DNA of 42,011 bases. It comes from Thermomonas sp. Lineage in GTDB: Bacteria; Pseudomonadota; Gammaproteobacteria; Xanthomonadales; Xanthomonadaceae. A program made the translations under genes and the position numbers. This document shows, piece by piece, positions 1 through 42,011 of this stretch. The DNA is taken from positions 1 to 42,011 of the forward strand of contig NZ_JAHRWW010000037.1 in assembly GCF_019104945.1 (NCBI RefSeq). The letters are read 5' to 3'. The notes under the pieces were generated by a model. That model was not told the DNA's origin. It did no database searches and was given only the letters and a program-made list of their open reading frames with translations. Each line of letters starts with the position of its first letter. Position 1 is the stretch's first letter.

Positions 1-1277
<1,277 letters not shown>

Positions 1278-1300
1278 GTAAACACGATGAAATGCAACAG

Positions 1301-1328
1301 AACGCCGGGTTTTCCCGGCGTTTTTGTT
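1301..1328 (+). terminator. Rho-independent terminator after ettA
   Basis: A perfect 9-bp GC-rich inverted repeat (AACGCCGGG / CCCGGCGTT, arms 1301-1309 and 1314-1322) has a TTTT loop and is followed by a T-rich tail. It starts 24 bases after the ettA stop and isolates ettA from the toxin-antitoxin pair. Confidence 0.9.
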
Positions 1329-1388
1329 TCTGTCATTGGCAAGCTCAAAGCTCTCGCAGGCGGCTCCAGCGTACCGCCCTCCTCCGAC

Positions 1389-1422
1389 TTGCACCCTAAA
1401 ATCAACCGGACTAGACTTAGTC
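1389..1422 (+). promoter_or_regulatory. Candidate promoter and operator of the Phd/VapC-type module
   Basis: TTGCAC (1389-1394) and TAGACT (1412-1417) are 17 bp apart and form a modest sigma70-like promoter. The -10 lies inside a perfect inverted repeat GACTA-GACT-TAGTC (1409-1422). Phd/VapB antitoxins usually repress their own operon through palindromes over the promoter, so this is a plausible autoregulatory operator. Function is inferred from position and symmetry only. Confidence 0.45.
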
Positions 1423-1449
1423 AAACCCGTTTAGAAATAGGTAACGCCC

Positions 1450-1689
1450 GTGCGTACTGCCATCAACATCCATGAAGCCAAAACCCACCTGTCTCGTCTG
1501 GTGGAACAGGCCAGTACTGGCGAGGAAATTATCATCGCCAAAGCGGGCAAGCCCATGGCGCGGCTGGTACCGCTGGCGCCTGCGGTCAAGCCCAAAAAAC
1601 TGGGGTTGCTGCAAGGGAAAATCGGTATTGCGGCCGATTTCGACGCCCCGCTACCGGCGGACTTCCTACTGACTGGCAGCAAGCCCTGA
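1450..1689 (+). CDS. Antitoxin of Phd/YefM (VapB) family
   Basis: This is a 79-residue protein with the N-terminal Phd/YefM DNA-binding fold pattern (INIHEAKTHLSRLVEQA, then a strand rich in I/V and a KAGKPMARLVPL segment). A short acidic/hydrophobic C-terminal tail (DFDAPLPADFL) is the usual toxin-wrapping segment. The start is a GTG with AGGTAA just upstream; no ATG fits. The toxin gene begins one base after the stop, so the two are co-transcribed and probably coupled. The expected role is to bind and neutralise the PIN ribonuclease and, with it, repress the operon at the palindrome at 1409-1422. The family is clear; the exact antitoxin subtype name is less so. Confidence 0.88.
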   Translation: MRTAINIHEAKTHLSRLVEQASTGEEIIIAKAGKPMARLVPLAPAVKPKKLGLLQGKIGIAADFDAPLPADFLLTGSKP

Positions 1690-1690
1690 T

Positions 1691-2068
1691 ATGCCTCTGT
1701 TGCTGGATACGCATGTCCTACTGTGGGTGCTAAACAATCCCGCCAAGCTGAGCAAAAAGACCCGCAACCTAATCGAACGCTCCGAAGTCCTAGTCAGCGC
1801 AGCGTCACTTTGGGAAATCAGCATCAAGGCAGCACTTGGCAAGCTGAAGGCCAACCCACAAGACATCTTCGACGCCATCAAACCTTCCGGTTTCGACATC
1901 CTTCCGGTACAGGCGGAGCATGCCATCGCGGTATTCTCCCTAGGCACCGTGCATGGCGACCCCTTCGACCGCCTACTTGTTGCGCAGGCGATGAGCGAGC
2001 GCATCAGCCTGCTTACACTCGACGACACCTTGCTCGGCTACGGGCCATCGGTTCGTCTGGCGGAATGA
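1691..2068 (+). CDS. PIN-domain ribonuclease toxin (VapC type)
   Basis: This 125-residue protein is a complete PIN domain. The metal-binding acidic residues are all visible: Asp6 in LLLDTHVLLW, Glu42 in SLWEISIK, Asp93 in GDPFDRLL and Asp111/112 in LTLDDTL. PIN toxins of this type are Mg-dependent RNases that cleave tRNA or rRNA and arrest growth until neutralised by the partner antitoxin. The ATG lies one base after the antitoxin stop. Nothing suggests decay: the length is normal and no active-site residue is missing. The target RNA cannot be told from sequence. Confidence 0.92.
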   Translation: MPLLLDTHVLLWVLNNPAKLSKKTRNLIERSEVLVSAASLWEISIKAALGKLKANPQDIFDAIKPSGFDILPVQAEHAIAVFSLGTVHGDPFDRLLVAQAMSERISLLTLDDTLLGYGPSVRLAE

Positions 2069-2124
2069 ATACTCCTCACCGCATCTACCAAACTCCAGCT
2101 GCGCCTATGCGACAATCCCCGCCC

Positions 2125-2940
2125 ATGACCTTCGCCCACAAACTCCGCACCCGCTGGCAGCAGGCCAATACCCTGCTCTGCGTCGGCCTTGATCCCGATC
2201 CGGCCAAGTTCCCGGACCGCTTCGTCGATGACGACGATGCGCTGTTCGCGTTTTGCCGCGACATCGCCGATGCCACCGCCGAGTACGCCTGCGCGTTCAA
2301 GCCACAGATCGCTTATTTCGCCGCGCACAACGACGGCGAGGCACAGCTGCAGCGCCTGATCGCGCACATCAATGCCGAGCATCCCGACGTGCCGGTGATC
2401 CTAGATGCCAAACGCGGCGATATCGGCAGCACCGCCCAGCAATACGCCTGCGAGGCGTTCGAGCGCTTCGGTGCCGACGCGGTGACGCTGAACCCCTACA
2501 TGGGCAAGGATTCGGCCGACCCGTTCCTGGCCTATAACGACCGCGGCTGCGTGTTCCTCTGCCATACCAGCAACCCCGGCGCGCGTGATTTCCAAGAGCT
2601 CCTCATCGACGGCGCGCCGCTATACCAGCACGTGGCGCGCAGCATTGCGCAAGACTGGAATGGCGATGGCAACTGCGCGCTGGTGGTCGGCGCGACCTTC
2701 CCGGAAGAGCTCAAAATCATTCGTGGCATCGTGGGCAACATGCCGCTGCTGATCCCCGGCGTGGGCGCACAAGGTGGCGACGTGGAAGCGGTGGTCAAGA
2801 ATGGCCAAACCACTGACAGCACCGGGCTGATGATCAATTCCTCGCGCGGGATTTTGTACGCCTCACGCGGCGCGGACTATGCCGAAGCCGCGGCCACGGC
2901 GGCGCGTGAACTGCGCGACGAAATCAACCGCTACCGCTAA
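2125..2940 (+). CDS. pyrF: Orotidine 5'-phosphate decarboxylase (type 2)
   Basis: PyrF converts OMP to UMP in the last step of pyrimidine synthesis, in the cytoplasm. The 271-residue product has the diagnostic catalytic block DAKRGDIG (Asp94, Lys96, Asp99) and the phosphate-binding IPGVGAQGGD and SSRGILYAS segments of the long subfamily. The frame is open well upstream through vapC, so the start must be chosen: ATG 2125 gives the usual N-terminus (MTFAHKL, then LLCVGLDPDP). ATG codons at 2107 and 2065 are in frame and cannot be excluded; none has a strong ribosome binding site. It lies downstream of the toxin gene on the same strand but is unrelated in function. Confidence 0.93.
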   Translation: MTFAHKLRTRWQQANTLLCVGLDPDPAKFPDRFVDDDDALFAFCRDIADATAEYACAFKPQIAYFAAHNDGEAQLQRLIAHINAEHPDVPVILDAKRGDIGSTAQQYACEAFERFGADAVTLNPYMGKDSADPFLAYNDRGCVFLCHTSNPGARDFQELLIDGAPLYQHVARSIAQDWNGDGNCALVVGATFPEELKIIRGIVGNMPLLIPGVGAQGGDVEAVVKNGQTTDSTGLMINSSRGILYASRGADYAEAAATAARELRDEINRYR

Positions 2941-2976
2941 GCGCTCACGCTCTGCACACGTGCGTTGCGCCACGCT

Positions 2977-3000
2977 GGGCTCCTTCAGTTCAAGGAGCCC
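2977..3000 (+). promoter_or_regulatory. Hairpin enclosing the Shine-Dalgarno of the AhpD-like gene
   Basis: GGGCTCCTT (2977-2985) and AAGGAGCCC (2992-3000) form a perfect 9-bp inverted repeat around the 6-base loop CAGTTC. The right arm contains the whole Shine-Dalgarno AAGGAG (2992-2997), six bases before ATG 3004. In RNA the ribosome binding site would be fully paired. There is no T-tract, so it does not look like a simple pyrF terminator. Control of translation, for example by temperature or a protein, is inference. Confidence 0.6.
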
Positions 3001-3003
3001 CGT

Positions 3004-3345
3004 ATGGACAGCAGCATGTACCCCACGCCTTCCGCCGAGCTTGCGCGCAAACGCCGTGAGCTAGCGCCGAAGCAGCTTGAAGCTTTTCGTAATTTCAGCG
3101 CCTCCGTATTTGCCGACGGTGCGCTGCCCAATGTCACCAAACAGCTGATCGCGGTAGCCGTTGCGCACACCACGCAGTGCCCCTACTGCATCAAGGGGCA
3201 CACAGAAGAAGCGCTCAAGCACGGCGCTACCGAAGCACAAATTATGGAAGCAATTTGGGTAGCGGCAGAAATGCGTGCGGGCGGTGCGTATGCGCACTCC
3301 AACTTAGCGCTTGATGTTATGCACCAACATCAACCTTCCGCCTGA
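3004..3345 (+). CDS. Carboxymuconolactone decarboxylase / AhpD-like protein
   Basis: This 113-residue all-helical protein of the CMD/AhpD superfamily carries the redox motif Cys59-Pro-Tyr-Cys62 followed by His66 (CPYCIKGH). That is the thiol pair and proton-relay histidine typical of alkylhydroperoxidase-like members rather than of true decarboxylases. The flanking TKQLIAVAVAHTTQ and AEMRAGGAYAHS segments fit the family. ATG 3004 was chosen because it has a perfect AAGGAG at 2992-2997; the frame stays open further upstream but has no such site. The ribosome binding site is buried in a hairpin. It likely acts in peroxide or thiol stress, but the substrate is unknown. The gene converges on the glycosyltransferase at 3350 with 4 bases between the stops. 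Confidence 0.85.
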   Translation: MDSSMYPTPSAELARKRRELAPKQLEAFRNFSASVFADGALPNVTKQLIAVAVAHTTQCPYCIKGHTEEALKHGATEAQIMEAIWVAAEMRAGGAYAHSNLALDVMHQHQPSA

Positions 3346-3349
3346 TGCG

Positions 3350-4186
3350 CTAACCCTTCATCGCTGCGCGCAGCACCGCAATAGGGAAGCGCCCCCAAAT
3401 CATGGCAAACACCGCGCAGCGCATGATGACGCTGCATTGCGGCGCTTCAAATTTGCGAAAATAGCGCCAGAGTCCACGGTGTTTATGCCGCTCCACAAAC
3501 AGCGGCCTGCGCCGCGATGACACACCGCGCACATGCAGTACTTCTACCGTATTAGCCACCGCTACGGCGCTGCCTGCTAAGCGCACGCGACGGCAGAAAT
3601 CGAGGTCTTCGGCGTGCAGGCGGTAGCCTTCATCAAACCCTTTGATCGCTTCGAATAATGGGCGCGGCAATAGCATCAATGCGCCGGAGATTGCATCGAC
3701 GCGCTGCAGCGGCTGCGTGGCATCTTCTGGAATGCTCAAATCACGCGCTGCAGAAGAACGTAGCATCGCGACAAAATTCGGATCGCGCCGCCGCGCCGCT
3801 GCATCTAACGCACCATCTTCACCGCGCAGTTGGCCGCCCACCAGCGCAGAACCAAGCGATGCTGCCGCAGTGCGCAGACGCGATAAGGTGTCGGCCTCAA
3901 CAAAGCAGTCTGGGTTGATAAATGCCAGCCACTCGGCTTGGCTTGCATGTGCGCCTTGATTGCACGCTACAGCAAAACCGGGGTTATCGGGGTTTGCAAC
4001 AAAACGCACGCGTGAATCGGCAACCGCATGGCGCTGTACGATTTCTATCGTTTCATCTTGCGAGTTATTGTCGATGACGCGAATTTCCGCGACCTCCTGC
4101 GCCGCACGCAGGCGCTGTAGGCATTCATCGATGGTTTCTTCGCTCGCATACGTCACCACGACGGCGGCGATACCTGCACTCTTCAT
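3350..4186 (-). CDS. Family 2 glycosyltransferase, last gene of the xps transcription unit
   Basis: A 278-residue GT-A fold protein resembling rhamnosyltransferase-type GT2 enzymes. It shows the N-terminal VVVTYASEE strand, the nucleotide-binding DNNSQDET segment (39-46), the metal-binding region INPDC (90-94) in place of DxD, and the acceptor-side motif HAEDLDFCRR (191-200). There are no clear multi-pass membrane segments. The ATG overlaps the stop of the upstream glycosyltransferase (ATGA, 4183-4186), which is in turn coupled to gspD, so it appears co-expressed with the secretion system. The sugar and acceptor cannot be read from the sequence. Confidence 0.85.
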   Translation of the reverse strand: MKSAGIAAVVVTYASEETIDECLQRLRAAQEVAEIRVIDNNSQDETIEIVQRHAVADSRVRFVANPDNPGFAVACNQGAHASQAEWLAFINPDCFVEADTLSRLRTAAASLGSALVGGQLRGEDGALDAAARRRDPNFVAMLRSSAARDLSIPEDATQPLQRVDAISGALMLLPRPLFEAIKGFDEGYRLHAEDLDFCRRVRLAGSAVAVANTVEVLHVRGVSSRRRPLFVERHKHRGLWRYFRKFEAPQCSVIMRCAVFAMIWGRFPIAVLRAAMKG

Positions 4187-5037
4187 TGCACTTCAGTAAA
4201 AAGATCCTGCTGCGGCGGGCGCTGCTGCAACCGCTGCACCGCAACTGTTAATTGATTGCGCAGCGTCAACAAAGGATCGCGCATGAGCCACTGCGCAATA
4301 CTCGCGTTCCACGCGGGCCAGCGTGCCGATAGCGCATCCATATCGCCTTCGCTTGGCCGATCTTCATCTTTACGAAAGACAAAAGCCGTGTCGCACAGCA
4401 CGCTGCGTCCACCCAAACCTGCCATGCGCAGCGATAAATCCATCAGCGCAGCATACCAAGAGCCGAAACTGGCCGCATCCAACCCGCCTGCCTGCACCCG
4501 CGCACTGCCGCGCAATAACACCGCATGGCTCACCGCCGCAGGCAGCGCAGGATAATTGGGGCGCAGCTGCGCGCAGGCTTCTGCCAGTAGCGCTAGAGGC
4601 TGCTCCATCGGCACCACTTCACCGATGCGCGGCCACGCGACGGTTTCCCCCGCATTGCACCAAGGTATCGCCGCTGCGATGTGTGCATCGCTACGCAAGC
4701 AGGCCAGCAAGCGCTCTAGCCAGCCTTGCGTTGGCTGCGTGTTACTGGGCAGAACGGCCACATCGCCACTCCCACACGCACGCAACGCTTCGTCTAAATG
4801 CCGACTCTCGCCAATGGGGTTTGCGCGTCGCGTATGTGCGGCATTCAACCGCGTTTGTGCCAGCCAGCGCTCGATAATGGCCACCCCGCGCGGCCCCGCC
4901 TGCGCGTCATCGGCAAGCCAGACGCGCGTTCCCACCGGAGTACTTGATTCCAGCGCCGCAAGGCAGGCGTCTAGCGCGTCCTCGTCGGTGCCGATGGGCA
5001 CGATCACAATGGGCAGGTCTGCCGCGTTCAGGCTCAC
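4183..5037 (-). CDS. Divergent family 2 glycosyltransferase-like protein coupled to gspD
   Basis: A 284-residue protein with a GT2-like start (LPIVIVPIGTDEDALDACLAAL, then a VWLADDA strand) and a mid-protein NTQPTQGWLERLL where GT2 enzymes have NxDxxxxxGWL. The usual DxD/NPD acid is replaced (SNTQP), so metal binding and activity are doubtful. It may be a regulatory or partner protein for the typical GT2 encoded just after it. The start is GTG overlapping the gspD stop (GTGA, 5034-5037); no ATG start fits. The assignment rests on weak motif similarity and on the neighbouring gene. Confidence 0.6.
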   Translation of the reverse strand: MSLNAADLPIVIVPIGTDEDALDACLAALESSTPVGTRVWLADDAQAGPRGVAIIERWLAQTRLNAAHTRRANPIGESRHLDEALRACGSGDVAVLPSNTQPTQGWLERLLACLRSDAHIAAAIPWCNAGETVAWPRIGEVVPMEQPLALLAEACAQLRPNYPALPAAVSHAVLLRGSARVQAGGLDAASFGSWYAALMDLSLRMAGLGGRSVLCDTAFVFRKDEDRPSEGDMDALSARWPAWNASIAQWLMRDPLLTLRNQLTVAVQRLQQRPPQQDLFTEVQ

Positions 5038-7208
5038 TTTTCCTTCTTGCGATAAATGGGATCCAGCGCGCGGAAGCGGCTTCCGTACTCATCTGTCAGC
5101 GCACGTGCTTCCAGTGGATTACGCACCACAGTGGGGGTGATCAAAACCACTAATTCATCGCGCGACTTGCCGTTGCCTTGCATCCCAAACAACCCACCGA
5201 TAATGGGAATCCGGCTTAGACCCGGCACACCCGTCGAGTTTTTCGACTGCCCGCTGCTGATTAACCCAGCTAGCATCACCGTTTCCCCGCTTGCGGCCAC
5301 GGCGCTGGTGGTGACTTTGCTGGTATCAATGCGCACGTTGCCATATTTATCGGCCACACCGGTGGGCTTGCTCACTTCTTGCACGATATCAAGAAACACC
5401 AAGCCATCGCGGGTAATGCGCGGCCGCACCTTCAAAATAATGCCCGTATCTAGGTATTGCACTTGGCTATAAGTGCCATCGCCACCACCCGTTGTCGGGT
5501 TGAAGCTGACAGACGCCACCGGAATTTTTTGCCCCACATTGAGCGTGGCTTCGCGGTTGTTTTGTGCCATGATCGAAGGCGAAGACAGCGTACGCACATC
5601 GGTGACGCTATCCAGCGCATTGATGATCGCGGCCGCGTCTTTGCGCAAGAACGTCCAACTCAACAGGTTCCCAGCGCCTCCGGTTGAAGGGCTGACGCCA
5701 CCTGCATAACTGCCCCAGCTATTGCGCCCGGTGGGGTACGGCAGGCCGTTTTGTGCCAATGCGTTATCGAAGAACCAGCTCACGCCATATTGCAGGTCAC
5801 CCTTTAACGCCACGCTGAGTACCTGCGCTTCGATATGTACTTGCGAAGGCAGCACGTCGAGTTGGTCAATGACATCGCGGATGGACTTCCACTGCGCAGC
5901 GCTTGCGCGCACTAGCAGCGAATTGGTGTCTTCCACCGCCGAAACACCCACCTCTGTGCCACCAATTTTGAGCACGACACGGCCGTTGCCGCTATTTGCC
6001 TGCGGCAGTGCAGCCCCTTCTCCCAGCCCTGTTTGGCTAGAATTGGCTGGGTCACGCGCATCGTTACTGCGCTGTGTATTGGCCGACAATCCTGGCATCA
6101 GCGACACGCTGTCGCGCCCACTACTACCACCAAATACTTCGGCTAGGCGGTCGGCCAAGTCACGTGCCTTGATGTATTTCAACTCATACGAGAACAAACG
6201 GCCCTCGCCGCTACCGCCTTCGATGCGGTCGATCCATTTGCGGATCTCTTCGAGGTAACTTGGTTGGCTGCAGATCACCATCACCGCATTGGTCGATTCC
6301 AGCGGCATAAAGCGGAACATCCCAGCGACGGGGCTATTACCCTGTTCGCCAAACACACGCTCTAGATCTTGCACCACATCCACCGCGCGCCCAGATTGCA
6401 GGGGATACACGCCCACCGACATGCTGGCCATCCAATCCACATCAAACACTTGGATGGTGCGTAGATAGTTTTCTAATTCTGCACGTGTCCCTGCGACGGT
6501 AATTAAATTACGCGCACCATCCACAGTCACGATGGAGCCTTGCCGCGCATACGGCTTCAGAATTTTTTCCATTTCCGTGGCCGACACGTAGCGCAGCGGC
6601 ACCACGCGCGACTCAAACCCACGCGCAAGTGCTGGTGACCCGGTGCGCGGCACCACACCGCTTTGCAAGGCTTGGTCGGCAGGTACGATGTTATAGCGGC
6701 CATCGCTGTACACCATGCGCGCATTATTCTGCGCGAGCACTTGATCGAGTAGCGCCAGCGCCCCAGCCGAACCCACCGGCTTCTGCGTGGCCACGGTTAC
6801 CGTGCCCTGCACGCCGGGGGCGATGCTGTAACTTTGCCCCAACATGTCGCCCAGAATCGCCTTCACCACGGCCTGCAGCGATTCGCCTTCAAAATTAAAG
6901 CTGGCTTGCCCGCTGCTGGCTAATGCGGGTGGCGGCGTACTCGCCAATTTTTGGTTGAAGGGTTGGCTGCTGGCACGGCGAATCACCGGCTGCGGGCCGT
7001 CTTGACCAAGTTCTTGCTGCACTTCACGGCGCACCTCTTCTGCCCGTGTGGCCGCGCTCTCTTGCTCGCCATGCAGTGATTGCGTGCGACGCATTTGCGC
7101 CTGCGGTGCGCTGGCGCAGGCAGCAAGCCCACCTACTAATGCGGCGATCGCGAGCAACCGCCAATGCGTCGATGAATTCTTGTGTGTCATGCGTGGCATA
7201 CCCATCAT
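5034..7208 (-). CDS. gspD: Type II secretion outer-membrane secretin GspD (XpsD), lipoprotein
   Basis: The 724-residue secretin forms the outer-membrane exit channel of the type II system. The N-terminus is a lipoprotein signal: basic region, hydrophobic stretch and lipobox LAAC with Cys31. An N0-type domain follows (FNFEGESLQAVVKAIL, about 104-176), then N1/N2/N3 repeats (about 200-450). A Gly/Ser/Asn-rich insertion lies in N3 (360-410). The secretin domain spans about 453-700, with LPSQVHIEAQVLSV and the conserved VPGLSRIPIIGGLFG (661-675). Self-acylated secretins may not need a separate pilotin, and none is seen here. The ATG shares a base with the upstream stop (TAATG); Met7 is an alternative start. 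Confidence 0.96.
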   Translation of the reverse strand: MMGMPRMTHKNSSTHWRLLAIAALVGGLAACASAPQAQMRRTQSLHGEQESAATRAEEVRREVQQELGQDGPQPVIRRASSQPFNQKLASTPPPALASSGQASFNFEGESLQAVVKAILGDMLGQSYSIAPGVQGTVTVATQKPVGSAGALALLDQVLAQNNARMVYSDGRYNIVPADQALQSGVVPRTGSPALARGFESRVVPLRYVSATEMEKILKPYARQGSIVTVDGARNLITVAGTRAELENYLRTIQVFDVDWMASMSVGVYPLQSGRAVDVVQDLERVFGEQGNSPVAGMFRFMPLESTNAVMVICSQPSYLEEIRKWIDRIEGGSGEGRLFSYELKYIKARDLADRLAEVFGGSSGRDSVSLMPGLSANTQRSNDARDPANSSQTGLGEGAALPQANSGNGRVVLKIGGTEVGVSAVEDTNSLLVRASAAQWKSIRDVIDQLDVLPSQVHIEAQVLSVALKGDLQYGVSWFFDNALAQNGLPYPTGRNSWGSYAGGVSPSTGGAGNLLSWTFLRKDAAAIINALDSVTDVRTLSSPSIMAQNNREATLNVGQKIPVASVSFNPTTGGGDGTYSQVQYLDTGIILKVRPRITRDGLVFLDIVQEVSKPTGVADKYGNVRIDTSKVTTSAVAASGETVMLAGLISSGQSKNSTGVPGLSRIPIIGGLFGMQGNGKSRDELVVLITPTVVRNPLEARALTDEYGSRFRALDPIYRKKEK

Positions 7209-7945
7209 TATTTTTCTGGCTCCGACACGAGGCGTAGTCCGCCGCTGCCGTTTGATTTTGTTTGCTGCTGAAGCTCAGCGCGGCGCGCTTCGATGCGGCG
7301 CCGAATGTCTTCAACGCGTGATTGATCCGTGCTTGCTGCGCTCGATGGCGGCGGTGGAGGTGGGGGCGGTGGTACAGCACCAACGGCGGCCGCTTCAGCA
7401 TCCATACTCGTTGCCTTCCCTGTTCCACCTTGGGTGCGCAGATCTAGCGTTACTTGCCCGCCCGGCCCCTCGAACACCGCGCGGCGCGGCTGCACTTCAA
7501 GCAAGCGCCAGCCCGTTGCACCTTCTGGTTCGGCGCCTTCACGCACGCGCTGCGTATCGCCACCACCACTTGGCTGCAACATGGCGAGGCGTGCATTGGG
7601 GCTAATCAACACGCCGGTGAGCATAAAATCTAGCGCAGCGGCCTCACTGTCTGCGCCTTCGCCCATCACCGCTGCAACAAACGCGCGCGGCCGCCGGTTT
7701 TCGGTAAACAGCGGCCGTTCAACCGCCTGCGCATATTGCGATAGCGAGCCCACGCGGTTCACTGTTTGCGGCGTGATCTGCGGTAGTGCCTTGCCAGTTT
7801 CGGCAGGCAACTCCGGCGCGTGACGTGCAAGCCCCAACAGCGCTGCGAGCCATAGCAGCAGCGCCGCGCCGCAACCGAGTGCGAGCAACTGCGTCACTCC
7901 GCTGATCTGCGGCAGCGTGTGTTCATCCTTGCGCTTATTGGCCAT
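7208..7945 (-). CDS. xpsN: XpsN-type GspC-like inner-membrane protein of the type II system
   Basis: A 245-residue bitopic protein: short cytoplasmic N-terminus, one membrane helix (about 17-39), then a periplasmic homology region (SQYAQAVERPLFTENRRPR, about 70-170) that in GspC-like proteins contacts the secretin. A nine-proline run follows (192-200) and then a charged coiled-coil-like tail. In Xanthomonas the XpsN protein associates with XpsL, XpsM and XpsD and fills the GspC/N place; no separate gspC is present in this operon. The start at 7945 (MANKRKDEH) is preferred because an upstream ATG at 7978 would overlap gspM by over 40 bases. The consecutive prolines would need EF-P during translation. 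Confidence 0.82.
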   Translation of the reverse strand: MANKRKDEHTLPQISGVTQLLALGCGAALLLWLAALLGLARHAPELPAETGKALPQITPQTVNRVGSLSQYAQAVERPLFTENRRPRAFVAAVMGEGADSEAAALDFMLTGVLISPNARLAMLQPSGGGDTQRVREGAEPEGATGWRLLEVQPRRAVFEGPGGQVTLDLRTQGGTGKATSMDAEAAAVGAVPPPPPPPPPSSAASTDQSRVEDIRRRIEARRAELQQQTKSNGSGGLRLVSEPEK

Positions 7946-8537
7946 TCCTAACTCCCGCGCTGGGGCGTAGATAGCCAAACAAATTGAAGCTCACATCCAG
8001 CCCGCCTTCTTGTACTTGCTGCGCGCCGGGGATAGCGAAGTAGCGCTGCGCAGTGATGCCCAGCGCATCCACAAAGAGGAACGGTTGTGCCGACTCCAAC
8101 GCATGCAGGACGGCCACCGTTTCGGCATTGCCGCAGCGCAGACGCACTTGCACGATGACTTTTTGATAGCGCCCGGCTTGGCTTTCATTCTCCAAAGGCG
8201 TGCGGTTGACGATGGCGCAGCCGCGCCCACCGCTCTCGGTCACAATGCCTTCCAGCTGTTGGATCAGCGCCGCCGTGGCTAGTTCAGCAGTAGGTTCGGC
8301 CAAGAAGCTCGCACTACTGCCGCGCGTCTGCAGAGCCTGCACGCGTTGTTGCACCTGCGCTTGCTGCAGCAGCAATCCGCGCAGCCTTGCGTCACGTTGC
8401 TGCAGATCGGTAATTTTTGCATTCACTGTGTGCAGCGGCGCAATGAACAGCGGCTGCAGCAATAACCCATAGACCGCAGCCAGCACCGCAAGCAGCAGCG
8501 CCAGCGCCAGCCAGCGGTCGCGATTAGTGCGTGGCAT
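7935..8537 (-). CDS. gspM: Type II secretion inner-membrane protein GspM (XpsM)
   Basis: A 200-residue protein with a short basic cytoplasmic tail (MPRTNRDR), one membrane helix (about 9-30) and a periplasmic ferredoxin-like domain preceded by a Gln-rich coiled coil (TDLQQRDARLRGLLLQQAQVQQRV). This is the GspM layout; GspM binds GspL and stabilises it in the inner-membrane platform. The gene overlaps gspL at its start (8524-8537) and gspN at its end, consistent with translational coupling. GspM sequences diverge fast, so the call rests on position, topology and length. Confidence 0.88.
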   Translation of the reverse strand: MPRTNRDRWLALALLLAVLAAVYGLLLQPLFIAPLHTVNAKITDLQQRDARLRGLLLQQAQVQQRVQALQTRGSSASFLAEPTAELATAALIQQLEGIVTESGGRGCAIVNRTPLENESQAGRYQKVIVQVRLRCGNAETVAVLHALESAQPFLFVDALGITAQRYFAIPGAQQVQEGGLDVSFNLFGYLRPSAGVRNGQ

Positions 8538-9624
8538 GGGCGGCCTCCTCTGGTGCAGCGGTTGTGGCCACTTTGAGCTTGGCCACTAGGGTAAACCGAT
8601 CCATTCTGGTTCTCGGTTCCTGCTGCAGCGGCCCACTCAGCGCAGGCGAGCTCCACTGCGGCGCGCCCTCAAGCTGGCCCACGAGCGCCGCCGCCTGATT
8701 GGATAGCCCAATCAAGGTTAACTGGTCACCGTCGATGGACAGTTTTTCCAGATAGGTACCATCCGGCATGCGCTGCGCCAATGCGTCGATCACTTCCACC
8801 GCTGAGGCGCGGCCATTGCGCTGTTGGGCCAAGTGCGCGCCTCCTTCAACCGCATCCATGATCTGCTGGCGCTGCGCGCTTACACTGCGCGCCTGCGGCT
8901 CACGCTGGCTGATTGTTTTTTGCAGTTCGGCCGCTGCCGCCGCGCGGTTATCCAATAGCTGAGATAGCGCTGCACAGAGAGCGAATACGGCAAGCAGCAG
9001 CAAGCCAAGATTCCATAGCCGCCATGGATTTTTTCGCCGCGCACGCTGCGCCTGCGGTAAAAGGTTGACGCCTAGCGGCCTGCCGCTTTCTGCGGCTAGG
9101 TCCAACCCAGCCAAGGCTAAATCAACACCCGGCCAGCGCGCGGTGGCCGCCGCCAACTGTGCGCGCGGCAATACCACCAGCTCCGCCTGCAATTGACCGT
9201 CCGCACGCGGGTGCAGTACGCGGCCATCGTAGAGGACATCTGCAAGTGCAAACGGCGTTTGCCGCTCTACTTCAAATGTCAGTACATCACGCAGACGCTC
9301 GCGGGCAGCGGCAGGCAGGGTGAGTTCTCGGCGCAGCCCGAGTGATGCAGGCAGCGCCAGCCAGCGTGGCAGGTTCGCGACGCGGCCAGATAGCAGGACG
9401 GCAAGAGGATCACCGCCTTGCGGCAGCGGCAGCGGTAATTCACCTAATGGGTGTAAGCGCTCTTCACGCTGTAGCACGAGTTGCAGAGTCTCGTTTGGGT
9501 GCAGCAGCACGCGGTCTTGGCTCACACCCAGCGTGCGGCGTAGCGAAACCGGCAGCCACTCCAGCAAGCTTCGGCCCCACCATGCAAAAAAACGACGCAG
9601 GTAGGTTGTTGGCATCGTGCTCAC
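8524..9624 (-). CDS. gspL: Type II secretion protein GspL (XpsL)
   Basis: The 366-residue GspL links the cytoplasmic ATPase GspE to the membrane platform. It has an actin-like cytoplasmic region with the family segment TFEVERQTPFALADVLYD (116-133), a membrane helix at about 203-223 after a basic stretch (RARRKNPWR), and a periplasmic PilN/fimbrial-assembly-like domain (DALAQRMPDGTYLEKLSIDG). The start is GTG overlapping the gspK stop (GTGA at 9621-9624). Length and domain order are normal. Confidence 0.92.
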   Translation of the reverse strand: MSTMPTTYLRRFFAWWGRSLLEWLPVSLRRTLGVSQDRVLLHPNETLQLVLQREERLHPLGELPLPLPQGGDPLAVLLSGRVANLPRWLALPASLGLRRELTLPAAARERLRDVLTFEVERQTPFALADVLYDGRVLHPRADGQLQAELVVLPRAQLAAATARWPGVDLALAGLDLAAESGRPLGVNLLPQAQRARRKNPWRLWNLGLLLLAVFALCAALSQLLDNRAAAAAELQKTISQREPQARSVSAQRQQIMDAVEGGAHLAQQRNGRASAVEVIDALAQRMPDGTYLEKLSIDGDQLTLIGLSNQAAALVGQLEGAPQWSSPALSGPLQQEPRTRMDRFTLVAKLKVATTAAPEEAAHATH

Positions 9625-10448
9625 GACCCCACCCTCGTCTGCTGCCAGTGCAGCGTTGTATAAGTTGACCCCGGCAAACCACTTCCCCCTAATCGAATGA
9701 CGGCCGAAAGCCGCGTACCGCGTCCATCGGCAAGCCGGGCCACGCTGTCGATACTATACGTGCCGCTGCCCGAAATCGGCGATGCCTGCGTGCTATCTGC
9801 CGGGCTTTTTTCTGGCAGCCCCATAGCACGCCGTACCACCGCGTCAGCCCAATCCCCATTGGGCTGCGCCTGCCCAGAATACACGGTCAAATGCGTGGCC
9901 GCGGCCGCATACAGCTCGCGCCGCATTCCAAGCACTTGCTGCAACTCCGACACGCTCTCGAACGGAGCATCTTTCGCCCCCCAAGGCAGCCCTTCTGCAG
10001 CATAACTAGGATCTTCTGCACCGCCTGCCGGTTGATTTAGGTGGTCGGGATCGCGCCAGTCCAACACCGCACCCGCCAATTGCGTCGCGCCTTCACGCGG
10101 CTCACCCAGTGCTATGAAAAACGCCTGCAACAAATCGAACGAGGCGGCATTGAGGTCAATTTTGCTGGCTTCATCATGCAGCCGAATGACAATTGCGGCA
10201 TCGGCAAACGTCCATTCGTGGACGCGGCCATCGAGACGCCACTGCTGCGCCGGGTCTTGCTCTAAAAGCTTGGAAACGGCCAGCTCAAGCCCCGCGCGCG
10301 CCGCCTCTTGGCTCACCAGCGCACGTGCCGCGCCATTGCCCTGCATGGATTCGATACGTGCGGTCAGCGCATAGCCTGCCACCAGCATCGATAGCAGCAA
10401 AATGCACCAAAGCACCAATAGCAGGGCGGCTCCACGTATGCGCTGCAT
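9621..10448 (-). CDS. gspK: Type II secretion minor pseudopilin GspK (XpsK)
   Basis: The 275-residue GspK is the largest minor pseudopilin and caps the pseudopilus tip with GspI and GspJ. It has a short leader ending in Gly6 and then a hydrophobic helix (AALLLVLWCILLLSML). As is usual for GspK, the Glu5 of the mature pilin is absent. The helix-hairpin-helix-like region DEASKIDLNAASFDLLQAFF and the acidic DWRDPDHLNQP calcium-site segment are typical. The frame is open 48 codons upstream, but Met 10448 gives the leader and shares TAATG with the gspJ stop. Confidence 0.93.
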   Translation of the reverse strand: MQRIRGAALLLVLWCILLLSMLVAGYALTARIESMQGNGAARALVSQEAARAGLELAVSKLLEQDPAQQWRLDGRVHEWTFADAAIVIRLHDEASKIDLNAASFDLLQAFFIALGEPREGATQLAGAVLDWRDPDHLNQPAGGAEDPSYAAEGLPWGAKDAPFESVSELQQVLGMRRELYAAAATHLTVYSGQAQPNGDWADAVVRRAMGLPEKSPADSTQASPISGSGTYSIDSVARLADGRGTRLSAVIRLGGSGLPGSTYTTLHWQQTRVGS

Positions 10449-11080
10449 TAGGGCGTCCTCTGCATTGCGTTGACGTAATTCCCCGCCAGCGGCAACGTAA
10501 CCAGCACTTGTGGCCACACCTCTTTTTTGTCTTGAATCCGCACCCGCACCTGCAGCGGCAGCGCTTCTGGAAACGGCCACTGCGCCTGCCACGGCGTGAG
10601 TTGACCGTTTTCACCCAGCCCTCGGTATTCAAGCTGCACCGCTTTTGCATTGATCAAAAGCGCCTCAGTAGGGACCGCCGCCGGTAACACTTGCCCACCC
10701 GATAGCGCTTGAAACCCGACCTCCAACACCACCGCATTGCTCTGTTTTTTAATGTGAAAGGTTTGCAGATAGGGGCCACCACGACCGAAATAATCTGGCA
10801 GTTCGGCGACAAAACGCATTGAGGTCGCATCGCCAACAAAGCGGAGTGAACGCCCGGTTTGTTGATCAAACCCAAACACAATGCCCTGCGTGCTGTGTAG
10901 GCGCGCACGCAGCAGCGCCGATACGCTGCGCATCTGTTCATTGTGCTGGCTCAGTGTCTCGCCACGAGCAACGGTGGCTCCTGCTGCGCGCAGCACGCCA
11001 AATACCAGCAGCAGCGCCGCCGCCAGCAAGGAGGTGGCCAGCAATACCTCCAACAGAGAAAAGCCGCGCGCCCGCCGCAT
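10448..11080 (-). CDS. gspJ: Type II secretion minor pseudopilin GspJ (XpsJ)
   Basis: A 210-residue type IV pilin-like protein with the prepilin peptidase site RARG/FSLLEV (cleavage after Gly6, Glu at mature position 5) and a long N-terminal hydrophobic helix. Its C-terminal domain contains YRGLGENGQLTPW, as in GspJ. It forms the pseudopilus tip with GspI and GspK. The gene is joined to its neighbours by TAATG overlaps at both ends. The prepilin peptidase itself is not in the window and must be encoded elsewhere. Confidence 0.92.
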   Translation of the reverse strand: MRRARGFSLLEVLLATSLLAAALLLVFGVLRAAGATVARGETLSQHNEQMRSVSALLRARLHSTQGIVFGFDQQTGRSLRFVGDATSMRFVAELPDYFGRGGPYLQTFHIKKQSNAVVLEVGFQALSGGQVLPAAVPTEALLINAKAVQLEYRGLGENGQLTPWQAQWPFPEALPLQVRVRIQDKKEVWPQVLVTLPLAGNYVNAMQRTP

Positions 11081-11496
11081 TACAGCGCCACGCTTTCAGC
11101 AGGGGGCAAGGCAAGGCGCAGCGAGCTGATCTGCAACTGCTCGCCGATACCGCCATCGCCCCAATGCACCTGCAACTGGACATGCAGCAAACGCGCCGCA
11201 AACGGGTCTTGTATCTGCGGCTGTCGCGGATCGGCCCATGGTTTAACCTCTAGCTGCCAACGGTAGCGGCCATTCTCGAATTGCCCGCTTTCCCGTAACG
11301 GCTTTTGTAGCATCAACAGGTGTTCGTCCAGTAGTGACTGCGCGTAAAGTGCCGCGCGCCCGGCATCACCCGCCTGCCGCACCTGCTTGCTGGCACCTGA
11401 TAGCGTCCCTAGAAGTAGGGTCAACCCTAGCGCCAACAGGCCAAAGGCCACCAAAATCTCAAGCAAGGTAAACCCTGCAGCGCGACGCGGGCTCAT
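11080..11496 (-). CDS. gspI: Type II secretion minor pseudopilin GspI (XpsI)
   Basis: A 138-residue pseudopilin with cleavage site RAAG/FTLLEI (after Gly8, Glu13) followed by a hydrophobic helix. The C-terminal region RYRWQLEVKPWADPRQ is typical of GspI, which nucleates the tip complex. Met 11496 was chosen over an upstream in-frame start at 11544 because it gives a short leader and forms the ATGA overlap with gspH (11493-11496). Confidence 0.92.
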   Translation of the reverse strand: MSPRRAAGFTLLEILVAFGLLALGLTLLLGTLSGASKQVRQAGDAGRAALYAQSLLDEHLLMLQKPLRESGQFENGRYRWQLEVKPWADPRQPQIQDPFAARLLHVQLQVHWGDGGIGEQLQISSLRLALPPAESVAL

Positions 11497-11957
11497 GGCA
11501 TCGCCTGTTGCATACGCTGCACGCGCACTTCGCCAGTAAGCCAAGCCACATTCACGTCCCAGCCGCCACCGTTGGCGGCCAGTCGCACGCGCCCACCACT
11601 TGCGGCACCGTCGGGAAAGAAACGCACCTCGCCCTTCACCGTAGAGTGCTGAAGCTCGCGTGCGCTGGTGAAATCGAGCATTCCGATATCGGGCAACTGG
11701 CCATGCCGCCCGTTTGCCGCCTGCCAGCGCCGTGTCTGCGTATCCAACACGAAGGATTGCGGCCGCCCGCTGCTAATCGCCAGCGCGCGGGTAAAACGCA
11801 ACTGCGCCGCCACCTCTTTTGCTGCGGCCTGCAATTGCGCGCCGCGCAGCCCGCCGGTAAACGCCGCCATCGCCAGCAGCGTGGCCGATGCGATTAGCAC
11901 CAGCACCACCAGCATTTCCAGCAGCGAAAACCCTGCCATTTGGCTGCGCCCACGCAC
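11493..11957 (-). CDS. gspH: Type II secretion minor pseudopilin GspH (XpsH)
   Basis: A 154-residue pseudopilin with leader and cleavage motif MAG/FSLLEM (after Gly9, Glu14), a hydrophobic helix, then the GspH domain (AKEVAAQLRFTRALAISSGRPQ). GspH connects the tip complex to the GspG shaft. The start is taken as GTG 11957, because GAGGAAG lies four bases upstream; the in-frame ATG six codons later would be too far from that site. It is 16 bases downstream of gspG. Confidence 0.92.
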   Translation of the reverse strand: MRGRSQMAGFSLLEMLVVLVLIASATLLAMAAFTGGLRGAQLQAAAKEVAAQLRFTRALAISSGRPQSFVLDTQTRRWQAANGRHGQLPDIGMLDFTSARELQHSTVKGEVRFFPDGAASGGRVRLAANGGGWDVNVAWLTGEVRVQRMQQAMP

Positions 11958-11973
11958 TGCGCTTCCTCAGTGG

Positions 11974-12405
11974 TTATTCAAACTGGATGTCGGCATTGAC
12001 GCTATCGCCGCCTGGCTGGCCGTCGGCACCAAGACTTTGCAGCGTAAACGGCTTGCCCTCACCCGGCATTTTGTACTGGAATGGATGCCCCCACGGATCG
12101 TTGAGGTCCACCGTTTTAGCGTAAGGCCCCAACCAACCCGCCGCGCCACTGGGTGCGGTGACGAGCCCATTCAAATCGCTTGGCAATGTGCCGGTATCCA
12201 TTTTGAACTGCTCGATTTTTTCGGCCAATGTTTGTACCTGCGCCTGCGCAAGTTTGACCTTGGCACGATCACCGCCCCCCAAAATTCGCGACGCAGCGAA
12301 CGCCACGATTCCGCCGATCAGTACCACGACAACGATAATTTCAATCAACGAAAAACCGCGCTGCGCGGCCATCGACGGCAACTGTTTCATTCTGCGATGC
12401 TGCAT
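11974..12405 (-). CDS. gspG: Type II secretion major pseudopilin GspG (XpsG)
   Basis: The 143-residue major pseudopilin has cleavage site AQRG/FSLIEI (after Gly17, Glu22) and a hydrophobic helix. The GspG core follows, with LDLNDPWGHPFQYKMPGE-type segments and a Gly/Asp-rich C-terminal calcium site (SLGADGQPGGDSVNADI). GspG polymerises into the periplasmic piston that pushes substrates toward GspD. ATG 12405 has a strong GGGGAGAG site upstream. The leader is slightly long because of two internal methionines, either of which could be a minor start. Confidence 0.95.
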   Translation of the reverse strand: MQHRRMKQLPSMAAQRGFSLIEIIVVVVLIGGIVAFAASRILGGGDRAKVKLAQAQVQTLAEKIEQFKMDTGTLPSDLNGLVTAPSGAAGWLGPYAKTVDLNDPWGHPFQYKMPGEGKPFTLQSLGADGQPGGDSVNADIQFE

Positions 12406-12434
12406 TCCACTCTCCCCAAAAAATTAAAACTGAA

Positions 12435-13652
12435 CTACCCCACTACATTGGTGAGGTCATAAATAGGTACCAATACGGACAAAATTACCACGCCCACGAC
12501 GGCGGCCAAGAGCAGCGTAATAGCAGGCACCAATGCAGCCAGTAGGCGATCCATTGCGGCCTGGGTTTCTTGCTCAAATGTGTCAGCGGTTTTGAGCAGC
12601 ATGACATCCAGCGCACCCGACTCCTCGCCCACTTGCATCATTTGCAGCGCCAACCTTGGGAAACGTTTGCCTTTGGCCATTGCCAGAGACAGCCCCATCC
12701 CATTTTTAACGTCATCAGCGGCCGCATCCACATCCTCTGCTAACACGCGGTTATCCAGCACATTCCGCGCAATACCCAGCGCCATCAGCAGCGGCACGCC
12801 GTTGCGCAGCAGGGTGCCCAAGGTGCGCGTTAGCCGTGCCGTTTCAAGCTTGGCAAGCAGGCTACCAATGCCTTTTTGCTGCAGCAACCACGCATCCACA
12901 CGCCGCATAAATGCAGCTTCCCGGCGCTTGCGTTCAACCCAAAGCAGCGCCAGCAGCGGCACGGCTAATAGGACGATCCACCAGTTGCGCACAAACTCGC
13001 CCGCGCTCAGTACCAGCTTTGAAAACCACGGCAACTGCGCATCGAGGCTTTCATACATCGCACCAAACTGCGGCACTACATAGCCCAGCAAAAATAGCAG
13101 CGACAGCCCCACCAAAATCAGCAAGATCACCGGATAGATCAACGCATTGATGACCCGCGTGCGGAGTGCGCCTGCACGCTCCAGATAATCCGCCAGCCGC
13201 TGCAGTGTTTCATGCACATTGCCGCCCGCTTCACCCGCACGCACCATGTTCACGTAGAGTCGGCTAAAGCTTCCGTGCTGGCGCTCCAGTGCGGCGGAGA
13301 GTGACGCCCCACCGCGCACCGCATCGCGCACTTCGGTGAGTGTGCGCTTGGCCTGCGCATCGTCTGGAAGCTCTAGCAGAATGGTCAGCGCACGATCCAG
13401 CGGTTGGCCCGCAGCGAGTAGGGTAGCGAGCTGCTGGGTGAGTAGCACTAGATTCCCACCCGTAAAAGGTTTTGGCTTCCACAGTGCACGCCAGTCAAAT
13501 GCGGCGTCCGTCGCCGACGCCTCGCGTGTTTCCACCGGCAAATGGCCTTGCTCCTGCAACCGCAGCGCTACCTCGGCACTGCTCGCCGCTTCCATCTGCC
13601 CTTGCAGCATTTCACCCTGTGCGTTGAGCGCTTTGTAGTGATACTGCGCCAT
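12435..13652 (-). CDS. gspF: Type II secretion inner-membrane platform protein GspF (XpsF)
   Basis: The 405-residue polytopic platform protein has two copies of the T2SSF domain: GGNLVLLTQQLATLLAAGQPLDRAL near 84-108 and TARLTRTLGTLLRNGVPLLMAL near 267-288. Membrane helices lie near residues 170, 222 and 375. GspF sits at the centre of the inner-membrane complex above the GspE hexamer. The start has GAGG just upstream and lies four bases after the gspE stop. Length and repeat structure are normal. Confidence 0.95.
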   Translation of the reverse strand: MAQYHYKALNAQGEMLQGQMEAASSAEVALRLQEQGHLPVETREASATDAAFDWRALWKPKPFTGGNLVLLTQQLATLLAAGQPLDRALTILLELPDDAQAKRTLTEVRDAVRGGASLSAALERQHGSFSRLYVNMVRAGEAGGNVHETLQRLADYLERAGALRTRVINALIYPVILLILVGLSLLFLLGYVVPQFGAMYESLDAQLPWFSKLVLSAGEFVRNWWIVLLAVPLLALLWVERKRREAAFMRRVDAWLLQQKGIGSLLAKLETARLTRTLGTLLRNGVPLLMALGIARNVLDNRVLAEDVDAAADDVKNGMGLSLAMAKGKRFPRLALQMMQVGEESGALDVMLLKTADTFEQETQAAMDRLLAALVPAITLLLAAVVGVVILSVLVPIYDLTNVVG

Positions 13653-13656
13653 TGCC

Positions 13657-15372
13657 TCAGGCGTCCTCGGTCACGCGCAATACTTCTTCGATCGTGGTTT
13701 CACCGCGCAGCGCTTTGATGATGCCCACTTCATACATCGTCACCATCCCCGCTTGGCGGGCCAGCGCTTCGATTTCATCCATCCCCGCATGGCGCATGAT
13801 GGCGCGGCGGATACTGTCATCCATCAACAGCAGTTCCATGATGGTGGTGCGGCCGAGATAACCCGTTGGCGATAGCGCCGATGGCGTGGGGCGGTACAGA
13901 TAAATTTCACCTTGCGGCTGAAACCGGCGCAGGCCAAATTTTTCGATTTCCTCGGGCGAGGCCAGATATTTTTCTGCGTGTTCTGGCTCTAAACGGCGCA
14001 CCAAGCGCTGCGCCAAAATACCGTTGATGGTGGAGGTGAGCAGATAGTCTTCCACCCCCATATCCAGCAAGCGCGTCACGCCACCCGCCGCATTATTGGT
14101 GTGCAATGTTGAAAGCACTAAATGGCCGGTAAGCGCCGATTGAATGGCGATCCGCGCGGTTTCTAAATCGCGCATTTCACCGATCATGATGATGTCAGGG
14201 TCTTGTCGCACAATACTGCGCAGCGCGCTGGCAAAATCCAGCCCAATGGCGGGCTTGGCTTGAATTTGATTGATGCCCTCGATCTGATATTCCACCGGGT
14301 CTTCCACGGTGATGATCTTTACTTTGGACGTATTGAGTTTGGACAGCGCAGTATAAAGCGTCGTGGTTTTGCCCGAGCCAGTGGGGCCGGTGGTCAGCAA
14401 AATGCCATGTGGAAGATCCAGCACCTTTTGCAAGCGCTGCATAAACGCCTCACCAAACCCGAGTTTGGCGAAATCCAACACCACGGTTTCGCGGTCCAGT
14501 AAGCGCATCACCACCGACTCACCGTGCGCAGTGGGCACGGTGCTCACGCGCAGATCAAGCTCTTTGCCCTGCACCCGCACCACGATGCGCCCGTCCTGCG
14601 GCAGGCGACGTTCGGCGATATTGAGCTTGGCCATAATCTTGACGCGGCTGATGATCGCGGCAGTGAGATTACTCGGCGGGCTCTCGCCTTCTTCCAACAC
14701 GCCGTCGATGCGATAGCGCACCTTGAGGCGGGTCTCGAATGGTTCGATATGAATATCCGACGCGCGCAATTCAACGGCGCGTTGAATAATTAGGTTCACC
14801 AACCGGATCACCGGCGCTTCTGAAGCCAAGTCACGCAGATGTTCGATGTCGTCGGGTGCCGACTCGGTCTCAGCGCCTTCGACGATGCTGTCCATCGCGC
14901 TACGCCCGTGACCATGCCAGCGTTCAATCAACTCATCGATTTCCGAACGCAGCGCAACGGCAGGGCGCAGTGGACGCCCACAGGCAAGCCGTACCGCATC
15001 GTGCGTGTACTGTTCCTGCGGATCGGCAAACAGTACATCCACACCCGCGGTATCGGCGGCCACCGGCACCACATGGAACTGCTGCATAAATTTGACGCCC
15101 AAGGCGACGTCATCGGGGGGCAGCTCGGCGGCCTCTTTTGCACTGCGCAGCGGAATGGACAGCGCTTCCGCGCAGGCCTCGGCATGATCACGCTCGGAGA
15201 CAAGGCCAAGCCGCGCCAACAGCAACAGCACGCTGCCGCCGTCTTGCTCTTGCAGTTTACGTACCCGCGTAAGGTCGGCTTCTTTTACTTTGCCGCGTGC
15301 AAGCAGCAGCGCGACGATGCGGGCATCGTCGCTGTCTTCAGTGAAATTGTGCTGGCTTACAACGGCGTTCAC
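13657..15372 (-). CDS. gspE: Type II secretion ATPase GspE (XpsE), lacking the tetracysteine motif
   Basis: The 571-residue hexameric ATPase powers pseudopilus assembly. An N-terminal MshEN/GspL-binding region (about 15-160) precedes the catalytic core with Walker A GPTGSGKT (329-336), the Asp box around 350-360, Walker B-like DIIMIGEMRD (393-402) and the His box STLHTNNA (421-428). Most GspE proteins have a zinc-binding CxxC...CxxC subdomain between the His box region and the GYxGRT motif. Here residues 456-503 contain no cysteine, and the whole protein has only Cys67 and Cys131. The start is GTG 15372 with GGGGAG upstream. It is the first gene of the xps operon. Confidence 0.95.
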   Translation of the reverse strand: MNAVVSQHNFTEDSDDARIVALLLARGKVKEADLTRVRKLQEQDGGSVLLLLARLGLVSERDHAEACAEALSIPLRSAKEAAELPPDDVALGVKFMQQFHVVPVAADTAGVDVLFADPQEQYTHDAVRLACGRPLRPAVALRSEIDELIERWHGHGRSAMDSIVEGAETESAPDDIEHLRDLASEAPVIRLVNLIIQRAVELRASDIHIEPFETRLKVRYRIDGVLEEGESPPSNLTAAIISRVKIMAKLNIAERRLPQDGRIVVRVQGKELDLRVSTVPTAHGESVVMRLLDRETVVLDFAKLGFGEAFMQRLQKVLDLPHGILLTTGPTGSGKTTTLYTALSKLNTSKVKIITVEDPVEYQIEGINQIQAKPAIGLDFASALRSIVRQDPDIIMIGEMRDLETARIAIQSALTGHLVLSTLHTNNAAGGVTRLLDMGVEDYLLTSTINGILAQRLVRRLEPEHAEKYLASPEEIEKFGLRRFQPQGEIYLYRPTPSALSPTGYLGRTTIMELLLMDDSIRRAIMRHAGMDEIEALARQAGMVTMYEVGIIKALRGETTIEEVLRVTEDA

Positions 15373-15395
15373 GCATGCTCCCCATGCCAGTCGGA

Positions 15396-15408
15396 CACCC
15401 TAAGGGTG
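15396..15408 (-). promoter_or_regulatory. Palindrome in the leader upstream of gspE
   Basis: CACCCT-A-AGGGTG is a perfect 6-bp inverted repeat with a one-base centre. It lies 24 bp upstream of the gspE GTG in the 61-bp gap after purL. On the minus strand TTGTCA overlaps its upstream edge and resembles a -35 box, but no convincing -10 follows. It is a candidate operator of the secretion operon by position and symmetry only. Confidence 0.3.
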
Positions 15409-15433
15409 ACAACTTTAGCAGGGGGAGACCCGA

Positions 15434-18400
15434 TCAGCCCAGCCACACCCGTGCATTGCGGAACATCCGCTGCCACGGCGCGTCTTCCGGCCATTCGGAA
15501 GGCGCCCAGCTGAAGTTGCCGCTGCGTAGAGTGCGCTCGGGATGCGGCATCAAGATGGTCACACGGCCGTCACGGCTGGCCACCCCGGCGATACCGTCGG
15601 GCGAGCCGTTCGGGTTGGCCGGGTAGTGGTTCGCCACTTGCCCGCCTTCGCTATAGCGCAGGGCGACATCGACCGCGGCTTGATCCACCGCATTGGCAAA
15701 CACCGCGCGACCTTCGCCGTGGGCCACGGCCACTGGAATACGTGAACCTTCCATCCCTCGCAAGAAGATCGAAGGCGACTGCGCCACTTCCAGTAGGGCC
15801 AAGCGCGCTTCAAACTGTTCACTGGCATTGCGCTGGAAGGTGGGCCAGTGCTCACTGCCCGGAATGATGTCGCGCAGCTGCGCCATCATCTGACAGCCGT
15901 TGCAGATGCCCAGCGCGAAGCTCGACTCACGCGCAAAGAACTGGCTGAACATGTCACGCAGTGCTGGGCGTTCCAAAATCGAGGTGGCCCAGCCGCGCCC
16001 AGCGCCCAATACGTCGCCGTAACTAAAGCCGCCACAGGCCACAAACCCTTGGAAGTCGTTCAGATCAAAGCGCCCGGCAATGAGGTCGCTCATATGCACG
16101 TCATACGCATTAAAGCCCGCACGGTCGAAGGCGTAAGCGGTTTCGATCTGGCTGTTGACGCCCTGCTCGCGCAGGATCGCCACCTTGGGCCGTGCGCCCG
16201 TCGCAATGAACGGTGCAGCGATATCTTCGGCGGCATCGAAGCTCAGCGTGGGCTGCAGGCCAGGGGCATCAAAGCGGCGCAGGCTATCGCGCTCACTGTC
16301 GGCACAGGCCGGGTTGTCGCGTAGCTTCTGCATGGCATGGGTGACTGTCCACCACGCGTCGAACAATTCATCCCAACGCCACTGCGCCAGCACTTCATCA
16401 CCATCGGCAATGCGAATGGTGGCGGCCGTGGTGGGCACCGCGATGCGCTGCGCGCATTCAATCAGGCCATGCTGTGCCACAAGGTCGGCAAACGCGGCAC
16501 GTTCTTCCACCGGCACCTGCACCACCGCGCCCAACTCTTCGTTGAACAGCACGCGCAGTGGGTCATCGATGCGGCTATCACCCCAACCGTTGAGCTGAAT
16601 ATCAAGGCCAAGATGCGAGGCGAACGCCATTTCACACAGCGCAGCAAATACGCCGCCGTCGCTGCGGTCGTGGTAGGCCAGCAGTAGCCCGTCTTCGCGT
16701 GCTTCCTGCACCAGCTCAAACAGCGCACGCAGGCGCTGCGGGTCATCTAAATCTGGCGCATCGCCGCCGAATGCAGGCAGCACGTGGCCGTCGTTGGCTT
16801 CCGGATAGCATTGCGCCAGAATCGAACCGCCCATGCGCTGGCGACCGCCGCCAAGCCCAATCAGCCACAGGTCCGAGTCAATATCGCGGCGCAGCAGGGG
16901 GGTGAGCTGCTTGCGCACATCGAGCACTGGCGCAAATGCGGAGACAATCAGCGACACCGGCGAAACAGACTTCTGCGCGGCCCCGTCGGCCTGCCATTGC
17001 GCCTGCATCGACAGCGAATCTTTGCCTACGGGAATCGACAGTTCCAGCTCGGGGCAAAGCTCCATACCCACGGCTTTAACCGCATCGAATAACCGCGCGT
17101 CTTCGCCCGCGTGGCCAGCCGCGGCCATCCAGTTGGCGGATAGCTTGATGCGATTGAAGGCTTCCAGTGGCGCGGCCATTAAGTTGGTGATTGCCTCACC
17201 CACCGCCATGCGCGCCGAAGCAGCCGCATCCAGCAGCGCCAGCGGGGTGCGCTCACCAATCGCCATCGCTTCACCGGCTTGGCCGTCAAAACCTGCATAG
17301 GTGATTGCACAATCGGCGACGGGTATTTGCCACGGCCCGATCATCTGATCGCGCGCGGTGAGCCCGCCCACAAAGCGGTCGCCGATATTGATTAGGAAGG
17401 ACTTCGCCGCCACCGTAGGATGCGCCAATACGCGCAGCCCGGCCTCGTGCAGTTCGAGGGTATCGGTATCGGCCTGCGGCCACTGCGGCGGCGCTGGATG
17501 CGCGGTGTCGCGGTGCATCTTCGGCGGCTTGCCGAACAGCACGTCCATGGGCAGATCAATAGCCGGCGGTTGGCCTGCGTACCCCACACGCAAATGTTCA
17601 GTACTGGTGGCCGTACCCACAACAGCGAACGGGCAGCGCTCGCGCACGCACAGCGCCTCAAACTCGGCCAAGCGCGACTGCGCCACGCCGAGCACATAGC
17701 GTTCCTGCGATTCGTTGCACCACAGTTGCATCGGCGACAGCGAAGGATCGTCTTTCGGTACTTTGCCTAAATCAATGTCGCCGCCCACGCTGGAATCGTG
17801 CAGCAGTTCGGGAATGGCGTTCGACAAACCGCCCGCACCCACGTCGTGGATACACAGAATGGGGTTGTCATCGCCCAGTGCGACGCAGCAGTCGATCACT
17901 TCCTGCGCGCGCCGCTCCATTTCTGGGTTTTCGCGCTGCACGGATGCAAAGTCAAGGTCTTCGCTGGTATCACCCGACGCCACCGAGCTGGCCGCGCCAC
18001 CGCCCAAGCCAATTAGCATGGCCGGGCCGCCGAGTACGATCACCGCATCGCCATGCGATAGGCGCAGCTTTTCCACCTGCACCCGATCCATCGCGCCAAG
18101 ACCACCGGCCAGCATGATCGGCTTATCGTAAGCGCGGGTCAGGCGGCTTCCATCAGGCAAGCTGCCTTCGTGCAGCTCAAAGCTGCGGAAATAGCCGGTG
18201 AGGTTGGGGCGACCAAATTCGTTATTGAATGCCGCGCCGCCCAAGGGGCCATCGCGCATAATTTCAAAGGCGCTGGCCATGCGTGGATTGAGGCTGCGCG
18301 CAGCTTCCCACGGCTGTGCCAGCCCCGGTATGCGCAAGTGCGACACCGAAAACCCACACAGCCCCGCCTTCGGGCGGCCACCGCGGCCGGTGGCGCCTTC

Positions 18401-19333
18401 GTCGCGAATTTCACCACCCGCGCCCGTTGAGGCACCGGGGAACGGAGCAATCGCGGTGGGGTGATTATGGGTTTCCACCTTGATGCAGAACGCCGAATCG
18501 GTCACCGCTTCGCTACGGTATTGCTGTGTTACTGGATCCGGGCGCCAGCGCGCACTGGCGTAGCCTTCCACCACCGCCGCGTTATCGCTATACGCCGACA
18601 GCGTGTGCTCGGGCGTGGTGGCGTGGGTGTGCTTGATCATTTTGAACAGCGACAGCGGCTGCGTCTGGCCGTTGATCGTCCAACTCGCGTTGAAAATCTT
18701 ATGCCGACAGTGTTCGGAGTTCGCTTGCGCGAACATCATTAGCTCGACGTCGTGCGGGTCGCGGCCCAGTTCGGCATAGCGCGTGCGCAGGTATTCAATT
18801 TCATCATCGGCAAGCGCTAAACCAAGGCGCGCATTGGCTGCCTCCAGCTGCGCCAGCGGAATCACTTCTACCTCACCCGCAGGCTGCGCGGCAAACAGCG
18901 CCACGCCGTGCTCGCGTGTGGCCAAGAGCGATTGCGTCATCGGGTCGCAGAGGTGCTTGCTTAGTGCTGCCTGCGCGGCAGCGTCCTGCGGCCAGCCCAG
19001 CAGGTCGATGCGCATACCGCGCTCGACGCGCTTGACCGGTTGCCCAGCGCCACGCAGCAGCTCGGTGGACTTGCTGGCCCACGGCGAGAGCGTGCCAAGG
19101 CGCGGCACGACAAATAGCGTGAACGCATCGGGTGCAGGAGCGGCAAAGCCTTCCTCCGCCTGCAAGATACGGCGCAATGCGGCCATATCGGGCGCGCTAC
19201 CGGGTTCGACATCAACCCAGTAACCGTGCCAAGTCCCGGCAATTTTCAAGCCGGGCGCGATGGATTGAAGACGATCTTGTAAACGGTCGCGACGAAATGG
19301 CGACAGGGCGGAAGCGCCCTCGAGGACGATCAT
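15434..19333 (-). CDS. purL: Phosphoribosylformylglycinamidine synthase (long, single-chain)
   Basis: PurL converts FGAR, glutamine and ATP to FGAM in the fourth step of purine synthesis. The 1299-residue chain has the order of the long form: N-terminal PurS-like domain, linker, two ATPase-type halves ([12 protein letters not shown] and [32 protein letters not shown] are diagnostic; the second half starts with [10 protein letters not shown]), and a C-terminal glutaminase. The glutaminase triad is visible: Cys1144 in LGICNGC, His1264 and Glu1266 in MPHPER. Start ATG 19333 gives the typical [11 protein letters not shown]-terminus; a TTG three codons upstream is also in frame. It is the same strand as dsbC but 67 bases away. 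Confidence 0.97.
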
Positions 19334-19362
19334 GTCCGGCAACAGGCAGTGAACGGTCCATT

Positions 19363-19368
19363 ATTGTA
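19363..19368 (-). promoter_or_regulatory. Candidate -10 box of purL
   Basis: On the minus strand TACAAT (5 of 6 matches to TATAAT) lies 29 bases upstream of the purL ATG. No good -35 is seen at 16-18 bp, so the promoter call is weak. A separate promoter is plausible because an imperfect hairpin with a short T-run (19391-19415) spans the dsbC stop. Confidence 0.3.
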
Positions 19369-19390
19369 GCCGAGCTAGCCGCCTCGGGCG

Positions 19391-19415
19391 AAAACCGCGC
19401 TTAACCGGCGGTTTT
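19391..19415 (-). terminator. Weak terminator-like hairpin at the end of dsbC
   Basis: AAAACCGC (19391-19398) and GCGGTTTT (19408-19415) form an 8-bp inverted repeat with a 9-base loop that contains the dsbC stop codon. On the minus strand the right arm ends in only four T before CG, so termination would be partial. Confidence 0.35.
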
Positions 19416-20207
19416 TTCCTTCGCTAACGCGTCCAAACGCTCCAGCAAAGCTTCCGGTGGCAAGTAGCCGCCTAACACGCGTCCATCCGAATTCAAGATC
19501 ATCGGCGTGCCTTCCAGCCCCATCTGCTGACCGGCGTGGTATTGCATATCGACAGGGGTTTTAGCGCAACTGCTGCGGCTTACGACGCGGTCGTTCTTGG
19601 CATCGGTCAACGCTTTCTTGCGATCTGGCGCGCACCATACCGCCACCATTTTGCGGTAGTCGTCACTGCCAAGGCCCGCACGCGGGAAGGCGAGGTATTC
19701 CACGCGAATACCGAGCTTGTTGTACTGCTCAATTTCCGAATGGAACTTGCGGCAGAACCCGCACTCGACGTCGGTGAGTACCGCCACCGTGTATTTGGTG
19801 ATGCCTTTGGGCGCAAACACAATGCGATCAGCCTCTGGAATGGTGGCCAGCACCTGCTTGCGCACCTTAGCCATGGCTAGATCACTCAGATTCTGGCGTT
19901 TGTCTAAATCAAGCAGGGTGCCTTGCAGCAGATAGTGGCCATCGTCGCTCACATACAACACCTGCCCACCGGCGATTACCTGACGAAACCCCTTCACCGG
20001 CGCAGCTTCGATACTGTCCACCTGAATTCGCGCATCCAGCTTACGCAGCGCTTCACGCGCCGCAGCTTCGGGCGTACCCGCCGCAAACGTCGGCTCCTTG
20101 GCTGCCGTAGTTTCTGCAGCAGGCACCGCTGCTGTGGGCGCGGTAGTGCTTTGCGCGCAAGCAGAGAGGCTTAAGCTAAGAAGAAGAGGCAGAACAAGAC
20201 GTTTCAT
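19401..20207 (-). CDS. dsbC: Thiol:disulfide isomerase DsbC, predicted lipoprotein
   Basis: A 268-residue thioredoxin-fold protein of the DsbC/DsbG family. The active site is Cys149-Gly-Phe-Cys152, a second structural disulfide is likely between Cys192 and Cys214, and the cis-proline loop is GTPM (Thr234-Pro235). The N-terminal dimerisation domain covers about 50-115. The signal peptide ends in the lipobox LSAC with Cys17 and is followed by an Ala/Thr/Pro-rich linker, so the protein is probably membrane-anchored rather than soluble like Escherichia coli DsbC. It would correct wrong disulfides in exported proteins, including type II substrates. GGAG precedes the ATG. Confidence 0.93.
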   Translation of the reverse strand: MKRLVLPLLLSLSLSACAQSTTAPTAAVPAAETTAAKEPTFAAGTPEAAAREALRKLDARIQVDSIEAAPVKGFRQVIAGGQVLYVSDDGHYLLQGTLLDLDKRQNLSDLAMAKVRKQVLATIPEADRIVFAPKGITKYTVAVLTDVECGFCRKFHSEIEQYNKLGIRVEYLAFPRAGLGSDDYRKMVAVWCAPDRKKALTDAKNDRVVSRSSCAKTPVDMQYHAGQQMGLEGTPMILNSDGRVLGGYLPPEALLERLDALAKEKTAG

Positions 20208-20289
20208 GGAAGCTCCGTGATCAAACGATTGGCCCCAGCAAGGGGTTAGCCAGTCATTGTCGCACGCTTAAATGGCCTGCTTCTGAACG

Positions 20290-21255
20290 TCACGCACGCG
20301 GATGGTGCTGCGCGTGCAGCGCGCGCAGGCGGTCGCGCGCCACCAAGGTGTAGATTTGCGTGGTGGACAGCGAACTATGCCCAAGCAGCAGCTGCAGCGC
20401 GCGCAAATCGGCACCGTGGTTCAGCAAATGAGTGGCGAAACTGTGGCGCAACCCGTGCGGGCTAACCCGCGCCGGGTCAATGCCCGCCAGCACCGCGTAG
20501 CGTTTCACCAAACGCCAAAACGCTTGACGGCTGAGTGCTGCGCCGCCCGTTTCCACAAACAAATGCACTACTTTTCCCGGTGCTTGCGCACCTGCTAGCA
20601 GCGCCGCGCGCGCCTCCTGCTGATAGCGCGTGAGCCAATGCATGGATTCCTCACCCAGCGGCACCAACCGTTCTTTGCTGCCCTTGCCCAGTACGCGCAA
20701 GACGCCTTGCCGCAGATTCAGCGCAGTGGCGGGAAGCTCCACCAACTCGCTGACCCGCAGTCCGCAGGCGTACATCAGCTCCAGCATGGCGCGGTCGCGC
20801 AGCCCGCATGGCAAGGCGCAGTCTGGTGCTTCCAGCAGCGCCGCCACTTGCGCCTCAGATAGCGCTTTTGGCAACAGCTTCGGCAAACTAGGCGACTGCA
20901 AAAGCGCCGCCGGGTCTGTTTCACACTGCCCCGTTCGTACGCCCCACGCGTAAAACGCACGCACGCACGACAGCAGCCGCGCACTGCTGCGTGGGGTATA
21001 GCCTTCGCGCGCGCGCAGGGCGAGATAATCGAACAAATCTTGCCGACGCGCCTGCATCAGCAGCGGCTTACTTTCGGTATGCAGCCAGCGCGCTAGGCCG
21101 CTCAAGTCACTGTGATACGCGGCCAATGACGCTTTCGCCAGACCGTACTCGGCCCATGCCGCGTCCAAAAAACGCTCCACACAGGCCACATCTTCCGCGC
21201 GCGCTTCGGGCAGGTGGTGTGTCCATTGGCGGCGGTCGGCGGTGGTGGTGGTCAT
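20290..21255 (-). CDS. xerD: Site-specific tyrosine recombinase XerD
   Basis: The 321-residue recombinase resolves chromosome dimers at dif with XerC. All catalytic residues are present: Arg167 (CGLRVSEL), Lys191 (GKGSKERLVPLG), His267-x-x-Arg270 (HGLRHSFATHLL), His293 (LGHSS) and Tyr302 (TTQIYT). The N-terminal SAM-like core-binding domain covers about 20-110. XerD rather than XerC is supported by the adjacent dsbC, a common gammaproteobacterial pairing, and by family patterns, but the split is not certain. ATG 21255 gives the normal length; it lies only 12 bp from the nearest start codon of the divergent RDD gene. Confidence 0.92.
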   Translation of the reverse strand: MTTTTADRRQWTHHLPEARAEDVACVERFLDAAWAEYGLAKASLAAYHSDLSGLARWLHTESKPLLMQARRQDLFDYLALRAREGYTPRSSARLLSCVRAFYAWGVRTGQCETDPAALLQSPSLPKLLPKALSEAQVAALLEAPDCALPCGLRDRAMLELMYACGLRVSELVELPATALNLRQGVLRVLGKGSKERLVPLGEESMHWLTRYQQEARAALLAGAQAPGKVVHLFVETGGAALSRQAFWRLVKRYAVLAGIDPARVSPHGLRHSFATHLLNHGADLRALQLLLGHSSLSTTQIYTLVARDRLRALHAQHHPRA

Positions 21256-21273
21256 TGACGCTATCCTATGCTG
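21256..21273. promoter_or_regulatory. Near-symmetric shared -10 region between xerD and the RDD gene
   Basis: Only 12 bp separate the xerD ATG and the first RDD ATG. The spacer holds CTATCCTATG: TATCCT (21262-21267) on the plus strand and TAGGAT (21268-21263) on the minus strand. Each matches TATAAT at four of six positions. Each is followed by a 6-7 base discriminator leading exactly to ATG 21274 or ATG 21255. This fits a bidirectional promoter giving leaderless mRNAs, but no -35 was found on the plus side. Confidence 0.35.
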
Positions 21274-21708
21274 ATGTCTGATCTTGAACACCCTACCCCG
21301 CTCATCGGCTGGCGCCTGCTGGCGCTGCTGTACGACTTCTTCCCGCTGCTCGCGCTATGGTTTGTTACGGCTGCGGGCTTCACCCTACTCCACGGCGATG
21401 CGGTACGCGGCGGCTGGTTGGGGGCGCTGGAGTTCTTCACCCTGTGGCTGATCACCGGGTTCTACGCGGTCATCAGCTGGCAGCGCGGCGGCCAAACCAT
21501 CGGCATGCGCGCATGGCGGTTGCAGCTTCGCACGCATAACAACGCCCCCTTGCAGCGCCGTTTGCTGTGGCTGCGCTACGTTGTGGGAAGTATCTCGTTG
21601 CTGGCCTGCGGCCTAGGCTTTTGGTGGGCGTGGATCGACCGCAACCGCCTCACGTGGCATGACCGCATCAGCGCCACCTACCTGCAGCGTCTGCCCAAAC
21701 GCGGCTAA
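21274..21708 (+). CDS. RDD family membrane protein
   Basis: A 144-residue integral membrane protein with the RDD pattern: an Arg early in helix 1 (WRLLALLYDFFPLLALWF, where D is the second family residue) and a late Asp in TWHDRISATYLQ. It has three to four hydrophobic helices with the conserved GQTIGMRAWRLQL segment before the third. RDD proteins have been linked to transport, but the function is unknown for most members. The start could be ATG 21268 or 21274; the second is preferred because a -10-like box sits right in front. Its TAA overlaps the lptG TAG on the other strand (CTAA, 21705-21708). Confidence 0.85.
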   Translation: MSDLEHPTPLIGWRLLALLYDFFPLLALWFVTAAGFTLLHGDAVRGGWLGALEFFTLWLITGFYAVISWQRGGQTIGMRAWRLQLRTHNNAPLQRRLLWLRYVVGSISLLACGLGFWWAWIDRNRLTWHDRISATYLQRLPKRG

Positions 21709-22802
21709 CCGCTGCGGCGATGGAAGAACAGATACGACACACCCAGCATGACGATGGGGGGAATGGCATAGGCCACGCGGAAATCGAAGTGGTAGATGCT
21801 CGCCAGCTTGGTAACGATCATCTGCAGCATCCAAAAGCCCAACGCGAAGACAATGCCGATAAACACTCGCTTGCCGTAGCCGCCACTGCGCAATGAGCCA
21901 AACGCAAATGGAATGGCCGCAAGGCACAGCGCCAGCACATTGATGGGGTAGAACCAGCGCCCCCAATACACGCGCTCAAAATCACCCGCATCCATGCCGT
22001 TGCGTTTGCGGTATTCAATGCTGTCATGCAGCGCCATCGTGCCCATATTGCTCGGGCGGGTCACACTGGACGCCAATGCAGCTTCGTCCAACTGCGACTG
22101 CCAGCGCTCTTCGGCCACCTGCGCCTGCTGCACACTCTTTTCACCAAAGCGCACGCGATCCACCTTGCGCAACACCCAGCCTCCGGGGCGGTGCTCCGCC
22201 TGTTCTGCGGTAGCAATCGACTTCAAACGGCCGTCGTGTTCAAACTCAAACAGACGCACCCCACGCAGTTCTAACCAGCGGTCATCACCGCGCTGCTTTT
22301 GCTCGCCGGTGGCGGCATTAAGAAACACGCCCCCTTCGCGCGCCCAAAGGCCACTGAATTTCGACACCACCATATTGTTGTAACGCACTGTACGTAGTGC
22401 ACGCGCGTACTCATCACCTTTGGGGGCCAAGGTTTCGCCGTTGATCACCATCAGCGCGGTCAATAGTGAAAGCGAGAGCAGCACCGAGGCGCCGATGCGT
22501 CGCCGCGATAGCCCTAGGGCACGCAGCGCGGTTAATTCGGATGAAGCCGCCATCTGCCCTAGCCCCAGCAGCGCGCCAATCAGCGCCGCCGTGGGAAACA
22601 AGAGATACGCCTGCGAAGGCAGCGACACGCCAGTGACCACGATGGCATGGCTCAGGGTATAGCCGCCCTTACCGATATCGCCCACCTCTCCGGCAAACGC
22701 CAGCACGGTTTGTAGGCCAAGCAACACACCCCACGCCGCCAGCACGCCGGTGAGTACCGAACGCGCGATATAGCTGTCGTGCAGCCGTGGAAAATGCTTC
22801 AT
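21705..22802 (-). CDS. lptG: LPS export permease LptG
   Basis: A 365-residue permease of the YjgP/YjgQ family. It has three membrane helices at the N-terminus, a periplasmic jellyroll of about 160 residues, and three helices at the C-terminus (from INVLALCLAAIPFAFGSL). With LptF and the LptB ATPase it extracts lipopolysaccharide from the inner membrane. The coupling-helix region SSELTALRALGLSRRRI is clear. Start ATG 22802 overlaps the lptF stop (ATGA); a longer in-frame extension into lptF is rejected. LptG rather than LptF is inferred from gene order and the N-terminal pattern. Confidence 0.94.
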   Translation of the reverse strand: MKHFPRLHDSYIARSVLTGVLAAWGVLLGLQTVLAFAGEVGDIGKGGYTLSHAIVVTGVSLPSQAYLLFPTAALIGALLGLGQMAASSELTALRALGLSRRRIGASVLLSLSLLTALMVINGETLAPKGDEYARALRTVRYNNMVVSKFSGLWAREGGVFLNAATGEQKQRGDDRWLELRGVRLFEFEHDGRLKSIATAEQAEHRPGGWVLRKVDRVRFGEKSVQQAQVAEERWQSQLDEAALASSVTRPSNMGTMALHDSIEYRKRNGMDAGDFERVYWGRWFYPINVLALCLAAIPFAFGSLRSGGYGKRVFIGIVFALGFWMLQMIVTKLASIYHFDFRVAYAIPPIVMLGVSYLFFHRRSG

Positions 22803-23878
22803 CGCCGCCACCACGCTTTGCGCACGCGTCCGTCGCGGGCATACAGCCATGCGCCCAAGGCCAACAGCGGCAGCAGCAGCCACCACAGCCCCAGCGCGAT
22901 CGGCAGCTTGCCCGTGGCCAGCCAACTGGTGCCCAGCATCATCATGAAAATACCGAATAGATACGCGAAAAATGCCAGCAGCAAGGCGCCGTGACGCGAC
23001 TGCCGTGGCGCACTACGCGCCAGCGGCACCGCCAGCAGCGCGAACGCCAGCGCCAGTAGCGGCGGCGCGATGCGCCAGTGCAGTTCGGCGCGCGCGGGTA
23101 CCGCCGCATCACTTAGCAGCGCCAATGTGGGCTTCAGCTCCGGCGCTTCGGAAATGCCGCCCTGCTCGGGTGCAGGCAGTAGCAGCTCGTTGCGCGCATA
23201 GCGCATCAGCCGGTAATCCAAATCGTGCCCACTGGCCGGGCCTTCCACGCGGAAGCCATCCAGCAGCGCCAGCACGCGCGCGCCGTTATCGCGATACAGC
23301 TCGCCGCCGCGTGCGGTGGCGACATCCATTCGGCCATTGCGTTCGCGAAAGACAAACACCTGTTCCAACTGCGTGCCGTCGCTAGACATCTTCCCTGCAT
23401 AGGCCACGCCGCCATTAGCAATGGGCGTAAACCGGCCCGGCTCAAACCCCGCCACCAGCAAATTGCGATTGGCTTCGGCCACCATCGACTGCCCCACCCG
23501 GTTGGCCCACGGCCCCAGCCACAGCGAGCACAGCGCAATGATCAGCAGCACCGGCACCACCACCAGCAGCAACGGCCGCAGCAAGCGGCGCGGGCCCACG
23601 CCTACTGCGGTGAGCACATACATTTCTGAATCGCGGTACAGCCGCCCCACCGCCAGCAGCAGGCCCAACAGCAGCGCCAGCGGCAAAATAAGCGGCAAAT
23701 AATTGAGCAAACGCAGCCCCAGTTGCGACAACAGCAGCGGCGGTGGCAGGCTGCCACGTGCCATCTCGCCCACCAGATCGGCAAACACGCCGCCAAGGCT
23801 GACCATGCCCAGCACCACCAGCGCCGCAAACACGGCGCGCGCAAATTCCATACTGAGGTAGCGGTCTAATTTCGGCAT
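22799..23878 (-). CDS. lptF: LPS export permease LptF
   Basis: The 359-residue partner permease of LptG, with the same 3 helices / periplasmic beta-jellyroll / 3 helices plan. The N-terminus [20 protein letters not shown] and the coupling segment [18 protein letters not shown] are typical. The gene is divergent from pepA across 132 bp, as in Escherichia coli, where lptFG and pepA-holC-valS also face away from each other. LptBFGC drives LPS, including any O-polysaccharide made by the cluster at 30851-41490, toward the outer membrane. Confidence 0.94.
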
Positions 23879-24010
23879 CCGGCCTGTCTTGCCTTAGAAT
23901 TAAGAGTTTACTGCCAACAGCATGGCTGCCTGCCGCAGTCGCATAGTGTAAGCGACGCCAACCAGCCTGCCTGTATGGCCCCCCACCCGCCAGCCCGGAT
24001 ACCTTGTTCG
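23879..24010. promoter_or_regulatory. Divergent promoter region between lptF and pepA
   Basis: This 132-bp spacer separates two outward-facing operons, so promoters for both should lie here. It contains an AT-rich patch (23895-23913) next to TTGGCA on the lptF strand and TAGTGT near 23946 on the pepA strand. Neither has a consensus partner box at proper spacing, so I do not assign exact promoters. Confidence 0.4.
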
Positions 24011-25492
24011 ATGAGCCTCGAATTTCACCTGAATCAGTCCTCCCCCGCCACTGCTGCACTTGATTGCGTGATCGCAGGCGTCTTTGCCGACGGCAGCCTA
24101 ACCCCCGCCGCACAAGCCCTCGACACCGCCTGCGGGGGGCGTATTCAAGCCCTTGTCACGCGCGGCGACGTGTCTGGGAAAACCGGCAAAACCGCCCTAC
24201 TGCACGATCTTACCGGCATCACCGCACCGCGCGTACTGCTAATTGGTCTTGGCGAAGCGGCCAAATTCGGCGTTCCGCAGTATCTCAAAGCCGTGGGCGA
24301 TGCCGCGCGCGCATTGAAAACCGGCCCGGTAACAAGCGCCTTGTTCACCCTTACCGATGCCCCGGTAAAAGACCGCGAGAACGCGTGGAGCATCCGTCAG
24401 GCCGTGATCGCCGCCGATCATGCCTGCTACCGCTACACCGCAACGCTGGGCGCAAAAAACAAAAAGCGTGACGAAAAAGGCCTGCAGCAACTGCATATCG
24501 CGGGCAGTGATGCCACCGCGTTGGCGCAGGGCGTGGCCATTGCGGCGGGCGTGCAGTTCACCCGCGAGCTGGGCAACCTGCCGCCGAACATCTGCAACCC
24601 GGCCTATGTGGCGCAACAGGCACAAGATTTTGCTGCAAATAAGCCCGGCGTCACCTGCGACATCTTGGACGACACCGCAATGGAAGCCCTCGGCATGGGC
24701 TCGCTGCTGGCGGTGGCACGCGGTAGCGCGCAGCGGCCGCGCCTTGTTGTGCTGAAGTACAACAACGGCGGCGACGCCAAGCCCTATGTGCTGGTGGGCA
24801 AGGGCATCACCTTCGACACCGGCGGCGTGAACTTGAAGACGCAGGGCGGCATCGAGGAAATGAAGTACGACATGTGCGGCGCAGGCAGCGTGCTGGGCAC
24901 CTTCGTGGCCGCAGTGGGCATGGGTCTGCAGCTGAATCTGGTCTGCATTGCCGCGGCGGTGGAAAACGCCATCGACGGCGATAGCTACCGTCCGTCGGAT
25001 GTCATCACCGCGATGTCGGGCAAGACCATTGAAGTGGGCAATACCGACGCCGAAGGCCGCCTGATCCTGTGCGACGCGCTGACCTATGCGCAGCGCTTCG
25101 AGCCCGCCGCATTGGTGGACGTGGCCACCCTTACCGGCGCCTGCATGGTGGCGCTGGGCAAATACGCCACCGGCGTGATGACCAAAACCAGCCACGACTT
25201 GGCACGCGAAATTCTGGATGCGGGCGAAACCGTGTTCGACCGCGGCTGGCAGCTGCCGCTATGGGACGAATACCAGCCGATGCTGGATTCGGCGTTTGCC
25301 GACGTGTACAACATCGGCGGCCGCTGGGCTGGCGCGATTACCGCCGGCTGCTTCCTGTCGCGCTTCACCGACGGCCAGCGCTGGGTGCACCTAGACATTG
25401 CCGGCTCCGCCAGTGACGACGGCAAGATGGGCATGGCCACCGGCCGCCCGGTCGGCATGCTCAGCCAGTGGCTGCTGGATCGCGCGGGCTGA
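24011..25492 (+). CDS. pepA: Leucyl aminopeptidase PepA (M17)
   Basis: A 493-residue cytoplasmic di-metal aminopeptidase that forms hexamers. The M17 metal ligands and active-site residues are visible: Lys264 and Asp269 in [11 protein letters not shown], Asp287 in MKYDMCGA, and the signature NTDAEGR (344-350; Asp346, Glu348, Arg350). In some gammaproteobacteria PepA also binds DNA as a Xer accessory and transcription factor; xerD is nearby, but no functional link is shown. ATG 24011 gives a normal N-terminus (MSLEFHL); an in-frame ATG at 23975 adds 12 unlikely residues. Confidence 0.96.
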
Positions 25493-25502
25493 TTCCGCCA
25501 CC

Positions 25503-25928
25503 ATGCAACGCGCCCATTTCTACCTGATCGACAAGCCCCGCTTCCGCGAGCAGCCGCTGCTGCTGGTCTGCGAGCTGGCGAAACGGGCGGTTGCCGCCAA
25601 TCTCCCCACGCTAATCCTAGCGCGCGATCAGGCGCAGGCCGAAGCCTTGGACGACCTACTCTGGTCGTTCGAGGAAGATGCCTTTATTCCGCACCAAATT
25701 GCAGGCATGGATGAAGACGAGGACGAGGCCAACGTCCTTATCGCCACACCCGCGCTCGACGTTGCACTGCGCCCGCTGCTGATCAACCTGCGCGACATCG
25801 CACCCAACGGTCAATTCGACCGCGTGCTGGAAGTGGTGCCCGCCGACCCAGCCGCGCGCGGCCCGCTGCGCGAGCGCTGGAAGCATTACCAATCGCTCGG
25901 TTTCGAGCTCAAAAAATTCGACATGTGA
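25503..25928 (+). CDS. holC: DNA polymerase III chi subunit HolC
   Basis: The 141-residue chi subunit of the clamp-loader complex bridges psi (HolD) and single-strand binding protein. The N-terminus ARx-type strand [27 protein letters not shown] and the mid segment [20 protein letters not shown] are characteristic. The C-terminal part [19 protein letters not shown] is also typical. The start at 25503 follows the pepA stop by 10 bases. The stop overlaps an in-frame GTG alternative start for valS. Order pepA-holC-valS is conserved in many gammaproteobacteria. Confidence 0.95.
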
Positions 25929-25936
25929 CACGCCTC

Positions 25937-28762
25937 ATGACTTCCCTCGACTCCGGCTTCAACCCGTCCTCCTTCGAATCCCGCCTGTACGCGCAGTGGG
26001 AGGCCAGCGGCGCGTTCGCCCCGACCGGCAACGGCCCGGCCTACAACATCCTGCTGCCGCCGCCGAACGTCACCGGCACCTTGCACATGGGCCACGCCTT
26101 CCAGCACACGCTGATGGATGCGCTGGTGCGCTACCACCGCATGCGCGGCTACCGCACCCTGTGGCAGATGGGCACCGACCACGCCGGCATCGCGACGGAA
26201 ATGGTGGTGTCGCGCAACCTCGCCATCGAGGGCAAGGGCGAGACCCGCGATTCCTTGGGCCGCGAGAAATTCATCGAGAAAGTGTGGGAATGGAAGCAGC
26301 ATTCCGGCAGCACCATCGAGCGCCAGATGCGCCGCCTCGGCGCGTCCGGAGACTGGTCGCGCAGCGTATTCACCATGGATCCGATGCCCTCGACCGCGGT
26401 GATCGAAGCCTTCGTGCGCCTGCACGAGCAAGGCCTGATCTACCGCGGCCAGCGTCTGGTCAACTGGGACCCGGTGCTGAAGACCGCGATCTCCGATCTG
26501 GAAGTGGTGAGCGAGGAAGAGAACGGCCACCTGTGGGAGATCCGCTACCCGCTGGCCGATGGCGTGACGTATGAGCACGTCGAGCACGATGCCGACGGCG
26601 TGGAAACCCTGCGCGAAACCCGCGGCTACGTGGTCGTGGCCACCACCCGCCCGGAAACCATGCTGGGCGATACCGCCGCGATGGTGCACCCGGAAGACCC
26701 GCGCTACACCGCGCTTCACGGCAAGTTCGTCGAGCTGCCGCTGACCGGCCGCCGCATCCCGATCATCCTGGACGACTACGTCGATCGCGGCTTCGGCACC
26801 GGCGTGGTGAAGGTGACGCCTGCACACGATTTCAACGACTACGCGGTGGGCCAGCGCCACGGGCTTGCGCTGATCAATATCTTCAGCGACACCGCCAAGG
26901 TGCTTGGCGATGACTTCATCCCCGCGCCGTATCGCGGCCTCGACCGCTTCGATGCACGCAAGGCCATCGTCGCCGACCTCGACGCCGCCGGCCTGCTGGT
27001 CGAGATCAAGCCGCACAAGCTGCAGGTGCCGCGCGGCGACCGCAGCGGCCAGGTGATCGAGCCGTACCTGACCGACCAGTGGTTCGTGAAAATGGACACG
27101 CTGGGCCAGCGCGGGCTGGAATTGGTCGAGAACGGTAGCGTCAAGTTCGTGCCGCCGAACTGGGTCAACACCTACCGCCACTGGATGGAGAACTTGCAGG
27201 ATTGGTGCATCAGCCGCCAGCTGTGGTGGGGCCACCGCATTCCGGCGTGGTTCGATGCCGCAGGCAAGGTCTACGTTGGCCGCAACGAAGCCGAAGTGCG
27301 CGCCAAACATGCGCTGGGCGATGCGGTGCTGACGCAGGATTCCGACGTGCTGGAGACCTGGTTCTCCTCGGCGATGTTCCCGTTCTCAACGCAGGGCTGG
27401 CCGGATGCCGTCGCGATGGCCAAGCGCGGCTTCGACGACTACATCCCGTCCAGCGTGCTCGTCACCGGCTTCGACATCATCTTCTTCTGGGTGGCGCGGA
27501 TGGTGATGATGACCGACCACTTCACCGGCAAGGTGCCGTTCCACGACGTCTACATGACCGGCCTAGTGCGCGACAAGAACGGCCAGAAGATGTCCAAATC
27601 CAAGGGCAATGTGCTCGACCCGCTGGACATCATCGACGGCATTTCCATCGACGACCTGGTCGCCAAGCGCACATTCGGGCTGATGCAGCCGAAGATGGCC
27701 GAGAAGATCGAGAAAGACACCCGCAAGGACTACCCGAACGGCATCAATGCCCACGGCGCCGACGCGCTGCGCTTCACCATGGCCGCACTCGCAGGCCCCG
27801 GCCGCGACATCAAGTTCGACCTGGCCCGCGCCGAGGGCTACAAGAATTTCTGCAACAAGCTGTGGAATGCAACGCGCTTTGCGCTGATGAACGTGGGCGA
27901 AGCCAGCTTCAGCGGCGTGCCGCAGCCTGCCACCGACGCCGAGCGCTGGATCCTGTCCCAGCTCGACCGGATCAGCCTTGAGGCCGCCGAGCACTTCGCC
28001 AGCTACCGCTTCGACCTGCTCGCGCAGTGCCTGCACGAATTCGTCTGGAACCAATTCTGCGACTGGTTCGTGGAGCTGGCCAAGCCGGCCCTGCAGGGCG
28101 ACGACGCAGCCGCGTCCGCATCCACCCGCCACACCCTGCTGCACGTGCTGGAAGCGCTGCTGCGCCTGCTGCACCCGCTGATCCCGTTCGTCACCGAGGC
28201 GCTGTGGCAGGAAGTCGCGCCGCGGCTGGGCAAGTCCGGCAGCCTGATGCTGCAGGCCTATCCGCAGCGCGGTGATCTGGATGTCAATGCATTCGCGCAG
28301 GCCGACGCCGATATCGAATGGCTGAAGGCGGTGATCGGCTCGGTGCGCCGCATCCGCAGCGAGCTGGGCGTGTCGCCGGCCAAACAGATATCTCTGCTGC
28401 TGCGCGGCGGCGACGCTTCGGATGCCGCGCGCGCGCAGCGCTTCGACGCGCAGCTGCGTTTCCTGTGCAAGCTCGAACGCATCGACACCATCAGCGGTGA
28501 GCCGCCTGCCGCCGCCCCGGCCGTGGTTGGCGAGCTGCAACTGTTCGTGCCGCTGGAAGGCTTGGTGGATCTGGACGCCGAACGCGTGCGGCTGGACAAG
28601 GAGATCGCCAAGATCGCCGCCGAGAAAGACAAGAGTGAGGCCAAGCTGGCCAAGTTCGGCGCTGGCGTGCCCGAAGCCGTAGTGGCTCAAGAACGCGCGC
28701 GTCTGGCCGATTGGAGTACAAAACTTGCCGCACTCTCTATCCAACGCACGCGCCTAGGCTAA
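25937..28762 (+). CDS. valS: Valyl-tRNA synthetase
   Basis: The 941-residue class I synthetase charges tRNA-Val. The HIGH motif appears as His50-Met-Gly-His53 in [13 protein letters not shown], and KMSKS is at 551-555 in [16 protein letters not shown]. The CP1 editing domain (about 190-330) contains the [12 protein letters not shown] threonine-rich site. A C-terminal coiled coil ([30 protein letters not shown]) is typical of ValRS. ATG 25937 is preferred; a GTG at 25925 overlapping the holC stop is in frame. Length is normal. Confidence 0.98.
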
Positions 28763-28794
28763 ACTCACACTCGGAGAAAAGGGGTCTCCAGCGA

Positions 28795-30078
28795 ATGAGC
28801 ACAGCGGAAAGTAATTCCAATGGAACGATCGCCTATCGGCAGCTGCTCGATACCGTTGGCTCATTCGTGTACACCACAGACCTACAAGGCCGCTACACCT
28901 ACGCCAACCAACTGGTGCTCAACCTACTGGGCAACGGCCTCACGTTGGATGATGTCCTTGGCAAGATGTTTACCGACTTCGTTGATATTGGCGAAGACGA
29001 CACCCTGCGCGAAACCGACTGGCGCGTAATTCGCAACGGTGAAACCATCGCGCGCGAAGAAGACAATTACATCCACGCCACCGGCGAAACCCATACGTAC
29101 TGGTCGATCAAAAAACCACTACGCAATGAGAGCGGCGCTATTGTCGGCTTGATCGGCATCTCCCACGACATCACCGAGAAAAAGCGCCTCGAAAACAAAG
29201 TGCGCCAACAAAACGAACTGCTCGATGCCGTGCTCAATAACATCGAAGCGGTGGTGTACATGAAAGATGCCAACCGGCGCTTCATTTATGCCAACAAACA
29301 CATGGCGAACCTGTTCGGCAAATCTGTGGATGAAATTGTTGGCCGCCTTGATAGTGAGCTCATGCCCCAAGACGTGGCTGATGCGTTCTGGGAAAAAGAC
29401 ATCCAAATTTTTGCCACCGGCCAGCGCTATGCCGGTGAAGAAAGCCTTGTGGATGCAGAAGGCCGCATGCACCACTACTGGTCAATCGTTGTGCCTTGGT
29501 CTGGGTTTAACGGCATCCACGCCAATGTGGGTCTTATCACCGACATCACCGAACTGCATGCACTGAAAGAAAAGCTGCAGCACCAAGCGCTTACTGATAG
29601 CCTCACCGGCATTGCCAACCGCCGCAGTTTTTTTGAACACGCAGAACAAGAGTTCGCGCGCAGCCGCCGCCACGGCCATGCCCTTGCCCTTGTTGCGCTA
29701 GATATAGACCATTTCAAACAGATCAACGACCGCTACGGCCACCCAGTTGGCGATAGCGTATTGCAGCACTTTGCTGCCTGCTGCCAAAAGCAGCTGCGCG
29801 AAGGTGATTTTTTTGCCCGTACTGGTGGCGAAGAGTTTTGCATCTTGCTTCCAGAAACCAATATCCACGCCGCGCTAGAAATTGCCGAACGCATGCGTGA
29901 AGTCACCAGCTGCCATTGTCTTGAAACAATGCAACCTTCACTGCACATCAGTGCCAGCTTCGGCGTTACTTGCTTAAATGAAATGGATACAGGTTTTGAC
30001 ACCCTGTTCTCGCGCGCCGACCGTGCCCTGTATGCCGCAAAAGAAAAAGGCCGGGATCAGACTGTGACGCTTACCTGA
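28795..30078 (+). CDS. PAS-PAS-GGDEF diguanylate cyclase
   Basis: A 427-residue soluble signalling protein that would make cyclic di-GMP. Two PAS domains are visible (about 15-128 and 143-255), each with the start LLDTVGSFVYTTDLQGRYTYAN or LLDAVLNNIEAVVYMKDANRRFIYAN. The GGDEF domain (about 262-427) has the active-site GGEEF (344-348), so catalytic residues are intact. An inhibitory I-site RxxD (Arg335-Glu-Gly-Asp338) sits five residues before it, which suggests product feedback. There is no membrane segment or signal peptide, so the stimulus is cytoplasmic. The start at 28795 has a GGAG/GGGG-rich leader; upstream in-frame codons overlap valS. Confidence 0.93.
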   Translation: MSTAESNSNGTIAYRQLLDTVGSFVYTTDLQGRYTYANQLVLNLLGNGLTLDDVLGKMFTDFVDIGEDDTLRETDWRVIRNGETIAREEDNYIHATGETHTYWSIKKPLRNESGAIVGLIGISHDITEKKRLENKVRQQNELLDAVLNNIEAVVYMKDANRRFIYANKHMANLFGKSVDEIVGRLDSELMPQDVADAFWEKDIQIFATGQRYAGEESLVDAEGRMHHYWSIVVPWSGFNGIHANVGLITDITELHALKEKLQHQALTDSLTGIANRRSFFEHAEQEFARSRRHGHALALVALDIDHFKQINDRYGHPVGDSVLQHFAACCQKQLREGDFFARTGGEEFCILLPETNIHAALEIAERMREVTSCHCLETMQPSLHISASFGVTCLNEMDTGFDTLFSRADRALYAAKEKGRDQTVTLT

Positions 30079-30086
30079 CGGCGCGC

Positions 30087-30407
30087 CTACTGAACTACCA
30101 CATAGCCTGCTTCGATATTGCGATGAAAGGGCGCAGGTAGATGCGCCCAAAGATGCACATCAACGAGGATCGGCAAGCTGCTCTCTGTTAACGCTTCTTG
30201 CAACTCCATCCAACCCGCTACATCTGTAGCTAGATTGGCTTCATTGCGTAGCACTAAATCCAAATCACTCCCCTCATGGGCACCACCAGTAACGCGGCTG
30301 CCATAGGCCCAAGCCGTAGCATGGGGAACATGCTTAGCTAGCAACACTTGCAGAGTGCGCAGATGACGCTCAGGCAATTGCAACTGCGCCAAGTCAAACT
30401 GAGGCAT
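30087..30407 (-). CDS. mntA: MNT-domain nucleotidyltransferase antitoxin (MntA type)
   Basis: A 106-residue minimal nucleotidyltransferase. It has the defining GSx10DxD motif: Gly36-Ser37, then ten residues, then Asp48-Leu-Asp50; a third acidic strand is ILVDVHLW. In the HepT/MntA system of Shewanella the MntA protein is known to AMPylate a tyrosine in the HEPN toxin and thereby silence it. The gene overlaps the HEPN gene by 14 bases, the toxin being first. The start at 30407 was chosen because it gives the normal length; an open extension runs antiparallel to no domain and lies inside hepT. The gene converges on the diguanylate cyclase. Confidence 0.9.
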   Translation of the reverse strand: MPQFDLAQLQLPERHLRTLQVLLAKHVPHATAWAYGSRVTGGAHEGSDLDLVLRNEANLATDVAGWMELQEALTESSLPILVDVHLWAHLPAPFHRNIEAGYVVVQ

Positions 30408-30825
30408 CAAACACCGCCTGAATTCGTGGAGCCAGCTGCCGCACATCTTCAAGATACTGCGGCAACAGACGCAGCGTTTCATTGGCAAAGCCCTTGCCAT
30501 AGTCGTGCGCTGTGTTATTGCGGTTCGCACGATAAACCAACCAGCGCTCTACCTCATCCGTGTCTAGCAAGCCATGCTTCCCGGCATGGCGCAAAACATC
30601 GTTAAATACAAGCTTGTCAACTTCACGGGGGCTACCTCCGTAGGCCTTCAAAGCCTTGCGCATCAGCTTCCCAGCCGTTTCTAAAGACAATTCAAAACTT
30701 TTGATCGCCGCATTTCGATAAAGATCAAATGTAACATCGTCTTGATCCGCCACCTTTTGGATTGCAAGCAACGCCTGTTCAAGCGTGGAAGCCGTACGCA
30801 ACAAATGCTCTATATTTAATGACAC
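30394..30825 (-). CDS. hepT: HEPN-domain RNase toxin (HepT type)
   Basis: A 143-residue all-helical HEPN protein with the catalytic Rx4HxY motif Arg102-NNTA-His107-Asp-Tyr109. Arg and His are the RNase residues and Tyr is the residue AMPylated by MntA in the characterised Shewanella system. The N-terminal helices (SLETAGKLMRKALKAYGGSPREVDKLV) fit the nucleotidyltransferase-substrate-binding HEPN subgroup. It is expected to be a translation-blocking RNase when unmodified. The toxin precedes the antitoxin and both overlap. The likely role is phage defence or plasmid-type maintenance; the pair sits at the left border of the polysaccharide cluster. Confidence 0.9.
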   Translation of the reverse strand: MSLNIEHLLRTASTLEQALLAIQKVADQDDVTFDLYRNAAIKSFELSLETAGKLMRKALKAYGGSPREVDKLVFNDVLRHAGKHGLLDTDEVERWLVYRANRNNTAHDYGKGFANETLRLLPQYLEDVRQLAPRIQAVFDASV

Positions 30826-30850
30826 GGTACGTCCTTAGGATTCATGGCAC

Positions 30851-31861
30851 TCAAACGCCATAGTACTCACGGTACCACCGCACAAAATTCGCCACACCCT
30901 CTTCAACCGAAACTTTTGGGCGGTAGCCGACGTTAGTAATTAAATCCGAAACATCCGCCTCGGTGTCTGGCACGTCGCCCGCTTGCAAAGGCAGCATCTC
31001 CATTTTGGCCTTCTTGCCTAAGCACTCTTCCAACACCTCGATGTAGCGAAGCAAATCCACCATATCTTCATTACCAATATTGTAAAGACGATACGGCGCA
31101 ACGCCGCTGGTGGCAGGGTCTGGATGGTGCGCATCCCACTGCTGATCTTTGCTAGGTACCTGATCCAGAGCCCGAACAACACCTTCCACGATGTCATCAA
31201 TATAGGTAAAGCTACGCTTATGCTTTCCGTGGTTGAACACCTTAATTGGCTCATCGGCCAAAATAGCTTTCGTAAAAAGAAACAGCGCCATATCCGGCCT
31301 GCCCCACGGGCCATACACGGTAAAAAAGCGCAGCCCCGTACACGGCAAACCATATAAATGCGCATAACTATGCGCCATCATTTCGTTGGCTTTCTTCGTT
31401 GCTGCATAAAGCGTCAGCGGATGTTCAGTTGAGCGATGCTCAGAAAAAGGCATGTCACGGTTAGCCCCATACACCGAGCTTGTGGAGGCATATACCAAGT
31501 GCTCCACACCATGATGGCGGCAGCCTTCCAGAATATGCAAAAAGCCCGTGACATTGCTTTGAACATACACATGCGGGTTTTCTGCCGCGTAGCGCACGCC
31601 CGCCTGCGCGGCCAAATTGATCACCCGATTCGGCTTATGCACCGCAAAAGCCTGCTCCACCGCCGCGCGGTCGGCCAGATCCGCAGCCACATGGGTATAG
31701 CCCGGCTTATCCAACAAACGCGCCAAACGCGCCTGCTTGAGACTAACGTCGTAGTAATCGTTGAGGTTGTCGATGCCAACCACCTCATCACCGCGCGCCA
31801 GCAGCACTTGCGCTACGTGGGAACCGATAAAACCGGCGGTGCCGGTGATTAAAATTTTCAT
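30851..31861 (-). CDS. UDP-glucuronate 4-epimerase (NAD-dependent SDR)
   Basis: A 336-residue extended SDR. It has the NAD-binding GTAGFIGSH (7-15), catalytic STSSVYG (126-132), Tyr152-xxx-Lys156 (YAATKKANE) and the substrate segments [17 protein letters not shown] and [13 protein letters not shown]. Together these are characteristic of the LspL/Cap1J/WbnF group that interconverts UDP-GlcA and UDP-GalA. That would supply galacturonic acid to the polysaccharide; a UDP-glucose dehydrogenase is not in the window. ATG 31861 is the family start. The 145 bp upstream (31862-32006) is AT-rich and probably carries its own promoter, but no clear boxes were found. Confidence 0.9.
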
Positions 31862-32006
31862 TGAAATCCAAATAAAGACCGGTGAAACCACAAATTCAAT
31901 CGTAATGAACGACAAAGTTACAACCGTGGATAGCCAGATCGAAAACAGTTCAATTCACCTATCTTTGCGAACCCATATACCGTTTTCAATCTCGCTCCAC
32001 TACACC

Positions 32007-32999
32007 TCATTCAGAGTAAAACAGTGGCCCACCCTGTGCCTTACCGAGAAATTCGGATTCCAGCGTACGCGCTAGGCCTTCTTGCAAGCTGTAGGGCGGC
32101 TGAAAGCCGAACGTGCGCGCCGCACTGGCAAATTGGGTTGTGGCGCAAAATTTGCGCACACGGATGCGGCTGACCGGGAAAGTACGCCCTGTGGCCCACG
32201 CCACCGCATCCAGCGCGCCGCCAACCGCGTAGCCGACGGCATAAGGCAACCGCGGCATCCATCCGCGCTTTCGTCCCAACGTATCGCGGGCCAATTCGAC
32301 AAGCTGGTTCATTTCCATATCGGGCTTGTCCACATAATTGGCGACGTGGACCCCTGCGGACATGCCCAACATGTGCGACAGGAACGCCACAACGTTGCCG
32401 ACATAGGCCATCGATTTGTAATTGCGGCCAGCACCGATCATCACGAACATGCCCGAAGCAATCTGCTTGAGCAGGTTATACACATTGCCTCGGTTGCGCT
32501 CGCCGAAGACGACCGTGGGTCGCACGACGACGAGCGAGCGTGTTTCGGCATCGGCCTGCTGCCATGTGCGATAAACAATCTCGGCTTCCGCCTTGGTGCG
32601 CCCGTAATCGTTGAACGGCGCAATCGCGCCATCTTCGCCGGTATCGGGTGGTGCGAAACCGTACACTGCCACCGTACTGGTGAACACGATGCGCGAGATG
32701 CCAACGGTCTCCGCCGCCTTGCAGACGTTCCTTGCACCGTCCACATTCACTGCGTCGTACAAGCTCAGCGGACGGACATCATCGCGGTGCTCGGCGGCGA
32801 GATTGATGACAGCACCGCATCCTTCCAATGCGGAATGCAAGCTATCCAGCTTGGTGACATCGGCAATGATCGTTCTGTCCGGGAACGTCTCAGACATCCG
32901 CTTGTCGATGATGCGGAATGCAATACCGGCCTCCTGCAAGACTTGGCACAGACGCGTTCCGATGAAGCCAGAGCCACCAATAACAGCAATGCACGTCAT
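32007..32999 (-). CDS. NAD-dependent epimerase/dehydratase family protein, possibly a nucleotide-sugar 4-reductase
   Basis: A 330-residue extended SDR with GGSGFIGTR (8-16), the catalytic TSTVAVYG (107-114) and Tyr132-xxx-Lys136 (YGRTKAEAE). The pattern (VVRPTVVFGERNRGNVYNLLKQI, then GAGRNYKSMAYVGNVVAF) resembles the WbpV/WreQ group that reduces a UDP-4-keto-6-deoxy-GlcNAc, giving QuiNAc- or FucNAc-type sugars. A simple epimerase is also possible. It overlaps the upstream GT4 gene by four bases. No 4,6-dehydratase partner is in the window, so the proposed product is an inference. Confidence 0.75.
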   Translation of the reverse strand: MTCIAVIGGSGFIGTRLCQVLQEAGIAFRIIDKRMSETFPDRTIIADVTKLDSLHSALEGCGAVINLAAEHRDDVRPLSLYDAVNVDGARNVCKAAETVGISRIVFTSTVAVYGFAPPDTGEDGAIAPFNDYGRTKAEAEIVYRTWQQADAETRSLVVVRPTVVFGERNRGNVYNLLKQIASGMFVMIGAGRNYKSMAYVGNVVAFLSHMLGMSAGVHVANYVDKPDMEMNQLVELARDTLGRKRGWMPRLPYAVGYAVGGALDAVAWATGRTFPVSRIRVRKFCATTQFASAARTFGFQPPYSLQEGLARTLESEFLGKAQGGPLFYSE

Positions 33000-34099
33000 T
33001 TCCGCCTCCTGTTACGCGCCAAGCACGTCTCATAAACGTTCAATGTTTTTTCGATCATCGTACTTGCCCTGAAATCCTTTTCGTATCTCTCCCTCCCCTT
33101 CGCTCCCATGCTGGAAAGAAGTGCTGGGTTTCCCAGTAAGCGCTTCAACGCCTCCGCCAACGCCGCGGTATCCCCTTGACCAACCAAAATACCGGTCTCC
33201 TCATTCACCAGCTCGGATACACCACCCACATTGGATGCGACCACGGGCAGGCCTGCACGCATGGCCTCGAGAATGCTGATAGGCAGCCCTTCGAAGTGAG
33301 AAGCCAAAACGAATACATCGGAGTGCGCAAGCAGAGTCGTCACGTCCGTACGAGACCCCATGAACTCCACTTGGTTTTCGATCGCGAGGTCAAACACCAG
33401 TGCCTTCGCCTCAGACAACAACGGCCCATCGCCCACGAGACGAAGCCGACACGGCACATCGCCCATCATGGCAATTGCCCGAAGCAAGGTGGCATGATCC
33501 TTCTGGGCAGCGAACCGGGCCACCATGGTGATCACGGGTTCCGGATTGGAAGTCAGAAGTGCGCGCTCAGGCGTGTCTCCAATGCCGTTCCAAACAACAT
33601 GCAGCCGCGTATCCGACGTGATCGCATAGCGACGCGCCAGTTGGCGGTCGTATTGGGAGACACAGATGATGTCTCCACCCGTCCGCGCCGCCAACCATTC
33701 GCTTGGCACAGTCATCAACTTACGGGTCATAGTTGCGCCGCTAGTAAAAGCCCAGCCATGCGCAGTAAAAACCGACGGAACAGCAATTATTCTTGCAGCA
33801 ATACGCCCCAGCAACCCGGCTTTAGAAGAGTGCACATGCAATAGGCTAGGTTGTTCTCGCAAAAGCCATTGCTTGATTTGGCGACAGGCCCGCGAATCTT
33901 GAGCTAGGCGTATCGGATGCACCAAATCCGGAATAATGGTGACGGAAACACCCCGAGCACGAACCTGATCTGCTAGCCATCCTTCGTCGCCAACGGCAAA
34001 AACAACCTCATGACAGCCTTTAATGCCATCGATTAACTCAAGAACATGAGATTGCGCACCACCCGCTTCTGCTTTTGTAATTAATAAAGCAACCTTCAT
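32996..34099 (-). CDS. Family 4 glycosyltransferase
   Basis: A 367-residue GT-B fold retaining glycosyltransferase. The N-terminal domain starts with LLITKAEAGGAQSHVLELI, a Gly-rich loop typical of GT4. The C-terminal domain has MVARFAAQKDHATLLRAI, LVGDGPL and the EX7E motif in EGLPISILEAM. The protein ends in a basic tail (LARNRRRK). It probably adds a sugar to the lipid-linked repeat unit on the cytoplasmic face. The ATG/stop overlap with the SDR gene at 32996-32999 indicates co-expression. Its GC content is nearer to the chromosomal genes than to the AT-rich block on its right. Confidence 0.88.
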   Translation of the reverse strand: MKVALLITKAEAGGAQSHVLELIDGIKGCHEVVFAVGDEGWLADQVRARGVSVTIIPDLVHPIRLAQDSRACRQIKQWLLREQPSLLHVHSSKAGLLGRIAARIIAVPSVFTAHGWAFTSGATMTRKLMTVPSEWLAARTGGDIICVSQYDRQLARRYAITSDTRLHVVWNGIGDTPERALLTSNPEPVITMVARFAAQKDHATLLRAIAMMGDVPCRLRLVGDGPLLSEAKALVFDLAIENQVEFMGSRTDVTTLLAHSDVFVLASHFEGLPISILEAMRAGLPVVASNVGGVSELVNEETGILVGQGDTAALAEALKRLLGNPALLSSMGAKGRERYEKDFRASTMIEKTLNVYETCLARNRRRK

Positions 34100-34318
34100 T
34101 TTGAAATTGTGCTCTAAAGTTAGAATAAAATTTTGCGAGCAGCGATCATTTCAATATATGGCCTCACGCTATCGGCTACTGTCTTCCTGCTTGAATATTC
34201 GGTCTCATACAAGAAAAGGCATTCATTTTTTCATATCCGTCCTCTTGGGTGACGGATTTTACAGCTTCATGCGGCACGCCTCAGCGGGGGCAAATCGAGT
34301 TCGCACTAATCGGTAAGC
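34100..34318. other. 219-bp non-coding gap at the GC boundary, with a hairpin at 34235-34257
   Basis: This is the only sizeable gap inside the polysaccharide cluster. It marks the change from the AT-rich genes on its right to the more GC-rich genes on its left. ATCCGTC (34235-34241) and GACGGAT (34251-34257) form a 7-bp stem with a 9-base loop, followed by TTTT on the plus strand, so it looks like a plus-strand terminator although no plus-strand gene is nearby. A 71-codon open frame across the gap has no recognisable content. A promoter for the leftward genes is likely here but not identified. Confidence 0.5.
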
Positions 34319-35374
34319 TTATCTATACAGCTTTTTATAATTATGATACATAGCTTCAAGCGAATAACATGTTAACACGCGTTCACGATTTTTATGACCA
34401 ATTTGCATCCGTTCTGAAGCGCTTAATCGCAACACTTCTTCTATTTTATTAGCAAGCAATTCCGGTGAATTGATAGGCACTAAGAAACGGCCGTCACCAA
34501 CCACTTCACGAACTCCGCCACAATCAGTTGCGACAACTGGCAATTCACACGCCATGGCTTCGGCAACCACAAGACCAAATCCTTCCCACGCAGAACTTAA
34601 GACAAATAGATCGGCCAAGTTTAATAATTCAGGGACATTGCGCTGAATACCAAGCCAAGTCACGTTAGCATCCAAGGAAAGTTGTCTAGACAGTATAGAC
34701 AATTCGCTACGCAACTTGCCATCACCAACAATTTTTAGATGAAATGCAACATTTCTTTGCTTCAATATTGCAGCAGCTTTTAATAAATTCGGGTAGTCCT
34801 TTTGCACTTCCAATCGACCAACTGCAATCAACACAGGTACTTTGTTATTCTTTTTCCTCATGCAGCGAAAACGCGATGTATCTATACCATTGAGCACCGG
34901 AATAATAGTACCAGCTGCCGCAGCACCAGAAGTTTCAAGTATAGCAGCGGCTTCTGCGCTCACGTTTGTGAAATAATCACCCAAATACGCTGTATAACGA
35001 TATAGCAGCATGCGCAGCCAGCCCCCTTCACTACTATTATGGGCCGAGCAAATCAGACGAGGAATCTTCACCCAAAAGCGAGAAAAACGCGCCATGATGT
35101 TAGCGTGAAACATATGTGCATGAACCACATCAGGCTTAAAATTTTTAATCACACTTCGAAGTCGAATTAAAGCGGTAAAAAAAGATCTTGCACCCGTCAT
35201 GCCAATAGGAATGATCTCGACATTCTTATTCTGAGGATGCACAAGCATCCCGCCCGTTAAATAGGCAACTTTAACCACATTACCTTCGGATGCAGCTTTA
35301 TCAGCAAGAGCAACGACAACGTGCTCTGCGCCCCCCATACCCAGCCCAGTAATAATATAGAGGATACTTTTCAT
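34319..35374 (-). CDS. Family 4 glycosyltransferase
   Basis: A 351-residue GT-B fold enzyme. N-terminal ITGLGMGGAEHVVVALADKA and DVVHAHMFHANIMARF are classic GT4 segments. The C-terminal domain shows VGRLEVQKDYPNLLKA, KIVGDGKLRSEL and the EX7E motif EGFGLVVAEAM, then ATDCGGVREVV. It starts with an ATGA overlap on the wzy stop (35371-35374). The gene is AT-rich like the others up to 41490. The donor sugar cannot be told from sequence. Confidence 0.88.
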   Translation of the reverse strand: MKSILYIITGLGMGGAEHVVVALADKAASEGNVVKVAYLTGGMLVHPQNKNVEIIPIGMTGARSFFTALIRLRSVIKNFKPDVVHAHMFHANIMARFSRFWVKIPRLICSAHNSSEGGWLRMLLYRYTAYLGDYFTNVSAEAAAILETSGAAAAGTIIPVLNGIDTSRFRCMRKKNNKVPVLIAVGRLEVQKDYPNLLKAAAILKQRNVAFHLKIVGDGKLRSELSILSRQLSLDANVTWLGIQRNVPELLNLADLFVLSSAWEGFGLVVAEAMACELPVVATDCGGVREVVGDGRFLVPINSPELLANKIEEVLRLSASERMQIGHKNRERVLTCYSLEAMYHNYKKLYR

Positions 35375-36477
35375 CGAATTCTCGATTCTTTTTGATTAAT
35401 CTTTGAGCTTGCCATAGCCATACCCAACAACATTGCAAAAAAGTATGCCGAAAAAAAGGACGGGATAAACTGAAACCCCAATAGACATAAATAAATGCTC
35501 TGTGAAATATCCCCATCTGAACTTCTTGCCAAGTACAAAGCAACTACCAAAAAAGCCATGAAAAACGAAAAATATACCACCCCCCCCATTATCAGTGGAT
35601 ATAGAAATAAATTATGAGGGATAATAGCAATATTTTGACCATAATAGAGTTTATCTAAAAATGCACCAAACCAAAAATTATCCCGAAAAAAATCTAATCC
35701 AACTAAAAATCCATCAAGTCTACCTGACGAAGCAATCGTTAGCTCACGACCGGTAAAAAATGGAAGACCCACGAATAACACGAATAAAACAACTGGAGAG
35801 ACTATAACAATAGCAAAATAATGGGCTCTCATCTTGCCCGTTTTTAGCATCTTTAATGAAAGAAGAATAAATTTAAGTATAGTAAAGACTAAAATCGCAA
35901 CAATACCGGTTCTAGCTGATGTTACTATCGTCGCTGTAATGAGCAAAAAACTGATAGCTATTGCTAACTTTCGACCATACATACTCAATACAATTGGTAT
36001 GCAACTCACAACCACCAATGAAGCAAAACTAAAATCCTCCCAGATAAAACTATAAGCATGCCTCCCCCCTCCGAATAAAATATTCCTGAAGATGGAGATA
36101 CCGAAAAATATTTCTAGGAACCACTGCACATACACGCCAACCGCAATAAAAACACACGCCACTACATACAAATTTTTATTATATTCAACCCTCTTAACCC
36201 CTCCCATATATGTAATCAAATACGAACAATACAAGATAAAATAAAAAGAAATTAAGGACAACAATGATTCATAAGCCCCAGTAATCAGGGCATAAATAGC
36301 AGTAATCAATAGAACGAAAGAAAAACAATAAATGGAACCATCGCGTAATACTATTTTACGTTCAAAAATTATCTTTAAAACTAAAATAAATCCGACAACT
36401 AACTGTACAACTATAAATCTAACGTCATATAGTGTTATATAAGAAAACGGCATCAGTAAAAAAAAAAGACTAGTCAT
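35371..36477 (-). CDS. wzy: Wzy-type polysaccharide polymerase
   Basis: A 368-residue polytopic protein with about ten to eleven hydrophobic helices and a large periplasmic loop (about 235-300; SGRLDGFLVGLDFFRDN... and IPHNLFLYPLIMGG). This is the signature layout of O-antigen ligase/polymerase proteins, with HN in the loop as in many Wzy. Sequence similarity among Wzy is low, so the call is from topology and position next to wzx and glycosyltransferases. It would polymerise lipid-linked repeat units in the periplasm. It overlaps both neighbours (8 bases with the GT2, 4 with the GT4). It could alternatively be a ligase (WaaL). Confidence 0.8.
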   Translation of the reverse strand: MTSLFFLLMPFSYITLYDVRFIVVQLVVGFILVLKIIFERKIVLRDGSIYCFSFVLLITAIYALITGAYESLLSLISFYFILYCSYLITYMGGVKRVEYNKNLYVVACVFIAVGVYVQWFLEIFFGISIFRNILFGGGRHAYSFIWEDFSFASLVVVSCIPIVLSMYGRKLAIAISFLLITATIVTSARTGIVAILVFTILKFILLSLKMLKTGKMRAHYFAIVIVSPVVLFVLFVGLPFFTGRELTIASSGRLDGFLVGLDFFRDNFWFGAFLDKLYYGQNIAIIPHNLFLYPLIMGGVVYFSFFMAFLVVALYLARSSDGDISQSIYLCLLGFQFIPSFFSAYFFAMLLGMAMASSKINQKESRIR

Positions 36478-37477
36478 TAGCTTTCAAGAATACCGTGCCA
36501 TGAGAAAGTTTTTTTATTGCCAACCGAACAAAATTTCCTAACAATTCATTCCGCTCGACCAAAGAAATCGAAAACCTCAATAAGCAAGCCAATGGCCAAC
36601 CAACTGAAAGCCCAATAAATATTTCTGCTTTCTTATATTCTTTCAAAAAAATAAACTTAATTATCGTTTTGTAAAAAGCCACTTTATCCTTAAGGCCAAA
36701 TGAGTAAAGTAGTAAAGCCAAGCCACCAAATTCCTCAATGGGGTCAATATTAAACGATAGATTATGCTTATAACATCTATTCGCCAACGTAACAAACATA
36801 GCCTGTTCAAGACTTCTTTCAGGAGTAGTCGCTACACCATCCGGAAAGACATTCGTTTGATACAAAACTTTATCCAGATTGTAGCATTTACCTATTCGGC
36901 TAATTCGCAGAAAAAGGTCATAATCTTGTGCATATTTAAAAATCGATCTATAACCACCAATTTTCAGGTACTCTTCCTTCTTGAACATCACTGACCCGTG
37001 CACAAAAGGATGCCTTTTTCTCTCTGGATCCATCTCTATCTCTCCGCAAATAGGCTGGACCTCCTTCAGATGCACATCTGGCTCGCCAACTTTCTTTACG
37101 ACATTAGTTGATAGACATCCAACAAAGCAGTACCTCTCATTATCATTAAGAAATTGGTATTGCACAGCAATACGGTTTGCATATGAGACATCCCCTGCCC
37201 CTTGGATCGCCACATAGGGAGCTTTTGCTTTTTCTGCCAGCATTTTTATGGTTTTGGTAAACCCTTCATTTTCTTTATGAATAACCGTCAACCTTGGGTC
37301 ATCGTAACCATCTAAAATAACTTTTACATTAGGGTCAGTACTGCCATCATTAGCAATAATTATCTCATAATCGTCAAAGTCTTGACTCAGCAGACCATCA
37401 ACCGTGTCCTTTATATAGTCCGCACGATTATACCAAGCGCAGATAATTGAAACTTTTGGCGCACTTATTTCATTCAT
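36470..37477 (-). CDS. Family 2 glycosyltransferase
   Basis: A 335-residue GT-A enzyme with N-terminal VSIICAWYNRADYIKDTVDGLL, the nucleotide-binding ANDGSTD, and QGAGDVSYANR, which stands where DxD usually lies (GD in GAGDV). FVHGSVMFKKEEYLKIGGYRS and YAQDYDLFLRIS are typical acceptor-side segments; Asp-Tyr-Asp provides the catalytic base region. A C-terminal hydrophobic stretch (IFIGLSVGWPLACLLRF) may be membrane-associated. It starts one base after the murB stop and overlaps wzy by eight. It is a candidate for transferring the sugar made by the adjacent MurA/MurB enzymes. Confidence 0.88.
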   Translation of the reverse strand: MNEISAPKVSIICAWYNRADYIKDTVDGLLSQDFDDYEIIIANDGSTDPNVKVILDGYDDPRLTVIHKENEGFTKTIKMLAEKAKAPYVAIQGAGDVSYANRIAVQYQFLNDNERYCFVGCLSTNVVKKVGEPDVHLKEVQPICGEIEMDPERKRHPFVHGSVMFKKEEYLKIGGYRSIFKYAQDYDLFLRISRIGKCYNLDKVLYQTNVFPDGVATTPERSLEQAMFVTLANRCYKHNLSFNIDPIEEFGGLALLLYSFGLKDKVAFYKTIIKFIFLKEYKKAEIFIGLSVGWPLACLLRFSISLVERNELLGNFVRLAIKKLSHGTVFLKAND

Positions 37478-37478
37478 T

Positions 37479-38432
37479 TTAAATCTCTTGAATATTTCCG
37501 AACCTATCTATATATTTTGGCTCTACCTTCATTATGCAACCTGTTTTCTTATAAACCTCATTTCGTACTACATGAATCAAATACAATATATCCGAAGCTG
37601 TTGCAGTCCCAGTATTAACAATGAAATTGGCGTGATCTTTGGAGATTTGCGCCCCTCCTTTGATAACTCCTTTCAAACCACATTCCTCGATTACTTTACC
37701 TGGCGCCCCAGATTGCTTATAAATCGCAGGATTACTCACAAATACTGAGCCGCAATTTGGTATTTTGCGTGGAAACTTGGCGCTGCGAGATCGCAATATG
37801 GCAAGCATTTCATTATGCATTATTTTTTTGTTAGCCACTGACTCTAATTGCAACTTGACTTCAACAATAACCTCATCCAATTTCTGAAAAATAGAGCTTC
37901 TATAATCAAAGCGGCATTCTTCCCTGCTATAAATTTTTGTATTCCCGTTTGCGTCAATCGTTTTTACATAAACAATGCTGTCTCCAATACCCTTACGCTG
38001 ACTGCCTCCATTCATAACAACTAGGCCTCCCAACGTACCGGGGATTCCGCAGGTATGTTCTATTCCCGTTAACCCGGCCTGTAAAGCAAGGCGAGCTAGC
38101 TTTGGAACCCACACCCCAGCTTTTGCCAAAATAGTACTTCCGCTGAGTTTCACCTGCGAAAACCCGCTTCCAATTTGCATAAAGATTGCATCTATATTGC
38201 AGTCAGCAAACAACAAATTTGTTGTATTCCCTATTATTAGACTAGGAAGCTGATGTTTGGAAATATATTTTCTAAGCGCAATGACTTCCTCTTCCGTTTG
38301 CGGTTTAACTAAGATTTTCGCTCTTCCGCCAACTCGCCAACTACTGACTGCCGTTAACGGCACGTTGCTTTGAACTGGCACACCACAAATTGATAATAGA
38401 TCTACTGCAACATTAGGGTTAATTATTATCAT
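37479..38432 (-). CDS. murB: UDP-N-acetylenolpyruvoylglucosamine reductase paralogue in the polysaccharide operon
   Basis: MurB reduces UDP-GlcNAc-enolpyruvate to UDP-MurNAc with NADPH and FAD. The 317-residue chain keeps the expected active-site elements: Arg178 in DYRSSIF, Ser229 in NCGSVF (proton donor to the substrate) and Glu304 in KVEPKY. The FAD-binding segment is unusual, IIGNTTNLLFAD where GGGSNLL is typical; the following IEHTCGIPGTLGGLVVMNGG is well conserved. It overlaps murA by ATGA and runs into the GT2 with one base between. The gene is AT-rich and sits inside a surface polysaccharide cluster, away from the usual mur-fts cluster. It looks active, but the true substrate could differ. 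Confidence 0.88.
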   Translation of the reverse strand: MIIINPNVAVDLLSICGVPVQSNVPLTAVSSWRVGGRAKILVKPQTEEEVIALRKYISKHQLPSLIIGNTTNLLFADCNIDAIFMQIGSGFSQVKLSGSTILAKAGVWVPKLARLALQAGLTGIEHTCGIPGTLGGLVVMNGGSQRKGIGDSIVYVKTIDANGNTKIYSREECRFDYRSSIFQKLDEVIVEVKLQLESVANKKIMHNEMLAILRSRSAKFPRKIPNCGSVFVSNPAIYKQSGAPGKVIEECGLKGVIKGGAQISKDHANFIVNTGTATASDILYLIHVVRNEVYKKTGCIMKVEPKYIDRFGNIQEI

Positions 38433-39703
38433 GGCTCTTTAATTTCACCGGAACAAGCAGCACCCAAAGATTTTAATTTTGGAATTAAATCTACATAACC
38501 ACGACCAATTTGCCATGCATCATAAATGATGGTTTCACCTTCTGCCGACAAACCACATAGCGTTAAAGCTATGCCTGCACGAAGGTCAAGCGCTTTCACC
38601 TTCGCGCCATTCAACTTACCACCTTTACCGTCTATTTTGAGCATGTCTCCATTGATCTGATAATTCAATCCCATTTTCTTCATTTCCTCTGCGTAGCCAT
38701 AACGGCCAGGAAAGCGTAAGTCTACGATACGTGATTCACCTCGCGCTTGCGCGGCCCATGCAGCTAGAATGGGTTGTACGTCGGAGTTAATGCCAGGATG
38801 CGGGCCTGTACTAATTTCGAGAGGGTAGCAGGTGCCGCCACGTACTAATAAAGAATTGTCGCCTCGATAAAACTTTGCCCCAGAGGATTTAAGATTCGCC
38901 ATCACTACTTGTAAATCATCATAGGGGAAATCAACAATTTCTATATCCCCCTTTGTGATAACTGCAGCAGCGAGCCATGTAATTGCTTCCATATTATCGG
39001 GCATGACACTATGCTTAACACCAGAGAGATGGTCCACGCCTTGCACTTCTATGCGCTCTTGGCCAAATACTTTGATATTTGCCCCCATCGCATTCAGCAT
39101 ATTGATAAGGTCAAAAATCTCAGGGCGCACGTGCGGCCCCCATATGTTTGTTGTGCCTTGTGCCAAACTTGAGGCCAGCACCGCATTTTCGGTGGCCCCT
39201 GTTGAACGTATCGGCAAATAGATATCGGCGCCTTGTAACCTTTTATTTGATGTCTCCGCACATAGGTAATCCCCCTCCTCCCATATATGTGCACCCAACT
39301 TTTCAAGCAGCATAACGTGTATTTCGTACTTTCGCTCACCTAGCTTACAACCACCTGGCAACGGCACCTTTGCTTCACCGAAGCGGGCAACCATGGCACC
39401 GAGCATTAGCAGAGTGTTACGAATAGAACGCCCATCCCATATAAGCCGAGTGCCCAATTTATTATTTTCTTTAATAATGATCTCTTTGTTACTAACCAGA
39501 TCGCAGCTCTTACCCAGCGCTTCAAGCATGCCAACATGTACTTTGGCATCTAGCAGGCTGGAGGGGTAATTCGCAAGCGTAACGGTTTCTTCTGTCAGCA
39601 AACTAGCTGTTAACAGCTTCAAGGCAGAATTTTTTGCGCCGTTAAGTGTGATTACACCTTCTAAACGGCTTTTCGAGATTTTTAAAAGTGATTGTTTAGT
39701 CAT
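38429..39703 (-). CDS. murA: UDP-N-acetylglucosamine 1-carboxyvinyltransferase paralogue in the polysaccharide operon
   Basis: MurA transfers enolpyruvate from PEP to UDP-GlcNAc. The 424-residue chain keeps all key residues: Lys24-Asn25 (NGAKNSALKLL), catalytic Cys119 and Arg124 in GGCKLGERK, Asp308 in HPGINSDVQP and Arg375 in DLRAGIAL. Because the Cys is present, fosfomycin sensitivity is expected. The loop around Cys and the FPTDxQ-type segment differ from the housekeeping form (GINSDVQ), which marks a divergent paralogue. It overlaps the acyltransferase by eight bases and murB by four. With MurB it would supply UDP-MurNAc. The housekeeping copy should be elsewhere in the genome. Confidence 0.9.
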   Translation of the reverse strand: MTKQSLLKISKSRLEGVITLNGAKNSALKLLTASLLTEETVTLANYPSSLLDAKVHVGMLEALGKSCDLVSNKEIIIKENNKLGTRLIWDGRSIRNTLLMLGAMVARFGEAKVPLPGGCKLGERKYEIHVMLLEKLGAHIWEEGDYLCAETSNKRLQGADIYLPIRSTGATENAVLASSLAQGTTNIWGPHVRPEIFDLINMLNAMGANIKVFGQERIEVQGVDHLSGVKHSVMPDNMEAITWLAAAVITKGDIEIVDFPYDDLQVVMANLKSSGAKFYRGDNSLLVRGGTCYPLEISTGPHPGINSDVQPILAAWAAQARGESRIVDLRFPGRYGYAEEMKKMGLNYQINGDMLKIDGKGGKLNGAKVKALDLRAGIALTLCGLSAEGETIIYDAWQIGRGYVDLIPKLKSLGAACSGEIKEP

Positions 39704-40190
39704 CGTTCTTACTTTTCAAAATAATACGGGCTGGCACTCCTACCGCCACAGCACCATCTGGGACATCTTTTGTTACAACTGCATTAGCGCCGACAATACA
39801 ATTCGCCCCTACTTTTATCTTCCCTATAATTACAGCACCCGCAAAAATTATCGTATTATCACCAACTTCAGGATAATTATTTACCTTGGCATCACCCAAC
39901 CGCCCTCCACCCAAGGTAACATTTTGATATATGATGACGGCCTTACCAATTTTCACCCCTTCACCGATCACAACTCCAACAGGATGACTTAATGAAAGTG
40001 ATGCATCAAAACTTGCTTTCGGAGATATAAATATACCTTGTTTTTTTTGCAATCTATTGGCAAAATAATTGGATAAAAATAAAACACTGTTCTGCTTAAA
40101 TAACAGTATAAGTCTAATATATAACTTGGTACGATAGTTTGCGCCGCCGCATACGTACATAAACGGAAATTTAATTATTTTTTTCAACAT
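39696..40190 (-). CDS. CysE-like hexapeptide acyltransferase
   Basis: A 164-residue left-handed beta-helix protein of the serine acetyltransferase-like family. The helical region has VGVVIGEGVKIGKAVIIYQNVTLGG, followed by AGAVIIGKIKVGANCIVGANAVV and the closing VPDGAVAVGVPARII. The His in SLSHPVGVVIG is the likely catalytic base. The N-terminal 40 residues are hydrophobic and basic, unlike the long helical domain of true CysE. Such genes in polysaccharide clusters usually acetylate a sugar or amino sugar using acetyl-CoA. It overlaps wzx by 20 bases and murA by 8. The acceptor is unknown. Confidence 0.85.
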   Translation of the reverse strand: MLKKIIKFPFMYVCGGANYRTKLYIRLILLFKQNSVLFLSNYFANRLQKKQGIFISPKASFDASLSLSHPVGVVIGEGVKIGKAVIIYQNVTLGGGRLGDAKVNNYPEVGDNTIIFAGAVIIGKIKVGANCIVGANAVVTKDVPDGAVAVGVPARIILKSKNDD

Positions 40191-41490
40191 TTCCTATATG
40201 CCCCATTTCATAAAATATAAGCCAACTCATAATTAGATAAAACAAGAACAAATATAAACTTAAAACAAATACAAACTGACTACTATTCGGCAAAACGTAT
40301 AGAGTACAGCCCCATATAATGCACAACCCAATTATTCTAACCACGTTGATTGCCAGAAATAAAAACTGCGACCCAACAATGTTTAGAACTTGTACGAGCG
40401 GATTAGAAGTAAATTGCAATAGCATAAATGGTGATAACATGGCGGCATATTTTCCAGCCAAAGACCACTTTACTCCAAAAAAAAGTACAAACAGAGGTTG
40501 CGCAAAAAAAATAGCACCTATTGTTATTGGTACACCAATTACAAATAATTTCTTTTGTACTGAATAAGTAATGCGCCTTATCTTAGGCAAATCACTTTTC
40601 CCGATAGCAGCTATCTCCGCATAATAGGCCTTACTCATGGCACTGCCAACCAAACTAACGGGAAAACTTAATGCCATAAACGCCAAGCTCAATTGCCCCG
40701 TTGCCCCCTTATCATACAGTGTCGCCATCATCAATATGGGTGCCTGCATAGATAACACCATCAAAAATTGGGAAGGCAGGCGATACTTAGGGAAGTCCCG
40801 ATAGAAACTAGCTATTATTTTTTGCCTATTTTTACTTACTAATGGACATAATTTTTTAAAATCTTTTCGTGCGTTTTTTAAATAACTACCAGTGCCAGCA
40901 CTTTGCGAGAAAACTTGCCCAAACACCAGACCAAGTGGTCTTATGCTTAACAAGCCTAAACTTATTTTCACTAATTCACCAAGTAGCGACTGACTAAGCT
41001 GTGTTTTGGCAATTACTCTGTAATCTTTTTTTCGAGTTGCCCAAGCACTAAATAATTCATAAGTAGCAGCCCCCATTGTACCAATGGCTATTAGCCACCA
41101 ATAGGGGGCCAGATTTCCCATTGAAAACCAACCTAAAACTATATGCCCAAATAGACCCAATATTAGTGCTATTAACAGGCCACCTAGTGCTATTAGCTTG
41201 GCACATATTATGAACAAATTAAATGCCATGACATCAGTTTTTGGCAATGGAATAGCGGTGACATAGCGAAGCGTCAGAATGGGCACCAGTAATGTGACAA
41301 TAGAAGTATATACTGCTAACACGCCATAATCATCAGGCGAGTACATGCGAGTTAATATTGGAATGCTGGCAATGCCCACAATGCGTGCCCCCCCCGCACC
41401 CATTACAAGCGTAAGCATGCCGCGAAAAACGTCACCGGCTTCGCCTTTAAATTGACGGATAAATAAGTTTTGCAGACGTTTAATAATCAC
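40171..41490 (-). CDS. wzx: Wzx-type flippase (polysaccharide biosynthesis protein)
   Basis: About 439 residues and roughly twelve hydrophobic helices. It has the MOP/Wzx N-terminus (GDVFRGMLTLVMGAGGARIVGIASIPILTRMYSPDDYGVLAVY), which is the strongest evidence. It flips the lipid-linked repeat unit across the inner membrane. The gene is AT-rich. The start is uncertain: a TTG at 41520 gives ten more residues, but that part overlaps the transposase remnant, so GTG 41490 (VIIKRLQNLF) is preferred; neither has a good ribosome binding site. It may have lost its original upstream region to the insertion event. Confidence 0.88.
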   Translation of the reverse strand: MIIKRLQNLFIRQFKGEAGDVFRGMLTLVMGAGGARIVGIASIPILTRMYSPDDYGVLAVYTSIVTLLVPILTLRYVTAIPLPKTDVMAFNLFIICAKLIALGGLLIALILGLFGHIVLGWFSMGNLAPYWWLIAIGTMGAATYELFSAWATRKKDYRVIAKTQLSQSLLGELVKISLGLLSIRPLGLVFGQVFSQSAGTGSYLKNARKDFKKLCPLVSKNRQKIIASFYRDFPKYRLPSQFLMVLSMQAPILMMATLYDKGATGQLSLAFMALSFPVSLVGSAMSKAYYAEIAAIGKSDLPKIRRITYSVQKKLFVIGVPITIGAIFFAQPLFVLFFGVKWSLAGKYAAMLSPFMLLQFTSNPLVQVLNIVGSQFLFLAINVVRIIGLCIIWGCTLYVLPNSSQFVFVLSLYLFLFYLIMSWLIFYEMGHIGNVEKNN

Positions 41491-41506
41491 AACTGATCTG
41501 CATTTA

Positions 41507-41638
41507 TTGCGCCTGACCAAGTTGGAGAGTATCCAACGACATATGTTCTACCTGCATCTTAAAGAACCCAAGTTTCGGTTTAACCATCACCGAGATAACC
41601 TCCACTAATAAGAGTTGCGAGTTCATGCGCTCTTGTAA
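41507..41638 (+). pseudogene. Remnant of an IS1595/IS1016-type transposase (C-terminal end)
   Basis: In the plus-strand frame this reads RLTKLESIQRHMFYLHLKE, then PKFRFNHHRDNLH, closely matching by memory the C-terminal pattern of IS1595/IS1016 transposases (FYLHLKECEFRFNHR, then DNLY). Two stop codons follow at 41606-41611, and the frame continues as ELRVHALL to a TAA at 41636-41638. No catalytic domain, terminal repeats or target duplication are seen. This is a decayed fragment whose 5' part is missing or replaced by wzx. The assignment is moderately certain. Confidence 0.55.
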
Positions 41639-41738
41639 CTGACGCGCTTGGGGCACCAAGGCGCTGACGCGGTGGCTGCATCGGCCAGGGGTTGGCCTAG
41701 TGCGGTGGCGGGTATGGCGTGACGAGGCGAATGGGCAG

Positions 41739-42011
41739 TCATTGTGCTGTGCGCTTGGCTTGCATCTGGCGGCCAGCTTCCGTGAGGCGGTATTTTTGCA
41801 GGCGGCTACGTGGTGTTTCAGGCAGGGTCATTTCAATCACGCCCAGCGCGATGGCAGCTTGCTGGTAATGCTGGCGAAAATGCTTTTCATCGCGCAGCCC
41901 CAGGCGTTGCATTAACTCTTGTCGCCCCATTTCACCTTGCAACACTGCGAGCAGACGCATCACTTCGGGGGTGACTTCGGGGGTGACTTCGGGGGTGACT
42001 TCGGGGGTGAC
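41739..42011 (-). CDS. C-terminal end of a winged-helix protein with VTPE repeats (Fic-like or AlbA_2/RecG-like), partial
   Basis: The frame is open to the right edge, so only the last 90 codons are visible. Four VTPE repeats lead into a winged-helix tail: VMRLLAVLQGEMGRQELMQ, then LGLRDEKHFRQHY, then IEMTLPETPRSRLQKYRLTEAGR. This tail is common at the end of Fic-family AMPylators and of AlbA_2 (divergent AAA_4) ATP-binding proteins, and the fragment cannot tell them apart. GC content is high, so it belongs to the chromosomal background rather than to the AT-rich cluster. The stop is at 41739-41741. Confidence 0.65.
   Translation of the reverse strand, partial: VTPEVTPEVTPEVTPEVMRLLAVLQGEMGRQELMQRLGLRDEKHFRQHYQQAAIALGVIEMTLPETPRSRLQKYRLTEAGRQMQAKRTAQ
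41964..42011 (-). repeat. 12-bp tandem repeat, four copies, encoding VTPE
   Basis: TTCGGGGGTGAC on the plus strand is repeated exactly four times at 41964-41975, 41976-41987, 41988-41999 and 42000-42011, and it continues to the window edge. On the minus strand it encodes Val-Thr-Pro-Glu in frame, so copy number changes would alter the length of the linker without a frameshift. Confidence 0.95.

Follow-up and report, generated by a model that had tools for sequence, protein, structure and literature searches.

A murA-murB pair in a surface-polysaccharide operon of Thermomonas: a probable dedicated, horizontally acquired pathway for a muramic acid-type sugar

Background

What do the two enzymes of UDP-MurNAc synthesis do when their genes are found among those of a surface-polysaccharide operon? 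The question is raised by a stretch of 42,011 nucleotides from the genome of a Thermomonas species (hereafter the window), for which an earlier note had suggested that a complete murA-murB pair makes MurNAc, or a related lactyl-ether sugar, for a surface glycan by a dedicated pathway.

The presumed product has several precedents. In the portions of text available to us, MurNAc bearing an amide-linked serine is described from the capsule of Vibrio vulnificus ATCC 27562 (PMC7247339), and MurNAc is likewise described from the core of Psychrobacter arcticus (PMC4515632). The available text of the latter also cites MurNAc in the O-antigens of Yersinia ruckeri and Proteus penneri; the earlier note likewise mentions muramic acid in a few O-antigens, those of Proteus and Y. 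ruckeri. The V. vulnificus capsule locus is reported to be low in GC, to contain wza-wzb-wzc and wecA, and to be syntenic with a locus in a Shewanella; the excerpted account of it names neither MurA nor MurB (PMC7247339). MurNAc in surface glycans is hence already known. Among the titles and abstract openings of the literature matches listed, in which subscription journals are thinly covered, no surface-glycan cluster is described as having a murA-murB pair of its own, and the module considered here is likewise not described.

Results and discussion

Organization of the operon

The pair lies in a run of seven genes on the minus strand, which encode, in order, a Wzx-type flippase (40171..41520; Pfam PF13440), a hexapeptide acyltransferase resembling serine acetyltransferases (39696..40190; its matches to the EpsC and CysE models fall below the cut-offs), MurA (38429..39703; 424 aa), MurB (37479..38432; 317 aa, PRK13905 type), a GT2 glycosyltransferase (36470..37477), a probable Wzy polymerase (35371..36477) and a GT4 glycosyltransferase (34319..35374). 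The successive junctions measure -20, -8, -4, +1, -8 and -4 nt; the pair therefore does overlap its neighbours or nearly so, as had been stated, by 8 nt between acyltransferase and MurA and 4 nt between MurA and MurB, with a gap of 1 nt between MurB and GT2. All frames of the operon are open, and those of murA and murB are intact. The idea that the pair is an artefact was rejected on account of these open frames and of the conserved clade described below. With a flippase and glycosyltransferases identified by Pfam alongside, the description of a complete murA-murB pair within a surface-polysaccharide operon holds. The claim that both Wzx and Wzy are close by stands for Wzx; the putative Wzy matches no family in Pfam or NCBIfam, and is assigned from its approximately 10 membrane helices in hydropathy plots and from its position.

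Between the start of wzx and the end of the contig there is merely the tail of one further reading frame, so that Wzx is probably the first gene of the operon, whose start would lie inside the window. At the other end, after a gap of 219 nt, follow a second GT4 glycosyltransferase (32996..34099, minus strand; GC 54%), which may be transcribed with the operon or separately, an NAD-dependent epimerase/reductase of the SDR type (32007..32999, minus strand) overlapping it by 4 nt, and a nucleotide-sugar epimerase (30851..31915, minus strand). The GC content is 34-46% in the seven operon genes and 52-59% in these downstream genes (GT4, SDR and epimerase), compared with 61% over the initial 30 kb of the window. 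Just downstream of the glycan cluster, at 30087-30825, are overlapping nucleotidyltransferase (Polbeta) and NTase-substrate-binding genes, arranged like an MNT/HEPN toxin-antitoxin pair, and a PAS-PAS-GGDEF protein is encoded on the opposite strand at 28711-30078. The contig ends in a short tandem repeat that encodes VTPE units (41960-42011), perhaps the reason why the assembly stops there.

The MurA and MurB proteins and their counterparts elsewhere in the genome

The window MurA scores above the cut-offs of PF00275 and of the PRK09369 subfamily, and below that of the TIGR01072 murA equivalog (367.7 versus 392.7 bits), as do 6 of the 7 cluster-type MurAs scanned. It possesses C119, D308 and R375 at the positions named by the earlier note and, in E. 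coli numbering, retains the catalytic residues K22, N23, R91, C115, R120, D305, R331, D369, R371 and R397. The window MurB combines the PF01565 and PF02873 domains, exceeds both equivalog cut-offs (PRK13905, 274.7 versus 259 bits; TIGR00179, 200.2 versus 144.5 bits) and has R178, S229 and E304 as listed, so that the catalytic residues are indeed kept in both enzymes. The FAD loop that had been singled out as odd, GNTTNLL, begins at residue 68. Its threonine in place of the second glycine of GxGSN characterises 11 of the 14 proteobacterial-type cluster MurBs, which form one clade, and none of 16 housekeeping MurBs (a set that leaves out those of two Halomonas-type genomes), and on this comparison the GNTTN loop is a trait of the lineage rather than damage.

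A search of the genome (2.69 Mb, 95.5% complete) for separate murA and murB genes, as the earlier note had advised, recovered both. There are three genes of the EPSP-synthase family: one AroA-like (contig C50), the window murA, and a second murA on contig C55, whose product scores 586 bits against TIGR01072, is 35% identical to the window MurA (BLAST) and is encoded in a neighbourhood read from the sequence as kdsD/kdsC/lpt. A second MurB on contig C12 (371 aa; PRK00046, 415 bits), of the type I form, is 26% identical to the window MurB. The window pair is therefore not the housekeeping one, and the earlier note, which would have been refuted had these been the only copies in the genome, withstands its own test. 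A close MurB was found in no other genome in a search of 25 genomes of the genus, the window's own included: the best match outside the latter had an E-value of 2.4e-12, and one genome had no match.

A scattered clade of cluster-type MurAs

Trees were computed for 21 cluster and 19 housekeeping MurAs, the housekeeping frames having been picked by BLAST; the MurA model comprises 17 of the 21 cluster sequences, with a Methyloprofundus fragment and three plasmid proteins left out. The window MurA and 20 others from Proteobacteria and Bacteroidota, 56-68% identical to it, form one clade (UFBoot 100). Placing the pair in trees, the other check that had been proposed, accordingly sets it apart from the housekeeping copies, together with paralogues that reside mostly in glycan gene clusters. 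A pattern scan of genome contigs with the window MurA, whose count is a lower bound, found at least 17 loci at 59-70% identity, in Marinobacter, Halomonas/Vreelandella, Thioalkalivibrio, Stutzerimonas, Ideonella, Methyloprofundus, Rhodospirillales, Mesorhizobium, Flammeovirga and several Flavobacteriia. All 17 carrier genomes encode a second MurA at 32-38% identity, and 15 encode two MurBs, with a single one in Euzebyella and Pseudozobellia. MurB is found inside the locus in 15 of the 17 relatives. Two flavobacterial loci (L032, L033) have a cluster MurA and an acyltransferase, with one MurB in the genome; there, either the housekeeping MurB serves both MurAs or the enolpyruvyl form itself is used.

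By gene clustering, with several loci cut by contig ends, the 17 loci share with the window the epimerase family (10/17), the acyltransferase (10/17), the window-type Wzx (6/17) and the window-type GT2 (5/17). The seven loci in which the acyltransferase was not found include two cut at MurA and one with a different acyltransferase in its place. In two Flavobacterium loci a sulfotransferase-family gene, called by Pfam in one (L034:11748-12611) and by clustering in the other (L037:11683-12609), lies between the acyltransferase and MurB.

Among the best 30 of 138 plasmid records with MurA matches are Qingshengfaniella (68%), five Rhizobium (60%) and Agrobacterium MA01 (56%). The Qingshengfaniella plasmid carries a cassette of acyltransferase (51%), MurA (68%), MurB (48%) and GT2 (44%), in that order, which is set by itself, with genes for proline and for arabinonate catabolism on its two sides and no glycan-synthesis gene annotated within 20 kb; CHAP-domain and amidoligase-family genes occur near the far edge of these 20 kb. 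MurA matches are also present in 44 phage records, all below 60% identity (e.g., MT836799.1 and MT835689.1); in the best 8 of the 44, all unannotated gut phage records, the MurA-like stretches are 34-37% identical.

Counts in genome samples indicate that the clade is rare and scattered. Of 369 genomes sampled from the class (E<=1e-110) and 247 from the family (E<=1e-85), only the window genome itself has the cluster MurA. In samples centred on other carriers, it occurs in 1 of 390 genomes of the order of Vreelandella, namely Vreelandella (E<=1e-85), and in 3 of 199 genomes from Kriegella's family, all known carriers (E<=1e-110). This rarity, together with the low GC of the operon, points to horizontal acquisition of murA-murB. 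The MurB tree groups the 14 proteobacterial-type cluster MurBs (with that of Flammeovirga) in one clade (0.82) and the five flavobacterial ones in a clade of their own (1.0) that does not join the other 14; hence MurB was probably recruited at least twice.

Linkage of the GT2 to murA-murB

The GT2 next to the pair was looked for in the window genome, the genomes of 17 carriers and three carrier plasmids, 21 genomes or records in all. A match (E<=1e-25) was found in 8 of these 21, including the window's; in the other seven it is the single match and lies downstream of MurB, with one intervening gene in one genome (G031). Among 368 other genomes of the class, six have matches, at 30-33% identity (the best E-value being 1.8e-36, at 32%), and the stretches examined around them contain no MurA or MurB, one contig (G227) ending at the match itself. 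As these six genomes without a cluster MurA match at 30-33%, we rejected the GT2 as a marker at weak similarity.

Used alone as bait against plasmids, the GT2 retrieved 13 records at E<=1e-20, and the seven best all adjoin a murA. Six of these seven were already known from the MurA search; the seventh, pOT1-6 of Haematobacter massiliensis, is absent among the best 30 of the 138 MurA plasmid matches. For three of the seven, namely those of Qingshengfaniella, R. gallicum IE4872 and Haematobacter, a murB lies between or beside GT2 and murA, and in the four other Rhizobium plasmids murA is located, by coordinates only, about 1.0-1.1 kb from the GT2. In two of the six weakest matches (Chelatococcus and Sphingomonas) a MurA match lies far from the GT2.

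On pOT1-6 (L105, 5342-9035) a murB-murA pair sits beside the same GT2, which is divergent from murA-murB. Its MurA is 34% identical to that of the window (BLAST), yet in the tree it falls together with the clade (FastTree support 1.0), with which it has V327R, E329P, S93T and T304S in common; it has Thr rather than the clade's Arg at 188, and is without the clade's Thr at 163 and Pro at 185. The Haematobacter pair suggests that the murA-murB system is wider than the 21-member clade. An IS21 transposase gene occurs near this pair.

This independent linkage in carriers and plasmids makes the GT2 look like a real partner of murA-murB, and we regard it as the best indication that they form a functional unit. 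It also strengthens the conjecture in the earlier note that the GT2 transfers the sugar: the enzyme likely adds the MurA/MurB product. The window-type GT2 family is absent from 12 of the 17 relative loci, so other transferases must serve there.

A proposed pathway and the alternatives to it

Taken together, the genes, their intact catalytic residues, the separate housekeeping copies, the clade and the gene linkage are observed features of the system, and they lend substance to the earlier proposal of a dedicated surface-glycan pathway. We consider it probable that the pair is such a pathway, horizontally acquired and acting through UDP-MurNAc, the GT2 and Wzx/Wzy. The cluster MurA would use PEP to place an enolpyruvyl group on a hydroxyl of a UDP-amino sugar, with the 3-OH of UDP-GlcNAc as the most likely site, and the cluster MurB would reduce the enolpyruvyl form to the lactyl ether, predicted to be UDP-MurNAc. 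The adjacent GT2 would then move the lactyl-ether residue onto an undecaprenyl-linked repeat, the acyltransferase may O-acetylate this residue or a neighbour, and Wzx and Wzy would export and polymerise the repeat. A private MurA/MurB may thus supply the coat while the peptidoglycan pool is spared. Counterpoints to this pathway are the score of MurA below TIGR01072, the loci without the GT2 (12/17) or with no acyltransferase found (7/17), and the two genomes with a single MurB.

Bacteria may hold a second peptidoglycan enzyme of this kind, MurZ being the second MurA of Gram-positives. The window enzymes are of the types used in peptidoglycan synthesis, and could be redundant copies that feed the ordinary UDP-MurNAc pool and lie in the cluster by chance. 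This we consider very unlikely, given that the same GT2, acyltransferase and Wzx families are linked to the pair in distant taxa and on plasmids, and that its distribution is sporadic. That the pair is a non-functional remnant of a transferred cluster is harder still to credit: low GC and absence from the sampled kin do suggest a recent transfer, but the frames are open and tightly coupled and the catalytic residues of MurA and MurB are kept.

The alternative that bears on the chemistry is that the cluster MurA uses another UDP-sugar, for instance an acidic UDP-HexNAcA, in which case the product would be an ether other than MurNAc, such as a uronic amino sugar with a lactyl ether. Relative to housekeeping MurAs, the clade shows E188 to R (21/21), V327 to R (21/21), E329 to P (20/21) and V161 to R (20/20), and has replaced V163, which is invariant in the housekeeping set, where E188 and E329 are present in 19/19. 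Docking papers, in the parts available, count E188, V327, F328, E329 and T304 among the residues that lie within the MurA active site or on its rim, but the contact roles of E188 and E329 are putative. The deep-branching MurA of Haematobacter likewise has V327R and E329P, and it too has lost E188. Of the 72 positions invariant across the 19 housekeeping MurAs, 43 are kept in all cluster MurAs, 10 are changed in all and 19 are mixed. Since invariant cleft residues are changed, UDP-GlcNAc is not assured as the acceptor. The genome further encodes two TviB-type UDP-HexNAc 6-dehydrogenases, one above and one below the equivalog cut-off (contigs C14, L103, and C28, L104), which could supply UDP-HexNAcA; both lie outside the window, which weighs against the link. 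The one on C28 adjoins a frame read as glmS.

The mere number of clade-diagnostic columns was rejected as proof of a new substrate: 59 of 407 columns are disjoint between the 21 cluster and 19 housekeeping MurAs, and a control between 8 and 11 housekeeping MurAs (from Bacteroidota and Proteobacteria), whose smaller sets favour a higher number, gave 136 of 417, among them T304 and V327, in enzymes presumed to share UDP-GlcNAc. The acceptor argument therefore leans only on positions invariant in all 19 housekeeping MurAs. The pairing of two MurB lineages with the clade and the two genomes without an extra MurB fit ordinary enolpyruvyl-UDP-GlcNAc, and the free-standing plasmid cassette has no annotated sugar-modifying gene nearby. 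On balance we hold a different acceptor to be unlikely. In a more speculative form, to which we likewise give only limited credence, a mobile MurA-MurB-GT2 module would contain a MurA re-specialised for a sugar other than UDP-GlcNAc, such as an acidic HexNAc, with V327R, E329P and loss of E188 as its marks; if true, such an enzyme would give bacteria a new class of lactyl-ether coat sugars.

The best reading of the gene evidence remains a horizontally moving module that supplies a surface polysaccharide with UDP-MurNAc or with a lactyl-ether sugar closely related to it. Such a gene set, dedicated and transferable, would offer a source for the muramic acid detected chemically in a few capsules, cores and O-antigens, and cluster MurA/MurB could serve as a sequence marker to predict muramic acid-type glycans. 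It would also caution that genes annotated as murA or murB are not always peptidoglycan genes, and would raise the question of how a coat that carries a sugar of the peptidoglycan type interacts with lysozyme, phages and immune receptors.

Relationship to known systems

The window pair shares fold, catalytic residues and paired reactions with the MurA and MurB of peptidoglycan synthesis. It differs from them in that its MurA belongs to a separate clade, scores below TIGR01072 and has changed cleft residues, and in that the pair lies in a surface-glycan operon, with other copies elsewhere in the genome. NikO, the enolpyruvyl-UMP synthase of nikkomycin synthesis (structure 4fqd), is, like the window MurA, a MurA-fold enzyme outside peptidoglycan. 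In the MurNAc-containing surface glycans of Vibrio, Psychrobacter, Yersinia and Proteus the product is known by chemistry, whereas here it is predicted from the genes. Finally, Wzx/Wzy-type O-antigen and capsule clusters have in common with the window a flippase, a polymerase-like protein, several glycosyltransferases and an acyltransferase; to this usual complement the window adds the two steps of a sugar-ether pathway that is otherwise characteristic of peptidoglycan synthesis.
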